NCBI GenBank assembly: GCA_937873455.1
Contig: CALMYG010000022.1
Coordinates: forward strand, 124,001-188,000
Source of the DNA: an uncultured Verrucomicrobiota bacterium
GTDB taxonomy: Bacteria; Verrucomicrobiota; Kiritimatiellia; CAIVKH01
Direction of reading: 5' to 3'
Length of the DNA: 64,000 nt
The notes under the pieces were generated by a model. It had not been told where the DNA came from. It did not search any database and saw nothing but the letters and a program-made list of their open reading frames with translations. Numbering within the stretch: position 1 is the stretch's first letter; every line of letters starts with the position of its first letter. The position numbers and the translations under genes were made by a program. Positions 1-64,000 of the stretch are shown piece after piece.

Positions 1-174
1 TATATCGACAAGGTCCAGTCACCTGATTACATTCGCACGTTCCGCGACAACCTCCGGCAATCCGAATGGTTCTCGGACCGGACGGAATTCATTTCGTTGC
101 CCACCCCCCCGGCGAATGAGTACACCCGGGAATTCACCCTCTCCGTTGTCTTGGAACAACCCATCCCATTATGA
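1..174 (+). CDS. C-terminal end of a PilM/PilN-like pilus assembly protein (partial)
   Basis: The frame is open from the first base to TGA at 172-174, giving 57 residues that end in EFTLSVVLEQPIPL. The alternating hydrophobic end and the position directly before a PilO-like gene fit the PilN-like end of the PilM-type protein (Amuc_1101 family) that precedes the PilO-like gene in Akkermansia-type pilus operons. The stop overlaps the next start as ATGA, so translation is probably coupled. Start and most of the protein lie outside the window, so the family is inferred mainly from context. Confidence 0.6.
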   Translation, partial: YIDKVQSPDYIRTFRDNLRQSEWFSDRTEFISLPTPPANEYTREFTLSVVLEQPIPL

Positions 175-1202
175 ATTTCCGAAAAAACAGTATTTTGATC
201 ATTGGGGGCGGCATAGCCGTCGTACTCTTGGCCATCGCCCTGTTTTTCCTGATTACCTATCAAAAGCAGTACCGGGAAAATCAGGCGGCCTTCAACGCCG
301 CGCGAAATCGTCTCAACAGCCTGAACCAGCGCAATCCTTTTCCATCGTCCGAGAATGTCACCCTGGCGGGTGAAAACCTTGAACGCCTCCATGACCGCCG
401 CGAGGCGTTGCAGCAGTCGTTGATGCGCGGTCAGATACGCGCGGAGCAAATCGAACCCGCGCGCTTTGCCCCCATGCTGGAGGAAACCGCCCGACGCATC
501 CGCGCCAAAGCTTCCGCCGCGTCGGTCACCCTTCCCGCCGACCCCGGATTGGGCTTTCGCGATTATGCCGCCGGCAAGCTTCCCCCGAACGACCCTAAAA
601 TTATGGAACGGCTGGTTATCCAGATTCGTGGTTTGGAAGATCTCATCGACCTCGCCATTGAAGCCAAGGTGCAATCCGTGGACACGATTGCCCGCGACGA
701 ATTTGAGATGCGTACTGCCGAAGCTGCCCCTGAAGCGCCGACCGACGTGCGTGGTCGCGGTCGAGGCGCCGCGCCCGTTCGCGGAGCGCCCATGGCCCCG
801 GTCGTCCGCCCGCTGGTTGCCGGTCTGCCCCTTCCGGAGGAAAGCGATCAATACGAGGTGGAGCGGTTCGTGATTGGTTTCACCGCTCGGGAATCTGCGG
901 TTTTTGATTTTCTGAACCGGCTTTCCAGTCGCAAAGTCAATTACGCCCTGGTGGATGTTTCCTTCGAGAATACCCGCACCGATGTCGGGCGACCGGTCGA
1001 TATGAAGGCCCGGCTGGCCGCTCTGGCCAGCGCCGCCCGCACCGCGCAACCCGCCATGCCGGGGGTCGCCGCGCCCGAAGTCCGGTTGGAAGACATCTCC
1101 CGCGAGGAACGCGTGGTGAGCGGTCGTGATTTGATTCGCGTGCGAGCCGTTGTCGATATGTACCGATTTACCGATGTCCGCGCAGGGGAGGGCACGCCAT
1201 GA
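171..1202 (+). CDS. PilO-like pilus alignment protein, Amuc_1100 family
   Basis: 343 aa. One N-terminal membrane segment (about residues 8-27, IIGGGIAVVLLAIALFFLI) is followed by a predicted coiled region (30-110) and a periplasmic alpha/beta domain with an Ala/Pro/Arg-rich insert near 190-220. This is the layout of PilO-like inner-membrane alignment proteins; in PVC bacteria the Amuc_1100 family has the same place between the PilM-like protein and an Amuc_1099-type protein. It should bridge the cytoplasmic PilM-like ring and the secretin. Both ends overlap neighbours by 4 bp (ATGA), so the start is well fixed and the genes form one operon. Family assignment rests on architecture and synteny. 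Confidence 0.75.
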   Translation: MNFRKNSILIIGGGIAVVLLAIALFFLITYQKQYRENQAAFNAARNRLNSLNQRNPFPSSENVTLAGENLERLHDRREALQQSLMRGQIRAEQIEPARFAPMLEETARRIRAKASAASVTLPADPGLGFRDYAAGKLPPNDPKIMERLVIQIRGLEDLIDLAIEAKVQSVDTIARDEFEMRTAEAAPEAPTDVRGRGRGAAPVRGAPMAPVVRPLVAGLPLPEESDQYEVERFVIGFTARESAVFDFLNRLSSRKVNYALVDVSFENTRTDVGRPVDMKARLAALASAARTAQPAMPGVAAPEVRLEDISREERVVSGRDLIRVRAVVDMYRFTDVRAGEGTP

Positions 1203-2209
1203 GTTCCGCCCGCAAACCCACCAGTTGGTTGAGTGTTAATTACGACAAGGTCGCCGTCGTCGTCGTCCTTGTCGCGTTGTTGATCAGCGCCGCGATGCTC
1301 ATGCTGCAGTTGCAAAGCGCCAGTCGCGGCATCTCCCCGCAGGATTTGGTCGCGACGCAGCCGATTGGTGTAACCGCGCTTGACATGGCGCCGCTTGACG
1401 CCTTGGCTGAGCGCATTGCCCAGCCCTACCAGATCGCCTCGGCGCAGCGCCGCATGCTGGTGGGGGATTTGCGGGTCAGCAGCATCCCGGACGGCTTGCC
1501 AATTCCTTTCGATGCCGCAGTCTGCCCCTTCACCGGTGCGAAACAACCCGCCATCATCAGCCCCGAAGAGCGCGATTCGGATGGCGACGGCATCCCCGAT
1601 GTATGGGAAATCAAGTACGGCCTGAATCCTTTTGACCCCTCGGATGCCCAACTCGACATGGACGGCGATGGATTTACCAACCTCGAAGAGTACCTCGCCG
1701 GAACCGATCCCACCAATCCTGAGGACTTCCCGCCCCCGTCCGCCAAGCTGCGCCTGCTCCAGTCGCGCCTGAATCCCTTCAAACTCTTGTTCCAGGGCAC
1801 CCAGCGCCTCCCCAACGGCGAACAAGCCTATCAGTTGAATTTGCGTTCCGGCGATCGAACCCATTTTATCCGCATGAACGAGGATGTTGAAGGGTTCACC
1901 GTCGTCGGGTATGAGGAAAAAGCGCCGGAAGGCCCGACCCTCATTCTTCGCCAGGGTGATAAAACCATGCGCATTGTACAAGGCCGCGTGCGCGACGAAC
2001 AGGCCTTCACCGCCTTGATGGTTTTTCTCGTCGATGGGAAACGATTCCGGGTCAATATCGGGGAAAGCGTTAACCTGCTTGATCAAAACTACAAAGTCGT
2101 TGACATTCGTCAAAATGCTGTCGTAATACGCGACGAAGTGTCCGGGCGGGATATTGAAATCGGCCCGATCAGCGATGAGGAACGACGAGCGCTATCCGCC
2201 GGGAATTAA
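1199..2209 (+). CDS. Amuc_1099-like pilus system protein with Ca-binding TSP3-type repeats
   Basis: 336 aa with an N-terminal membrane anchor (about residues 18-37). Residues about 122-175 carry two Asp-rich motifs, DSDGDGIPDVWE and DMDGDGFTNLEEYL, each followed by a GLNPFDP or GTDPTNP turn: the thrombospondin type-3-like calcium-binding signature common in secreted PVC proteins. The C-terminal half is beta-rich and may contact the secretin. It lies between the PilO-like gene and the secretin, the place of Amuc_1099 in Akkermansia. The PilP-like role (linking inner-membrane complex and secretin) is inferred; the Ca-binding insert suggests the contact may be calcium-stabilised. Confidence 0.7.
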   Translation: MSSARKPTSWLSVNYDKVAVVVVLVALLISAAMLMLQLQSASRGISPQDLVATQPIGVTALDMAPLDALAERIAQPYQIASAQRRMLVGDLRVSSIPDGLPIPFDAAVCPFTGAKQPAIISPEERDSDGDGIPDVWEIKYGLNPFDPSDAQLDMDGDGFTNLEEYLAGTDPTNPEDFPPPSAKLRLLQSRLNPFKLLFQGTQRLPNGEQAYQLNLRSGDRTHFIRMNEDVEGFTVVGYEEKAPEGPTLILRQGDKTMRIVQGRVRDEQAFTALMVFLVDGKRFRVNIGESVNLLDQNYKVVDIRQNAVVIRDEVSGRDIEIGPISDEERRALSAGN

Positions 2210-2284
2210 CGGCCTATGCACGATCAACGTATCAACTATCCTTGTTTTGGTTTTTCACTTAGTAACTCTATCAGGAGCAACCGC

Positions 2285-5050
2285 ATGAGACGCATCCGCA
2301 TCGCCGCAACCGCCGCCATGGTTTTTTCTATCGCATCGTTCCATGGCCTGAACGCCCAAGACATTGATTTCGACGATCTGTTAAGCGAACTGAGTTTCGG
2401 CGAATCCTTTGGCGCAACGGAAGCCCCGGCCGAGGACGCCGCACCCGCGGTAGACGTGGAACCGGCCAGCGATTGGGACGATGCTACTTTTGAGGCCGAC
2501 GCTGTTGAAGCAGATGCCCCTGAGACCTCGGTTCAGACCGATTGGGATGATGAACGCGTTGAAGATCAACCCGCTGAAGTCCAACCGACCCCGGCGCCTG
2601 CCCGTTCCGCCGCGGAGCCCAAGGCCGACGCCCCCCCCAGCCGGGCCGATGCCCGCTTGATGGCTCAACAGGAAGAAGTCCGCCGCCAGGCCCAGGAAGT
2701 CCAAGCCCGTAAGAATTTTGACGACGGTATGGCCGCCTACACCGCCGGTCGATTCGAACAAGCGGCCAAGCTGTTGGAGGACGCGAACCGCGATCTTCCC
2801 GTGCGCCCCGCCAATGAGGCCATCCGCGAGCAACTGCGTGTCACCCTCGGTGATGCTTACATGAATCTCGCCAGAGATCGTATGGACTCCGATATCACCT
2901 TCGCGCGCCGGAGCATCGATGCCTCGCTACGTATCACCCCCGAAAATCGCCGTGCGCAAGCCCTCGAAAAGCGAATCAGCGCCCGCGAAAAACGTATTGC
3001 CGAACAAGTCGCCCGTCCGCGATCCGTGACCGAACAACCCAAGTACGCCGAAAAGTATTCCCGTATTGATGATCTGCTGCGCGAAGGCCGCGATCTCTTG
3101 GATGCCCGCGAGCTCAACGATGCCGAAATGGCCTTCGAACGGGTCTTGCAGTTGGATGAATACAATATCGAAGCCATGCGCTTCCTTCGCCGGATTGAGG
3201 AAATGCGTTTTGATATTCGCACCAAGGAGCGTGAAGCAACCGTGGCGGAAATGATGGCCATGGTGCGCGATACCTGGAATCCGCCGATCCGTACCGACGT
3301 TCAATTGCCGACTACACAGCCGCAAACCCAGATTGACGCATTGACTTCCCAGCAACGGCTCCAGCGGAAGATGGAATCCATTATCATCCCGTCCATCGAA
3401 TTCCGCCAGGCGAACATTACCGATGTCGTCAACTTCCTCGTCGATGCCAGCGTGGCCGGTGACCCGGACGGGATAGGCGTAAATATCATCTTGAAGCTCG
3501 CCTCGGATGGCGGCGGCGCCTCGGCGGCCCCTGCTCCGCGTGCCGCAGCGCCGGCCGCTGATTTCGGCGGTTTTGGCTTTGGCGATGATTTTGGCGCCGG
3601 CTTCGACGAACCGGCCGCTTCGGTTCCCGGAGCTTCCTCGGTGCCCGCCATCACGCTGAATCTCCGCCGCATTACCTTGCTCGACGCCGTCAAGTACATC
3701 ACCGAAGTCGCCGATCTTCGATTCCGGCTGGAAGAAAACGTCGTGGTCATCACCCCGGCCAATGTTGTATCCGGCCGCGTGATTACCCGGATGTATCCCG
3801 TTCAACCCTCCATTCTGGACGTCATCGTCGAGCGCGGCGAGCCGGAACAAGGCACGCGCGGAACCGGTGACTTTATCGGCATGGGCACCCAGATCAGCGT
3901 GAAGCGTACGGATGTAAAGGACTTCTTTGAGCGCGCCGGTGTTCCGTTCCCGGTCGGAACTTCCATCACCTACAACCAGAGCATCAGCCAGTTGATCGTC
4001 GCCAACACGGTGGAGAATCTCGAAACCTTTGAGCGGATTTTATCCCGCTTGAACGTCATCCCGAATCAGGTCGAAATCGAAGCGCGTTTTGTTGAAGTGA
4101 ATCAGAACAATCTGGAGGAACTCGGTTTCCAGTGGTTCCTGACCGATAACTGGGAAATTGCCCAGCGCAACAGCAGCGGGGGCATGTTCCCGGCCAGCTC
4201 GGAAACCATTATTGCCAAGGCCGATCCGCAAGGGATAACCAAAGGAAATCGTTTCTTTGGTACCGATTTGACGACCGGGGCTATTGACCCGATATCGACC
4301 GTTACGCGTAGCGCAAGTCAAACGCCCCTTGGCGGTGTTATGAGCTTCGCCAGCGTATTGACGAATCCGGAATTGCAAGTGGTCATCCAAGCCCTTTCCC
4401 AGAAAGGCAATGCCGATCTCTTGTCTGCGCCCCGCGTCACCACCCGTAGCGGCGTGAACGCCCAAATCCAGGTGGTCACCGAAATTATTTATCCGACCGA
4501 GTTTGAAGTGACCGAGCCCGCTCTGCAAACATCCAATGCGAGTGAAGGGGGGAATAACTTGGTTACCCCGCCCACCGTCACCCCGGGCAGCTTCCAAACC
4601 CGGGAAACCGGTGTTATTCTGAATGTCACGCCGACGGTAGGCCCCGACGGTTACACCATCGACCTGACCTTGGCCCCGGAAGTCGCCGAACTGGTTGACT
4701 GGATTCAATACGGCTCATCGATCAGCGCGGGTGGTCAAAGCTTCACCTTCAACATTCCGCAACCGGTTTTCGCCAGCCGCAAAGTTACGACCAGTATCGT
4801 GGTGTGGGATGGTCAAACCGTGGTCATGGGCGGCTTGATTCGCGAAGACTTGGTGAAATATGAAGACAAGGTTCCGCTGCTCGGCGATATCCCGGTTCTG
4901 GGTCGGCTGTTCCGGAGCAAAGGCGAATACAGCCAGAAGAAAAACCTGTTGATTTTTGTTACCGCGCGATTGGTCGGTCCCGATGGCCGTCCGATTAACC
5001 GGGCTGATGGCATTCCGGGCGCCGACGCCGTGGATGCAACCATTCAATAA
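2285..5050 (+). CDS. Type IV pilus/type II-like secretin, Amuc_1098 family
   Basis: 921 aa. I chose ATG 2285 over the in-frame ATG at 2216 because AGGAG sits 9 nt upstream and the product then starts with a clean signal peptide (MRRIRIAATAAMVFSIASF...LNAQ). Order: signal peptide, acidic Pro/Ala-rich linker (25-140), TPR-like helices (142-330), short secretin N-terminal domain (about 367-395), Gly/Ala-rich linker (407-453), further N-domains, then the secretin pore domain (about 685-905) with the GGLIREDLVKYEDKVPLLGD and IPVLGRLFRS signatures. It forms the outer-membrane pore of the pilus. It is the last gene of the operon, 75 nt after the Amuc_1099-like gene. Confidence 0.9.
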   Translation: MRRIRIAATAAMVFSIASFHGLNAQDIDFDDLLSELSFGESFGATEAPAEDAAPAVDVEPASDWDDATFEADAVEADAPETSVQTDWDDERVEDQPAEVQPTPAPARSAAEPKADAPPSRADARLMAQQEEVRRQAQEVQARKNFDDGMAAYTAGRFEQAAKLLEDANRDLPVRPANEAIREQLRVTLGDAYMNLARDRMDSDITFARRSIDASLRITPENRRAQALEKRISAREKRIAEQVARPRSVTEQPKYAEKYSRIDDLLREGRDLLDARELNDAEMAFERVLQLDEYNIEAMRFLRRIEEMRFDIRTKEREATVAEMMAMVRDTWNPPIRTDVQLPTTQPQTQIDALTSQQRLQRKMESIIIPSIEFRQANITDVVNFLVDASVAGDPDGIGVNIILKLASDGGGASAAPAPRAAAPAADFGGFGFGDDFGAGFDEPAASVPGASSVPAITLNLRRITLLDAVKYITEVADLRFRLEENVVVITPANVVSGRVITRMYPVQPSILDVIVERGEPEQGTRGTGDFIGMGTQISVKRTDVKDFFERAGVPFPVGTSITYNQSISQLIVANTVENLETFERILSRLNVIPNQVEIEARFVEVNQNNLEELGFQWFLTDNWEIAQRNSSGGMFPASSETIIAKADPQGITKGNRFFGTDLTTGAIDPISTVTRSASQTPLGGVMSFASVLTNPELQVVIQALSQKGNADLLSAPRVTTRSGVNAQIQVVTEIIYPTEFEVTEPALQTSNASEGGNNLVTPPTVTPGSFQTRETGVILNVTPTVGPDGYTIDLTLAPEVAELVDWIQYGSSISAGGQSFTFNIPQPVFASRKVTTSIVVWDGQTVVMGGLIREDLVKYEDKVPLLGDIPVLGRLFRSKGEYSQKKNLLIFVTARLVGPDGRPINRADGIPGADAVDATIQ

Positions 5051-5231
5051 CGACCGTTAGTTGATCGCGGTTTCCGTAACGTCATCGTTGATACGGGCCG
5101 CCATTCTGTTCGGGCATTAGCGAATACGCCAGCGTGGAGTAGGGTAGCCCTTGCCGGTCCAGGCGCGGCATGGGCATCGTGCTCCGCCGTATCCGTTTCC
5201 CGGTGTTCAGGTCGGCTTCCAATCATTTTCG

Positions 5232-7322
5232 ATGCGAATTCCCTTATCATCCCTTAAGGCCTTGATACCGTGGTTGTGCAGGCTCGCCATTCTTGGCGGA
5301 CTACTAGCGGTTTATGCCGCCGGCTTGAGTATGCGCCGGTCGGTTTTGGAGGCGCAGCATGTATCCATTGGCGAGGAAATGCCGTTTACGCTGGAAAGTG
5401 CTCTGCACTTTCGACGGGTAAAGATACTCCACGACCGGGGTGTTTTGCCCGAGGTCGACACGGCTATCCAGTATCCGGAAGGCATTCGAATCCGGGAAAT
5501 CGACGCGGTCATTTCCGAACCGTTTCAGGTGGCTCTGGCCCGGCTTTTCCCGGATTCGGTGCCGTTTGCGTCCCGAATACGCTGGATTGAGGCTGGATGG
5601 TTTAGTCTCGCGATGCCGTTGCTGATGGTGGCGGTTCGGGTTTGGACCGGCTCGTGGTGGGGGGGCTTTTTTGCCGCGCTGTTGTATGCGGTCGGTCTGG
5701 CTTCGGTTTTGCGCAGCACGGGTCAGGAAATATCCCGGGAGAATTTTGCCTTGCCCTGGCTGGTGGCATCCGTTGCCGCCGCCGCCGGTTATTTACGCCC
5801 ACAACCAGGCCTTTCCCGCATGGTATGGGGTGTTCTTTTCGCCGCACTGTTCGCCATGGCGTTGATGGGCTGGGACATGATTCAGTACGTGATCGCTCTG
5901 GCGACGCTGGGTGTTTCCGCACATGTGATTGCCCACTGCGACCAGTCAGATCGTACGATCAGGGGTTTGTTCATTTGGCTCTTTGCCGCGGTGTTTCTCG
6001 TCGCCGTGCTTCATCCGTACTACCATTTCCATGGTCTTGCGTTTTCACCGTTGATGATCTGGATGGCCGGCGTGCTGGGCGGTTGGTGGTATCTCCAGCA
6101 CACCACCAACCGGGTGGCTGACCCCAGTCAAAACACCTCGGCTGTTCCTCCCAGGCGTCTGATGCTCGCCGCTATCATCGTCGGGCCGCTTGTTGTGGTC
6201 ATGCTCTTCGGTTTGACCGGCGCGTATGGCGCCTCATACGAGCACTTCGCCCAGTTGATTTTCGCAAAAATCCGTTTTCTGAACGACAAGCCCGCCGATC
6301 CCGGACTCCTGACGTTTTATCAACGCATCATGTGGGTGCCCTCGCTTCACTCCGCTACATGGGGGTTGACAACATGGCTCTTTCCGTTCATCGTTTGGGT
6401 AGTTTTACTAATCGCTCCGGTTGCCTGGTTGTCTGCCCGGAAGTCGCCCGACCCTTTATTGCGGTTCATCCTACTTTTTTTTCTGACCTCGTTGGGCGCT
6501 TACATCTTGTTGGTTCGGTTTCATGTTTTCGTGGCGTTGGCCATCGCGATGGTGGCGGGTTGGTCCTATGCGCGGGCCGGTACCCGGGCCGGAGTGGCCG
6601 GCCGGGCGGCCATGGGACTGTTGTTGGCTTTTGCCGTGATGGCCGAGGCCAATCATACCCTGCGGGAACGACATCGCATGGGCCGGCCGAATGTGTATTA
6701 CGATGAGTTGAGGGATTTAGCCTCCTGGTTGCGTGAACACGCGGCGCCGGAGCCGGTTTTGGCGAATATGGGCGTGAGTGCGTATGTAGCCGCTTATGGA
6801 AAGTGCTCCATCGCGATACATCCGAAATTTGAAGACCCTTTCATACGGCGGCGATTGGAGCGCTATGCGTCCATTATGTTCGGGGAAGACGAGCAGACCC
6901 TCAGGGACTTTATGGATGAACTTGGGATCACCCTTCTGGTGTATGCCCGGGGTGAATTTGCTGAAGAAAAACCTGAATATCAAATGCGGTACTTTGTAAA
7001 TAAAATGGACCCGCCGGATCATGTACCGGCGCGGCGCTTTGAACGCGAGGACGACTCGCTGCGTTATTTTACCCGGCTCTGGGGTAATCGGAAGTATACC
7101 GTCTACCGGGCGCTATCCGGTACCCGTGAGCAGCAGGCACGCCAACTGGCCGAGCAGGCGTGGGAAAGCCTGGAAGTCGGGCTTCTGGATGGCGCGGAAC
7201 GTTTGGCCACCGAGGCCCTGCTTGTGGACCGTCATCAAGATCGCGCCTTGCGCGTGATGCGCCACGTCGGCAGCCTGCGGGAACAAGGTTTCGCCGAACC
7301 GGCCACGGGAGGGCGACCGTGA
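5232..7322 (+). CDS. Multi-spanning membrane protein, STT3/AglB-like oligosaccharyltransferase candidate
   Basis: 696 aa from ATG 5232; an in-frame ATG at 5151 would add 27 residues ahead of the first membrane segment. About ten to twelve hydrophobic segments fill residues 10-460, followed by a soluble C-terminal domain. The first long loop contains EVDTAIQYPEG, then REIDAVISEPF and, later, SRENFALPW, the placing of acidic metal/acceptor motifs in GT-C enzymes such as STT3. The soluble part resembles the C-terminal globular domain of that family. It could glycosylate secreted or pilus proteins, using a lipid-linked sugar. I see no unmistakable WWDYG motif, so another GT-C enzyme is possible. 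GTG of coaE overlaps its stop. Confidence 0.5.
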   Translation: MRIPLSSLKALIPWLCRLAILGGLLAVYAAGLSMRRSVLEAQHVSIGEEMPFTLESALHFRRVKILHDRGVLPEVDTAIQYPEGIRIREIDAVISEPFQVALARLFPDSVPFASRIRWIEAGWFSLAMPLLMVAVRVWTGSWWGGFFAALLYAVGLASVLRSTGQEISRENFALPWLVASVAAAAGYLRPQPGLSRMVWGVLFAALFAMALMGWDMIQYVIALATLGVSAHVIAHCDQSDRTIRGLFIWLFAAVFLVAVLHPYYHFHGLAFSPLMIWMAGVLGGWWYLQHTTNRVADPSQNTSAVPPRRLMLAAIIVGPLVVVMLFGLTGAYGASYEHFAQLIFAKIRFLNDKPADPGLLTFYQRIMWVPSLHSATWGLTTWLFPFIVWVVLLIAPVAWLSARKSPDPLLRFILLFFLTSLGAYILLVRFHVFVALAIAMVAGWSYARAGTRAGVAGRAAMGLLLAFAVMAEANHTLRERHRMGRPNVYYDELRDLASWLREHAAPEPVLANMGVSAYVAAYGKCSIAIHPKFEDPFIRRRLERYASIMFGEDEQTLRDFMDELGITLLVYARGEFAEEKPEYQMRYFVNKMDPPDHVPARRFEREDDSLRYFTRLWGNRKYTVYRALSGTREQQARQLAEQAWESLEVGLLDGAERLATEALLVDRHQDRALRVMRHVGSLREQGFAEPATGGRP

Positions 7323-7924
7323 GCCGACGTTGGCTGATCGCGTTGACCGGCGGGATTGCCTGCGGCAAGTCCGAAGTCGCCGGCATGCTTGCCGCGGAGG
7401 GCGTTCCGGTTCTGGATACCGATCAGGTGGCGCGCCGCCTGTTGAGCCCGGGGCATTGGGTATTCGAAAACGTGGTGGCGGCTTTCGGCTCGGAGTACCT
7501 GGCCGAGGAGGGGGGCATTGATCGACGTCGGCTTGGCGCCTTGGTTTTTTCCAATGCCGAGGCGCGTGAACGGTTGAACGCGATCATGCATCCGGCGGTG
7601 TACGAGGAGGTATTCCGTTGGGCGGCGCAGGCGCCGGCCTCCGAGGCTGTGGTCATGATCCCTTTGTTGTACGAAACCAAACGCGAAAAAGACTTTGACC
7701 GCGTCTGGGTGGTGGCTGCGGATGAGTCCTTGATGCTGCGGCGCATGGCCGGTCGTGGCTGGACCGAGGCGGAAGCGCGCGCGCGGATCGCCGCACAAAT
7801 GTCGTTGCAGGAAAAAATAAAACGCGCCGATGTGGTGCTTTGGAACAATACGGACCTATCGGCTTTGCGGGCAGCCACCCGCGAGGCCTGGAATCAATTT
7901 CTGGCAGAAAAGGAAAAACCATGA
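7319..7924 (+). CDS. coaE: Dephospho-CoA kinase
   Basis: 201 aa, normal length for CoaE, the last step of coenzyme A synthesis (ATP-dependent 3'-phosphorylation of dephospho-CoA). The start is GTG 7319, overlapping the previous stop by 3 bp. The P-loop GGIACGKS is at residues 11-18, the substrate-binding [11 protein letters not shown] follows, and the CoA domain has the [13 protein letters not shown] helix and the [20 protein letters not shown] strand-loop typical of the family. Its stop overlaps the rho start as ATGA; a coaE-rho pair occurs in many bacteria. Confidence 0.95.
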
Positions 7925-9399
7925 ACGAAGAACAACATAACCATAAACCTCATCGCCGGGGCCGCCATACGCGCGGTCGCGGCCCACGCCGGGAACCTCA
8001 TGGCGAGCGTTTCCATCCGCCCGCCGACGAACCCTACTACGATCAACCCCCGCAAGGCGTTTCGAACGGGGAAGGCGGCCCTCCGGGCGACCAGGCCGAA
8101 GGGGAAAGCGGATCATCGAATCCTTCCCGCCCGTTGATTCCTGGCAAAAACCTCAAGTTGTTTGAGCTTCAACGCCAGACCGTGCCGGAATTGGTGGCCA
8201 TGGCCGAGGAATACGGACTCCGCGAGCTGGGCGCGCTGCGTAAACACGAATTGATCTTTGAAATTCTCAAGATCAATGCCCGCTGCCAGGGAACCATGTA
8301 CGGAAAAGGCGTTCTGGAAATCCTCCCCGACGGTTTCGGATTCCTGCGCTCGCCGCTGTACAACTACCTTGCGTGTCCCGAGGATATTTACATCTCGCCG
8401 TCCCAAATCCGGCGTTTTGCGCTGCGCACCGGGGATGCCATTGAAGGCGAGATTCGCCCGCCCAAGGAAAAAGAGCGGTTTTTCGCGATGCTCCGACTCG
8501 ATCTCATCAACGGGGTGTCCCCGGAACACGCCAAGGCGAAAATTCCGTTTGGTGACCTGACCCCGCTGTTTCCGGATCGACGGTTGGTGTTGGAGACCAC
8601 CCCGGATGAAATCTCCATGCGGGTCATGGACATTTTAACCCCGATTGGCAAGGGCCAGCGCGGGTTGATCGTCGCCCCGCCGCGAACCGGAAAAACGGTG
8701 CTCATGCAGAAAATCGCCAACAGCATTTCCGCGAATTCGCCGGAGTGTCATTTGATCGTGCTCTTGATTGATGAGCGCCCGGAAGAAGTGACGGACATGC
8801 AGCGCAACACGAAAGCTCAGGTGTTGAGCTCCACATTTGATGAACCCCCGGAGCGCCATGTTCAGGTCGCGGAAATCGTGATCGAAATGGCCAAACGCAT
8901 GGTGGAAAGCGGCAAGGATGTGGTCATCCTGCTAGACAGCATCACCCGGCTTGCCCGTGCCTACAACACCGTGCAGCCGCACAGCGGAAAGATTCTTTCC
9001 GGCGGTGTCGATGCCAACGCGTTGCACAAACCCAAGCGGTTTTTCGGCGCGGCGCGCAACATCGAGGGCGGAGGCAGTTTAACCATTCTCGCCACTGCGC
9101 TGGTGGATACCGGCAGCCGGATGGATGAAGTTATCTTTGAAGAATTCAAAGGTACCGGAAACATGGAAATCTGCCTGGATCGCCACCTGGTCGACAAACG
9201 GATTTTCCCGGCCATCAACATTGAAAAATCCGGAACCCGCAAGGAGGAAAACCTGCTGCATCCGGATGAGCTCAGCAAGGTGTGGATTCTCCGCAAGGCG
9301 TTGAACGGGGTTCCGGCGGTAGAAGCCATGGAGTTGATGATCAGCCGGCTCAAGAAGACCAAGAGCAACATTGAATTCCTCATGGCGCTGCAAGGATAA
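7921..9399 (+). CDS. rho: Transcription termination factor Rho
   Basis: 492 aa. Start ATG 7921 overlaps the coaE stop. Residues 1-75 are a disordered extension rich in Arg, His, Gly and Pro ([16 protein letters not shown]), as in several PVC and actinobacterial Rho proteins; such extensions can add RNA binding. Then come the Rho N-terminal helices (about 85-125), the cold-shock RNA-binding fold ([16 protein letters not shown]), and the RecA-like ATPase with Walker [13 protein letters not shown], Walker [17 protein letters not shown] and the Q-loop/R-loop segment around [20 protein letters not shown]. All key motifs are intact, so this is a functional hexameric RNA helicase. Confidence 0.97.
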
Positions 9400-9405
9400 T
9401 CGGTC

Positions 9406-11178
9406 ATGCCGGGCGGAAACGGCAAATGGGATGCATTTAATCGCGGGTTGGGACGCCACCACGTCGCCGCCGCGGTGGCGGCTATGGTCGTCTCTATCGG
9501 CGTTCACGCCCTGTTGATCGCCCGGGTGGAGTCCTTGCCGATCCGGTCCGCCGCCGGCGGCCCGGAACGCCCGCGGTTCGTGCCGATTGAGATGGTAGAG
9601 GTCCGGCGTGAGCCGCCTCCCCGGGAGGAAGCCGTCCCGCGCGAACCGCTGGATGCACCTTCCGTCGAGGTTCCGTTCGCCGAAGACCCTGAGGAGGTGT
9701 GGACCGAGATGGCCACGCCCGAGCCGCCCCGGTTGCCGCTTCCTGATCCGGTGATGCCGGAGGCGCCACCGACTGCTCCCGATACTGAACCGCCGCCACT
9801 GGTACGTCAGGAAGTGCTCGCCATCCCCGAAGCCTTGTTGGCCGAAGACGTCATTGCGCTACCCAGGCGCTGGGACAACGCCGATATCCCCCGGATGGAG
9901 CAGGCGCCGGATATTCAGTTGCCGGTTGATCTTTCCGGAGACGCCTTGACCGCCGGTGCATTCGACCCCGCCGCGGTGGCCGCGTGGATCAGCGATACGG
10001 AAATCGGAACCCCCGACTGGTCGGCGGTGATTGGGTCGCGCGGCCGGAATAACGGACTGGCGCCTACGACGACCGCGCTGCGCCCGGTGACTCAGTCGGA
10101 TGCCACCCTCGATGAACGGCCCGAAGATGTGAGCCGACTCACCGGCATTGAAGATCTGCTTCAAGTCCGCATCCAAGGCTATCGTGACACGGATGGCTAT
10201 ACCTATTTCGCCCTTCAGGTCGAGCCGGCGCCCGATGCCGCTCTCACCGTGCAACCACGGGATATCCTGCTCATTCAGGACAGCTCCGCGAGCATGACCC
10301 CGGTCAAGATTGACGCCTGCCGTCGCGGATTGAAGCGCTGGCTCGACTTCATGAATCCCGGCGACCGCCTGGAAATTATTCGCTTCAGCGACGACATTCA
10401 ACCCGCGTTTGGGGCCTGGCGTACCTACGATGCCGCCACCCGTCAGGACGCCTTTGCGTTTATTGATCGTATCCGGGCTTTGGGCAATACTGACCTCTTT
10501 CGTTCTTTGCAGTCCGCCTTGGCGGTTGAACGCGATCCCGCCCGCGCCTTGATGATGGTATTGATTTCCGATGGCCGTCCTACGGTCGGGGTTACCGGAA
10601 GTTCAGAAATCATCGAAAGCATCACCCGCGCCAATCAGGGGGGCATGTCGATATTCGCGGTTGGCGGCGGTCCCAAGGTGAACAGCTTTTTCTTGGATCT
10701 GTTGAGTTATCGCAACCGCGGGGAAGCGGTTGTTGTCCGGGACACCGAGGGCATCGTTACCGCCGCGGAGGCGTGGGCCAAGCAGTTGCGCCGTCCCGTA
10801 TTGACGGATTTGTCGTATCGGTTTTCGCGGATAGATCCGGCGGAAATTTACCCGAAGCAGCTTACCCATCTGTTTCTGGACCGCCCGCTGATGATACACG
10901 GACGTATCCCCCAAACCGATGACGCCATTGTTTTCCAAGTAGTCGGCCGGGCCGGGGAAGCCTGGCATGATTTCGTCTTTGCTTTGGATCAATCCGCGGT
11001 GACCGGCGGTCCGGCCGAGCTGAGACGTCAATGGGCCTGGCAGAAAGTTTATCACATGATCGGCGATTACATCGGGGATGCCACGCCGGAACGGTTGGAG
11101 GCGATTCGCGCATTTTCCGATCAGTACGGATTGATCGTGCCGTACGGTTTCAGCCGGGCCCTGCCGAGGAGTATGTAG
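9406..11178 (+). CDS. Membrane-anchored VWA-domain protein with TonB-like proline-rich stalk
   Basis: 590 aa. A short cytoplasmic tail and one membrane segment (about residues 24-43, AAAVAAMVVSIGVHALLIA) are followed by a long Pro/Glu-rich stretch (50-150) of the kind that spans the periplasm in TonB-like proteins. Residues about 285-480 form a von Willebrand factor A domain with an intact MIDAS, DSSAS at 292-296 inside ILLIQDSSASMTPVK, so a divalent-metal-dependent adhesion or protein-binding role is likely. It starts 6 nt after rho and ends 2 nt before the next gene. Its partner is unknown. Confidence 0.75.
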   Translation: MPGGNGKWDAFNRGLGRHHVAAAVAAMVVSIGVHALLIARVESLPIRSAAGGPERPRFVPIEMVEVRREPPPREEAVPREPLDAPSVEVPFAEDPEEVWTEMATPEPPRLPLPDPVMPEAPPTAPDTEPPPLVRQEVLAIPEALLAEDVIALPRRWDNADIPRMEQAPDIQLPVDLSGDALTAGAFDPAAVAAWISDTEIGTPDWSAVIGSRGRNNGLAPTTTALRPVTQSDATLDERPEDVSRLTGIEDLLQVRIQGYRDTDGYTYFALQVEPAPDAALTVQPRDILLIQDSSASMTPVKIDACRRGLKRWLDFMNPGDRLEIIRFSDDIQPAFGAWRTYDAATRQDAFAFIDRIRALGNTDLFRSLQSALAVERDPARALMMVLISDGRPTVGVTGSSEIIESITRANQGGMSIFAVGGGPKVNSFFLDLLSYRNRGEAVVVRDTEGIVTAAEAWAKQLRRPVLTDLSYRFSRIDPAEIYPKQLTHLFLDRPLMIHGRIPQTDDAIVFQVVGRAGEAWHDFVFALDQSAVTGGPAELRRQWAWQKVYHMIGDYIGDATPERLEAIRAFSDQYGLIVPYGFSRALPRSM

Positions 11179-11180
11179 CC

Positions 11181-11903
11181 ATGCCGCATACCCGAATGAC
11201 GTTATCGGAAGCCGCCGATTACCTCACGATGACCGAGGAGGATATTTTGTCCCTGGTCAAACAGCGGGAGATTCCCCACGAGCGCGCGGGCAGTCGTTAT
11301 GTGTTCACGCGTTCGGAAATCGATGCTTGGGCCTCCCAACGCTTGCTGGGGTTGAAGGAGGACCGCCTTCAGGCCTATCACCGGCGTTCTTCGGCAAAAA
11401 TGCACGACCTCTCCAAAAAATCGGCGATCATGGCCGAATTGTTGCGGCCGGAGTGGATTGTGCCGGCTTTGACCTGCCGGACGAAGTCCTCGATCATTCG
11501 CGATATGGTGGAACTGGCCGACCGTACCGGTTTGCTGAACGACCGTGAGTTGTTGCTACACAATGTGATGGAACGGGAAAAGATGTGTTCCACCGCGCTG
11601 TCCGGCGGCTTGGCCATTCTGCACGGCCAGCATCATGAACCCTACCTGTCCGAGGATTCGTTTATCGTGCTGGGCCGGACGGTACAACCGATACCCTTCG
11701 GGTCGCCCGACGGACGAACAACCGATATGTTTTTTCTGGTCTGCTGTCAGGACGAACGGATTCATCTCCATGTCCTCGCCCGGATTTGCATGTTGTGTTA
11801 CCACACCCCGCTGTTGCTGACGCTTCGGGAAGCGGAGGACGCCCAAGCCATGTATGACGCGATTGTCGCCGTGGAAGTGGAGTTGATTCGCACCCAGTCA
11901 TGA
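11181..11903 (+). CDS. HTH-PTS EIIA fusion protein (PtsN-like)
   Basis: 240 aa from ATG 11181. Residues 1-60 are an excisionase/MerR-type winged helix (MTLSEAADYLTMTEEDIL, then FTRSEIDAWASQRL). Residues about 95-235 are a fructose/nitrogen-type PTS EIIA domain with the phosphorylatable histidine at His148 in LAILHGQ. Such proteins are regulatory and pass phosphoryl signals from HPr/NPr rather than importing sugar; the attached HTH suggests direct DNA binding controlled by phosphorylation. It is the last gene of the run that starts at the STT3-like protein. No PTS permease is seen in the window. Confidence 0.85.
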   Translation: MPHTRMTLSEAADYLTMTEEDILSLVKQREIPHERAGSRYVFTRSEIDAWASQRLLGLKEDRLQAYHRRSSAKMHDLSKKSAIMAELLRPEWIVPALTCRTKSSIIRDMVELADRTGLLNDRELLLHNVMEREKMCSTALSGGLAILHGQHHEPYLSEDSFIVLGRTVQPIPFGSPDGRTTDMFFLVCCQDERIHLHVLARICMLCYHTPLLLTLREAEDAQAMYDAIVAVEVELIRTQS

Positions 11904-11940
11904 TGTCCGCACGCGTCGAAGCCGTGCCCGAGGCGCTCGC

Positions 11941-12702
11941 TTACCGTTCCAGTTTCCACTCGCGCTGGAAGGTGGATAGCACCTCGCGATGGGTGAGGTC
12001 AAAGTGGAGCGGCGTGATGGAAACACAGCCAGCTTCCAGGGCTTGCACATCGGTGCCGGATTGGCCGGGCGAAAGTTCCATTTCGCCATCCATCCAATAA
12101 TACACATTGCCCCGGGGATCGGTGCGGCGGTGAAAGACTTCCTTGAATTGCGAGCGGCCCATCGTGGTAATGGCGTATCCGCGAATCTCGTCGTACGGGC
12201 AATTCGGAACATTCACATTCACCAGGGTGTCCGGCGGTACGCCGTGGCGGAGGATGTGGGCGGCCACGATGCGGGCCGCTTTGGCGCTGGTTTCCCAGAG
12301 CGGGTCCTTAAAGGTGCATAAGGATACGGCCATGCTGGGAATACCCAGGATGGCGCCTTCGGTGGCGGCGGAAACCGTGCCGGAATATATCACGCTGATA
12401 CCGGCATTGGGACCCAGGTTGATCCCGCTGATAATCAGGTCGGGCGGGGATTCCAGGAGCGCCTCCACCGCCAGCTTGACGCAATCGGCCGGTGTGCCGC
12501 CGATGGCATAGCCCCGGAATCCGTCAGGCCGGTTGATTTCCGCCACTTTGATCGGGTCGGAGATGGTGATCGCGTGACCGACCGCGCTCATTTGGGAGTC
12601 GGGGGCCGCCACCACCACGTCGCCGAGGTCTTTGACTGCTTCGTAAAGCGCACTCAAGCCCGGCGCATGGATTCCGTCATCGTTGCTCAATAAAATTTTC
12701 AT
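11941..12702 (-). CDS. surE: 5'/3'-nucleotidase SurE
   Basis: 253 aa. ATG 12702 gives the family's usual start MKILLSNDDGIHAPG, with the metal-binding Asp8-Asp9 pair; an upstream ATG in frame would only add nine residues. Other SurE signatures are present: ISGINLGPNAG, SGTVSAATEG and GGTPADCVKLA. SurE is a metal-dependent phosphatase of nucleoside monophosphates and short polyphosphates. It is alone on its strand, convergent with the preceding run and divergent from the SRP RNA gene. All motifs are intact. Confidence 0.95.
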   Translation of the reverse strand: MKILLSNDDGIHAPGLSALYEAVKDLGDVVVAAPDSQMSAVGHAITISDPIKVAEINRPDGFRGYAIGGTPADCVKLAVEALLESPPDLIISGINLGPNAGISVIYSGTVSAATEGAILGIPSMAVSLCTFKDPLWETSAKAARIVAAHILRHGVPPDTLVNVNVPNCPYDEIRGYAITTMGRSQFKEVFHRRTDPRGNVYYWMDGEMELSPGQSGTDVQALEAGCVSITPLHFDLTHREVLSTFQREWKLER

Positions 12703-12837
12703 GGGCAAAGCTTCCACGCTCCGCGCCAAACTTTCAACCGCTAACTTTCACCTTTTCAGCCTTGCGTTGGTGCCGTACATTGGTCGTAGGAATCGCGTTC
12801 CGCCTTGTTCGCCGCACGTTATTTGATGCCGCGCTTG

Positions 12838-12952
<115 letters not shown>

Positions 12953-12978
12953 GCGTGGTTCCCCCGAATGGTACGATT

Positions 12979-14724
12979 ATGGCATATGAAGTTTTAGCAA
13001 GAAAATGGCGCCCGCAGCAATTCGAGGCGGTGGTGGGTCAGGACCATGTGATCCGCACCTTGCGGAATGCCATGGAGACCAACCGTGTCGCCCATGCCTA
13101 TTTGTTCGTGGGACCGCGCGGCGTGGGAAAGACCTCGATCGCCCGGATCATGGCCAAGGCGCTGAATTGCCAGACCAACCGGGACGGCTCGCCGTGCGAT
13201 ACCTGCGCGTCGTGCCGGGAAATTTCCGCCGGCAATAACCTGGATGTCCTGGAAATCGATGGCGCCTCCAACAACGGCGTGGATCAAATCCGTGACTTGC
13301 GGGACAACGTCAAATTCCTGCCGGCGCGCGGCCCGTTTAAAATCTACATCATCGACGAAGTCCACATGTTGTCAATTGGCGCGTTTAATGCGCTGTTGAA
13401 AACGCTGGAAGAACCTCCGCCGCATGTGAAGTTTATCTTCGCCACCACCGAACCGCAGAAGGTTCCCGCGACGATTCTTTCCCGCTGCCAGCGCTTTGAC
13501 CTGCGCCGGATCTCCACCGGTGACATCGCCGCGCATTTGGCCAAGATCGCCAAGGCGGAGGAAATCGATATTGATGACGATGCCTTGTTCGCTTTGGCCC
13601 GGGGCGCGGAGGGCGGATTACGCGATGCCGAGTCGGCCCTCGATCAGGTTACGGCGTTTCGCGGAAAAAAAATTGTCGAGGACGATGTGCTGCAGGTGTT
13701 CGGTCTGGTTTCCCGGCAGCATCTGGAAGGGCTGTGCGATGCGGTCTTGCGCGGAGGCATTCCGGACATCCTTCGTATTGTCGCCGAGTTGGATGCCGCC
13801 GGCAAGGACCTGTCCCGCCTGGCCGCCGAGGTGCTGGATTATTTTCGCAACCTGCTGGTCATGGCCTACGCCCCGGAAGTTTTGACCCGCCAGGAGGTTC
13901 CGGAACAACAACTGAAACTCTATCAGGATCAGGTGGCGGGTCTGGATGCCGGACGACTGATGCGCATGGTGGACCAGATTATTCATGCCCAGGGGCAGTT
14001 GAAATTTGCTATTTCGCGCCGGATTGTTCTAGAAATGGCGTTGATCCGGGCCGCCCGGTGCGCCTCGGTGTTGACGCTGGATGAAGCCATTGCCGAACTT
14101 AAACAGGTGGCGGCGGAGGACGCCGATCCAACCTACAAACCCCCGGCGGTCACGATGGCCCGGGAAGCGCCGGCCCCTTACCGCGCTCCGGAAAAAACCG
14201 CTGCGCGGCCGTCTCCGCCTCCCGAGCCGCCGCAAAAAAAAAGCCGTGATGCCGTAACCCCGGCGGCGGGCGAAGACGAAATTGCCCTGCTGGCCAACCA
14301 TTGGAGCCATGTGTGCGCGAAGGTGGCGGCTATGGCCCCCTTGGCGCGATCGTATGTGCGCGATACCAGGCCCCATGCCATCACCGAGATCACCTGCGTA
14401 ATCGGATGCGATCCGGAATTTTCCAGCCACTTGCCGTATCTCCAGCATCCGAAATGCGTCATGGCCTTTCAGCATGCCATTGCCGATGTGCTGGGCCGCA
14501 AGGTGACGGTCCACCTGCAGGAATTGGAGCAGCCGCAGACCGGGCGGATGCCGTCCGACAATCCGGTTCCGAATGAACCGGAAGCCGGCGAGACGGGCGC
14601 AGAGGGGCGCCCCCTTCCGCCGGGCGCGGAGGCCTTGGCGCTCAAACGGAAATGGGCGGAGGAACCTGCGGTGAAACGCACCATGGAAATGTTTAACGGT
14701 TTAATCAGCGATATAAGAACATAA
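12979..14724 (+). CDS. dnaX: DNA polymerase III subunits gamma and tau
   Basis: 581 aa (tau). I chose ATG 12979 (MAYEVLARKWRPQQFEAVVG, the family start) over an in-frame codon 24 nt upstream. Clamp-loader ATPase: Walker A GPRGVGKT at 45-52, a four-Cys zinc site (ALNC...CDTCASC, about 64-79), Walker B IIDEVHML and the sensor SRCQRFDLRR. The N-terminal 370 residues are the AAA+ and collar domains; a Pro-rich linker and a tau-specific C-terminal part follow. Codons 419-422 contain nine consecutive A that can yield a 423-residue gamma product (separate entry). ybaB follows after 20 nt and recR after that, the conserved SRP RNA-dnaX-ybaB-recR order. Confidence 0.95.
   Translation: MAYEVLARKWRPQQFEAVVGQDHVIRTLRNAMETNRVAHAYLFVGPRGVGKTSIARIMAKALNCQTNRDGSPCDTCASCREISAGNNLDVLEIDGASNNGVDQIRDLRDNVKFLPARGPFKIYIIDEVHMLSIGAFNALLKTLEEPPPHVKFIFATTEPQKVPATILSRCQRFDLRRISTGDIAAHLAKIAKAEEIDIDDDALFALARGAEGGLRDAESALDQVTAFRGKKIVEDDVLQVFGLVSRQHLEGLCDAVLRGGIPDILRIVAELDAAGKDLSRLAAEVLDYFRNLLVMAYAPEVLTRQEVPEQQLKLYQDQVAGLDAGRLMRMVDQIIHAQGQLKFAISRRIVLEMALIRAARCASVLTLDEAIAELKQVAAEDADPTYKPPAVTMAREAPAPYRAPEKTAARPSPPPEPPQKKSRDAVTPAAGEDEIALLANHWSHVCAKVAAMAPLARSYVRDTRPHAITEITCVIGCDPEFSSHLPYLQHPKCVMAFQHAIADVLGRKVTVHLQELEQPQTGRMPSDNPVPNEPEAGETGAEGRPLPPGAEALALKRKWAEEPAVKRTMEMFNGLISDIRT
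14233..14257 (+). promoter_or_regulatory. A9 slippery run in dnaX with stops in both other frames (gamma/tau switch)
   Basis: Nine A residues at 14234-14242 are read CAA AAA AAA AGC in the tau frame. A -1 shift (or one extra A in the transcript) gives AAG CCG TGA, stopping at 14247-14249; a +1 shift (one A lost) stops at TAA 14255-14257. The run lies at residue 420, after the clamp-loader core, where gamma ends in E. coli (ribosomal frameshift) and in Thermus (slippage on an A9 run). The gamma product would be 423 aa. The mechanism is inferred; the sequence layout is direct. Confidence 0.7.
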
Positions 14725-14744
14725 CGTCAACAGGAGCGCCACGT

Positions 14745-15056
14745 ATGGTCAACATGATGAAATTAATGAAGCAGGCTCAATCCATGCAAAAAAATATGGA
14801 AAAGCTGCAAGCCGATCTCGCCGCGCGCGAATACGAAGCCACCAGCGGCGGTGGTATGGTCAAGGCGGTGGTCCAGGGTTCCATGACGCTGAACCGCGTC
14901 GAAATTGATCCCAAAGTGGTGGACCCTTCCGATGTCGATATGTTGCAGGATTTGGTGGTGTCCGCCGTGAATACCGCGTTGTCGAATGCGCGTGAAGATG
15001 CCGCTACGGAAATGGCCAAAGTGACCGGCGGCATGGGTTTGCCGGGCATGATGTAA
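14745..15056 (+). CDS. YbaB/EbfC family nucleoid-associated protein
   Basis: 103 aa, typical size. AGGAG lies 8 nt before ATG 14745. The N-terminal amphipathic helix (MMKLMKQAQSMQKNMEKLQA) and the following beta strands (SGGGMVKAVVQGSMTLNRVE, then IDPKVVDPSDVDMLQDLV) are characteristic. The family forms homodimers that bind DNA; its link to recR in nearly all genomes suggests a role in DNA repair or nucleoid organisation. It lies between dnaX and recR with short gaps of 20 and 6 nt. Confidence 0.93.
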   Translation: MVNMMKLMKQAQSMQKNMEKLQADLAAREYEATSGGGMVKAVVQGSMTLNRVEIDPKVVDPSDVDMLQDLVVSAVNTALSNAREDAATEMAKVTGGMGLPGMM

Positions 15057-15062
15057 CGCCGG

Positions 15063-15665
15063 ATGCGCTCACCGGAGAGTTTGGATCGGCTTAAATCGCT
15101 GCTGGCCCGCCTGCCCGGCGTGGGGCGCCGGTCAGCGGACCGCATGGCATTGGCAATCGCCCGCAACGCGAACGGTTACCTGGATCAGTTGGCGACTACG
15201 CTTCGCGATGTCGCCGCCGAGGTCGCATCCTGCCGGCTTTGCGGGGCCATGACCATCCGGGAGGAGAATCCCTGCCGCTATTGTACGGATGGCCGTCGCG
15301 ATCACCGCTTATGCTGCGTGGTCGAGGACCCTTCCGATATCGAGGTGATGGAGCGTTCCGGGGCCTACCGGGGCCGCTATCATGCGTTGCTAGGCAAGTT
15401 GGCCCCGGCCCGCGGTGACGGGATGGCCGTCGACCGGATTCAGGCGTTGACCCGGAGAATTCGCGCCGAGGGCATTGAGGAAATTATTCTGGCGCTGAAT
15501 AGCGATGTCGAAAGCGACGCCACCGCCCATTACCTGGCCGAGCAACTTGCCGGACTTCCGGTTCGTATCACCCGTTTGGCCCGCGGCATCCCGGCGGGAG
15601 GCGGATTGGCCTACGCCGACCCGGTTACCCTGGAAGCGGCCATGAAACACCGCACCGCGTTGTAA
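15063..15665 (+). CDS. recR: Recombination protein RecR
   Basis: 200 aa, normal length. Order: helix-hairpin-helix (LARLPGVGRRSADRMA), four-Cys zinc finger (CRLCGAMTIREENPCRYC, about residues 57-74), Toprim domain (CVVEDPSDIEVMERSGAYRG) and the C-terminal Walker-B-like segment (ITRLARGIPAGGGLAYADP). RecR acts with RecO/RecF to load RecA on gapped DNA. It is the last gene of the dnaX operon and converges with pabBC, with only 15 bp between the stops; I see no clear terminator there. Confidence 0.96.
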   Translation: MRSPESLDRLKSLLARLPGVGRRSADRMALAIARNANGYLDQLATTLRDVAAEVASCRLCGAMTIREENPCRYCTDGRRDHRLCCVVEDPSDIEVMERSGAYRGRYHALLGKLAPARGDGMAVDRIQALTRRIRAEGIEEIILALNSDVESDATAHYLAEQLAGLPVRITRLARGIPAGGGLAYADPVTLEAAMKHRTAL

Positions 15666-15680
15666 AAGATGTGGTCGGGA

Positions 15681-17447
15681 TCACCGTGCCGCGCGTAGTT
15701 CAACACGCCGCCAACCCCGCACCGAATTGATGAAATACAGCCGATCATCCGGCCCAAGTTCCGGTACGGTGATCGCCTGTTCGGTAAGCGTTCCACTTTC
15801 CACGAGCCGGTTCCGAAATACACCGGGCAACAACCCGCTGCTTAGGGGAGGGGTCAGCCAGCGGGTTCCGGATTGCACCACGACATTGCCGGTGGTGAAT
15901 TCCATCAGTTCGCCCGCCCGGTTGATCAGCAACACGTCGTCGACCCCGGCATGGCGCTTCAAGGCCTGTTGGTAAAGGCGACGGTTGGTCGTTTTGTGGT
16001 AGAGGTACGGCGAGTCGATGGCATGGCGCACCGTATCGATGGCGACCGACAACATCGGCGCCGATTCGGGATTGGCAAAATGTCCGGGCAGGGGCAGGGG
16101 AGTATGGGTAATGGCCAGGCGCCCGCGGCGGTCCAACGTCAGGCGAACGCGTTGAGCGCCCGGGCCGAGGTCTTGTTGAAACGCGGACAATTTCCGGGCG
16201 ACCGCATCCCGATCCCACGGAAATTCAAAAAACCGAGCGGCGGTTTGCATCCGGTCAAGATGTTCGTTCAACCACAACAATCCGGCATCCGGCTCCCAGC
16301 GCATGGTCTCCAACAACCGGAACGGGGTCGACGCCCGGGGGGTAAGAATCCGGGCCTTCAGCAAACACTCCCGGTATTCCTCGTCCGGCGATGAATCCCA
16401 GACGATCCCGCTACCCACCGAATACCGGGCGGGGCGGTTGTTGGTTTTGACCGCGGTACGTATGGCCACCGCCCATTGGCTGCGTTGGTCGGGTCCGCTC
16501 CAGCCGATGGCGCCGGTATAGACACCCCGGGGTTGCGTTTCCAGCGTGGCGATGATTTCCGAGGTTTTTATCTTCGGCGCGCCGGTGATGGAAGCGCTGG
16601 GAAACAAGGCCGCCATTAATTCGGGGAGTGTTGCCTCGGTTTCGGCCCGAATGGTGGAGGTCATTTGCCACAAGGTGGGCCATGGCGAAACGTCAAACAA
16701 CCGTTCGACGTCAATGCGACTGGGTTGGGTAACCCGGCCCAAGTCGTTGCGCATCATGTCCACGATCATGATGTTTTCCGACCGGTTTTTTTCCGAAAGA
16801 CGAAGCCGGTTTCCGGCCGCCGCATCGAGGTCGGGGTGAGGTGCGCGGGGGCATGTTCCTTTCATGGGCTGAACGGTTACCACCCCGGGATGTTGGCGAA
16901 AAAACAATTCAGGAGATGCCGAGGCGATGACGAAATCATCGGTTTCCAGATAGCAGGCATACGGTGACGGTTGGACGTGGTAAAGCATGGCGAAAAGGCG
17001 CCAGAAGTCCACCGGCCCTTCCGCGATCAGGGGAAAGGTGTAGTTGACCTGGTAGGTCTCGCCGGCAGCGATATGAGCCTTGATCCGCTGTATTTTTTTC
17101 CGGTAAGCGTTTCGGCCTTCCGTGGGTGTCCACCGGACAACCGGCGGGGCGGTCTGCTCAACGCAAAGTCCAGGACAGAGGATCGGTTCGTCGCAGAGGG
17201 CGAACCAGGCCAGGGGAAGGTCGGATGGCGCTGCATCGTTCACCGCAAAAGCGTCATCAAAAGCTGATCCGGCTTCGTAGGAGAGAAAGCCGACGGCATA
17301 GCGCCCTTGCCGGTTAGCCTCGGCGACCCGGTCGAGTGCTTGGGTGACCGACCGCCGGTCGTGCGCCACCACCAGTTCCCGGGGATCCGGCCACGTCACC
17401 CAGGCATCGTCGCCTCGGGGATGCCGGGTAACGATTCGAATATTCAC
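15681..17447 (-). CDS. pabBC: Bifunctional aminodeoxychorismate synthase component I / aminodeoxychorismate lyase
   Basis: 588 aa fusion for p-aminobenzoate (folate) synthesis. Residues about 1-350 are the chorismate-binding PabB domain; PMKGTCPRAP carries the lysine that marks PabB/TrpE-type amination, and GAIGWSGP and the SVGSGIVWDS segment are present. Residues about 370-588 are a class IV PLP-fold lyase (PabC) with YHKTTNRRLY (catalytic lysine region) and the GNVVVQSG and LLPGVFR segments. The start is GTG 17447, which overlaps the argA stop by 4 bp, so the two are translationally coupled. folC, another folate gene, is 16 kb away. Confidence 0.9.
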   Translation of the reverse strand: MNIRIVTRHPRGDDAWVTWPDPRELVVAHDRRSVTQALDRVAEANRQGRYAVGFLSYEAGSAFDDAFAVNDAAPSDLPLAWFALCDEPILCPGLCVEQTAPPVVRWTPTEGRNAYRKKIQRIKAHIAAGETYQVNYTFPLIAEGPVDFWRLFAMLYHVQPSPYACYLETDDFVIASASPELFFRQHPGVVTVQPMKGTCPRAPHPDLDAAAGNRLRLSEKNRSENIMIVDMMRNDLGRVTQPSRIDVERLFDVSPWPTLWQMTSTIRAETEATLPELMAALFPSASITGAPKIKTSEIIATLETQPRGVYTGAIGWSGPDQRSQWAVAIRTAVKTNNRPARYSVGSGIVWDSSPDEEYRECLLKARILTPRASTPFRLLETMRWEPDAGLLWLNEHLDRMQTAARFFEFPWDRDAVARKLSAFQQDLGPGAQRVRLTLDRRGRLAITHTPLPLPGHFANPESAPMLSVAIDTVRHAIDSPYLYHKTTNRRLYQQALKRHAGVDDVLLINRAGELMEFTTGNVVVQSGTRWLTPPLSSGLLPGVFRNRLVESGTLTEQAITVPELGPDDRLYFINSVRGWRRVELRAAR

Positions 17448-18730
17448 CCCAGATCCTTAAACAGTACCTTGGAGTGTCGCCCGCTTTTCATATAACGCGC
17501 GCGTCGTTCCGCCGGAAGCATGTCCGGGCTGCCTTCGGTGAATCCGCCCTTTTGTTGGAAATAATTAAACGCCTGGGTCGAGAGCGCGAACAGGCGCTTC
17601 ACCCCCATGATTTTCGCCTGGTTTTCGATGAAGTGCATCATTTTACTTCCGATGCCCTGATTCTCGTGGGCTTCGGAAACGAACAGGCACTCCAATTCGG
17701 CGCATGCGTCTTGTTTGGCGCCGTAAAGGCGCAGGGCCACACAACCAAGAATATTGCGGTCGATTTCAAAGACAAAGTAATCGTTGATGCGTTCCGTGAC
17801 ATCTTGGCGGGTTCGTTGCGCCAGTTGCTTGGCTTCCACGGACTCGCGAATCAACCCCATGATGGCCCCGATGTCCTTCTTCCGGGCGCGGCGTATCGCC
17901 TCGTATTCGTTGGCATGGATCATGGTGCCGATGCCCTCGTTGGAAAAAATTTCGCTGAGGAGGGCGGCGTCTTGTTGGCCGTCGATGATATGAACGCGGG
18001 CCACGCCATTGCGGCAGGCTCGGACGCCATGCCGAAGTTTCGAGGCCATTTCCTTGTCCAGGTCCTGCCGGTGTTTCTTGAGGTAGTCTTCACCTTCGGC
18101 CACGGAAAATTGCGCCCGCAGGGTTCCGCTGCCCCGGACGCCGTTGCTGGTGGTGATGAACATCAATTTCGCCGCCTTGAGCGCTTCGGATACCTCCAGG
18201 GCCACGCCGTCGGAATTGACCCGGAAGGTTTGACCATTGCCGTCCATTCCCAACGGCGGAATAACCGGAATGATCCCTTGGGCCAAAAGGTCCTCCAGAA
18301 ACGATGTTTCCACCCGTTCAACCTGGCCGGTGAATTGCTGGTCAACGCCTTCCAGTATTCCGGCGGGATGGGCGATGATGGCATTGGTAACCACCGCGCG
18401 CTGATCCGTATCCCGCAGCCCTTCGAGAATTTCGTGGGATAAACGGCTCGCCGCGAGTACGGAAAGTTTCAGGGTCGGGGCATCCGTGATTCCCATGCCC
18501 TCCAAATCGGAGGCGGGAATGTTCAGTTCATCGGCCAATTGCTTGATATGCACGCTGATGCCATGCACCAGAACAATCTTAATGTTCAAGCTGCGCAACA
18601 CGGAGATATCCAAAAGCAAATTGTGGAATGTGTCGGAGGCCAGAATTTCGCTATCGATGTTCAACACGAAAATCTTGTCCCGAAAACGAGCAATGTAACT
18701 TAATATACCGCGCAAGTCCGATAGATTCAT
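17444..18730 (-). CDS. argA: Amino-acid N-acetyltransferase (N-acetylglutamate synthase)
   Basis: 428 aa. The N-terminal amino-acid-kinase-like domain (about 1-280; IKIVLVHGISVHIKQLADEL, then IPVIPPLGMDGNGQTFRVN) is followed by a GNAT acetyltransferase domain (about 285-428) with the acetyl-CoA loop SEAHENQGIGSKMM. The last residues, SGRHSKVLFKDL, are the usual ArgA ending. The enzyme makes N-acetylglutamate, first step of arginine synthesis; the kinase-like domain normally binds arginine as feedback inhibitor. Upstream gene of the argA-pabBC pair. Confidence 0.9.
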   Translation of the reverse strand: MNLSDLRGILSYIARFRDKIFVLNIDSEILASDTFHNLLLDISVLRSLNIKIVLVHGISVHIKQLADELNIPASDLEGMGITDAPTLKLSVLAASRLSHEILEGLRDTDQRAVVTNAIIAHPAGILEGVDQQFTGQVERVETSFLEDLLAQGIIPVIPPLGMDGNGQTFRVNSDGVALEVSEALKAAKLMFITTSNGVRGSGTLRAQFSVAEGEDYLKKHRQDLDKEMASKLRHGVRACRNGVARVHIIDGQQDAALLSEIFSNEGIGTMIHANEYEAIRRARKKDIGAIMGLIRESVEAKQLAQRTRQDVTERINDYFVFEIDRNILGCVALRLYGAKQDACAELECLFVSEAHENQGIGSKMMHFIENQAKIMGVKRLFALSTQAFNYFQQKGGFTEGSPDMLPAERRARYMKSGRHSKVLFKDLG

Positions 18731-18901
18731 GGAAGATATTTAGCACATTTGGCGGCAGGTGCAATGTCGGATCGTTATCAGCGGCGGGCGGAGGGCGCAC
18801 CTCCATATCTCTTCACTTCATGAACGGACTTCAGGTGTTCGGTGTCACGAACAAGTCAACGAATCAGGGATGCGCCGGGATGCTCCCGATGCCGGGCGGG
18901 A

Positions 18902-19876
18902 TCAATAACCGCCCCGCACCGGCCAGAGATTCATCAAGTTGCCCTTGCTGTTGCTGCCCATAAACCCGTATTGCGGACGGATATTCCAAGCTAAAGTCGG
19001 ATCGTCCTTACGGGTGGTGCTGGACCAGTAATGACTGGCAAATAGCCCGCTGAACGGATGTTGGACCGGCAAGGCAAAGTCGGTTTGCCCGAAGTCGATC
19101 AGGCTCAACAGTTCGCGGATATTGGGCAGCCGCCAATCGGAATGGCCGGCATACTCGAGGTTCCGGCAGTAAGCAACGGCATTGGACCAGGTCCAGGCAT
19201 TCACGATATCGTTGTCGGGCAGGGAACGAGGGGCTTTTACCCACATCAGCCCGGTTAAGTGATCGGTGACGACTTCGTCGGTGTCGTTCGTCGCCACGGT
19301 GAAGCGCGGTGTCGGTCCGGTGGTACCGTACTGGATTTCCCCGTCATCTTCCGGTGTATAGGACACCGTCTGGCCGGTGCGCGGGATGAATGCCGTGCAG
19401 TTGTTGCTGTAGGTTCCGGTGATACCGAAAATATCCACGCCCCATAAAATGTTGTGTGGCTGGAGGTCTTCGTCCACCTCACGGAGAAGCGTGGGTTCGT
19501 AGTATCCGGCGGCGACGGTATCGTGAGCGGGAGATAGCATCCGGGTGTGTTGGGGCATTGCGCTGGCCGACACGCGAAACATCATGCCGACCGGGACGGT
19601 GATTACCGGATTGGTTGATTGAATGTCCTGAAGCCCCCGGTAGGAGCCGTCCCATTCCGGCTCTTCCGGGTCATCCAAAAGATCGGGACGGAACTCCACC
19701 GTGTAGTAGAGCAAGGGGTTTTCATTGGAGAAGCTTACGTGACCGTGTTCAAACGAAAATATGTCCTGAGCGAATCCGCATCGGATAAAAAGAAGGGAGA
19801 CGAATATGACAAGACTTCGGATCCACGTTTTTGAATGTGCTTTAAGATGAGTAATCGAAGGCGCTTTTGGATTCAT
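18902..19876 (-). CDS. Secreted DUF1566/Lcl-type domain protein
   Basis: 324 aa. A hydrophobic segment at about residues 19-36 (SLVIFVSLLFIRCGFAQ) looks like a signal peptide with an extended N-region. Residues about 190-324 match the DUF1566 (Lcl) domain: DHLTGLMWVKAP, AVAYCRNLEYAGHSDWRLPN, IRELLSLIDFG, and HYWSSTT near the end. This lectin-like fold occurs in many secreted or surface proteins of PVC bacteria and proteobacteria; no enzymatic function is known to me. It stands alone, with 171 bp of unremarkable sequence before argA. Confidence 0.75.
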   Translation of the reverse strand: MNPKAPSITHLKAHSKTWIRSLVIFVSLLFIRCGFAQDIFSFEHGHVSFSNENPLLYYTVEFRPDLLDDPEEPEWDGSYRGLQDIQSTNPVITVPVGMMFRVSASAMPQHTRMLSPAHDTVAAGYYEPTLLREVDEDLQPHNILWGVDIFGITGTYSNNCTAFIPRTGQTVSYTPEDDGEIQYGTTGPTPRFTVATNDTDEVVTDHLTGLMWVKAPRSLPDNDIVNAWTWSNAVAYCRNLEYAGHSDWRLPNIRELLSLIDFGQTDFALPVQHPFSGLFASHYWSSTTRKDDPTLAWNIRPQYGFMGSNSKGNLMNLWPVRGGY

Positions 19877-19939
19877 TGCCGAGGAGCATGCATCGACTCA
19901 GTATCACGGAAAAGTCAAAAATGAACTTCTCGCACTGTG

Positions 19940-20236
19940 TCAGTCGGAACGCTGCATGATGCGAGATACGGTCTCGGCAAACACTTCATAAATAAGTTCG
20001 CGACGTTGGGCATATTCGCATCGGATTACGGAACCGCCGCGAGCGGAAACATATCGATAAATAACCCGGTAGCGACCGACTCGCAAGCGGTGAAATCCAT
20101 CGAGTGGGTGTTCAAGCGCCAGTATATCCCCGCGTCCTTCACTTAAATCGCGCAAGGCCTCCCGGAGTGCGCGCCGGGGCTCGGGGGCCAAACTCCGGAG
20201 AAACTCGGCCACTTGAGAGGAAACATCAATTCGCAT
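19940..20236 (-). CDS. RelE/ParE family toxin
   Basis: 98 aa from ATG 20236 (MRIDVSSQVAEFLRSLAPEP). The core LEHPLDGFHRLRVGRYRVIYRY and the closing CEYAQRRELIYEVF are typical of RelE/ParE toxins, which cleave ribosome-bound mRNA or poison gyrase; which of the two cannot be told here. Its start lies inside the antitoxin gene (11-bp overlap), so it is translated from the antitoxin-first transcript. The conserved RVIY element is intact, so it is probably active. Confidence 0.85.
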   Translation of the reverse strand: MRIDVSSQVAEFLRSLAPEPRRALREALRDLSEGRGDILALEHPLDGFHRLRVGRYRVIYRYVSARGGSVIRCEYAQRRELIYEVFAETVSRIMQRSD

Positions 20237-20474
20237 GGAGTCGATCAAGGCGGGTATAACGCGTTTTTCCGGACCGGGCTTTTTCAATAGCTTGCATGGC
20301 CTTGGGATCAGCCAGTAACTCCATGGTTTCCACGATGGCATCCATGCGTTTTTTGGAAAGCAGATACCCAACGGTTTCGTTGTGACGGGAAATGGGCACA
20401 AACGATGTCTTTGGATCGCGCAGCAGCGAGGGCAATTTGGCCTGTGCCTCTGATATCGAATACGTAGATTTCAT
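20226..20474 (-). CDS. Phd/YefM family antitoxin
   Basis: 82 aa. The N-terminal MKSTYSISEAQAKLPSLL is the DNA-binding signature of Phd/YefM antitoxins, and the charged C-terminus (IEKARSGKTRYTRLDRLHAN) would wrap the toxin. It is the first gene of the pair and overlaps the toxin by 11 bp. Regulation by binding to its own promoter is usual for the family. The promoter begins immediately upstream and appears to give a leaderless transcript. Confidence 0.88.
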   Translation of the reverse strand: MKSTYSISEAQAKLPSLLRDPKTSFVPISRHNETVGYLLSKKRMDAIVETMELLADPKAMQAIEKARSGKTRYTRLDRLHAN

Positions 20475-20480
20475 ACAAAA

Positions 20481-20509
20481 ACTATAGATTATTCGAGCGG
20501 CGGGATCAA
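20481..20509 (-). promoter_or_regulatory. Sigma70-like promoter of the toxin-antitoxin pair
   Basis: On the minus strand: TTGATC (20509-20504), 17-nt spacer, TATAGT (20486-20481), then only TTTTGT before the antitoxin ATG at 20474. The spacing is ideal, and the -10 is so close that the transcript should begin at or next to the ATG (leaderless). Confidence 0.6.
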
Positions 20510-20572
20510 TCTCGAAGGTGTGGCGCGTGCCTGTCGGCGTTCCGGAAACGAAATGGTTGAAGGGTCTGTTGA

Positions 20573-23500
20573 CTACTTCAGGCGCAGGGCAAGGCGCCAG
20601 AAGGTGGGATCGACAGCGGCGCCGGTGGCATTGGTGTAGGCGTAGTTTCCTCCGCCGGTATGTTGCAGGGCGGCCGGAATGTCAACCCAGGTCGCACCCA
20701 GATCGAAGGTGCGCTGGAGGATGAAGTCGAGGTGCGCGGCGTAAGCCGGCGGGAAGGTCCAGGCCACTTGCACCGATGTTACGTTAAGCGAGGTGATGGT
20801 AACTTCCGGCAAGGCCAGGGAAGCGGGCGGCGGAGCGCCATAACTTGCGGGAACGTGCGGGTCGGTGCCGTCCAGAAATGCCTGCAGGAGGGTGTAACCG
20901 CCGCCGAGATCGGCGAAGGGATCGTTGCCGAGCGTTCCAAAGAACAGCATTTCCCAAGCATCATCAAGCAGGTTGCCATCTGCATCGCCCGGCGATGGCG
21001 CGGGGATGCCGGTGACGTGGGCAAAGGTCATGTCGCCCAAGCGGATCGGTTCGAGGGTCTCGTCGGCGCACGGCGCGTCCGGCACATCGGCATAGGCGGT
21101 TACCTGGATCGTGATGCCGGGTATCATCGTGAAGCCCCCGGGAAAACGGAACGGCGAGCCATCCGGATGGACCAGCGCCGCCGTTGTCCCCATGCCCTCT
21201 CGGTCGAGGCGCGTGCAGGTGAGGCCGACTGTGTCAGGACGTACGACGAGACTGCGCGTCACGACGGGACGCGGCGAAGGGAGATCAAGCAACACATCGA
21301 GTCCGGCCAGGGCGCTGGTGTAATCGCTGGAGGTGAGGGGGGTGAGTTGCGGAGCGATGGCGGGAGGCAGGCCGTTGGTCCAATCGTTGCGGTAGGCGGG
21401 ATGCATCACGCCGGTGGCAAGGAAATCGCGCAAGGTATCAAGCGGATTCGGGAACGCTCCGGGGAAATGTCCACCCCATCGTGCGCTGATGCGGTAGATG
21501 TCGAGGGCCACATTGCGCAAGGAGGCCATCTTGGGATCATTGGAGTCCCGGATCGTCTGCCGCAATGACTTGACGGTCTGGGCGAGTTGGTGCCCGGTGT
21601 CGGTTTCGGATTGATAGTTCTCCAAGGCGACCAATTGTTCCGGCGTGGGCAGGAGCAGGCCTGAAGCGGGACCACTTTCCGGTATGGGCTTGGCCGGCTC
21701 GGAAGCGCGGTAGCTGGTGAGGGTGAGGCGATTGGTATTGCGCTCGCCGGGCGTGGGTAGGAAGGAGGCGGGCAGGAGGCCGCGCTCGACAAAGCGGCGG
21801 GTGACCCACTGTTCAAAGACAAGGGTCAGCAAGGTTTCCAGCGTGTCCACGGTGGCGCCGATGCTGGGTGGATGGTTTGTTGCGTAGTAGGCGATGGCGG
21901 CGGCGCGCCAAGCGGCGGCTTCGGTGGCATCGTCGCCGCCACCGTACACGTAGGAGAAGCCAACCGGCGAGGCGGCGGGCAAGGTCACCAGTCCGGCCAT
22001 TTCACGGCCCTGGAATGGATTACCCGGATCGTAGGGCGGCGAGAAGTTCAAGGCGTAGGAGGCCATGGTCCCGGCGACGGTAATGTTGGCCCGCCCGCCG
22101 CGCCCAGCCCGCTGAAGCCAGGCGGCCGTCTGGCCCGCGCCGAAAAAGCCCCAGTGGTAAGCCAGCTCGCTATCGAGCGGCTCGCCACTGACATCGTAGA
22201 GGGTGATGAGGTTGCCGGGATTGGGCACACCGTTGGTCAACAGAAATCCAGCGACCAGGGTGGGGATGTCACTGGTCGTGAGGCCGTCATGCGAATGCGG
22301 TCGCACATGGAGATTCAGAGCGGTACCGGAGGTGTTCCGCAGGGGCACATTCGTACCATCAAGAATGATCTGGAGATAATTCAGGGTGGAGTTTTGATTG
22401 GTTTCCCCGGTCCGGTCGGGCAAGAGGATCGGATCATAGCCCAAGCCGATTTTGACGTAGTCGGGAATGCCGTCGCCGAGGGTGCTGAGTTCACCGGCGG
22501 GGACGGAGAATTGGTACAGACCTTCAAACACGGCGGTGCGGGCCGCGCCGGGACCGATGGCAAATGCTTGCACACGGGTGTTGCGGTGGAGCCAGACCGG
22601 CTGGGTGTAAAGCGTCCAGGTTTCGCCGGGGTTGGTGCGGAAAAAAACGTTGGCCCCGGCCGGCCCGCGCAGGTTCAAGGCGACGGCGGCGGCATAGGTT
22701 CCGGGGACCGGGTCGGCGGTGATCGTGCCGAGGGCGGGTCCCTGCGCGGCATCCACCGGGAAAAGCGAAATTTGTGCATGCACTTGGTTGACCATGACAT
22801 GGGTGGTTCCGGCGGGAACGTTGCCCAAGCCAACCACGGCGGGTTGGGTCAGGCCGGTCGTGGCGCCAGCATAGACCTCGCCGGTGGCGGCATAGCCGAT
22901 GCCGATGGCCGAGCCGACTGACCAGTCGCGGGCGCGGCGGCGGTTCAGCACGGTGGCGCCCGGCGTGACGAAGGGTTCACCCGCGTAGGCGATAACATTC
23001 CCGGCGCCGCTGGTGTCGGTCACGGCGGCCAGCGCCACGTCTTGAATAAGATCGTAACCGGACGTTCCGGCGTTGAACCTATAACTCAGCGCGCGCGTGG
23101 ATCGTCCGCTGGCGGACAAGCCGGAAAATAGCTGGAAGCCGTTGAGTCCGGCGGGTGTGGCGGTTGCTCCGGTGAATTGCTCGCCGGCAGGCGGAAGCAG
23201 GACGGCGGTGGCGTTGGTGTCGGCCGGGTCGTTGCGCACAACGGCTTGACTGCCATCGGCGGCAACAAGCAGGAGGCTGGCATTGGTGCCCGCCGCAACC
23301 GCGGTAACTTGTCCCAGCGCGAAGGGCGCGGAAACCGTGGAGGCGCCCGCGTGATTGTAGTTGGTTCCGGTGAGGGTAATTGCGCGCACATCATAGCTTG
23401 CGGCGTTGGGAATCCATGTCACCAGTTGCCCGAGCGGGCCATGAAAAGGATTCAGCATGTAGCGGGCATTGGTGGCGATCCCGCTCACGGACAGGCGCAA

Positions 23501-24271
23501 CGGAGTTCCGGTTTCGCCGAGCGATACGACGCGCAGGGCCGCGCCGCCGGAGGCTATTTCCAGGAAAGCGACTTGTTGAACATCGCCGGTGCGCAGAACC
23601 ACGCGGTCGGCCCGGTCATAACGGCGCGTGGAGGACTCGGCGATTACCGTGCTTCCGGTAAATATCGTGCTTCCCGTACCGACCCAAAGTTGCGCGCGGT
23701 TTTCCGGTAGTCCATTCAGAGTCGACGTGATCAACAAATCTTCAAACGACCCGGTGCCGGTGATTTCGCCGGCCACCACCGAAAGGGGCCCGACAATGTT
23801 TGGATGATGCCATGCCGCCACCACTGGTTGCATATTGGTGCTGAGCGTGCTTAAGAAGTTCAATCGTCCGGCCATGGGTGTTGTGAGCACGATGGAGTCG
23901 CGGCTGGTATTGATAAACCGTCCGGCGGTAACGGACGAAACGTGGTAGATGCCGCCGGCATGCGGACGCGTCCAAAGCAACTGGTCGGTGGTATTCGTCT
24001 GAAATCCGATCCGAATGGCTCCGGATGCACGGTCGACGACGATGGCCTCGGACCGTCCGTCGCCGTTCATGTCGGCATAACCGGTGATTTCAACCGGCCC
24101 GACGTGGAAGCGGGAGGGCGGGAGCGGAGAGGCGAAGGCGGGGATGACGAAGAACGAGAGCGCGATAGTAGCCGCTGTCGTGAGACAGCGGAGGATGCGG
24201 CCGGAGGGTGACGCATCCGCGCTCTCATGAGCGCGGCTACCAGTGCGGATTATGTCGCTAAACATCTTCAT
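20573..24271 (-). CDS. Giant secreted protein, FG-GAP-like N-terminus (third gene of the trio)
   Basis: 1232 aa, not recognised as a whole. Signal peptide with a long charged N-region (about 1-47, ending VIPAFA). Residues about 55-460 show FG-GAP/VCBS-like repeats (YADMNGDGRSEAIVVD, TAGRFINTSRDSIVL, EITGTGSFEDLLIT), which usually form a Ca-bound beta-propeller. Near 535-615 is a chitobiase C-terminal-like segment, then GDGIPDYVKIGLGYDP, a TSP3-like turn. The C-terminal end (ITSLNVTSVQVAWTFPPAY) looks FN3-like. It follows the 1098-aa gene with a TGATG overlap. A 73-bp REP pair encodes residues about 11-35. Surface adhesion or binding is only a guess. Confidence 0.7.
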   Translation of the reverse strand: MKMFSDIIRTGSRAHESADASPSGRILRCLTTAATIALSFFVIPAFASPLPPSRFHVGPVEITGYADMNGDGRSEAIVVDRASGAIRIGFQTNTTDQLLWTRPHAGGIYHVSSVTAGRFINTSRDSIVLTTPMAGRLNFLSTLSTNMQPVVAAWHHPNIVGPLSVVAGEITGTGSFEDLLITSTLNGLPENRAQLWVGTGSTIFTGSTVIAESSTRRYDRADRVVLRTGDVQQVAFLEIASGGAALRVVSLGETGTPLRLSVSGIATNARYMLNPFHGPLGQLVTWIPNAASYDVRAITLTGTNYNHAGASTVSAPFALGQVTAVAAGTNASLLLVAADGSQAVVRNDPADTNATAVLLPPAGEQFTGATATPAGLNGFQLFSGLSASGRSTRALSYRFNAGTSGYDLIQDVALAAVTDTSGAGNVIAYAGEPFVTPGATVLNRRRARDWSVGSAIGIGYAATGEVYAGATTGLTQPAVVGLGNVPAGTTHVMVNQVHAQISLFPVDAAQGPALGTITADPVPGTYAAAVALNLRGPAGANVFFRTNPGETWTLYTQPVWLHRNTRVQAFAIGPGAARTAVFEGLYQFSVPAGELSTLGDGIPDYVKIGLGYDPILLPDRTGETNQNSTLNYLQIILDGTNVPLRNTSGTALNLHVRPHSHDGLTTSDIPTLVAGFLLTNGVPNPGNLITLYDVSGEPLDSELAYHWGFFGAGQTAAWLQRAGRGGRANITVAGTMASYALNFSPPYDPGNPFQGREMAGLVTLPAASPVGFSYVYGGGDDATEAAAWRAAAIAYYATNHPPSIGATVDTLETLLTLVFEQWVTRRFVERGLLPASFLPTPGERNTNRLTLTSYRASEPAKPIPESGPASGLLLPTPEQLVALENYQSETDTGHQLAQTVKSLRQTIRDSNDPKMASLRNVALDIYRISARWGGHFPGAFPNPLDTLRDFLATGVMHPAYRNDWTNGLPPAIAPQLTPLTSSDYTSALAGLDVLLDLPSPRPVVTRSLVVRPDTVGLTCTRLDREGMGTTAALVHPDGSPFRFPGGFTMIPGITIQVTAYADVPDAPCADETLEPIRLGDMTFAHVTGIPAPSPGDADGNLLDDAWEMLFFGTLGNDPFADLGGGYTLLQAFLDGTDPHVPASYGAPPPASLALPEVTITSLNVTSVQVAWTFPPAYAAHLDFILQRTFDLGATWVDIPAALQHTGGGNYAYTNATGAAVDPTFWRLALRLK
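24168..24240. repeat. Inverted pair of 25-nt REP units (BIME-like), copy A, inside a coding region
   Basis: Two 25-nt units face each other across 23 nt. Unit 1 (24168-24192, plus) is GTAG + CCGCTGTC/GACAGCGG stem with a GTGA loop, ending in A; unit 2 (24240-24216, minus) is GTAG + CCGCGCTC/GAGCGCGG with an ATGA loop. A leading GTAG and a short palindrome are hallmarks of REP elements acted on by RAYT transposases. The outer ends (GTAGCCGC/GCGGCTAC) can also pair. It lies 31 nt after the start codon of the 1232-aa gene. Confidence 0.85.
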
Positions 24272-27200
24272 CAGAATGTCACATCATTGGTAACCAGGAT
24301 TTCCTCGACTTCCCGGGTGACCGGGTCGAGCAGAACCAGCAGGTACCGGTACACCGAGCGGCTGACCCCGGGCTGGGTGTCCATCAGGTACATGTAACCG
24401 GGATCGGTGGGGGTGGCCGACGCACCGACCGGATCCTTGATGTAAATATAAGGGTCATAAATGGAATACCCATTCGCAATGCCGGCCCAGGCGATCATTT
24501 CCATCAGCGGCGAGACCTGATAGACATCCCCGGGCACCTCCGGGTATTCGGTGCTCGGCAACTGGGTGCGGTAAAGAATAAACGGTGCAATCCGCCGCGG
24601 CGTCCCTTCGCCCAACCGGTTGTAAACCCGGTTAAGCGGGTCTTCAGCCGGGACCGTCGTGATCAGAAACTGGTCGTTGGTAAGATTGTAGGCGATACGG
24701 CCGACCACTTCACCGATCCGCACCATGCCGCCGCCATGGATGGGATTCACCTCGGCGATGATGCGGGGATGGAAATCGGAGGCGTTACGTACCGGCGGTC
24801 CGCCGCGTACCGGCCAGGGCACGTTGGGAAATTCGTATACCTCCGGAGGGGTCCACGTGAAGGTTTCGCGGTTGCTCAACTTGGTTTGACCGCCGCTCAC
24901 CGTCAATCCGCGCACCCGGACATTGAATGAATCGTTGAGGTCAATGGGCAATTCCAACTGAAACCGCGATCCGGAACCGAAACCGTTGCGCAGGTCGGTG
25001 GTGATATAACGCCGGTACGAAACGGGATAGGCAACGACCCGGTCCAAATAAACGAGATTGGACACCGTGCCGTCAGGGATCAGCGGCAGTCCCGCGATGT
25101 GAACCTCGAAATTGCGGGTACCCCAGCGCGGAGCGAACCAGGTGATGCGGGCGAGAGCGTTGGATTCGTCGCCGACCGGGCGAATTGGAGCCAGCATCGG
25201 AGCGGGAGGTTCGAACTTGAAGCTCAGCCCAATGCAACCGAGCGGCTTGAGCGGGCTGGGATTGCCGTGCCGATCGAACACCTGGACGAAGAAACACGAT
25301 TCCTCGCCGAACAGCGGGCTGGAAAGCCAAAGGTTGGTGATCGAAGTGTTGGTGGGGAATTTTCCGGACTCTTCACGCAGAAGCGTAAGCGGTCCATCGT
25401 CGACCCGGTAATACAATTTGTACTGCGTCATGTCGGGTGGCGGAAAAAATTTGATGGTGATGCCGTCGTTGGTGCCGCCGCCAATGTCCTGGGGAGGCGG
25501 CGTATGAGCGAAGCAGGGTCGGCGACCGGCGGTGGGATCGAGAAACGCCGTTTCATAGCGGACGCCGACCGCCATGCTGACCACTTCAACCTGCAGGCCG
25601 GGAGCTGGCAGATTGAAGTCGTATTGAGGCGAGAGCTTCACGTCATCGCCGGCCAATCCGACCTTGGCTTGCAACCAGATGGGCAGGCCCGCCCATCCGG
25701 CAATGAACGTCAGGCGTTGGGTCATGACCAGCTCATCGTTTTCAAACGCAAAGCGTCCGAATGGGAAGCGCGCGGCGCCAACCCCCCAGTCAACTTCCAC
25801 CCAGTGCAGATTCGGATCGAGGTTTTCGCGGCTGATGACAATTTCAACGTTGATGAAATTGGCATTGATGGCTTCGTCGGGGCCGGCGGTACGCGGACTG
25901 AGTTGCTTGATGGTAATGGTTCCCTCAGGACACAGGATGTCCAAGCCGCCCACGGGAGCTCCCGGGCCGTAACGGTCGCGCAGGACACCATAAACCGGTG
26001 GGCTATGGCCGGAAACATTGCCGCCAAAGGGGGCCACCGCGCAGGCGGCGGCGTTGGAGGAGTTGTCGATGGCCCGGACGGTGTACCAGAAGGTCTTCGC
26101 GTAATCGGCGGGAGCGGACGGAGCGCCGGGTCCGTTGTCGAGGTAGGACTGAACCGGCTGGCCTTGAACATGCGGAACGATGGCGACGAGGTTGTTGGTG
26201 GGGTTGCCGCCGAACTCCATCAACGCGCCACTGCTTTGCCACCGGTAGATGGCATAGGCGGTGGTTTCCTTGTCGTCTTCGGGCGGATTGGCTTCCCAGC
26301 GCAGACGCAGGTTATGTTGCGCGGTATTGGTGAAAACGTATTCGTTGATCACATTCAACACACGGGGCACGCGCGGCGGCATGCGACTGCAGAAGGTGCC
26401 GAGCTCGCCCGCCGAGACTTGGCCATCACGACCAAGCAGATCGCGGGCGGTGACGAAGTAGTAGTACTGGTCGCCGTTTTGCGGCGGGGTGTGCGCGCCG
26501 GGATAACCGGGGAAACGCGATGCGTGATCGGTGGCGAAGACGGTGCGGTGGTCGTTGCTTTGGGCTTGAGCGGCATCAAGGGTCGCGCCGGGAAGGATCG
26601 GGGTTTGATTGACGCGTTGGACGTTGATGCCGACGGCGGCTTCAGTCAGCAAGGTGGCGGTGGCGGGCGGGGTAGTCGGCCAGTTGTTGGCTTCGGCGAA
26701 GGTCTTGTTCACACGCCAGAGATTGAAGCCGTGTTGGGCAAGGGTGAGCCGACGCAATGGATCGGGGGTGGCCCAGCGCAAGGGCACATTCAGGTCAGCA
26801 GTGGCCGGGCGATCGGGATCGGGTGGGGCCACGCGCAGGGTGGCGGGCGCGGGCAGGATCAGCGGCGAGGCGGCGTTGACGGTCACCCGGCCCAGCACCG
26901 CTTCGTCGGGCGCGTTGGCATACGGGCGATCGCGGATTTCAAACGTGACCGGGCCGCTGGATGGAATCGGAACCGCATGGGCGGTGCCGAGGGACATGGC
27001 CAGCGACGGAAAGGTGCGGGCGGCGAATTGCAGGGCTTCAAGAAATTGCGGCTGGTATTCCACGCCCTGGATGATGGCCGAGGCCAGTTCGGCGTTGGAG
27101 AGCGATGAATCGGGAATCAATTCCTCGAACAGTTCGTTCATCGCGGTGCGGGTGGCGTCGGTGTCTTCGCCGAGTACCAGACGGGCGCGGTCGAACAGCG

Positions 27201-27567
27201 CCCCGATGGCGGAGGGCGAGGTTTGCACCCGGACGAGTGCTTCCAGCGTAAAGTCGCCGGGATCCTGTGGGTTGCCGTCCTTGCGCCACACCGACCATAC
27301 GCGGGGGGTGAAGGCATCGAGTACGGTCGAGCGCCAGTGCAGGTAGGCCCAATGCTGGCCGTTGGTTTCCACGGTCAATCCGATGGTGTAGATCATCGGG
27401 TCGCCGGGCTGGGCGTGGGCGGTGGGGGCGAGAAAAGATAGGTTGAAAACGAGGAATGCAAACGTAGCCGCCGTCGTGAGGCGGCGGATGAACAGCCGTT
27501 TGGGTAATGACTCCGCGTTCTCACGAACGCGGCTACGAATTGACGTTGTATCCTTCATAACCATCAT
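24271..27567 (-). CDS. Giant secreted FN3-like protein (second gene of the trio)
   Basis: 1098 aa, not recognised as a whole. Signal peptide ends about residue 52 (FLAPTAHA, then Q). Residues about 55-260 hold a domain rich in small helices and strands; about 240-590 contain fibronectin-III-like modules (LRLRWEANPPEDDKETTAYA, AKTFWYTVRAIDNSSNAAA, DQYYYFVTARDLLGRDG). Further beta-rich modules follow; the last 250 residues contain ITTVPAEDPLNRVYNRL and a closing strand VEEILVTNDVTF. It overlaps the upstream 1818-aa gene by 4 bp and the downstream gene by 1 bp, so the three form one transcription unit. A REP pair encodes residues about 11-35 at exactly the same offset as in the downstream gene. 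Confidence 0.7.
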   Translation of the reverse strand: MMVMKDTTSIRSRVRENAESLPKRLFIRRLTTAATFAFLVFNLSFLAPTAHAQPGDPMIYTIGLTVETNGQHWAYLHWRSTVLDAFTPRVWSVWRKDGNPQDPGDFTLEALVRVQTSPSAIGALFDRARLVLGEDTDATRTAMNELFEELIPDSSLSNAELASAIIQGVEYQPQFLEALQFAARTFPSLAMSLGTAHAVPIPSSGPVTFEIRDRPYANAPDEAVLGRVTVNAASPLILPAPATLRVAPPDPDRPATADLNVPLRWATPDPLRRLTLAQHGFNLWRVNKTFAEANNWPTTPPATATLLTEAAVGINVQRVNQTPILPGATLDAAQAQSNDHRTVFATDHASRFPGYPGAHTPPQNGDQYYYFVTARDLLGRDGQVSAGELGTFCSRMPPRVPRVLNVINEYVFTNTAQHNLRLRWEANPPEDDKETTAYAIYRWQSSGALMEFGGNPTNNLVAIVPHVQGQPVQSYLDNGPGAPSAPADYAKTFWYTVRAIDNSSNAAACAVAPFGGNVSGHSPPVYGVLRDRYGPGAPVGGLDILCPEGTITIKQLSPRTAGPDEAINANFINVEIVISRENLDPNLHWVEVDWGVGAARFPFGRFAFENDELVMTQRLTFIAGWAGLPIWLQAKVGLAGDDVKLSPQYDFNLPAPGLQVEVVSMAVGVRYETAFLDPTAGRRPCFAHTPPPQDIGGGTNDGITIKFFPPPDMTQYKLYYRVDDGPLTLLREESGKFPTNTSITNLWLSSPLFGEESCFFVQVFDRHGNPSPLKPLGCIGLSFKFEPPAPMLAPIRPVGDESNALARITWFAPRWGTRNFEVHIAGLPLIPDGTVSNLVYLDRVVAYPVSYRRYITTDLRNGFGSGSRFQLELPIDLNDSFNVRVRGLTVSGGQTKLSNRETFTWTPPEVYEFPNVPWPVRGGPPVRNASDFHPRIIAEVNPIHGGGMVRIGEVVGRIAYNLTNDQFLITTVPAEDPLNRVYNRLGEGTPRRIAPFILYRTQLPSTEYPEVPGDVYQVSPLMEMIAWAGIANGYSIYDPYIYIKDPVGASATPTDPGYMYLMDTQPGVSRSVYRYLLVLLDPVTREVEEILVTNDVTF
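27464..27536. repeat. Inverted pair of 25-nt REP units (BIME-like), copy B, inside a coding region
   Basis: Same design and length as copy A. Unit 1 (27464-27488, plus) is GTAG + CCGCC.../...GGCGG; unit 2 (27536-27512, minus) is GTAG + CCGCGTTC/GAACGCGG with a GTGA loop. The stems differ from copy A by paired changes (GCTC/GAGC against GTTC/GAAC), so pairing is kept while sequence drifts. The 23-nt centre is unrelated to that of copy A. It lies 31 nt after the start codon of the 1098-aa gene. Confidence 0.85.
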
Positions 27568-30500
27568 TTCACACTCGGCTTTGATCCCTTGGCTTTGCCG
27601 CCGCCGGTTTCGGTGGTAAAGGTCACGCGGCGCGAGGCCTCAATACAGGTGGGGCACAGCCCGATTTCCACATAGACCGTTCCTTGGCCCTTGAGTTTGA
27701 ACTTGGATCCCTGTTTCAGGCCGGCGACGTCGAGTTGGCCGCCCAAGCTCAGCATGCAGAGGGCGTCGCCGCTGACCGACAACATTCCGCGTGCGCCGTA
27801 GGTGGGACCTTCGACGAAATAGAAAATGCCCAATCCCATGCCGGCGGTAACCTGGAAGAAACACGAGGCCGGAATCCCGAGCAGGGCTTCGGAAACCGGG
27901 ATATGCGCTTCGCCGTACACATAGGCCCCGCTGAACGTCGGTTTAGGTACGCCCAGCGCGGTCACGACAAACATATCCCACTGGGCGATGGGAGCGAGCG
28001 AGCAGGTTTGGCCAAAGAAGATGCCGCCCTTGGCCTTGTAACCGTTCATCTTCATGCCCAGCGCGGCGCTGACATAATTTTCCTGCGAACCGAACGAGAT
28101 GGCCACCGCGAGATCTTCAATGGAGAACGCTTCGAATGCGACTTTGCCGTCGGTTTTGTTAATCATGCCGACAAAGTTGACCGGGGTGAGGCTTCCATCG
28201 TTTTCGACATCGAAGGTAAACTTGGTCTTGATGTCGACGCGGAGATCGGGGCTTAGAAAGTCGAACGGGACGTTGATAGCTCCGATGGTTACTTCCGCCG
28301 TGTCCTGCCCGACATCACCGCACAGGTTTTGATCCGGACTGGATTCGTACTGGTTGATTTCCATGAACGCCTGGAATTCGGTTTTTTCGGGAAGAGCCCA
28401 CTGGAATTTGGCGTCGAGGCGCACCTGCCGCATGGCATCGCCGTTGAAGTGGGCATGGCCGGTCATGGCCGCGCTGGCCATGGAACCGCTGAACGGCCCC
28501 AGCACATCCTTGAAGCCGAGGTCGAGATCCAACAGAATCGATGTCAACGCATCGCGGATGATGATGTTGATGTTCGCGAAGGTGGAGTCGATGGCATTGC
28601 GGAGTGCGCCGTTCAGGTCGAAGAGCCGCTGTTTGAGCGCGCCCTGCACGCCGGCAACGTACGCGCTGCCGTACAGTTCATCGGTAATGGTCCGGCGCAG
28701 TTTCTGTTTCACCACGCTTGGCGAGGCGAGGTTGAAACGGTTCACGCTGTTGAAGGTTCCCAGATAGCCTTCGAGCACCACTTGAATCCGGTCATTGATG
28801 GCCGGAAATTCATTGTTAAGCGCCTGGTTGAGCAAGGCGCTCAACTCATTGCCCAGTTCACCGTTGACGGCATTGCTGGCGCTCGCGAAGGCCGCGCCCA
28901 ACTGCTCGCAGGTGTCGCGTAGATCGGCGAGCGACGGCGTGGCGCCGGTCAGGTACGGCGCGATCAGGGCATCCAATTCGCCCCCGGTCAACGCACCTAC
29001 CACGGCGGCGAGGTTGGCATCGATTTCACTCACCAGCGCCTGGATCAGGGCGCGGGCGAGTTCGCGCACGGCGGAAGGATCGACGCCGCCGGGGCCGGGC
29101 TTGAGCAGTCCGCTGTTGGCGATAAATGCCTCCAGCGCGCGCGCGGCCTTGCCGATGGAGTCGCGCAGGATGGCCTGTTGCGGTGCGCCGAGCTTGGACC
29201 AGACCAGCGTTTCCACCACTGGCGCCGGCCCGCCGAAGAAATTGGTGAGTACCGGGGCGGAACCGCCAATCCAGTTGGTGCCGGACCAGCGGGTCAGGAG
29301 ATGCGCATAGATCTGGTTGACCAGCAGGTCGACCGAAGGACCAATCACCCGCTCGAAGTGATCCTGCATTTGATCGGCCAGCAAGCCATCCAGGCGTTCG
29401 ACTCCTTCGTGAAGCGGCTGGACAACCACCGCGCCGAGGGTGTCGTTGATCACCTGGGCCACGCCAAGGGCATCGCTCACTTCATTGATGACCATGTTCG
29501 CGAGGTTGATCTGAGGCAGGCCGGCCTGGATGCCGAAGCGCACATCCGCGCGCTCGGCGCTCAAGTAGGCCAGGCGCTTTTCGACGTTAACCAACAGGAA
29601 GTCCTCTTTTACCGGGTTCACCGAACGGAAGGAACGCGTGCCGAAGTCCCAGCGCACCGGCAAATTAAATTCCACCGCCCCGTTGAGCCAATCCTGCCGG
29701 GCGCGGACAAAATAGGTGGAGTTGGTCCGGTAGTTCCTGAGCTGGGCCGCCGTGGTCCCGTTGAAGCCCCGGTTGTCGGGGTCGTGATAGCCGGTGCCGA
29801 AATAACTTTTCGCCGGCGCGCCCCAGGTGCCGTTGGCCACGAATAGTTCGGCTGAATTCCAGGGGCCTGGCGTGTTCGGATTCGGGGGCGGACGGTGCGA
29901 GGCGGTTTGGATGTGGGCGGGGATCGACTCGAAAAACGACACGCGAACCCGGCCGGGTAAATTCATGAAACCGACATTCAGCGGAGCGGCCGGCGTCGAA
30001 CCCGGGAAGGTGTAGTTTGGCGCCGAGCCCACCACGTTAAAGAACGCGCCGATGGTGGGCGTGATCACATAGGTTTCGTAACCGGAAGCGCCTGGCGCAG
30101 AGCGCTTGGGGCCGCGGATGCGAACCTGCGATGGGGTGATCAGCCGCGAGTCGAGGTTGGTCGGGCCGCCGGATTTGGGAATAAAATTGCCGTGCGGGAA
30201 AACGCCCAGTTTGCCCTGGAAGGAATCGGTGACGTGGGCCATGTAGGCATCAACGCCGAGAGCGAGGAAGCCGTTGCCGGGATTGCATAACTGCGAGGCG
30301 TCGCGGGTGAACTCGATGGCCGAGACATCGATCGGTGCCTGCCAGTAACTTGCGATGATCGCTTGCGGGCCGTCCTTGACATCCGCTTTGTCCAGCGCGC
30401 CGTTGCAGAGGAACATCAAGCGCTCGAATTGATTGCTGGCGTCGGTGGGGAAGGGCAGGTAGAGGCTACCCTCGGTGCGGGAATCCACATTGGAGTTGGA

Positions 30501-33020
30501 CAGGAAAGCGAGACCAAAATTGTTGAACGTAAATTGGTAGCCGTTGATGATGACCTGCTCGGGCGAAGTGCCGACCTTGTCGTGAATGCCGGACACGCCG
30601 CTGCGGCGGGCGTAGTATTTCGAACGGCCCTTGAGATCATAGGGACCGTACACGCCGCCGCCGAGCGTGCTTTCGCCCTTGAGACCGGATGCGGTGGCGG
30701 AATTTGACGGCCCGGCGCGGAAGTTCATACCCGCGTAGTCGGCAAAGCCGTTCCAATAGGTGGTAAGATTGCCGAGACGTTCGGTCACGGTGCCGCTCCA
30801 GGGATCAGCGCCGGATAGCAGGATCACCGCCGGACGGCGATTGACCGGATACTCGCCGAGAATGGTGTTGTACTGCCCGTGCAGGAAGTGGCCGGGAATA
30901 TGAACGCTGGCGTTCGTGAACGGATCGGTGACGTGGGCATGGCGCCCGAGGGTGTTGATCCAGCCAAAACGCAAGGGGAAGGCCGTGGTCAACGCACCGG
31001 CTCTGACCACGCCGCCGTCGGTGGTGAAGCGGAGGGGTTGCCCGGCGGCGGCCAAAGATACGTTGGTGGGGGTGGTGTCGCCGCATGACGGATACACGCA
31101 ATCGGCGGAGACCGAAACCTGAACCACGCTGGCCGCATTGATGAAGCTGTTGGAGGACACCACGCGGTCGTTCACGATATCCATCACGCCGTTGCTGGTG
31201 ACGGTAACCGCGCGATAAGGAAAGTGGGCGAGCAGAAACCAGTTTCCGGCCGCGCCAAAGGTAAAGCGCCCGGTCATTTCCGAACCGCCCTTGTAACCGG
31301 CGCGGACGGAAAGTTGGGTGCCGACCCCGGACACGGTGCGCCAATACATGTCGTTGGAAGGCTTCACTTGCTGGGTGCTGGGCACCGGCGCGGCGAGCAG
31401 GCGGGTGTACTGATTGGATCGCACATGAGCCACGCTGTTGGAGCTGAAGGTCCGGAAATCAAAGCGCCCTTCGTTCAGCCTCCACTGCACGCGATTGACC
31501 CGCACCGCCACGGGCTTGGATTCCTCGGCCACCCAGATCGGGCTGCTGCTGGTGATGACGAGATCAGCAAGGGGCAACAATTGCGGGCTGAGCACGTGAG
31601 GCCCGTCAAACAAAAACGAACCGTTTTGCGTACGCCGCGTCGCGTTGGTGGTCCAGCCCAATCCGGCGGGCAGGATCGGCTCCAACCCGCCGGCTTTTGC
31701 GCCGGCGGAATCGAGGGTCAGGTTATAGCGATAGAAATTGATGCCGTTCAGATTCGGACGGTCGATGCCGGGAGGCACGACGGCAATCGAAGACGGCGCG
31801 CGGACAAAGGCGTCGCCATTCGGGCGGAGGCCGATGTCGAGCAGGCCGGAAAAGGTAGTGAAGCCGGGATGGTTGTTCAGGCTGGCCCCGCCGTTGGGAA
31901 GGCCCAGCGTGGTGTGCACGTTGTTGCTGACCACGGATACACCGACGGTCGGAGTGTTGGTCACGGAAAGAATGGTGGTGGGGACATCGCCGAAATCAAG
32001 TCGGCCGTTGAAGTGTAGATAGCGCTGGGCCGGTGTGGTGATGGTTTGTGAAGCGAAAAACACTGGATCGAAGGGATTAAAGACCTCAAGATGTTGCAGG
32101 CGAACCTTGATGTTATAGGTTTGTCCCGGTGAATCGAGTTGTATGCCTGGTCCTGGTCGAAATGCAATGGTGCGGGCAAAGTTGTTGGAGGAGGGTCGCT
32201 CTAGTAACCCGCCTGCGGCAGGCAGGAAGGTCGGCATGGCGGGCTGATTGGTTTCCACGAGCAAGCCCTCGGCTAGAGCGATCGGGGTATTCGTGTCCGC
32301 GTTTCCGAAAAGTTCCACTTCATACCTGATCAGCACCGGATTGGTGAAGGCCGATGCGACCGGGTCGTCGTAACGATGCAAGCTGAAGTTCAGGTTTGCG
32401 GTAAAATTGGTGGCATTGGGATCGGTGTCCACCAGCCAACGCCGGGATAAGTTGACCGAATTTAGCGTGGAAATGATGTTGAAGGGGGCATCGTTGCTGT
32501 AGCCATTGCGGAAATGAATAAACCGCCGGTTCGGGGATTGATTGGTTCCGACGAGGGTGCCGTTTTGGAGTCGAACTTCGGCCTCCAGGCGATAATTCGT
32601 GTATGGATCGAGCCGGGCCGTGGGCAACAGGTTCGTGGCCAAGTTGTACGTATTGGTTCCGGCCGGGAAGAAGAAGAAATTGGTCGTGGTAAAAATGGCG
32701 GTAGCCCCGCCCTGGAAAGGATGCAGGTTGCCCGTGGTCAGGTTGCGCAATTGAAATCGGGCTGACAGCAAAGCGCTATCGAATGCGCTGGTGGATACCA
32801 GGGTCACCGGCACCCGCACCGGGATGAGGTGCCGCTGGTAGTTCGTGGAGTTGCGGGCCGCGTCGGAATCGATCACGTAATGCGGGTTGATGTAGTTGGT
32901 GATGACGGGAACGCCGACGGTATAAGTCGGCTGAGCCTTCGCGGTGGTGGTAAGTAACATCCAAGCCAGTAGGACCCAGCCGAATGACCCCGCAACCAAT
33001 CGTATTGGGTGACCCGTCAT
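27564..33020 (-). CDS. Giant secreted protein with helical insert and beta-rich end (first gene of the trio)
   Basis: 1818 aa, unrecognised. Signal peptide MTGHPIRLVAGSFGW... cleaved after about residue 29 (TTTAKA). Residues 30-1170 are beta-rich and rich in Asn and Thr, with no repeat I can define. Residues about 1180-1510 turn strongly helical (ALGVAQVINDTLGAVVVQPL, LVSEIDANLAAVVGALTGG). Residues 1510-1818 are beta-rich again with many glycines and strands such as MGLGIFYFVEGPTYGARGML, then a CPTC motif and a Lys-rich tail. A lone -10-like TATAAT lies on the minus strand at about 33050-33055. First gene of the operon; its length and partners suggest a large extracellular or outer-membrane complex. 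Confidence 0.7.
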   Translation of the reverse strand: MTGHPIRLVAGSFGWVLLAWMLLTTTAKAQPTYTVGVPVITNYINPHYVIDSDAARNSTNYQRHLIPVRVPVTLVSTSAFDSALLSARFQLRNLTTGNLHPFQGGATAIFTTTNFFFFPAGTNTYNLATNLLPTARLDPYTNYRLEAEVRLQNGTLVGTNQSPNRRFIHFRNGYSNDAPFNIISTLNSVNLSRRWLVDTDPNATNFTANLNFSLHRYDDPVASAFTNPVLIRYEVELFGNADTNTPIALAEGLLVETNQPAMPTFLPAAGGLLERPSSNNFARTIAFRPGPGIQLDSPGQTYNIKVRLQHLEVFNPFDPVFFASQTITTPAQRYLHFNGRLDFGDVPTTILSVTNTPTVGVSVVSNNVHTTLGLPNGGASLNNHPGFTTFSGLLDIGLRPNGDAFVRAPSSIAVVPPGIDRPNLNGINFYRYNLTLDSAGAKAGGLEPILPAGLGWTTNATRRTQNGSFLFDGPHVLSPQLLPLADLVITSSSPIWVAEESKPVAVRVNRVQWRLNEGRFDFRTFSSNSVAHVRSNQYTRLLAAPVPSTQQVKPSNDMYWRTVSGVGTQLSVRAGYKGGSEMTGRFTFGAAGNWFLLAHFPYRAVTVTSNGVMDIVNDRVVSSNSFINAASVVQVSVSADCVYPSCGDTTPTNVSLAAAGQPLRFTTDGGVVRAGALTTAFPLRFGWINTLGRHAHVTDPFTNASVHIPGHFLHGQYNTILGEYPVNRRPAVILLSGADPWSGTVTERLGNLTTYWNGFADYAGMNFRAGPSNSATASGLKGESTLGGGVYGPYDLKGRSKYYARRSGVSGIHDKVGTSPEQVIINGYQFTFNNFGLAFLSNSNVDSRTEGSLYLPFPTDASNQFERLMFLCNGALDKADVKDGPQAIIASYWQAPIDVSAIEFTRDASQLCNPGNGFLALGVDAYMAHVTDSFQGKLGVFPHGNFIPKSGGPTNLDSRLITPSQVRIRGPKRSAPGASGYETYVITPTIGAFFNVVGSAPNYTFPGSTPAAPLNVGFMNLPGRVRVSFFESIPAHIQTASHRPPPNPNTPGPWNSAELFVANGTWGAPAKSYFGTGYHDPDNRGFNGTTAAQLRNYRTNSTYFVRARQDWLNGAVEFNLPVRWDFGTRSFRSVNPVKEDFLLVNVEKRLAYLSAERADVRFGIQAGLPQINLANMVINEVSDALGVAQVINDTLGAVVVQPLHEGVERLDGLLADQMQDHFERVIGPSVDLLVNQIYAHLLTRWSGTNWIGGSAPVLTNFFGGPAPVVETLVWSKLGAPQQAILRDSIGKAARALEAFIANSGLLKPGPGGVDPSAVRELARALIQALVSEIDANLAAVVGALTGGELDALIAPYLTGATPSLADLRDTCEQLGAAFASASNAVNGELGNELSALLNQALNNEFPAINDRIQVVLEGYLGTFNSVNRFNLASPSVVKQKLRRTITDELYGSAYVAGVQGALKQRLFDLNGALRNAIDSTFANINIIIRDALTSILLDLDLGFKDVLGPFSGSMASAAMTGHAHFNGDAMRQVRLDAKFQWALPEKTEFQAFMEINQYESSPDQNLCGDVGQDTAEVTIGAINVPFDFLSPDLRVDIKTKFTFDVENDGSLTPVNFVGMINKTDGKVAFEAFSIEDLAVAISFGSQENYVSAALGMKMNGYKAKGGIFFGQTCSLAPIAQWDMFVVTALGVPKPTFSGAYVYGEAHIPVSEALLGIPASCFFQVTAGMGLGIFYFVEGPTYGARGMLSVSGDALCMLSLGGQLDVAGLKQGSKFKLKGQGTVYVEIGLCPTCIEASRRVTFTTETGGGKAKGSKPSVK

Positions 33021-33135
33021 GTGATGTTAAAACGTGTGAAGTGAGACTAGATTATAATACGCATTTACACTATGCGCGTTTAGTTGGCATGGGTCAAGGC
33101 TGCTATGCTGCTTGTTTGGGATCCCTTGACCGGGA

Positions 33136-33164
33136 TTGGCGCGCGGGGGCATTTTGCGTATAAT
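33136..33164 (+). promoter_or_regulatory. Sigma70-like promoter of folC (leaderless)
   Basis: TTGGCG (33136-33141), 17-nt spacer, perfect TATAAT (33159-33164), then 8 nt to the folC ATG at 33173. A start 7-8 nt downstream of the -10 would fall at the ATG itself, and there is no Shine-Dalgarno sequence, so the mRNA is probably leaderless. Confidence 0.65.
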
Positions 33165-33172
33165 ACCGCCTC

Positions 33173-34477
33173 ATGAACTTGGATGCCGCCCTCGAACGTT
33201 TGTTTCGCCGCAACCTGCACGTGATCAAGCTCGATCTTGAGCCGATGCGGGTCTTGATGGAGGTGCTGGGACATCCTGAACAACAATGCCTGATGCTTCA
33301 TGTCGCCGGAACCAACGGCAAGGGAAGCGTTTGCGCGATGCTGGCCTCGGTACTACGCGCCCACGGGTATCGGACCGGTTTATATACCTCGCCGCACCTG
33401 ATCCGATTCAATGAACGCATTCAGATCAACGGTGAACCGATTGATGACGAATCCTTGACGTTGTTGATCGAAGAGGTGGAAGCAGCCGCGGAGAAGCTGC
33501 CGGGACTCGGCATCCGGGATGTGACGTTCTTTGAATTTACCACGGCATTGGCTTTTCTGTATTTCGCCCGCAAAAAGTGTCCATTGGTCGTGCTGGAAAC
33601 CGGGATGGGCGGTCGTTTGGACGCTACCAACGTGGTGATTCCGGCGCTATCGGTCATCACCTCCATCGGGTTGGAACATACCGCGTATCTGGGGGACACG
33701 CTGGCCAAAATTGCCGGCGAAAAGGCGGGGATCATCAAGCCGGGTCGCCCGGTGGTGGTTGGGCCGGTTCCAGAGGAGGCATTCACCGTGATCGCCGGCA
33801 AGGCGCGCGATGCGGGAGCGCCCTTGTTGCCGGCGGCGGAACTCGTTCATGTGGCTGTGCGCTCGGTTTCGCTGGAGGGTCAAAAACTGGAAGTCGCCAG
33901 CGAGCAGGAGACCTACGGAACGGTGATGCTTCCGCTCCCGGGCCGTCATCAGGCCGCCAATGCCGCCATCGCGGTGGCGGCGCTGGAGTGCCTGCAACGC
34001 GATGTCGGCATTGCCGTATCAACCGAGGCCATCAAGCAGGGTTTGGCGGCAACGGTCTGGCCGGCGCGCGGGCAGGTGTTGAGCAACGATCCGCCGGTGA
34101 TTCTCGATGGCGCCCACAACCCCGAGGCGGCAGAGGCGTTGGGCGAATGGATCAAAAAAGTCGCCCGGAAACAACCGGTGGGGATGGTCGCCGGTTTTCT
34201 TGCGGACAAGGATCCGGCGGCGTTTGTGCGGGCGCTGGGTATCCATCCGGTGCAGACCTGGCTGGCGCCCATTCGAAGCGATCGCGCCATGCCGGTGGAA
34301 GAAACCCAACGGCGTCTCCATTTCCTTCCGCATGTACAGGCCATGCCGGACACCGCCACCGCATTGCGGGCGGCCCGCGAATGGGCATGCCGCGAACATG
34401 GCATTGTGCTGATTACCGGTTCGTTGTACCTGGCCGGAGAGGTGCTGGCGCTGGAAGGCGCGAGCGGCTCACCCTAG
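33173..34477 (+). CDS. folC: Bifunctional folylpolyglutamate synthase / dihydrofolate synthase
   Basis: 434 aa, normal length. The Mur-ligase-type P-loop is GTNGKGSVCAM (about residues 46-56), followed by GLYTSPHLIRFNERIQINGE, the family's folate-binding segment, and LETGMGGRLDATNVV with metal-binding residues. The C-terminal ligase domain has ILDGAHNPEAAEALGEWI. It adds glutamate to dihydropteroate and to folates. It is a single gene with its own strong promoter, divergent from the giant-protein operon and convergent with the BMC operon. Confidence 0.95.
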   Translation: MNLDAALERLFRRNLHVIKLDLEPMRVLMEVLGHPEQQCLMLHVAGTNGKGSVCAMLASVLRAHGYRTGLYTSPHLIRFNERIQINGEPIDDESLTLLIEEVEAAAEKLPGLGIRDVTFFEFTTALAFLYFARKKCPLVVLETGMGGRLDATNVVIPALSVITSIGLEHTAYLGDTLAKIAGEKAGIIKPGRPVVVGPVPEEAFTVIAGKARDAGAPLLPAAELVHVAVRSVSLEGQKLEVASEQETYGTVMLPLPGRHQAANAAIAVAALECLQRDVGIAVSTEAIKQGLAATVWPARGQVLSNDPPVILDGAHNPEAAEALGEWIKKVARKQPVGMVAGFLADKDPAAFVRALGIHPVQTWLAPIRSDRAMPVEETQRRLHFLPHVQAMPDTATALRAAREWACREHGIVLITGSLYLAGEVLALEGASGSP

Positions 34478-34579
34478 CAGCCGTCGATTTCATTCCGGGC
34501 AATACGTACCGCCATATCCGGGCTGATAAAGCACGAGGCCGGTTGCCCGGGAAATTGCTGCGCTCTAGGTTGAAAAAAG

Positions 34580-34626
34580 TTCCAATGTTTGGAAAAACGA
34601 GGTCGAAAAAGTTCCAAACCTTGGAA
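34580..34626 (-). terminator. Tandem intrinsic terminators after the BMC operon
   Basis: Two perfect TTCCAA-N3-TTGGAA dyads (34612-34626 and 34580-34594), each followed on the minus strand by CTTTTT or CTTTTTT. They come 3 and 35 nt after the last BMC stop codon. Stems are short (6 bp), so each alone may be weak. Confidence 0.55.
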
Positions 34627-34628
34627 GA

Positions 34629-34895
34629 TCAGGTGGAAACGTGATCGATAATGCCGACGATGACCGAACGGACCGGGGCGTTGGCATCGTTTAGAACCTG
34701 GCGGGCGCCGTTGCCTTCGTCGAGAATAAGCACCGGTTCCCCGGGTCCGGCGCCGACGCTGTCGACGGCGATGAGGTAATCGGATCCGGCTTTTCCGGTC
34801 GGGTCGGTTTTTTCGACGATCATCAACTTCTTGCCGTCGTAAAACGGGTGGTTGATGGTGGAGTAGATTTGCCCGATGACGCGCCCGGTGATCAT
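34629..34895 (-). CDS. BMC shell pentamer protein (BMC-P, EutN/CcmL family), copy 3
   Basis: 88 aa. MITGRVIGQIYSTINHPFYD and VAVDSVGAGPGEPVLI-like core (AVDSVGAGPGEPVLILDEGN) define the EutN/CcmL fold, whose pentamers cap the vertices of microcompartment shells. The end VRSVIVGIIDHVST is the usual last strand. It is the last gene of the BMC operon; its start overlaps the previous stop by 4 bp. Paralogous to the pentamer genes at 34892 and 37338 but clearly diverged from both. Confidence 0.93.
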   Translation of the reverse strand: MITGRVIGQIYSTINHPFYDGKKLMIVEKTDPTGKAGSDYLIAVDSVGAGPGEPVLILDEGNGARQVLNDANAPVRSVIVGIIDHVST

Positions 34896-35179
34896 GATGC
34901 GCTCTCCGTGGTTTCGCGATGGACGCCGTCGACAATGCCGATGATGGCATGATCGACGGGGACAAAGGAGGGGTCAAGGGCCATGGCGGCTTCGCGGCCG
35001 CCTTCGTAATAAATCAATTCGCCCGGCCCGGCCATGCGGGTGGCATCGGCGGCGACCAGCGCCTTGCCCTTGGGATTTCCGGCCTTGTCCAGGGGCTGAA
35101 CCAGAAGCATGGGAACGCCGCTCAGGCCTTCGTAAATTTCGCAGGGAACCACGCTGCCTATGACTTTGCCGAGCATCAT
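34892..35179 (-). CDS. BMC shell pentamer protein (BMC-P, EutN/CcmL family), copy 2
   Basis: 95 aa. Starts MMLGKVIGSVVPCEIYEGL and has the AADATRMAGPGELIYYEGG core and the VDHAIIGIVDGV closing strand. The GPGE turn that lines the pentamer pore is kept. ATGA overlaps join it to both neighbours (35176-35179 and 34892-34895), so the three final genes are translationally coupled and are likely made in fixed ratio. Confidence 0.93.
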   Translation of the reverse strand: MMLGKVIGSVVPCEIYEGLSGVPMLLVQPLDKAGNPKGKALVAADATRMAGPGELIYYEGGREAAMALDPSFVPVDHAIIGIVDGVHRETTESAS

Positions 35180-35787
35180 GTCCGTTCTCCATCCAATTTC
35201 AGGGCGTCAACTTCATGAAACCGGGTGTTGCCGGCGATGTGGCGTCCCAAGGCTTCATGCGGGGCGGTGAGGATTCGATAACTGAAGGTCGTTCCGCTCC
35301 GGGCGAGGAAGGCGGTGGCAATCTCCACCGCGGCTTCGATGTCATGCAGGTGGCCTTCGTAGAAACTCAGGCCTTTGCCGGCGAGCCCGTCGTCGGCCAG
35401 GCGCAGTTCCAGCAACGATACCGGCGTTCCTTTAAGCGCCGCTTCGGCGGCGCGGATGTTCGCGGCGACCGAGGCGGTTTCGATAATGGCCCAGGCGCCG
35501 TCGCGCGACCGGTTGCGTTTTCCGAACATGGCGGCAAAAACATCCGGATGGACATCGGGCAGGAACAGGCGATCGATGATGGCATTGCCGGCCCAGTATT
35601 CGCCTTCGGCATAGGCTTCTTCCACCGAGGCGGTGGTGCCGCCGATCACGGTTAAATACCGCCCCCGGGTGATGGTGCCGCTTTTCAAGAAGACGATGGG
35701 CGCCTTCTTGAGCATGGCATCCGTCGCCTGGATTCCCGCCGGGATATCCAGAAATTCCAACAGGGCTACGGCGGGAAACGGTTTCAT
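35176..35787 (-). CDS. BMC shell trimer protein with two BMC domains (BMC-T), second copy
   Basis: 203 aa from ATG 35787. Two BMC folds in tandem: residues about 5-90 (ALLEFLDIPAGIQATDAMLK, then GTITRGRYLTVIGGTTASVE) and about 98-185 (AIIETASVAANIRAAEAALK, then FYEGHLHDIEAAVEIATAFL). Tandem-domain proteins form pseudo-hexameric trimers that tile the shell facets and may hold a gated pore. ATG overlaps the aldehyde dehydrogenase stop by one base (TGATG). Sequence differs strongly from the trimer at 38027, so the two probably have different pore properties. Confidence 0.88.
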   Translation of the reverse strand: MKPFPAVALLEFLDIPAGIQATDAMLKKAPIVFLKSGTITRGRYLTVIGGTTASVEEAYAEGEYWAGNAIIDRLFLPDVHPDVFAAMFGKRNRSRDGAWAIIETASVAANIRAAEAALKGTPVSLLELRLADDGLAGKGLSFYEGHLHDIEAAVEIATAFLARSGTTFSYRILTAPHEALGRHIAGNTRFHEVDALKLDGERT

Positions 35788-37229
35788 CAGGTGATGCGGA
35801 AGTGATCGACCAGTACGCAGCGGCGCCAACGCGAAAAGGTGCGCGGGCCGGTGAGGCCTTCGCCGGTGGGGCTGGCGATGGTGAACGAGCAGTAGCCTTC
35901 GCCGTCGAGGCCGAGTCCGGCCTGCGACCGGCCGTTTTTGACGAAGATGCTGCAGTTGCATTCCTTGGCCATGCGGTGAAGGTTGTCGATGTTGCGCGAA
36001 TGCATGATCGCGGTGTGCCGGTTGCCGCCCTCGGTCTTGATGGCCAGGTCAATGGCGTAATCGGCGTTGGGCACGCGGCAGACCGGCAGAATCGGCATCA
36101 TCTGCTCGGTCCAGAGCAGGGGATGGTTTTCGTCCACCTCGACGATGCCCAGCCGGATGGAGCTGGGTACGGTGATGCCGATCTTGGCGAGGATGACATC
36201 GGCATTTTTGCCGATCAAGTCGCGGTTGATGTGGGCTTCCTTGCGCGGGCCGTGCATTTCCGTGAAAATGACTTTTTCCAGCGCGGCCAGCTTGCTCTTG
36301 TCGATGAGCACCGCGTTGTTGCGGGTCATGCTTTGGATCAGGTTGTCGGCAACGCTGGAGACGACCAACACTTGTTTTTCGTCGGCGCAGATGATGTTGT
36401 TGTCGGTGGAGGCGCCGAGGACGATGTCGCGTCCGGCTTTTTCGATATCGGCGGTTTCATCCACCACCACCGGCGGGTTGCCGGGGCCGGCGCAGATGGC
36501 GCGTTTACCGCTGGTCATGGCCGCCTTGACCACGCCGCCGCCGCCGGTCACCACCACGATGCGGATATCCGGATGTTTCATGGTGGCGTTGGCGCTTTCC
36601 ACGGTGGGATTCGCCACGCAGGTGATGACGTTTTGCGGTCCGCCGGTTTCGACGATGACTTTATTGATAAGCGCAACGGTCTGCATGGAGCAGTTTTTTG
36701 CGCTGGGATGCACGTTAAAGACCACGGTGTTGCCGGCGGCGATCATCCCGATGGTGTTGCAGATGATGGTCGAGGTCGGATTGGTGCAGGGGGTGATGGC
36801 GCCAATGACACCAAAGGGCGCGGGCTCCATCAGGTAAAGGCCGTGGTCGCCGGTAATGGCCTGGGGCTCCAGGTGTTCCAGCCCCGGTGTTTTTTCGGTG
36901 ACGAGGATGTTTTTGGTTATTTTGTCCTCGAAGCGCCCGAGTCCGGTTTCGGTGTGGGCGGCCTTGGCCAGCGGGGCGGCATGTTCGAGCATCGTCTTGC
37001 GAATGTTGGCGATGATCGCGGCCCGGGTTTTCAAGGGCAGGGCGACGAATACCGGCTGGGCCGCTTTCGCCGCCTTCACGGCTTCATCCACGGTGGCGTA
37101 GATGCCGAGGCCTTGCTCCACCGCGGCGCCACGGGAGGCGGCCGGGGCCGGTGCGCCCGGGTCGCGGTTTAAATCCGAGACGATACGCTGGGCGATGGCG
37201 TCAATTTCCTGATCGCTTAGTCTGGCCAT
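35787..37229 (-). CDS. CoA-acylating aldehyde dehydrogenase of a microcompartment (PduP/EutE type)
   Basis: 480 aa from ATG 37229 (MARLSDQEI, with GAGG 10 nt upstream); the in-frame TTG two codons before is less likely. Converts an aldehyde plus CoA and NAD+ to acyl-CoA. The catalytic Cys is Cys281 in DNNIICADEK; CTNPTSTIICNTIGMIAAGN is the family's CoA/NAD segment. Residues about 3-21 (LSDQEIDAIAQRIVSDLNR) form an amphipathic helix like known encapsulation peptides, followed by a Pro/Ala linker, so the enzyme should be packed in the shell. Here the substrate is most likely acetaldehyde from the DeoC domain of the same operon. Confidence 0.93.
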   Translation of the reverse strand: MARLSDQEIDAIAQRIVSDLNRDPGAPAPAASRGAAVEQGLGIYATVDEAVKAAKAAQPVFVALPLKTRAAIIANIRKTMLEHAAPLAKAAHTETGLGRFEDKITKNILVTEKTPGLEHLEPQAITGDHGLYLMEPAPFGVIGAITPCTNPTSTIICNTIGMIAAGNTVVFNVHPSAKNCSMQTVALINKVIVETGGPQNVITCVANPTVESANATMKHPDIRIVVVTGGGGVVKAAMTSGKRAICAGPGNPPVVVDETADIEKAGRDIVLGASTDNNIICADEKQVLVVSSVADNLIQSMTRNNAVLIDKSKLAALEKVIFTEMHGPRKEAHINRDLIGKNADVILAKIGITVPSSIRLGIVEVDENHPLLWTEQMMPILPVCRVPNADYAIDLAIKTEGGNRHTAIMHSRNIDNLHRMAKECNCSIFVKNGRSQAGLGLDGEGYCSFTIASPTGEGLTGPRTFSRWRRCVLVDHFRIT

Positions 37230-37337
37230 AAACAACCTCGATTACGGAGTCACGCGGGCGGAACCGCCGCGAGCGGTAAGCCGGAAACACGAGTCGTGGA
37301 CCGGTCCGGCCTCCGCGGCGGCGGCATGCGCTTTCCG

Positions 37338-37625
37338 TTATTTTTTGTACTTCGTCTTGTCCCCGACATCCCAACTGTCGACGATGCCCATGACCACGGC
37401 GTCTACGGGACGCTTGTCCGTGGCCAGGGTCTGGCGGGCCGAGCTGCCAGAGGCGATCAGTACGATCTCCTCCGGGCCGGCGCCGACCGCGTCGGCGGCG
37501 ACGAGGAAGTTTCCGGTTTCCCGGCCCTCCTCATCGATGGCGCGCACGAGCAGGAACTTCAACCCGTCCAGGCTGGGTTCCTTGCGCGTCGAAACGACGG
37601 TTCCGACTACCTTGGCTAGAATCAT
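37338..37625 (-). CDS. BMC shell pentamer protein (BMC-P, EutN/CcmL family), copy 1
   Basis: 95 aa. [20 protein letters not shown], the pore segment [20 protein letters not shown], and the strand [14 protein letters not shown] mark the EutN/CcmL family. It lies between the hexamer gene and the aldehyde dehydrogenase. The 108 bp before the dehydrogenase start contain small GC hairpins that might tune expression of the downstream half of the operon, though this is only a suggestion. Confidence 0.93.
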
Positions 37626-37655
37626 AATGCACCTGTCCGGCCGGGGGCCGGGCGG

Positions 37656-37955
37656 TTATTTTTTCGCCTTGGCTTCGGGGGCGCGACCCAGCGGCATCAC
37701 CGCATCCACATTCGCGTGGGGGCGGGCGATGACATGGATGGCGACCACTTCGCCGACGCGTCCGGCAGCCACTTGAGCGGCATCACAGGCGGCCTTGACC
37801 GCCGCGACATCGCCGCGCACGACTACCGTCGTGAATCCGCCGCCGGTTTTCTCGTACGACACGAGTTCGACTTTGGCCGCTTTGACCGCGGCGTCCGCGG
37901 CTTCCACTACCGCAGGGAAGGAACGCGTTTCAATCATGCCTAATGCTTCCGTCAT
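37656..37955 (-). CDS. BMC shell hexamer protein (BMC-H)
   Basis: 99 aa, one canonical BMC domain: [20 protein letters not shown], then [20 protein letters not shown] and [20 protein letters not shown], ending [17 protein letters not shown]. Hexamers of this family build the facets. The pore loop region KTGGGF has the glycines usual for metabolosome hexamers. Only one BMC-H gene is present here, so it is the main facet protein. Confidence 0.96.
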
Positions 37956-38026
37956 GTTTTTTCTCCGTTTGGTTACTACGTCTGGTTTGATTGGGGGTGT
38001 TCAGTGTTCGGGGGAACGTTGGGGGG

Positions 38027-38653
38027 TTAGCGCCCTTTGACGGCGCGTCCGGTAATCGACTCAATGGCTTTTTCGGCGGCCCGGTAGCCGACGTCGATAT
38101 CCTGTTCTTCACCGCCGAGGTAAAGGCGACCGACCGCGCCGACGGCGCGAACTTCAAGGATGTTGACGTTGGCGGCTTTCTCCGCCTCGTTCGCGGCGAT
38201 GGCGGCGTAGCCGGCCGGGGCGCACTCCATGACATACAACGACTGACCGGGCAGGATCATGTCGCCGTGACGGGTGCGGTTGATCAGTTGGGTGTGGTAG
38301 TCGGAAATATTCCGGATGACCTCGCTGGTGTAGATTTCCGGCTTGATCCGGTCTTCTTCCTTCAGGCCCAAATGTTCGAGGATGGCGCGACCGGCCTCCC
38401 GGACCTCGGATTGTTCATGCGAGTGCAGCTCAAGCATGCCGAACTGGCGTTCGATGATCAACATGCCCGGGGTGACGTTGGTCGCCTTGAGGGCGACGTC
38501 GGTCATCCGCATGATGTCCATGCCGGGATTGATTTCCACGAACAAGGCGGCTTGGCCGGGGGTGGGGAGGAAGCCTTGGGCGACCGTCCCGAGAAACGAC
38601 GCGAACTGCGGCTGCAAACTGTCGAGAAACACATAACAACGTAGCTCTGCCAT
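38027..38653 (-). CDS. BMC shell trimer protein with two BMC domains (BMC-T), first copy
   Basis: 208 aa. AAGGAG lies 8 nt before ATG 38653. Two BMC-like halves: about residues 3-105 (FVEINPGMDIMRMTDVALKA, MLIIERQFGMLELHSHEQSE) and about 115-205 (LYVMECAPAGYAAIAANEAE, VRAVGAVGRLYLGGEEQDID). A tandem-domain trimer; such proteins are the likely conduit for larger molecules such as sugar phosphates or cofactors. It follows the RpiB-DeoC gene by 13 nt. Confidence 0.85.
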   Translation of the reverse strand: MAELRCYVFLDSLQPQFASFLGTVAQGFLPTPGQAALFVEINPGMDIMRMTDVALKATNVTPGMLIIERQFGMLELHSHEQSEVREAGRAILEHLGLKEEDRIKPEIYTSEVIRNISDYHTQLINRTRHGDMILPGQSLYVMECAPAGYAAIAANEAEKAANVNILEVRAVGAVGRLYLGGEEQDIDVGYRAAEKAIESITGRAVKGR

Positions 38654-38666
38654 GGCTGCTTACTCC

Positions 38667-39917
38667 TTATTTTTTTCCACCGGCCATTGCTATGGCCTCT
38701 TCCATTATTTTCACGCTGCTGCTGCAACCGACGCGGGTGGCGCCGGCGTTTACCATTTTAACGACGTCCGCATAGGTGCGCACCCCGCCGGAGGCCTTTA
38801 CGCCCAGTTTCTTGGGGGCGGTAACCCGGGCCATGAGGGCGATGTCTTCAGCGGTGGCCCCGCCGGAGGACATGCCGGTCGAGGTTTTGACGTAATGCGC
38901 GCCGGCCTTCATGCTCAATTCGCAGGCGCGAACTTTTTCTTCATCGGTGAGCAGGCTGTTTTCAAAAATCACTTTGCAGATGGCGCGGGAGTCGTTGCAG
39001 TCTTCAACAACGCCCCGGATATCCTGGAGGACGAGTTTGTCGTCTTTGCTTTTCAGGGCGCCGATGTTGATGACCATGTCGATTTCCTGGGCGCCATCGC
39101 GCAGGGCGCGCCGGGTTTCCAGCGACTTGATCTGCGGGGTGACCGCGCCCAGCGGGAAGCCGACCACCGCGCATACCTTGACCGGGCTGCCGCGCAGCAA
39201 TTCGCGGGCTTTTTTGACCCACGTCGGATTCACGCACACCGAATAAAAGCCATACTGCACGGCTTCCTTGCAGAGTTTTTCGATATCGGCGGCGGACGCC
39301 TCAGCCTTGAGGACGGTGTGATCAATCAGTTTGCACAATTTATCCGGCGCAATCGGCGCGCCGCCGGCGGGGCGTGCGCCGCCGCCGAGAAGTGATTTGA
39401 CCCGCTCGGCAATGCGTTGAACATCTTCGGGTGAGAGGTCGGAGGGTAGGGAGGATGCGCTCATATTCGCCTTTTCGTAGTCTTTAATCAGTTGCACGCG
39501 CTTGAGGTGTCGCTCGGCCGTGCATGCGGTGGTTAGAAAGACATCGGTGATTTGTTTGATTTCGGTTAGGGTGTTCTGGCCGGCCCCGAGTGTCAAGACA
39601 TTCGCGCCGTTGTGTTCACGGCAGTTGCGGGCGAGGGCCTCGTTGTAGCACGCGGCGGCCAATACACCGGGAAATTTGTTGGCGGTCATGGCGGAGCCGA
39701 TTCCGGCGCCGTCGATCACTATGCCGAAATCCGCGTCGCCCCGGGAAACTGCGCCGGCGACCAAGGCGGCGATGCGGGGATAGTCCACGGGCTCTTTGCT
39801 GTGGGTGCCAACGTCCTGGACGGAGTGTCCCAAGCCTTTGAGGTGGGGAATTAACCCCTGCTTGGTCTCGAAGCCTCCGTGGTCAGCGCCAATCGCTATC
39901 CGTAAACTCCGACTCAT
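38667..39917 (-). CDS. RpiB-DeoC fusion: ribose-5-phosphate isomerase B-like domain plus deoxyribose-phosphate aldolase
   Basis: 416 aa, first gene of the BMC operon. Residues 1-148 are RpiB/LacAB-like ([27 protein letters not shown] with His102), but the family's ICGTGIG catalytic loop reads VIDGAGIG, with Asp69 where E. coli RpiB has its catalytic Cys66. Residues 190-416 are Deo[24 protein letters not shown], the Schiff-base lysine in [14 protein letters not shown], and [12 protein letters not shown]. The aldolase cleaves deoxyribose-5-phosphate to acetaldehyde and glyceraldehyde-3-phosphate. Between them, residues 162-178 ([17 protein letters not shown]) form an amphipathic helix like an encapsulation peptide. 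The aldolase product feeds the operon's aldehyde dehydrogenase. Confidence 0.92.
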
Positions 39918-40013
39918 GTGGCGCGTATGTTCGCGACACCGCCCGCGTTCGTCAACAGGGAAATGACGCTTTTCGCGAGTTTAACGTTTTATCGGGAGTG
40001 ACGCCTCGCGAAA

Positions 40014-41723
40014 TCACGCGTCGGTATCGTCGTCGTCAGTAGCGGTGACCGGGCCGCGACGGCGCATGTTGTCCTGGAATTCAGCCTGGCGCAGCAGGTA
40101 ATTCTGCATTTCCGTGAAGGTGATGGGGCTGATTTGGCGGCGCAAGGTGCCGACGATCTGCGGGCGCATCATTTCGGCGGAGACTTCCGTGTTGGCTTGC
40201 CGCGATTTGATGTAACCCAGCAGCATGCTGTTTTCCATTTCGATCACGTCGGTAAGCTCACCGGCGTTCCGGGTGAGCAGATGACGGATCAGCACATTGG
40301 CGATTTCCGGATCGAGCTCGACGGTGTTGAGATCGAACGGAGGCGGCGAGACGGCGGTGAGTTTGTATTCCGCCATGACTTCGTCGAAGGTGAGGCCGGC
40401 GGAAAGACCGGCAATGACACTGTCGCGGATTTCGGCGGCTTTTTCGGAAAGCGCATTGTAGATCGCGAATTCGCGGGCGGCGCGTTCCACCAGGGCGCGC
40501 ACTTCCTCAAACTCGGGAATCCGCTCGGGGAGCCGCTCGCGCAAGGCGAGCACGTAGACGAAATTGGTTCCGGCGATGGGATCGCTGTAATAATAATCGT
40601 CGTCATCGCTCAGGTTAAACGCGGCGCGCACCAGCAGGGGATTCGCCTCTTCGAGCTCGGATGGGAGATCACGCAAGCCAAACGGCGCGGTGATGACCAG
40701 CTCAACGCCTTCTTCCGAGGCAACACGATCAAACGCCGCGCGACCGGCATTGCGTTGGAACGAGAGCTCCTGGACAAATTGATTGGCTTTGTCCTGGGCC
40801 AGAATCAGCGCCTGGCGCGCGGACAGGATGTCCACGATTTCATCGCGGACGTCTTCCAGGGGGCGGTATTCGGTGGCGGCAAGGGAAAAGAGGTTGGTGT
40901 CTTCCGCTTCGGAGGGCAGGGCGTAACGGTCGAGGTTGAAGTCGTAGTATTCTTCAATTTCCTCGTCGGTGATGGTGACCGCTTCACGAAAATCGGCCAC
41001 CGGGAACACGGCGGCTTTGACCGCGACTTTTTCCGGAAGGGTGAACATTTCCCGGTCTTTGTCGAAAAAGGCGAGGATATCGTCTTCGGAAACGACCACG
41101 CCGTCGGCCACAAGGTCGGGATCGATTTGGACGTATTGGATTTCGAACGTATCGGTCAGGGTGGAGAAGGTGCGGTCGACCTCCATGGGGGTGACCAGCA
41201 TCATGCGGTCCAGCACGGTGCGGAGTTTCTGGAGAATGATTTCCTGCCGGACGTGTTCTTCAAATTCGCGTTTGGTTGCCCGGAATTGGGCAAGGAATTG
41301 CTGGGCGAATTGATCGTAGGCCTGGGGGCTGAAGCGTTCATTTTGTTGGAGGAACTCAAAGGACTGAATGGCGCTGACGACTTCATCGTTGCTGGAGGAG
41401 ATGCCGAGGTTTTTAGCTTCGCGCAAGGTGGCGATGCGCTGCCAGGCCATTTCATGCAGTTGGTCTTCAATCTCCGGCGTGATGGCGATGGCGCGGCCGG
41501 TCATCAGGACCAGCGATAAATAGGTGTTAAACCGGGCGCGCTGAAATTCCTCGAACGAGATATCTTCGCCGCTCAAACTTCCGGCCGCGTTGGGTCCTTG
41601 ATCGCGGGCGTCGGGCATCTGGGTGCCCCAGATGACAAAGGAAAAGATGATAACAACCAAAAAGCCAAGCCAGATAAGGCGATTTTTGATGAGTTTATGA
41701 AATTTTGTGATCAACATGGCCAT
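40014..41723 (-). CDS. SurA/PpiD-like periplasmic folding factor
   Basis: 569 aa. One N-terminal membrane anchor (about residues 15-34, LIWLGFLVVIIFSFVIWGTQ) followed by a SurA-N-like helical region (SLSGEDISFEEFQRARFNTY, DQLHEMAWQRIATLREAKNL) and a long periplasmic part with two regions that could be parvulin-like. This is the PpiD layout: an inner-membrane-anchored chaperone for exported proteins. I do not see clear parvulin active-site residues, so isomerase activity is doubtful. Such a factor would suit a cell that exports many giant proteins. Single gene. Confidence 0.75.
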   Translation of the reverse strand: MAMLITKFHKLIKNRLIWLGFLVVIIFSFVIWGTQMPDARDQGPNAAGSLSGEDISFEEFQRARFNTYLSLVLMTGRAIAITPEIEDQLHEMAWQRIATLREAKNLGISSSNDEVVSAIQSFEFLQQNERFSPQAYDQFAQQFLAQFRATKREFEEHVRQEIILQKLRTVLDRMMLVTPMEVDRTFSTLTDTFEIQYVQIDPDLVADGVVVSEDDILAFFDKDREMFTLPEKVAVKAAVFPVADFREAVTITDEEIEEYYDFNLDRYALPSEAEDTNLFSLAATEYRPLEDVRDEIVDILSARQALILAQDKANQFVQELSFQRNAGRAAFDRVASEEGVELVITAPFGLRDLPSELEEANPLLVRAAFNLSDDDDYYYSDPIAGTNFVYVLALRERLPERIPEFEEVRALVERAAREFAIYNALSEKAAEIRDSVIAGLSAGLTFDEVMAEYKLTAVSPPPFDLNTVELDPEIANVLIRHLLTRNAGELTDVIEMENSMLLGYIKSRQANTEVSAEMMRPQIVGTLRRQISPITFTEMQNYLLRQAEFQDNMRRRGPVTATDDDDTDA

Positions 41724-42141
41724 AAGAGGGCCCTTTCGCGTTACGTTTATATGAGCCGGGGAACATAGCGGGATCGCGGGCGAGCGTCAACAGGTCTGTG
41801 GGGCGCCGGGAAGGCGCGGGGCGCATCCCTGATTAACTGACTTTAGCGTGACAGAGGTATCCGTGCCCGTGATCACGTCCTAAATGCCATAAGGCGTTTT
41901 GTGCCGCCCGCGCCGAGAGCGGCTTTTGATGCGGTGTGGGAGCCCGGCGGAAAACCGTCGGCCCGACGGTTTCCCGCGGTACCACATGCGCCTGCAGCGC
42001 ATGAAGAGGTCAGGCGTTTTGCATGATCTTCTTCATGATCCGGATGGGGTGATCATGAAGGGATAGGGATCGGTCAATCAGGGATGCGCCGGAAAGGCGC
42101 GACCGGGCGCGTGACAACACTCACGGATGCACCTGGCGCCT
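41724..42141. other. Intergenic region with several palindromes, no gene seen
   Basis: 418 bp without a credible gene. It holds an almost continuous palindrome AACCGTCGG-C-CCGACGGTT (about 41957-41975), a perfect 10-bp hairpin CTTCATGATC...GATCATGAAG with a 10-nt loop (42031-42060), and an inverted pair of AATCAGGGATGCGCC at 41820-41834 (minus) and 42076-42090 (plus). No T-run follows the hairpins, so they are not obvious terminators. Confidence 0.5.
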
Positions 42142-42627
42142 CTACCGCGCCGGTTGGGGCGGGGTGACGTTTGGCGTGGGTTGCCGGGAACCACCTCCGT
42201 CCCGGGGAAGAATCCAGCCGGCGGCGTTGCAACGCTGGCACCGGCTAGCGGTGACAATTTGGCCGATGACATCGGGCCGGGTTTTGCGCACTTCGGTTTT
42301 ACCCATGCCGCGGCAGTCGGGGCACACATGTCCACCCGCCGGAATGGTAATGGTGGTGGAGCCGTGGAACCCGCAAATCGGGCAGGCATAGGTGTGGTTT
42401 TTTTGGCGCCGGTCGACATAGGATAACCGGCCTTCACCGGTGCAAGTAGGACAGGTGATTTTCCGGGTTTCCGGCCGCGGCGGGGGCGGTGGTTGCGGCA
42501 AAGACGTGGAGGTCGGTTTTACGGACTCCCCGGAAAGCAAGCCATGCTCAATGAGTGTGGGTTTAAGGAGTGTATAACCGCCGTAACCGGCCAATCCGAT
42601 CACGATAAGAGCGAGCAGGCGGTTCAT
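42142..42627 (-). CDS. Membrane-anchored DnaJ-type zinc-finger protein
   Basis: 161 aa. AGGA lies 9 nt before ATG 42627. An N-terminal hydrophobic segment (LLALIVIGLAGYGGYTLL) is followed by a Pro-rich spacer and four CxxC-x-G-x-G-like motifs: CPTCTGEG, CPICGFHG, CPDCRGMG and CQRCNAAG. That is the Cys-rich zinc-binding domain of DnaJ without a J domain. It may act as a redox or protein-binding module outside the membrane. It follows the FGE-like gene by 9 nt, so the two are co-transcribed. Confidence 0.75.
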   Translation of the reverse strand: MNRLLALIVIGLAGYGGYTLLKPTLIEHGLLSGESVKPTSTSLPQPPPPPRPETRKITCPTCTGEGRLSYVDRRQKNHTYACPICGFHGSTTITIPAGGHVCPDCRGMGKTEVRKTRPDVIGQIVTASRCQRCNAAGWILPRDGGGSRQPTPNVTPPQPAR

Positions 42628-42636
42628 CCGGCTTCC

Positions 42637-44427
42637 TCATTGGGCGCAGCGGAAGCCCACAAACGGTGTCCGGTCGCGGGTTATGCCTTGGCGGAAGGTT
42701 GGATTCCGGTTGTCGGCAGCCATGCGGGAAAAGGTCGTCAGTTCCCCGTCTGGACTGATGAACGAGCCGCCGCGGATGACCCGCCCTTCTCCGGCTTCGG
42801 GGCCGGTTGGGTTGCGGGCGGGTGCGGTGGTGTAATAATTGGCCTGGTAATAATCGTGCACCCATTCCGCGGCGTTGCCGGCCATGTGGTAAACGCCGTA
42901 AGGGCTGATGGCCGGGAGATCCGGCGCGATCATGTTGAGTACCGCATCTTCCGGAACCAATGAGAACACGCTCCAGGTCGCCTTGGGCAATTGGAAAGGC
43001 GGAGGCGGGGGAGGCGCGCCACGACGGGTGTCCACCGGCGCGGAGGGTTGGCGGGCTTGATTGATCCGGGCGGATAAAGACGACCGTCCGGAAACGTTGT
43101 TGGCGAATACATCAGCGGGTTTGGCTTCGCCCCAGGGATAGACCAGCGTTTCCAGGCCGCGGGCGGCCTTTTCCCATTCGGCCTCGGTGGGCAGGCGTTT
43201 TCCTTTCCACTTGGCATAGGCATACGCATCGAACCAATCCACGCCGACCACCGGTTGATCGTCTCCGCTTAACTCGGGATGATCCCAGCCGGCGGGGCGA
43301 CGGTTTTTAAGGGGTGGGGCATCGGGGTGATCCATCGAGGAGTCGCCGGTGGTTTCGGCATATTCGACGAACTTGCGGTATTCGGCATTACTGACTTCAT
43401 AGCGGTCGATTTGGAACTCGTCGACGAAAGTGATCAGGGCGGGAAACACATCGCTGCCCGGCGCGGCTTGGGCATGACCACGGAGGAAAAAGCCGGCGGG
43501 AATCGTCACCGTCTCGCTGGTATCTTCGGGGCTGACCGTGATCGCCGGTACGGTCAAGCGGTAAGCGTCCATGATGCGCTGTTGCATGCGAAAAAAGTAT
43601 TGGATGTCCATTTGCTCGAACAGGGCGGCGTCGGCCGGGCCGAGGCGGCGGGCAGCGGCTTCGGTGCCGATGACCCGGGTCAGGAAAAAGGTCTGGAAAG
43701 CGTTGAGTTCATCAACGGCTTCGTCAAATCGCTTTTCATCCAGCAGGACAGGGAGGCGTTCGGCGATCATTTGCGGCAGGGCGCGGGCGATATCCCGCCG
43801 CGCTACAACCAGGTTGTCATAAAAAGCCTTGGCCTGGGGATTGGCGGGAAAGCTGGGGGCGTTGATTCCGCGGAAACGCTCTTCCATTTCCCGGATGCGA
43901 TCCTCGGCTTGATCGAACCGCTGGATCGACGCCTGGACCGGGGGCAGCCAGGCCCCGCCGATCTTCTGCAGTCCCCGGGCCATTTGTTCGGCCTGGAATT
44001 CCGCATTGGACAGCAATTGGCGTATGGCCGGGGTGGCCCGGTGGTCGTCGGCTTTTTCCGTAAATTCCTTGAGCAGGCGAACCGCCCGTTCCAGTTGCTC
44101 CTCGGTGGGGGTTCCATCCAGCAGCTCTTTTAAGCCGAGCAGGCGGGGGGCCAAAAGGTCGGCGGGGTTTTTTTCATCGACGGAGCGCACGTCCGCGCGA
44201 TTAAATTCCTGTTGGAAGGCAATGCCGCGACCCCGCTCCATGCGCAGGGATATTTTTTCCGCGGTTTGGCCGGTCAATTGTCCGGTATGCGAGGTGCCGT
44301 CTTTCAAGACGACGGTCACTTCGCGGGTATCCGGCAAAAGCGCGCGGGCTTCTTCGCTGAACGGCACGCTCCGGGTCGGGGCGGTCAACAGCATGGCAAG
44401 GGCGATTACGGCAGACGTTCGATTCAT
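42637..44427 (-). CDS. Secreted SUMF1/formylglycine-generating-enzyme-like protein
   Basis: 596 aa from ATG 44427 (AGGAAAT upstream; a further in-frame start 30 nt upstream is less likely). Signal peptide of about 20 residues, then a predicted helical, charged region (60-290), then a SUMF1/FGE-type domain (about 305-595): RYEVSNAEYRKFVEYAETTG, KGKRLPTEAEWEKAARG, MAGNAAEWVHDYY, RVIRGGSF and the last FVGFRCAQ. Many bacterial members with this domain are not sulfatase activators but binding or scaffold proteins; I see no clear catalytic Cys pair, so activity is open. Upstream gene of the zinc-finger protein. Confidence 0.85.
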   Translation of the reverse strand: MNRTSAVIALAMLLTAPTRSVPFSEEARALLPDTREVTVVLKDGTSHTGQLTGQTAEKISLRMERGRGIAFQQEFNRADVRSVDEKNPADLLAPRLLGLKELLDGTPTEEQLERAVRLLKEFTEKADDHRATPAIRQLLSNAEFQAEQMARGLQKIGGAWLPPVQASIQRFDQAEDRIREMEERFRGINAPSFPANPQAKAFYDNLVVARRDIARALPQMIAERLPVLLDEKRFDEAVDELNAFQTFFLTRVIGTEAAARRLGPADAALFEQMDIQYFFRMQQRIMDAYRLTVPAITVSPEDTSETVTIPAGFFLRGHAQAAPGSDVFPALITFVDEFQIDRYEVSNAEYRKFVEYAETTGDSSMDHPDAPPLKNRRPAGWDHPELSGDDQPVVGVDWFDAYAYAKWKGKRLPTEAEWEKAARGLETLVYPWGEAKPADVFANNVSGRSSLSARINQARQPSAPVDTRRGAPPPPPPFQLPKATWSVFSLVPEDAVLNMIAPDLPAISPYGVYHMAGNAAEWVHDYYQANYYTTAPARNPTGPEAGEGRVIRGGSFISPDGELTTFSRMAADNRNPTFRQGITRDRTPFVGFRCAQ

Positions 44428-44504
44428 CGGCGGATTTCCTTTTCGTCCGTATAGCATACACCAATGGCTTGGACAAGTTTCAGTCGTTTGGTTATCGTGC
44501 GGAC

Positions 44505-44984
44505 ATGAAGCGTTGGTTCATCATGCTGGCCGGGCTTGCCGGGCTGCTGGTTCTTGGCGGTTGCCTGATGCGGGATGTCCGCTGGGCCCCGGTGCGTCCG
44601 CCTTCCGGAGCCAAGCCTTCGATGTACCGGCTGGAGGTGACCGGGTATTGTCCCTGTGAAATCTGCTGCGGCTGGACCCGAACCTGGTACGGCAAGCCGG
44701 TCATTGCCTACGGGCCGAATAAAGGGAAGCCCAAGGCGGTCGGCATTACCGCCAGCGGGGCCAAGGCCCGCCGGGGCACCATTGCCGCCGATACCAGTAT
44801 CTTTCCGTTCGGCACCGTCATGTATGTCCCGGGCTACGGATATGGGGTCGTCGAAGACCGCGGCGGGGCGATCAAGGGCTATAAAATTGATTTGTACTTT
44901 TCATCGCATCAGACGGCACGTGAGTGGGGCCGGGTCCGCCGCGAAGTCAAGGTCTGGTTGCCGCCGGAGCAACGGCGGAAATAG
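44505..44984 (+). CDS. Lipoprotein with 3D (Asp-Asp-Asp) cell-wall domain
   Basis: 159 aa from ATG 44505; an upstream ATG at 44469 would put 12 residues before the signal. Lipobox VLGGC with Cys20. Residues about 50-155 form a 3D domain of the MltA/RlpA-like double-psi barrel class: EVTGYCPCEICCGW, AVGITASGAKARRGTIAADT, FPFGTVMYVPGYG and EDRGGAIKGYKIDLYF with the conserved acidic residues. This class includes lytic transglycosylases and wall-binding proteins. It is divergent from the FGE-like gene. Confidence 0.85.
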   Translation: MKRWFIMLAGLAGLLVLGGCLMRDVRWAPVRPPSGAKPSMYRLEVTGYCPCEICCGWTRTWYGKPVIAYGPNKGKPKAVGITASGAKARRGTIAADTSIFPFGTVMYVPGYGYGVVEDRGGAIKGYKIDLYFSSHQTAREWGRVRREVKVWLPPEQRRK

Positions 44985-45004
44985 TTCAAACGTTGCCCAC
45001 ATTT

Positions 45005-45238
45005 TCTTTAACATCGCTCGTTAACACCCTCGCTAACCTAATCGCGATCACATGATAAAGCCGGGGACATCGTCGGAATCACTCTTTAACATCCATCGTT
45101 AACACCCTCGCTAACCTAATCGCGATCACATGATAAAGCCGGGGACATCGTCGAAATCACTCTTTAACATCCATCGTTAACACCCTCGCTAACCTAATCG
45201 CGATTACATGATAAAGCCGGGGATATAGTCGGAATCAT
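45005..45238. repeat. Three tandem 78-bp direct repeats
   Basis: Units start with TCTTTAACATC at 45005, 45083 and 45161; each contains GTTAACACCCTCGCTAACC, then ATCGCGATCACATGATAAAG and GGGGACATCGTCGGAATCA (small changes in units 1 and 3). Unit-to-unit identity is over 90%. They are joined head to tail without unique spacers, so they are not a CRISPR array. Function unknown. Confidence 0.95.
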
Positions 45239-45815
45239 CATGTTCATGTTCCTGCGGCCTCGCCGTCCGGTCAAACAGGAGACTCGAGTGCACGATTACG
45301 AATTCAGTCTCTTTCCTGTTCTGGCTGGACAAGCGGACGCTGGACATCCCGAACTCCGAACACTGAAAACCGAACACCAAATTCCGAGCACCCGGTGGCG
45401 CTTCTTCGCCGCTGGCATCGTGACGATGGAATTGACCCGACAAGTCTCTTCCATTAACCTCCCACCATGACGCATAGCGTGTGCAGGGAGGTCGAAACGG
45501 AGATTGACGCTTTCCACGGAAGCCTATTTCTGTGCTCGGCGTCATGGGGGTGTTGCAAGTCGTTGAATAGCAACAAAAGAAATGACGGAATCGCCACGGC
45601 ACGATTTGCTATGCGTGACGGCTATTAATATGTTCTACTTTTAAAGAGGCGTGTGGTAAAGTCACACCCAAGGAACGCAGTCATGTATCCGACGCATAAA
45701 TCTGAATTACTTACCGTAGCGCGACAAGCACATCACTCTTTATCTGAACATTACTCCATTTCATCATCGTTCCACAGTCAATCGGTCATGCCTTCACCCC
45801 ATCGAGGATCCCATC
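45239..45815. other. Non-coding stretch before the 1352-aa surface-protein gene
   Basis: 577 bp. I find no convincing gene on either strand: frames are short and share no features with neighbours. It holds a promoter-like pair at 45606-45634 and, before the next gene, GAGG 8 nt upstream of ATG 45816. With the tandem repeats it makes an unusually long leader region for this window. Confidence 0.5.
45606..45634 (+). promoter_or_regulatory. Possible sigma70-like promoter for the surface-protein cluster
   Basis: TTGCTA (45606-45611), 17-nt spacer, TATGTT (45629-45634). Spacing is ideal but both boxes deviate from consensus. It would give a leader of about 175 nt. Confidence 0.3.
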
Positions 45816-48800
45816 ATGGTGCAAAAACTTAATCGTCTCATTGGCCGAGCGGATTTCCGCGTTATGGTGTTTGTTGCCATATTGACCGTGTTGGTCACCA
45901 TCGGATGGACTTTTGCCCAACTGGCCGACGACAGCAACACCGTTGATACACTGCAAGATGTCGCCGAACTATTTCTGGAGCTTAGGGAAAACAGCTACCG
46001 ACTCGCTGTACCATCCTGGTACATGCATGGCGATGAAATGGAAGCGATGGAGGAAGCCTATGGTTTGGCGGGCTTCGCCCTGCAACCTGATTGGTTCGTT
46101 GCATTCTCCGGTGAATTGTTCTTTTCCCAAAAAAGTGAAATTGCCCAAAAGATCAAACACGGCGAGAAATTAATCATTTATGAAGATATGTTGTCCGGTG
46201 AGTTGTTGATCGTTCGCGAAGATACGGGCGAGGAGGAAATAGTATTTAAGGCTCCTGAGTGGCCGGAGATCAGCAAGAACGAACCTTACAAGAATTACCT
46301 TTTCCGTGAGCTTAGCAAGCGGCGCGTGGTCTGGCATATCACATTGAAGGAAATCGATCAGGCCGAAGCGGAATACACGGCCATGCTGGCCGCGATGGAA
46401 GAGGAAAGCGGCTTTGGTGGCGGCATGATGATGTTGCTCATGGGCGGCGGCGATGAACTGGCCATTGCCGAAATGAATACCGTGACGAATGGTTTATTGC
46501 TTAACCTCGAATATACGGTTTCATTTTCTGGCACGGTATGGTCGGCGTATTCGTACGATGCCCCGGCTTGCGCGGATTCCGACACGAATTGCGTTCCCGA
46601 TCCCGCCGCCCGTTTTGACGGCCTTGTTCCTCCCTGGACCTTGGTTTACAGCAATATCGTGCTCACCGGTGTGACGTTCACCGCCTGGACCGATACCCGT
46701 CCAATGGCGCAGGACGCCAGTACAAACCCCGTTCACCGGTTTTATGCTTTCGGTAATAACGGTGTCGATACCGACGCGGACGGCCTCAATGATGCGTTTG
46801 AAATATTTATCGTGAAAACCGACCCCGAACTTGAGGATACTGATAACGATGGAATACCCGACGGGTGGGAGTGGAACCATGGTTTTGATCCGCTTAATGC
46901 CAGCGACTCCACCGAAGACCCGGACATCGACGGATTGAGCAATCTCAACGAATACCTGAACGGAACCGATCCGTACAATTCCGACACCGATGGCGACGGG
47001 TTTATCGATGGATATGAAGTAGATAGCGATTCCGATCCCCTTGATGTGGCTGACGCCCCCGTTTTGTTCATGCTCATTAATGGTGGTGAGGAATACACCA
47101 GCGACACTAACCTTACGCTTCGATTCCCTGGCTATATTGCCACCAACGCCACAATAGGCGAAGCGAGCAATTTGAGTGATGGCGTGTCGGTGGCTTGCAA
47201 TCCGTCGGCATATTACAGCCTACAGCACGCTACAAATGGAAGCAGGGTCGTTTATGCCCAACTGTATGGTCCAAGTGGCGTCAGTGCGATTATTTCAGGA
47301 AACATCTTATTGGACACGGTTCCACCGTCGTTAGGCAGCTTTTCGCCGACGAATGGATACGTTACCAACCGCCGTTGGATCAAAATAACCGGCGTGGCTA
47401 CGGATGCATTAAGCCAGGTCCAAGTATTTGTTGATGATGAGTGGGCTCACGGAAATGTCCAAACGCAATTTTGGCATGATCGAATACTATTACAGCAAGG
47501 AAGCAATCCACTGACCATCGTTGCCCGAGATTTGGCGGGCAATGCAACCACTCAAACCGTCGATATAATTCAAGATTCAACCGGTGACATCACCGCCCCA
47601 AACCTCTCCGTTTCGTTGCCTGGTCAATCAACAAACGGTGCCCCGGTGGTTTACGGCGACAATCCCGCCTTATATTTCCAGGGGACTACGGACGACGAAA
47701 CCGCCGAAGTGTCGGCATATACCGTCGCGGATTCGATCACCAACGGGCCATGGGCCGCTGTGGTCTCAGGCACCCAAGTGTGGGGTAACGTCCAGCTTCA
47801 GGCTGGCTCCAATTTACTGGTGGTTACCGCCTTAGATGCGGCGGATAATGTCACGACATTATCTCGCACGGTGGTTCGTGATACCAACTTTATTTTTGAA
47901 ATAACGAGTCCTGCCGGATATCAGGTCATGAACTCCGCCTCGGCCGTTGTGTCTGGTGTTGCCTCTCCGATGTTTCTTAACGCAACGATAACCGTTAACG
48001 GAGTGGCAACCACGATCACCGATCACGGCAGTAATGTCACATTTGCTACCGTATCTGGCGTTCCTCTTTCTGAAGACCGTACAGAGCTTGTCGGTGTAGC
48101 CGAATTTGGCGCAGATACGTACTATACCGATCCAACGTTGATCGGGTATGAAATACTTAGCGTAGCAAACAGGTGGAAATCGACGTTGTGGTCTGAATAC
48201 TGGGTACCGTGCGGGCATGGCTTATACAAGGATTCCGTTGATATTATTCAGGAATGGAGTTCGACAACAAAATCGCTTCACTTCATGCTTGTATATAACG
48301 AGCACATTGATTGTTATTACAACTTGTGTATTCCAGACACTTTCTGTGATTCCGCAGACAATGTAGAAACATACGACAATAATGACTCGCAAAATCACTG
48401 GATTGAATTTGGGTATAGTGAATTATCCGGCGACGACTACTGGGGTCCGGGCGATACCATTCGTGAAACATGGCGCGATAATCACTCGGTGTTGCGCTTT
48501 GTTAAGCGATGGCCAACCCAAGAACTTCAACACGTCGTCTTGCAGTTCCCCGGCATGAGGTTCCGAACTGACACCGTGGGTTGGTTGCGCTTTCCGCTGG
48601 AGGTAGACGACCCTAGTCTCATTACCTATCGAGGCCAAACAGGGTTTTGGTATAACGGAAATGTCTCCTTTGTCGTGCCCATCAAAACAGAAGTTGAATA
48701 TTCTATTCGCGCTTCAGACTTCACTTGGCCAAGTTATCATGTTTCGGATGATGGTTTAGACATTCGCGGACACAACATGGGCTTTTATTCCGCGATTTCG

Positions 48801-49874
48801 AATAACATCCTCTCTGTAGACATCACCAAAGCCTGGTCAGACCAGTATTCGGGTACCGTTCAGAATTATTTGCCTGGGAGTTCCGGCAGTGCTGGATATG
48901 GATACATGATGATGGGGGCAAGATCGGACAACAAATGCTATGCCAAAGCAGAGGTCGCCATAACACCAGATACCCCCGAGATTCGCAGCAAACTCCTTTT
49001 CAATTGGGCAGGAATCGACGGGGGAACCTACGTTCTGGATGCAGTCAACAATGCTACTCTATCTGGAAATGTCATTACCCTGAGCGCAGGAGAGAAACGC
49101 GCTGAAGACCATGCGTTCGTCGCTGGTGTTGATCAGAATGGCGATGGCCAACTCCAGGCCAGCGAGGTTTGCGCTGTCAGTCCCGCACGCTTCAAGCCGG
49201 TTTCGCAGTTCGAGTACACAACCGAGAGAGCCTATCTGCAAATCCTTTACTGGCTTCCCGGCCTGATCTATCCAACGGCATATTCCTTCCTCGACAGTTT
49301 TCTTAATGACACCGTGCCTGCTGGTGCATCTACCGTGAGCACCACTATCAACGTCAACGAACCCACCCACAACGTTGGTGCTGTTTTCCTTTCCGCAGGA
49401 TACGGCTCTATTCAAAGGCATGAGTTTGCGCCATCTTCGGACCTGGCGGCGCTCATTTATGCGTCGGAGGAGTTTCACAATGCCCTCGCAATTGAAACAT
49501 TTGGGCCACGGCGTACTGAGGTTCAGAACTACTTCGCGGCTCACACCAACGAGACCGAACATGTCTTTACATGGTCACTTCCCGCTCAGATCATGTTTGG
49601 GGCGTCTTTTGACCTCCACAGCTCTCTTGGTACTGCGACCCTTGGAGGGACCGTTGCCGTGACCGTTCGTCAGGTTGACCTTGAAGTCACCCAGATTCAT
49701 GTTCAGGGAAATGTTTCCGATCTCTACGATTGGGACTATAACCTCGGATCGCCCGATTCGCGAGCCGCAAGGGTTCAGGCTGGCTACAACACGCTTGGGA
49801 ATGGCGGACACATTTACCGTGTGCGTGTAGACCTTGACAAGGTGGACACGGCTTTCAGTTACAACTTCCGATGA
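45816..49874 (+). CDS. Large secreted surface protein with TSP3 and Ig-like repeats
   Basis: 1352 aa. Signal peptide (VMVFVAILTVLVTIGWTFAQ, about 12-33). N-terminal domain to about 310; then TSP3-like Ca-binding repeats (about 312-415: DTDADGLNDAFE, DTDNDGIPDGWEW, DPDIDGLSNLNEYL, DTDGDGFIDGYE); then several Ig-like beta modules with the LDTVPP and GSNLLVVTALDAADN features (420-770). A distinct segment about 800-1010 (KRWPTQELQ, ITYRGQTGFWYNG) is shared with the truncated gene at 53248. The C-terminal part is beta-rich with LYDWDYNLGSPDSRAARVQ. Probably a cell-surface or secreted adhesin or binding protein. GC is lower than in flanking housekeeping genes. Confidence 0.8.
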   Translation: MVQKLNRLIGRADFRVMVFVAILTVLVTIGWTFAQLADDSNTVDTLQDVAELFLELRENSYRLAVPSWYMHGDEMEAMEEAYGLAGFALQPDWFVAFSGELFFSQKSEIAQKIKHGEKLIIYEDMLSGELLIVREDTGEEEIVFKAPEWPEISKNEPYKNYLFRELSKRRVVWHITLKEIDQAEAEYTAMLAAMEEESGFGGGMMMLLMGGGDELAIAEMNTVTNGLLLNLEYTVSFSGTVWSAYSYDAPACADSDTNCVPDPAARFDGLVPPWTLVYSNIVLTGVTFTAWTDTRPMAQDASTNPVHRFYAFGNNGVDTDADGLNDAFEIFIVKTDPELEDTDNDGIPDGWEWNHGFDPLNASDSTEDPDIDGLSNLNEYLNGTDPYNSDTDGDGFIDGYEVDSDSDPLDVADAPVLFMLINGGEEYTSDTNLTLRFPGYIATNATIGEASNLSDGVSVACNPSAYYSLQHATNGSRVVYAQLYGPSGVSAIISGNILLDTVPPSLGSFSPTNGYVTNRRWIKITGVATDALSQVQVFVDDEWAHGNVQTQFWHDRILLQQGSNPLTIVARDLAGNATTQTVDIIQDSTGDITAPNLSVSLPGQSTNGAPVVYGDNPALYFQGTTDDETAEVSAYTVADSITNGPWAAVVSGTQVWGNVQLQAGSNLLVVTALDAADNVTTLSRTVVRDTNFIFEITSPAGYQVMNSASAVVSGVASPMFLNATITVNGVATTITDHGSNVTFATVSGVPLSEDRTELVGVAEFGADTYYTDPTLIGYEILSVANRWKSTLWSEYWVPCGHGLYKDSVDIIQEWSSTTKSLHFMLVYNEHIDCYYNLCIPDTFCDSADNVETYDNNDSQNHWIEFGYSELSGDDYWGPGDTIRETWRDNHSVLRFVKRWPTQELQHVVLQFPGMRFRTDTVGWLRFPLEVDDPSLITYRGQTGFWYNGNVSFVVPIKTEVEYSIRASDFTWPSYHVSDDGLDIRGHNMGFYSAISNNILSVDITKAWSDQYSGTVQNYLPGSSGSAGYGYMMMGARSDNKCYAKAEVAITPDTPEIRSKLLFNWAGIDGGTYVLDAVNNATLSGNVITLSAGEKRAEDHAFVAGVDQNGDGQLQASEVCAVSPARFKPVSQFEYTTERAYLQILYWLPGLIYPTAYSFLDSFLNDTVPAGASTVSTTINVNEPTHNVGAVFLSAGYGSIQRHEFAPSSDLAALIYASEEFHNALAIETFGPRRTEVQNYFAAHTNETEHVFTWSLPAQIMFGASFDLHSSLGTATLGGTVAVTVRQVDLEVTQIHVQGNVSDLYDWDYNLGSPDSRAARVQAGYNTLGNGGHIYRVRVDLDKVDTAFSYNFR

Positions 49875-49880
49875 GGCCCT

Positions 49881-50819
49881 ATGAATAAGCGACACGTTAT
49901 CCTTTTCGTTCTCGGTCTGCTGGTTAATGCTGTTTACGGCGAGAATCTGAGCGATGGTGAGTGGCGGCACAGAATAGAAGCCGCCGATTTCCCTTCGATC
50001 GTGTCGATTCTTCGTTTGCATGACGGCGTATGGCCGCATCTTTCATCGAGAGAGTTGATTGAGTTACAGCCCGAGGCTACGCGTCAGTCCGCGCAAGCCT
50101 GGCATGGTCTTGCCCAAAGCATGCTGAACAAATTGCAGGTGTACGACGACGCAGTTTCTGCAACCAACATGTTTGCCGCTATCCGTCTGTACGCTGAGTT
50201 TGCCGGTGCAATGCGATCACGCGGAGGCTATTCAAACTACCTTCTTGCGAACACTGCGGAGACTCTGGCTGTTGGACACCTTAGCGCATCTCTCGCGACA
50301 AATCCGGAGAACTATGCGCCAGTCAAGACAGCGTTCGCCGAGTTGGTGTCAAGCGATGTGCCGGACGAGGTTATGCAGGATGTTTTTCGTGAGGAGATCA
50401 GTGCGCCAAAGGTGGACGTGTCGCCGCAGACGCCTTTGTCATTCGTCGATATGCTTAAGATGCTTGATCTCGACCGGCACTCCTTCTTTCTGCGGGGCAG
50501 TGTTGATGCCCTGTCGACGAGGCAACTTTTTGCGAAGCGTGACTTGACTGGACTCTTATGGCGATGGGTGAATTACTCAACAGCTACGAAGATGCACATT
50601 CCTGGCTACCTCGCGTTCCTGGAGCGCGGAGGACGATACACCGACGCTCTTATCGCTGACGCTTCAGAATGGAACGAAAAGATGGGATCCATCGAAAAGG
50701 ACTTCGGGTGTTCCATGCTTGGTATCCCGGCATTGCGACCATCGCATATCGGTGCGTGGTTGAAGTCCTGTGGGAATGGCTATTCGCGGACACCCTACTA
50801 TGTCACGGTCTTCAAATAA
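49881..50819 (+). CDS. Secreted helical protein of unknown function, partner of the surface protein
   Basis: 312 aa. GAGG 5 nt before ATG; signal peptide MNKRHVILFVLGLLVNAVYG. The mature part is predicted mostly helical and acidic, with no motif I recognise. It starts 6 nt after the stop of the 1352-aa gene, so the two are made together. A different secreted protein occupies the same position behind the truncated paralogue at 53248, so this slot is variable. Confidence 0.75.
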   Translation: MNKRHVILFVLGLLVNAVYGENLSDGEWRHRIEAADFPSIVSILRLHDGVWPHLSSRELIELQPEATRQSAQAWHGLAQSMLNKLQVYDDAVSATNMFAAIRLYAEFAGAMRSRGGYSNYLLANTAETLAVGHLSASLATNPENYAPVKTAFAELVSSDVPDEVMQDVFREEISAPKVDVSPQTPLSFVDMLKMLDLDRHSFFLRGSVDALSTRQLFAKRDLTGLLWRWVNYSTATKMHIPGYLAFLERGGRYTDALIADASEWNEKMGSIEKDFGCSMLGIPALRPSHIGAWLKSCGNGYSRTPYYVTVFK

Positions 50820-51114
50820 GGGCGCGCAATGCGTCGTGCCTATCTTTATTCGGCACGCATGGGCCATGTCCATTGTAGCGTTCATGCTGCTGGCCGCCGT
50901 TGTTCGCGTTCATCTGCTCGTTTTGCCGTCGCGTGCTCTCCTCTTGTCGTTTTCCATAGCCCTTTGCCTCTACTGCATCGCGTCAACCGCCGGAGTGCTC
51001 CTGTGTGGTCGAGAGATGAAGCGGCGTCGATTGATGCTCTCTGCGAACATCGTACTGGCGCTAATCTGGGCAGCGGTTTTCTTCGGAACGCTGACGTTCC
51101 CTGTTCAAAGATAG
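50800..51114 (+). CDS. Small membrane protein, three transmembrane segments
   Basis: 104 aa from ATG 50800, overlapping the previous gene by 20 bp. Three hydrophobic segments (AMSIVAFMLLAAVVRVHLLV; LLLSFSIALCLYCIASTAGV; LSANIVLALIWAAVFFGTLT) separated by short charged loops. No homologue recognised. Overlap and order suggest co-translation with the secreted protein; a shorter start inside is possible. Confidence 0.55.
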   Translation: MSRSSNKGAQCVVPIFIRHAWAMSIVAFMLLAAVVRVHLLVLPSRALLLSFSIALCLYCIASTAGVLLCGREMKRRRLMLSANIVLALIWAAVFFGTLTFPVQR

Positions 51115-51904
51115 CTGCAATCACTTACCTCAGCCCGGCGTGGGCCGGGGCGCGGGACACCTCGCGCCCTGTCGGGCGCTCGTGTGCTACGCGGTATGAC
51201 ATCCCGCCTGCTTGCGCACGCGGGACGCCAACCGCTCCGCTTCCCGCCCCGAGCCTGTACACGAAAAATGCGGCGGCATTTTTCGCGCCAGGCTCCCCAT
51301 GCGGTGTTCGCGGCTACGCCGCTCACCTGTACCCCCTCCGCACATCGCCGCGAAGTTGGCGGCCAACATCGCGGCCATGTGCTCCGCCCCGCGTGCCGCT
51401 GCGCGTTGTGCGGCTTGTCGGTGAATCCGGCGTCATTGATCGTGCGACGGACGCAGCGCCAAGCCGCGCGGGGCCGCGCCGGAATCCGGCAGCTGCCGGA
51501 CCGGGCAACGTCGCATAACGGCGCGCGTTATGCGTTCGTTCGGTCGAAGACTCCCTCACACGTTGCCCTTTCCGGCGCACCCCCGCGTTGCCTCCAGGCC
51601 GAAAAGTCCGGCTCCGGCTGTCGCCACACTTTTCGGCCTTCCGGCAACCCTTCGGGCTGGAACAGAAAGCGTTCTGTTCCCTTGGCGCTGCTCTTGGTGA
51701 ATCCGGGCGTTGTGGGTTGTGCGAACGCCGCCGCAAAACGCTACGCGGCACGCAAGAGCGGCCTATCGGCCTTAGCAGGGGAACCCCCCGCTTCGCGCCC
51801 GGTTCCCCTCTGCCGTCCGCTTCAAGCTTCCGGTGTCCGTTCCGTTCTACGCCCGGCCCGGCCATCCTCAGCTTCAAGGTAAGCGTCACACCAACCCCCT
51901 CTTG
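51115..51904. other. GC-rich hairpin-dense block without a convincing gene
   Basis: About 790 bp at clearly higher GC than the genes on both sides. Open frames exist in every direction but give Arg/Ala/Pro-rich products with no recognisable domain. I count at least eight perfect inverted repeats, including 51164-51179 (GCGCCC/GGGCGC), 51262-51285 (CGAAAAATGC/GCATTTTTCG), 51341-51381 (CACAT, CCGCGA and TTGG arms nested with 2x2 internal loops), 51485-51500 (TCCGGCAGCTGCCGGA, full palindrome), 51512-51534 (CGCATAACG/CGTTATGCG), 51597-51638 (GGCCGAAAAGT/ACTTTTCGGCC), 51661-51678 and 51777-51809 (AGGGGAACC/GGTTCCCCT). A structured RNA, integron-like debris or mobile-element arms are all possible. 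Confidence 0.6.
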
Positions 51905-52257
51905 ACGGATATAGGAGCAGAGATGGCGTAAGGGTCAGAGTCTACGATCTATTACACTTACGCTGCGGATTTCAGCGCGGCGCGTTGGGCCTTGGCCCAG
52001 GCTTTGGGTGTGATGTCGGGGATCTGGAAGTGGGTCGGGGACAGAGAAATAGTGGCATATGCCACCGCCTTGGCGTAGCGTCAGCATGAGGGTGCCGGTT
52101 AACCGTCGCGGCTGCGGGCATAATCGCCCCAAAGCACGGCCCGATGGACTTGACGAGCCTTCGGAATCAAGGATGTCGCCGATCCGCAAGCAGACCGTGG
52201 CGTGGTTTCTGATAGAAACGGTAGCACGATGGTATTGGTGGGATTTTGTCGGGAAAA
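51905..52257. other. Left flank of the RAYT gene with transposon-like debris
   Basis: 353 bp. A minus-strand frame reads HFQIPDITPKAWAKAQRAAL then KSAA and a stop (about 51963-52035), which looks like the tail of a lost gene. Also present are GCGTAAG...CTTACGC (51926-51963) and the repeated motif at 52036-52057. No complete gene is seen. Confidence 0.5.
52036..52057. repeat. 22-nt dispersed motif, copy 1
   Basis: CGGGGACA-G-AGAAATAGTGGCA, matching 55864-55885 at 21 of 22 positions in the same orientation. The two copies bracket the RAYT gene, the truncated surface-protein gene and its downstream gene. The complement (TGCCACTATTTCT...GTCCCCG) resembles text I associate with the flanks of Y1/RAYT transposase genes. 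Confidence 0.8.
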
Positions 52258-53154
52258 TCAACCGGCTTCAGCAAGGCGTCGCCATGAGCAAAGCGGCGTC
52301 GAGGAGCTTCCAGTTACCTTGGTCACCCGGTGTTGATGTGTTGTCTTGGGCTGGTGGCGGGACATGACGTCACGCAGAAAAATTTCCGAGCCGATGACCA
52401 GCCCGTTGGTCCAGTAGCGGACCCGCCGCCGGACGGTCAGCGTAAACCCGGACGCCTCTACGTCACGTTCCGCCTTCTCGGCGAGGGTTTGATCCATCCG
52501 GTGGCGAATCTCGGTCAACGACGAAAGGCCGAAGAGATCCTTGAGCATCGGCAGCATGCAAGCGGTCATGTTCTCTTCAAAGGGATGCCGCCCGGACTGG
52601 TGCCATGCGCCGTGACTGCAGAAGCGGTAGTCGGCGGCATCCTCGACCATATCGGCGCGTACGGGGTTGTTTTCGATATAGCTCCAGCAGGACCATACGG
52701 CCTGTCCGCTTTCGAGAATGGTGTGTTTGAACCGGTCGGCCCAGAGCGAACCCCGGCGTCGGAGCGGCCGGGTCCGGTTGTACCAGGCGGTGAAGAGGTG
52801 CTGAACATGGCGCATGAGCCAACTGACATCCCGGCACCGGGCCTGCCATTCCCGGCAGGCGGCGGAGTGGGGAGTCAGGGTTCGCTTCCCGCCATGAAAG
52901 GCCTGGTACCGGCGGCAGGTTTCCTCGGCGGTGGGCTGCTCGCTGGGCGCATGCACCAGCAGGTGGAAGTGGTTGGACATGACCTGATAGGCGACGATGC
53001 GTACGGTGTAAAGCCGACTGACCCGGTGAAGCAGGCTGATAAACTTTTCTTTCTCGACCGGACCGAACGGCAGGTCGGCGGCGGTTCCGGCAATCCGGTT
53101 GTAGCAGTGGTACCAGGTTGGCTGGTCATCGATTCGTATGCGGCTTCGTCTCAT
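52258..53154 (-). CDS. REP-associated tyrosine transposase (RAYT, IS200-like Y1 family)
   Basis: 298 aa. N-terminal WYHCYNRIAG and the HUH motif SNHFHLLVHAP (His62, His64) are diagnostic of Y1 transposases; the WADRFKHTILES and SYIENNPVRADMV segments with the candidate catalytic Tyr follow, then a longer C-terminal extension than in insertion-sequence TnpA. RAYTs are single-copy proteins that move short REP palindromes rather than themselves. REP pairs with GTAG ends occur in this window. It interrupts the region just upstream of the truncated surface-protein gene. Confidence 0.93.
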   Translation of the reverse strand: MRRSRIRIDDQPTWYHCYNRIAGTAADLPFGPVEKEKFISLLHRVSRLYTVRIVAYQVMSNHFHLLVHAPSEQPTAEETCRRYQAFHGGKRTLTPHSAACREWQARCRDVSWLMRHVQHLFTAWYNRTRPLRRRGSLWADRFKHTILESGQAVWSCWSYIENNPVRADMVEDAADYRFCSHGAWHQSGRHPFEENMTACMLPMLKDLFGLSSLTEIRHRMDQTLAEKAERDVEASGFTLTVRRRVRYWTNGLVIGSEIFLRDVMSRHQPKTTHQHRVTKVTGSSSTPLCSWRRLAEAG

Positions 53155-53159
53155 GGCCT

Positions 53160-53202
53160 GTTTCCTTATCCGAGGCGCCTGCCTCTAGGTTCTTAAGGAA
53201 AC
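53160..53202. repeat. 43-bp palindrome next to the RAYT start
   Basis: Outer arms GTTTCCTTA (53160-53168) and TAAGGAAAC (53194-53202) are perfect; an inner GAGGC/GCCTC hairpin lies between. It sits 5 bp upstream of the RAYT start codon and just before the truncated coding frame, the usual place for a RAYT-associated structure. It lacks the GTAG end of the REP pairs elsewhere in the window. Confidence 0.7.
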
Positions 53203-53247
53203 GAGAAGGCTAAATTTCCACAACTTTTTGCTGGTCGGGAATTCGGG

Positions 53248-54771
53248 TTGGCGTATCCCGCTGGCTGGGAGTATGATGCAGAAAGCAATTATTTCTGTGT
53301 CCCCGGAGACCTTGCAAATTGGGTCTTTATGGGTCGTGACAAGGAGTGGGTAAGTAGCGCGATATGCTCAACAGATTATGCAACATACGACTGGAGTTCC
53401 AACACCGAACTGACCTATATTAAACGCTGGCCAACGCAAGAAATGCAAATTGTCATTCTGGAATTTCCCAATCTACGCATTTACGATAAAGTAGTATTCG
53501 GTGCCGTAGCCCCGGACGATCCTAGCGTCATTACATACCGGGGGCAAACGGGGTTCTGGCATAATGGCAACATTTCCTTTATTGTTCCCATCATGACTGA
53601 AGTCGAGTTCACTGTAACTGAGGCATATTTCAATTGGCCATCATATAGTTGGCCGCTCAAGAATATTGGCGGATGGGATACCGGACATGCTTGGGGAAAA
53701 TTCATGATGTTTCGCCCGAATATTTCAAATAGTATCCTTTCCGTTCAACTACTGGTGAATGGTACGGATATTCAACATGATGACTATGTAGTTAAACAAA
53801 AACCTTCCGGTACACGAGCCACACCCACAAATTCTCCAGCAGGTGAAACTGATAATCGTATTCCACTTAGGGTTAGAATGCAGGGTCCAACAGAAGGATT
53901 TTCTTGCAAGGTGTTATTGTCTCATTCTGGTGGCGGTGATTTGTTAATCAAGACATTCGACGGTTCAGATTATCCGGAGGATGGTCTGTCCATAACTGTT
54001 GGAGAGGACTTGGATTTGTGGTTATACGGCGTAACCCCCAGTACGGCATTAAATGATGTAATTATTGAAGCGCGCACCGATTTGTCGGGTGATTTAATTT
54101 GTGGACGGGAAGACTTGACGGTCATCTGGATTTCTGAAGAGGATATTTCATTTCGTGGTTCTGATTATCAGGGTGATCCATTAACCGTCGGAAACAGCGC
54201 TCAATTTTCTGAATTGGCTTCTTGGTTAAATAATGTGGTTGGAGTTCAGATTTACACACCATCCACCGGTCCAGTATTTGATGGTGTTGTCGGACAAATG
54301 GAGATGCGTTACAGAATTTCCCCAAACGAGGTACTTAGTGATGTTGAGTGGAGCATTGAGCGTGAAGTATCCCGATCTTATTGGCTTTTAGAAAATGGTC
54401 CGTTTCTGAAACCGGTCAATGGCATCGGTTGGGCTTCTGATACGGGCGGCGGACCCGATAGAGATTTGATCCAGGATGAAGAGGCAAAAGACCTCTTTCA
54501 AATTGATTTGCCCGGCAATGCTCAGATCGCGAATCTCGGAGGTGCCTCCAGTGATCGATATATCTATAAGGGCAAACTACGTGAATGGGCCGAAGTTAAA
54601 ATTGGCGATTATTGGTACGTGTGCTCGTCTGATAAGTATTGGCACGCGATTCTGTATGCGACATATAATCCGTCGATTTCTCGCTGGCAGCAAGATTCCA
54701 CTCGAACGAGTCAGGTTTTGCCAGGTATAGGGCCGCTTTCAGGAAACCCGGCCGACTGGACGAAAGATTAA
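53248..54771 (+). pseudogene. 5'-truncated paralogue of the 1352-aa surface protein
   Basis: 507 aa if read from TTG 53248; the frame is open back to 53197 but there is no ATG, no good ribosome site and no signal peptide. Residues about 55-160 (TYIKRWPTQEMQIVILEFPN; SVITYRGQTGFWHNGNISFI; a WPSY motif) match residues about 890-1000 of the protein at 45816. Beyond that the C-terminal part is different (beta-rich, WISEEDISFRGSDY...). The missing N-terminal 850 residues end at the RAYT junction. The remaining frame is intact, so it could be a recent truncation or a fragment that recombines with the full-length gene. Low GC like its neighbours. Confidence 0.75.
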
Positions 54772-54793
54772 CCATTAAATGCAGAGATATTCC

Positions 54794-55705
54794 ATGAACC
54801 AAATAACTATAACACTTGCCTCGGTTACCTGTGTTCTTCTTCTAGTTGCTCGTACTTCTACGGCAGAACCAAATGATGCCTTGAACTGCCACATTAACAG
54901 ATCGACGAATATCGTAGTCGCTGAAGTAGTCAGATTCTTGGGTAGTGAAGGTCTTATAAAGGCAGAACACGTCGTCGAATTTAAGGCCGTCAAAGCTTTG
55001 TCGGGAGAATTTCTTCCGGATCAAAAACTGGTTGTGGTCATTTACGGTTATGGCGACGATCCCGTTACATCCATGCCTTTCTTTAGTACTGGCAATCGCT
55101 GTATTCTATTTCTTAATGCGGCGCCTTTTGATGTATGGTATACGCTCGACAACTGGCATGGAGTTTATCCCCACAGCAAGTTCAGGGAAGAAGCAATTGT
55201 GCAGGCACTCAAAAAGAGAAGTGATGCCAATCTACGTCTTGCTCCAACCACGATAAGTGATGATCCATCTGCTTTCCGGTGGTTCTACGATTTGACTTCC
55301 ACAAACTATGAATTGCGAATATCCGCCGCTAAAGAAATTATATCGGCCCGCAATAAGGCCATAGAGTCATTGATAGAAATAGCTCAATCGCCAATAATGC
55401 CGGGTGAATCAATTTACTATCTAGACAATTATCGTAACGTGGCGATTATTCTTTTAGGCCGATTGAAGGCGAATGAAGCCATGGAGACGCTTATTTCCAG
55501 CTTAATTCCTGATCGCCTTCGAGACGGAACACGGGACAACCTGACAGTAGTTGAACCTGGTGTAATAGCAATGATTGAAATCGGGTATCCCGCACTCCAA
55601 TATCTCGAGTCACGAAGTCTCACAGAAACCAATGCTGTTATAAAAAAAACGATTCGTAACGCAATATTAGAAGTGAGAAGGGGGCTGGAGAAACGTGCAC
55701 AATGA
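54794..55705 (+). CDS. Secreted protein with HEAT-like helical C-terminus
   Basis: 303 aa from ATG 54794, which starts directly with a signal peptide (MNQITITLASVTCVLLLVAR...TA); an ATG 15 nt upstream is possible. N-terminal beta domain (residues 20-130: VVAEVVRFLGSEGLIKAEHV, KLVVVIYGYGDDP), then helical pairs that look HEAT-like (ELRISAAKEIISARNKAIES, VAIILLGRLKANEAMETLIS). It follows the truncated surface gene by 22 nt, in the slot that the 312-aa gene has behind the full-length copy, but is unrelated to it in sequence. Clearly AT-rich for this window. Confidence 0.75.
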   Translation: MNQITITLASVTCVLLLVARTSTAEPNDALNCHINRSTNIVVAEVVRFLGSEGLIKAEHVVEFKAVKALSGEFLPDQKLVVVIYGYGDDPVTSMPFFSTGNRCILFLNAAPFDVWYTLDNWHGVYPHSKFREEAIVQALKKRSDANLRLAPTTISDDPSAFRWFYDLTSTNYELRISAAKEIISARNKAIESLIEIAQSPIMPGESIYYLDNYRNVAIILLGRLKANEAMETLISSLIPDRLRDGTRDNLTVVEPGVIAMIEIGYPALQYLESRSLTETNAVIKKTIRNAILEVRRGLEKRAQ

Positions 55706-55863
55706 ACTTGCACAGCATCTGCCGCTCACACATCGGCTGGCACGGTAAGGCGGCATTATGTGCACTATACATTCCGATTGTGATGATAAAAAGAGTAAGT
55801 ACTGAAAATACTTTTCATGTATTACGTGATCTCGACACCCGGAAAAAGTAGAAGCGAAGAAAG

Positions 55864-55885
55864 CGGGGACACAGAAATAGTGGCA
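55864..55885. repeat. 22-nt dispersed motif, copy 2
   Basis: CGGGGACA-C-AGAAATAGTGGCA, one mismatch from 52036-52057. It lies in the 198-bp gap between the HEAT-like gene and the small membrane-protein gene, which otherwise shows nothing. Confidence 0.8.
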
Positions 55886-55903
55886 CTAACCGGTTGCAAT
55901 TGC

Positions 55904-56296
55904 TTACGTTTTAGGGGAAGCGATGCAACGAGGAACCATTCTGGCCATTTGAACGGCAAACGCGATCTGAAATGGCAGTGACCCCAAGATACCCTTCATG
56001 GTAAACGGTTCGGTGCCGTAAGCGATATCGTCAGCCGATGAAATCAAATACCAGTGGCCGTAGAAGGCAACCAAACCCGCGATATAAAGCCGGTCACGCC
56101 ACCATGGATTTCGCCAGCGGAAAAAAGAGGGAAATACCAGGGCGACCGCCAGGAAGTAGATCACACTATGATGCCCGTGCTTCCACATGACCACCGCCAT
56201 CGGCAGAGGAAGAATATAGGCGTCATAAAGCACAAGCGCATGCGTGCATACGAGTGTCAATACTCGGCCGACTCTCCGTTGATTTAAATCCGCCAT
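55904..56296 (-). CDS. Small membrane protein, probably four transmembrane segments
   Basis: 130 aa from ATG 56296 (AGGA 10 nt upstream; a GTG two codons earlier is too close to it). Hydrophobic segments at about 12-34 (VLTLVCTHALVLYDAYILPL), 45-58 (VIYFLAVALVFPSFF), 70-88 and 105-122. No family recognised. Stands alone at the right edge of the accessory region; whether it belongs to the island or the core genome is unclear. Confidence 0.6.
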   Translation of the reverse strand: MADLNQRRVGRVLTLVCTHALVLYDAYILPLPMAVVMWKHGHHSVIYFLAVALVFPSFFRWRNPWWRDRLYIAGLVAFYGHWYLISSADDIAYGTEPFTMKGILGSLPFQIAFAVQMARMVPRCIASPKT

Positions 56297-56456
56297 GTTC
56301 ACGGGTTCCTATCTAGACACACGTTATGATGATTTCGTCAAGCCAGTATCCTCTTCACTCCAATTCGATTTTGGCGTTGCCGGTCGCGAATCGGCGGGTA
56401 CACTTTTCCCTATCAGTTAACCATCGTTCAACCACGACGCGCGAGGAGAGTTCGTT

Positions 56457-58448
<1,992 letters not shown>

Positions 58449-58450
58449 CG

Positions 58451-59287
58451 GTGCGGCTTATCCGGTCCAACCGATGTGATGCCCGTGAAAATCTGGTCGC
58501 GGAGGCGTTACTGCTCGATGACGAGAATCGGGACGAGCCGGTGGTCTTTATTTACCGGAACGAGCCTGCCGTGGTCATCGGCAAAAATCAAAATCCCTGG
58601 CGCGAATGCGCGGTCAGCCGTTTGGATAAACGCGGGGTGAGGCTGGCGCGTCGTATTACCGGCGGCGGCGCGGTCTATCACGATACCGGCAATCTCAATA
58701 TTGCCCTGATCGTTCCGCGCATGCGGTACCGACGCGACGATGTGCTGCAAAGCTGGGTGCGCGGGCTGGCGGGGCTGGGGCTGACGGTCGCGTTGGCCGG
58801 GACAACCAGTTTGGCGGTGGAGGGGCGGAAGATTTCCGGTCAGGCGTTCTGTTACCGACGCGACCGCGTTCTGCACCATGGCACCTTGTTGTGGCAGGCC
58901 GACCTGGAGAGCTTGCGGGAAGCGCTTATCCCGGATATCCAGGATGTGGAAACCCGCGCGGTGGCGTCGGTTCCGATGCCGGTGGAAAACCTGGCCGCGC
59001 GCGGCCATGCGTCGGCGGAGCTCGAGGGTGCGGTGGTGGCTTCGTTGGCCAGCTCCTGGGGCGAGCCCCGGGAAGAAGCGCCGGACATTTTTAATCATGC
59101 GGACTTCCCGCGGCGGATAGCCGAAGCCGGTTCATGGGAGTGGTTGTTCGGGGCAACGCCGGACTTTTGTTTTAACGACCGGGGTGCGATCGTTCATGTC
59201 CATCGAGGCGAGGTGGTTAAGGTTGAAGGGGATTCGGCGGCCTTCAAGGCGGGGCAGCGTCTCGATGCGCGGACTTGGGCGATGTAA
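58451..59287 (+). CDS. Lipoate-protein ligase A-type protein
   Basis: 278 aa with GTG start 58451. RRITGGGAVYHDTGNLNIAL is the lipoyl-AMP-binding signature, the lysine of RKISGQAF is the catalytic one, and RVLHHGTLLW follows. It attaches exogenous lipoate (or transfers octanoate) to 2-oxoacid dehydrogenase subunits. It shares a transcript with acs. The C-terminal accessory domain is present (about 225-278). Confidence 0.88.
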   Translation: MRLIRSNRCDARENLVAEALLLDDENRDEPVVFIYRNEPAVVIGKNQNPWRECAVSRLDKRGVRLARRITGGGAVYHDTGNLNIALIVPRMRYRRDDVLQSWVRGLAGLGLTVALAGTTSLAVEGRKISGQAFCYRRDRVLHHGTLLWQADLESLREALIPDIQDVETRAVASVPMPVENLAARGHASAELEGAVVASLASSWGEPREEAPDIFNHADFPRRIAEAGSWEWLFGATPDFCFNDRGAIVHVHRGEVVKVEGDSAAFKAGQRLDARTWAM

Positions 59288-59304
59288 GCCGGAGCGATGG
59301 CAAA

Positions 59305-61887
59305 TCAAGGGAGTCGCACGCCGGTTCGGAATACCCGATACGGCAGTTCGTTGGTGAGGGTAAAGGTCAGGACGGAACCGGTTCCGGTGCGCTCGGGAAG
59401 AATCAGGGTCCAGTGTTGCGGTTCGCCCATCAAGTTGGTGGCGCCGTAGAGGCGGTAGACCCGTTGCGCCGAACTGGTGGGAATGGAGAGGAGCGTTGAT
59501 GTCGATGGCGGTTGCATCGGGCGAATGCCCGTCGCAAAATCAAAGGCCGGGCTGTTTGGATCGCCGGCGGCGATAAAGGCATCGCGAACCTTGAGTTTCG
59601 GATTGGCGGAAGCTTGGTGCGCGATGGCATTGGTGGGGCCGCCAAAATGCGCGCGTTCCCACCAGTCGGGCAGGCCGTCGCCGTCCGTATCGATGTCATC
59701 CGGGATGAGGAGCAGGCGGGCAATGGCCGGTGATGGTTTTCCGCCCGCCCGTGAGAAAGCGCCGGCCACCCACATTTCATCCAGAAGCGGATCGTAGGCT
59801 AATGCGGAGACCAATCCGTTGACGCCGGAACCAAGTCCTGACGCGTCATGATCGACCCAGCGCGTGATGCCGACAGCGGGATGGGCAAAATTACCGCCGG
59901 CATAGATCGCTCCGCGTTGATCGCTTGCCAGGGCCATTACATGAGGCAACGAGTTTTGGTGCAGCAAGGTTCCACTTACCCCGCCGCCCAGCGCTAGCCA
60001 TGCGGATTGGGAAGGCGACCAACGGGCGATGCGCCAGAGGGAGGTCGGGCCGGTGAACAAGCCGCCCGCGACCACGTTGGTTCCGTCAACCACAAGCAAT
60101 GCGTCGACCCGATCGCTAAGTCCCGCTCCGAGGTTGGTCCAGGTAAGGCTTTGCGGATCCCAACGTGCGACTCGGTGGGCGGTTTGTCCTCCCGCCGCGG
60201 TGAATTCGCCGCCGGCGTATAAATGCCCGGAGCTATCAACGGCCAATGCATGCACCCGGTGATTCACGCCAACGCCAAGATTGCTCCACGTATTCAGGGT
60301 GACATTCCAAGCGGCGATATGTTGGGCCGCGACATGACCGGCCTGGGTAAAGGACCCGCCGACGTAAAACACATTGTTTGCCGGATCGAAAGCAATTGCC
60401 AAGACTTCAGCGCCGGAACCGGCCAAGCCTTGCGCCAGGTTGGTCCAGGTTTCCTGAACGGGATCCCAAGCGGCAACGCCGGTGGTTTGTAACCCGCCGA
60501 CCTGAGTGAATGAGCCGCCGATCAGTAGCCGGTCATCCGAATCCACCGCCAAGGCCTTTACCGCCCCGTTGGCGCCGCCGCCCAAGTTGGTCCAGATGCC
60601 GGCATTGGCGTCCCATCGCGCGACATGACGCGCATTGGTGTTGGCGCCGGCGCGGGTAAATAATCCGCCGGCATACAGGCGGTGTTCGCTGTCGACGGTC
60701 AGGCCGTGGATCATGTCATTCAGCAAGCCGTCGGCCAATGCGGTGAAGTCGCCATCATCCCAGCGGGCGATGTTTTTAATGTTCGGATCCCAGGCTACGG
60801 TAAATTCGCCGCCCACATAAAGGCGTCCGTCGGCGTCAAGCGCCAGTTCAATGACATAGCCGTGCATGTCATGGGTAAAGCTGTCCCAGCTTGTGCCGTT
60901 CCAACGCATGATTGCCGCATGCGCGGAATCCACGCCGGAGAAAAATCCGCCGGCCAGCACATTGCCCGAACTGTCTTCCGCCAGAACATGGACGGTGCCC
61001 TCCACGCCGGTTCCGATGTTGGTCCAGGCGTTTCCATCCCATCGTGCGATGCTGAACATGGGCATTCCACCGGAGTGGGTGAAGAAGCCACCGGCGTACA
61101 AGATTCCGTTGGAACTGATCAACAGGGCATCCACGCCGTCCTGAAGGCCGTCGCCCAGACCGGAGGCAAGATTTGTCCAGGCTACGCCGTTCCATCGGGC
61201 CACCGATATGGCTTCCTGCCCGCCTGCTTCATCAAACAAGCCGCCGGCGATGAGGTGGCCGTTGGTGTCGACGGCGAGGGCGAACACATCACCGTTTACC
61301 CCGGCATCCAGGTTCGTCCAGTTGGAACCGTTCCACATGGCAACGTTCGAGGCGGGCAATCCGCCGGCTTCGGTGAAGCCTCCGCCCACATAGAGGTTTC
61401 CGTCCTGATCCGCGACCACCGCCCGGATAATGCCGTTGGCGCCGGCGCCGAGGTTGGCCCACGTTTCAGTTGCCGGGTCCCAGCGGGCAATGCCGTTGGC
61501 ATCGACGCCGCAAGACTTGATGAATGAGCCGGCGACGTAGACATAATCAGAGGCGTCGACATACAAGGCGAAGGACGGGCCGCTGATGGATACGCCCAAA
61601 TTGGTCCAGGTCCGGGTATCCGGTTTCCACATCGCCACGTAATGGGCTCCCGTCAATCCTCCGGCCACGGTAAAGCATCCGCCAGCGTAAACTCTTCCAG
61701 CGGAGTCGAATCCGATTGCGCGAACCCGGTCGTTGACATCCGGATGCCCTTTGGGGCTTACCCACCGGTCATTGGAAAAAGGGGAGGCCCACGATGCGGC
61801 CGCGATCAAAACTAAGCAGAATGACGTTTTCCAAACCACCGTGGAGAACCTTTCGGTGCTTCGCATTGCTGGGGAGAGGATTGACAT
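59305..61887 (-). CDS. Secreted beta-propeller-like repeat protein with TSP3 tail
   Basis: 860 aa. Signal peptide (TSFCLVLIAAASWAS, about residues 21-35). At least 14 repeats of about 46-50 residues, each with a [Y/L]-[V/A]-GG-x-F-T turn followed by a VARWD...W-TNLG strand: LYVGGGFTEAGG, LYAGGEFTAAGG, LLIGGSFTQVGG and so on. The pattern suggests two seven-bladed propellers. After it comes DTDGDGLPDWWERAHFGG, a TSP3-like turn, then a short C-terminal domain (IPTSSAQRVYRLYGATNL). Function unknown; similar repeats bind ligands or proteins. Convergent with lplA. Confidence 0.8.
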   Translation of the reverse strand: MSILSPAMRSTERFSTVVWKTSFCLVLIAAASWASPFSNDRWVSPKGHPDVNDRVRAIGFDSAGRVYAGGCFTVAGGLTGAHYVAMWKPDTRTWTNLGVSISGPSFALYVDASDYVYVAGSFIKSCGVDANGIARWDPATETWANLGAGANGIIRAVVADQDGNLYVGGGFTEAGGLPASNVAMWNGSNWTNLDAGVNGDVFALAVDTNGHLIAGGLFDEAGGQEAISVARWNGVAWTNLASGLGDGLQDGVDALLISSNGILYAGGFFTHSGGMPMFSIARWDGNAWTNIGTGVEGTVHVLAEDSSGNVLAGGFFSGVDSAHAAIMRWNGTSWDSFTHDMHGYVIELALDADGRLYVGGEFTVAWDPNIKNIARWDDGDFTALADGLLNDMIHGLTVDSEHRLYAGGLFTRAGANTNARHVARWDANAGIWTNLGGGANGAVKALAVDSDDRLLIGGSFTQVGGLQTTGVAAWDPVQETWTNLAQGLAGSGAEVLAIAFDPANNVFYVGGSFTQAGHVAAQHIAAWNVTLNTWSNLGVGVNHRVHALAVDSSGHLYAGGEFTAAGGQTAHRVARWDPQSLTWTNLGAGLSDRVDALLVVDGTNVVAGGLFTGPTSLWRIARWSPSQSAWLALGGGVSGTLLHQNSLPHVMALASDQRGAIYAGGNFAHPAVGITRWVDHDASGLGSGVNGLVSALAYDPLLDEMWVAGAFSRAGGKPSPAIARLLLIPDDIDTDGDGLPDWWERAHFGGPTNAIAHQASANPKLKVRDAFIAAGDPNSPAFDFATGIRPMQPPSTSTLLSIPTSSAQRVYRLYGATNLMGEPQHWTLILPERTGTGSVLTFTLTNELPYRVFRTGVRLP

Positions 61888-61909
61888 AAACGTTGCTCTT
61901 TATACGAGC

Positions 61910-61937
61910 AATTTATCAGGGATTCCCCGGCGGTCAA
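61910..61937 (-). promoter_or_regulatory. Possible promoter of the propeller protein
   Basis: On the minus strand: TTGACC (61937-61932), 16-nt spacer, TAAATT (61915-61910), about 22 nt before ATG 61887. Good -35 box, acceptable -10. Confidence 0.4.
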
Positions 61938-61953
61938 GCGCAATGAGAACAAA

Positions 61954-63612
61954 TTATTTATAAAGGCCGGTCAGCAGATCGCTGGTCATCGCGTGCATGT
62001 CTTTGACTTTTTTGCAGGACTCGAAGACATCTTCCATGGCCAGCAATTCCTCCAGCACGATAAATCTCACCACATGCTCGCTTTGCGGATTCATATGCAG
62101 CTCGATCACCCCGCGTTCTTGAATGAGTGAGAAGGCGAGGTCGTCCTTGCGGACCTGGTAACTCCGGTTGGCGCCATGGATGGTGTGGACGAAAAATTCT
62201 TCGCGGCGAAAGGCCCGAATGATCCGGGACATCACGAATTCAGCAACATCCTCGGAGGGAAAATCCAGGGTGAAGGTTATATCATCCTGGTTTTGAATGC
62301 CGGTGTCGCTGCGAACCCCGGCCCCGCCCTTGAAGGCGGCAATTAAAAGGGGCGGGGCGGTCAAGGGGGTTAATACGGTCATCATGATGGCCACGCCGAA
62401 AATCGGGGGTGGAATGATATCCGCGGCCAACCCCATGCCGGCGACGATCAGGGCGACCTCCCCGCGGGGCAGCATGCCGAGGCCGATCCGCAAACCGCCG
62501 TGGGTGTTAAAGCCGGCGAATAATGCCGGGATCCCGCACCCCAACACCTTGGAAGCGGTAGCCAGTACGGTGTACACCAGCCCGAGCATCAATACCGATG
62601 GCAACAGGGTGAAGTCGACGAGCATGCCCATGACACAAAAGAAAACCGGCACAACCAGGTCGTAGACGCCTTTGAGTTGATCCTGCAAAAATTGCGCGAG
62701 GTCGGTGGTGGACAAGGATAGTCCCATGATGTAAGCGCCGATGATCATGGCCAGGCCGGACTTCTCTGAAAGGGCGGCCAGCAACAAGGCCAATCCAAAG
62801 GCAAGCGAACTGATCGCCGCCGGCGATTTCAATACTTTAAGGACTCGGGAAATGCGGCGGGCGATGAGGATCCCGGCTGCCGTACAGGCCAGCCAGAAGC
62901 CGAATGCTTTGGCGGCGACAATGCCAATGTCATCCCAGGGAATATGATCGGTCGCATGGTCCATTTGGGCGACACCGACGACGATGGCGAGCAGCACGAT
63001 ACCCAGGACATCATCCAGAACCGCCGCCGCCATGATCGTTACGCCTTCAGGGGTATCGGTTTTGCGTCGCTCGGCCAGGATTCGAGCGGTAATGCCGACG
63101 GATGTCGCGGTGGAAATCACCCCGAGAAACATGGCGTGAGGATCGAACATGTGTTCGGCCAATCCGAAGTACACGCCGCACCAGGCTCCGGATAAAAATG
63201 AAAACACCACACCACCCAAGCCCACGACAATGCCGGCAAACGAATAGCGGAGAAATAGTTTCAGGTTGGTTTCCAGGCCGGCCATGAACAAGAGCAGCAC
63301 CGAAGCGATGGTGGCCAAACCATAAAGCGGTTCCGATACGGCGATGATGTCCTGGGTGGCGGGGAAGAGCGGGGGAAGACCGGCCCAGGTCATGCCGCCC
63401 AGCGCGTACGGCCCGATCAGCATGCCGGCGGAAAGCTCGCCCAGAACATCGGGAAGCTTGAGCCAACGCCGGAAAAAAAGACCGCCGAGGCGGGCGGCGA
63501 TGAGGATGACCGCCAATTGCAGGACAAACTGTTCCATGACCGCGCTCATGGATTCGCCGGTTCCGTTTCCGATCGCCGAAGCGAGGGGAAGCAACTCAAA
63601 GGGAAAGTTCAT
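61954..63612 (-). CDS. CPA2-type cation:proton antiporter (Kef-like)
   Basis: 552 aa from ATG 63612 (MNFPFELLPLASAI); the frame extends 51 nt further without a better site, and a start at MSAVMEQFVL is also possible. About 12 membrane segments. LPDVLGELSAGMLIGPYALG and the twin-Asp motif in AAAVLDDVLGIVLLAIVVG are CPA2 signatures. The C-terminal cytoplasmic part (about 430-552) has ERGVIELHMNPQSEHVVRF, resembling a PII-like or PTS-EIIA-type regulatory tail rather than a TrkA-N domain. It exports Na+ or K+ for H+. Confidence 0.88.
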   Translation of the reverse strand: MNFPFELLPLASAIGNGTGESMSAVMEQFVLQLAVILIAARLGGLFFRRWLKLPDVLGELSAGMLIGPYALGGMTWAGLPPLFPATQDIIAVSEPLYGLATIASVLLLFMAGLETNLKLFLRYSFAGIVVGLGGVVFSFLSGAWCGVYFGLAEHMFDPHAMFLGVISTATSVGITARILAERRKTDTPEGVTIMAAAVLDDVLGIVLLAIVVGVAQMDHATDHIPWDDIGIVAAKAFGFWLACTAAGILIARRISRVLKVLKSPAAISSLAFGLALLLAALSEKSGLAMIIGAYIMGLSLSTTDLAQFLQDQLKGVYDLVVPVFFCVMGMLVDFTLLPSVLMLGLVYTVLATASKVLGCGIPALFAGFNTHGGLRIGLGMLPRGEVALIVAGMGLAADIIPPPIFGVAIMMTVLTPLTAPPLLIAAFKGGAGVRSDTGIQNQDDITFTLDFPSEDVAEFVMSRIIRAFRREEFFVHTIHGANRSYQVRKDDLAFSLIQERGVIELHMNPQSEHVVRFIVLEELLAMEDVFESCKKVKDMHAMTSDLLTGLYK

Positions 63613-63663
63613 CGTTGTCCAGATATACGCCAGCAGGATGCCTTGGGGCGAAGAAAAAGCCAA

Positions 63664-64000
63664 TCACGAAGTCATCAAGGCGGCATAGCCTTCGCGAAAG
63701 CTGGGATACTGGAATCGATAGCCGGAGGCGAGCAGTCGCGCCGGCGAACAACGTTTATTACCGGATCGTCGCGAGGGGCGGGGGGCGTCCGTGCCGGCCG
63801 GCGGCGGTTCGTTCCATCCACCGGTTTTGGCGATCCAGCGCACAACCTCATTCCGGTCGGTTGGTTCCGGGTCGCTTACGATATAGAGGGGTTCGGGTTC
63901 CGCATGGGTCAGCAGGTGGGCGAGGGCGCCGGCGGCGTCATCGGCATGAATATGATTAAGGTAATGAACCGGCGGAGGGAATAAGCGGGCTGCGCCGTCC
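63664..64000 (-). CDS. C-terminal part of an SDR-type NAD(P)-binding protein (partial)
   Basis: About 112 codons before TGA at 63666-63664; the N-terminus lies beyond the window. The reading HYLNHIHADDAAGALAHLL, PLYIVSDPEPTDRNEVVRW and the end RLLASGYRFQYPSFREGYAA match the C-terminal half of atypical SDR proteins of the YeeZ/YbjT kind. It ends just upstream of the antiporter, with which it may be co-transcribed. Confidence 0.8.
   Translation of the reverse strand, partial: DGAARLFPPPVHYLNHIHADDAAGALAHLLTHAEPEPLYIVSDPEPTDRNEVVRWIAKTGGWNEPPPAGTDAPRPSRRSGNKRCSPARLLASGYRFQYPSFREGYAALMTS

Follow-up and report, generated by a model that had tools for sequence, protein, structure and literature searches.

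Two adjacent genes for predicted secreted proteins in an uncultured Verrucomicrobiota bacterium each carry a 73-bp palindromic element exactly 31 nt from the first ATG. Both elements are very probably translated, as the n-region and the start of the hydrophobic core of a signal peptide. We consider it probable that they inserted a short way past the stop codon of an upstream gene, where this stop overlaps the start codon of the next gene, and were tolerated there as signal-peptide n-region. The exact 31-nt distance recurs in three genes of a second contig.

Two REPINs in adjacent genes

The 64,000-nt stretch of DNA analyzed here (the window) contains four units that match GTAGCCGCNNTCGTGAGNNNGCGGA with 0–1 mismatch. 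None was expected from 100 shuffles. The units lie in two genes of one operon:

20573..24271, minus strand: gene 1, 1232 aa, predicted secreted; element at codons 11–35; predicted hydrophobic core IALSFFVIPAFA
24168..24240: REPIN in gene 1, 73 bp; units 24168–24192 (+) and 24216–24240 (−) with a 23-nt center; minus-strand reading SRAHESADASPSGRILRCLTTAAT
24271..27567, minus strand: gene 2, 1098 aa, predicted secreted; element at codons 11–35; predicted core FAFLVFNLSFLA with an AHA cleavage motif
27464..27536: REPIN in gene 2, 73 bp; units 27464–27488 (+) and 27512–27536 (−) with a 23-nt center; minus-strand reading SRVRENAESLPKRLFIRRLTTAAT
27564..33020, minus strand: upstream gene, in the operon of genes 1 and 2, 1818 aa; predicted signal peptide of ordinary type, MTGHPIRLVAGSFGWVLLAWMLLTTTAKAQ; element-free

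At both sites, the architecture is 25 + 23 + 25 = 73 bp with the units inverted. The distance from the first ATG (24271 and 27567) to the element is exactly 31 nt, and the reading frame is identical. Pattern match and coordinates confirm the original prediction on these points. The offset is counted from the first ATG, that of MKM... in gene 1 and of MMVM... in gene 2. Further in-frame ATGs precede the element by 25 nt in gene 1 (24265) and by 28 and 22 nt in gene 2 (27564 and 27558). No target-site duplication is visible at the element edges.

The start of gene 1 overlaps the stop of gene 2 in TGATG, and the start of gene 2 overlaps the stop of the upstream gene in ATGA. The elements are 27 or 30 nt past the upstream stop and, because stop and start overlap, fall inside the next gene. 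In Pfam, gene 1 gave just a sub-threshold match to CHB_HEX_C_1, and gene 2 matched no family. A BLASTP comparison of the two proteins aligned just the first ~60 residues (E 3e-4). The bodies of the genes are unrelated, which rules out gene duplication as the origin of the paired elements, as had been argued from the sequence. Relatives of gene 2 were not found in 19 related genomes or in the genome_contigs set. A comparison with element-free orthologous operons had also been proposed, and the same search returned no such operon.

Each unit forms a hairpin with a GTAG tag, an 8-bp stem, and a 4-nt loop. Across 24 units of the genome, 99% of the stem cells are paired. Changes on both sides of the stem were counted in 30 cells (shuffled mean 10.9), and the covariation score is 0.48 compared with 0.18 after shuffling. 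The stem variation is compensatory, as had been noticed in the four window units.

Probable translation through the elements

Past the element, the first in-frame codon of the type ATG, GTG, or TTG is codon 68 in gene 1 and codon 58 in gene 2. Both lie further on than the predicted signal peptide. Between the element and the end of the hydrophobic core, just the rare start codons ATC and CTG are available. Because no ATG, GTG, or TTG occurs in frame before the predicted end of the signal peptide, both pairs are very probably translated. A start downstream of the element would have spoken against their proposed role as signal-peptide coding sequence; no usual one lies before the predicted end of the signal peptide, and the proposal holds as very probable. 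Export of the two products is itself a prediction.

The element family in the genome

The window pairs are ordinary GTAG-class REPINs, a class of non-autonomous and presumably mobile palindromes. The units have the GTAG tag and a GC-rich hairpin, and many dispersed copies exist. With up to 2 mismatches, the unit pattern has 31 matches in the 4.12-Mb genome compared with 0 for a reversed control. A covariance model search returned 82 units at E up to 1. In the regions fetched from the genome, 70 units form 45 clusters; gene context was judged from these regions with a simple codon-usage gene caller. Tag, hairpin, inverted pairing, and genomic copies all bear out the identification as REP pairs.

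Two inverted REPs with regular spacing are present at both window sites and in intergenic 73-bp pairs with the same spacing on contigs C173, C43, and C81. Inverted pairs of 72–74 bp also occur in genome G030. The length of exactly 73 bp was thus correctly reported for both genes, but it is usual for the family and not gene-specific. Other genomes of this class also contain the unit type, as do two named verrucomicrobial MAGs. This distribution by itself makes an origin of the window in Verrucomicrobiota, taken broadly, probable. Contig C43 additionally has a 96-bp sequence in three tandem copies downstream of a gene (L043:5372-5588); every copy contains a GTAGCTGC unit.

The family is mainly extragenic and near gene 3′ ends, and the window copies are among the exceptions. 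Most clusters near a same-strand upstream gene lie 9–75 nt past its stop. In this genome, 23 cluster edges follow a same-strand stop by at most 90 nt; for seven of these, the distance is 27–35 nt.

Six genes of the genome resemble the RAYT family of Y1 transposases. The one on C173 scores above the cut-off of NCBIfam REP_Tyr_transpos. One is in the window:

52258..53154, minus strand: RAYT-like Y1 transposase, 298 aa; no flanking GTAG unit of the window family

Three RAYT genes adjoin their own, other GTAG families. In this assembly of 197 contigs, no RAYT gene closely flanked by exactly the window unit was found. Beside the RAYT gene on contig C101 is GTAGCCGCGCGCGATGAGCGCGGC, which by eye is like the window unit. 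On contig C67, tandem 93-bp repeats with GTAGCCGCTCCGTGAGCGGC units are on both flanks of a RAYT gene (L046:6869-8045), a REPtron-like arrangement of a different REP family. On C173, a small AbrB-like/Doc-like gene pair, judged by eye from the sequence to be of the toxin–antitoxin type, is between the RAYT gene and the 73-bp REPIN (L042:8820-9443).

Recurrence of the 31-nt offset

The original prediction proposed a genome search for further copies at 5′ coding ends. This search gave three consecutive genes on contig C18 (L037), at 11087, 12454, and 13935, with elements at exactly +31 in an open frame. Their elements are 85, 112, and 56 bp long, with unit arrangements <>, ><>, and ><. The +31 elements are read in the same frame in all five genes on the two contigs. 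The surrounding region (L037:8543-15167) holds a tight run of five genes for secreted proteins. Four of the five are distant paralogues. Clusters at +31 are present in the last three genes and absent from the first two, C18a and C18b. Two of the element-bearing proteins are paralogous to one another (30% identity) as well as to C18a and C18b; the third is unrelated. C18a and C18b, the tandem paralogues, have a short signal peptide of the normal kind that begins immediately. In the alignment of the paralogues, the element lies within an N-terminal extension that precedes the hydrophobic core. The three element-bearing genes have an ATG directly after the element that could be the true start; because this start is available, translation through the element is only likely here.

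A sixth case is on contig C49 (L126:482-537), where an ATG overlaps an upstream stop 31 nt before a unit. The unit contains a stop in the frame of this ATG, and 592 seems to be where the present gene starts. The start was possibly displaced by insertion of the element. In a TolC-like gene, also on C18, the cluster is at +62 and more degenerate. The six leaders between ATG and element share no visible sequence except the ATG, which excludes a common 31-nt leader traveling with the element.

To calculate the chance of such agreement, the stop-to-element distances of the other clusters were taken as a smoothed distribution. The probability of an in-frame element at exactly 31 is 0.07–0.16 per case, depending on the range allowed. 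The four matches beyond the first then have a rough and partly post hoc probability of 4e-5 to 7e-4. For the three C18 genes alone, taken as a test of the earlier +31 rule, the value is about 5e-4 to 4e-3, with the same reservations. Among all ATGs in the element flanks of this genome, offset 31 occurs six times compared with about 1.5 per offset, yet another offset also occurs six times; the weight of +31 therefore rests on the ATGs being gene starts. Something beyond a loose site preference may be acting at this position.

Reading frame and other in-gene copies

A unit read from GTAG has two of three frames open, and the in-gene GTAG-first units examined, in eight genes, all use the S-R-x-R frame (two-sided p = 0.008 for equal chances of the two open frames; small sample). 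This frame gives a polar, charged S-R-x-R-E-x-A, and LTTAAT can follow from the second unit, ahead of the hydrophobic core.

Units are also inside the coding regions of two adjacent genes on C101, which encode a GDSL hydrolase and a membrane/TPR protein (L039:6847-10485). This pair adjoins the RAYT gene with its own REP families. In another verrucomicrobial MAG, hypF (JALOTT010000034.1; L176:5891-5961) contains a 71-bp REPIN in the same frame. It adds SRARESADGRVGTADPRSHERGY where the solved HypF structure 3vth is gapped in the alignment, in the segment linking the zinc-finger domain to the YrdC domain. This is a clear-cut natural example of REPIN translation, and it independently supports translation of such elements. 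The copies in the HypF linker, the GDSL hydrolase, and the membrane/TPR protein look like tolerance. Of the proposed recruitment as coding sequence, translation stands as very probable, but these other copies do not suggest recruitment.

Possible origins of the arrangement

Tolerated insertion is the probable explanation. Copies of the REPIN would spread, presumably by a RAYT, and would settle mostly shortly after stop codons. In packed operons, where the upstream stop overlaps the next start, an element 27–35 nt past the stop would become the n-region of the next signal peptide. It would very probably be translated there, in the polar, charged S-R-x-R-E-x-A frame. Extra length and charge are tolerated in the n-region, so the insertion would be retained as a passenger; we infer tolerance rather than benefit, and export that still works. 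None of the lengths of 73, 73, 85, 112, and 56 bp is divisible by 3, so the events are not adequately described as simple insertions into a frame that already existed. Tolerance also leaves the exact +31 of the five genes unexplained, apart from a general preference for this zone.

Selection could instead have placed or kept the REPINs at codon 11, either because the SRxRE/LTTAAT peptide is of use as an extended signal peptide or because translation of the coupled genes is set by the hairpins. This is unlikely, although the exact offset in five genes of two contigs and the single frame of the GTAG-first units in eight genes would fit it. The five 5′ regions also fold stably (z −1.7 to −3.5), but they take different shapes, which rejects a shared mRNA fold. 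Recruitment is further opposed by the copies in the GDSL hydrolase, the membrane/TPR protein, and the HypF linker, by the lack of an element in the upstream operon gene and in C18a and C18b, and by the C49 copy at +31 that is broken by a stop inside the unit.

That same C49 copy, with its ATG/stop overlap 31 nt before the unit despite a closed frame, is what would be expected if transposition itself set a fixed distance from the stop/start junction and coding were irrelevant. We consider such targeting improbable. Stop-to-element distances overall vary between about 1 and 90 nt, and offset 31 shares its count of six flanking ATGs with another offset. In the REP-rich genomes G013, G057, and G059, no clear N-terminal coding case was found at +31, and the ATGA-31 matches inspected in other genomes were not gene starts.

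It is very improbable that the starts are mis-called and the elements extragenic, as has been argued for many N-terminal REPs (PMC3733652) and as the ATGs right after the C18 elements would allow, since the window genes offer just ATC and CTG before the hydrophobic core ends.

Relation to known systems

The available part of the work on GTAG REP families (Di Nocera et al. 2013, PMC3733652) describes families like that of the window: a GTAG tag, stems of 6–9 bp, inverted dimers, locations near gene 3′ ends, and some copies in ORFs. Intragenic copies, N-termini included, are reported there for many genera, with most in the verrucomicrobium Opitutus terrae. The view that in-frame palindromes are known mainly from Rickettsia is not supported by these data. 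A recurrent fixed offset in signal-peptide regions is not described in that part of the work. Many N-terminal REPs are suspected there to be mis-annotated starts, a suspicion that does not fit the two window genes. As in the REPINs described with RAYTs (PLoS Genet 2011, PMC3116915), inverted REP doublets and their spacer form one unit here, and RAYT genes are present in the genome; those REPINs are primarily extragenic, whereas several are within coding sequence here.

The Rickettsia RPE are similar in being palindromic elements in frame, some at N-termini and expressed (as described in PMC3733652). RPE are CGTC-type or longer (RPE-1), and the window units, which begin with GTAG, do not belong to them. 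In YPO1552, the enterobacterial repeat RU-2 is a mobile repeat that forms a predicted signal peptide (2007, PMC2759123). It belongs to a different, 168-bp element family and is found in single cases, and the accessible text describes no fixed offset.

Insertion of REPs into genes is therefore already known, and the fixed +31 offset is the new part. The published doubt about N-terminal REPs concerned start annotation; the window genes are cases in which a REPIN is very probably read as protein at the N-terminus. They offer a testable system for mobile palindromes turning into signal-peptide sequence. If +31 were confirmed in close relatives, it would point to a new rule of REPIN insertion or retention. 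A stronger version, in which REPINs are placed or retained 31 nt from the start at the stop/start overlaps of secreted-protein operons and supply a standard n-region and hairpin, is rather unlikely. If true, this fixed placement would give a REPIN family a positional rule without counterpart in the literature examined.
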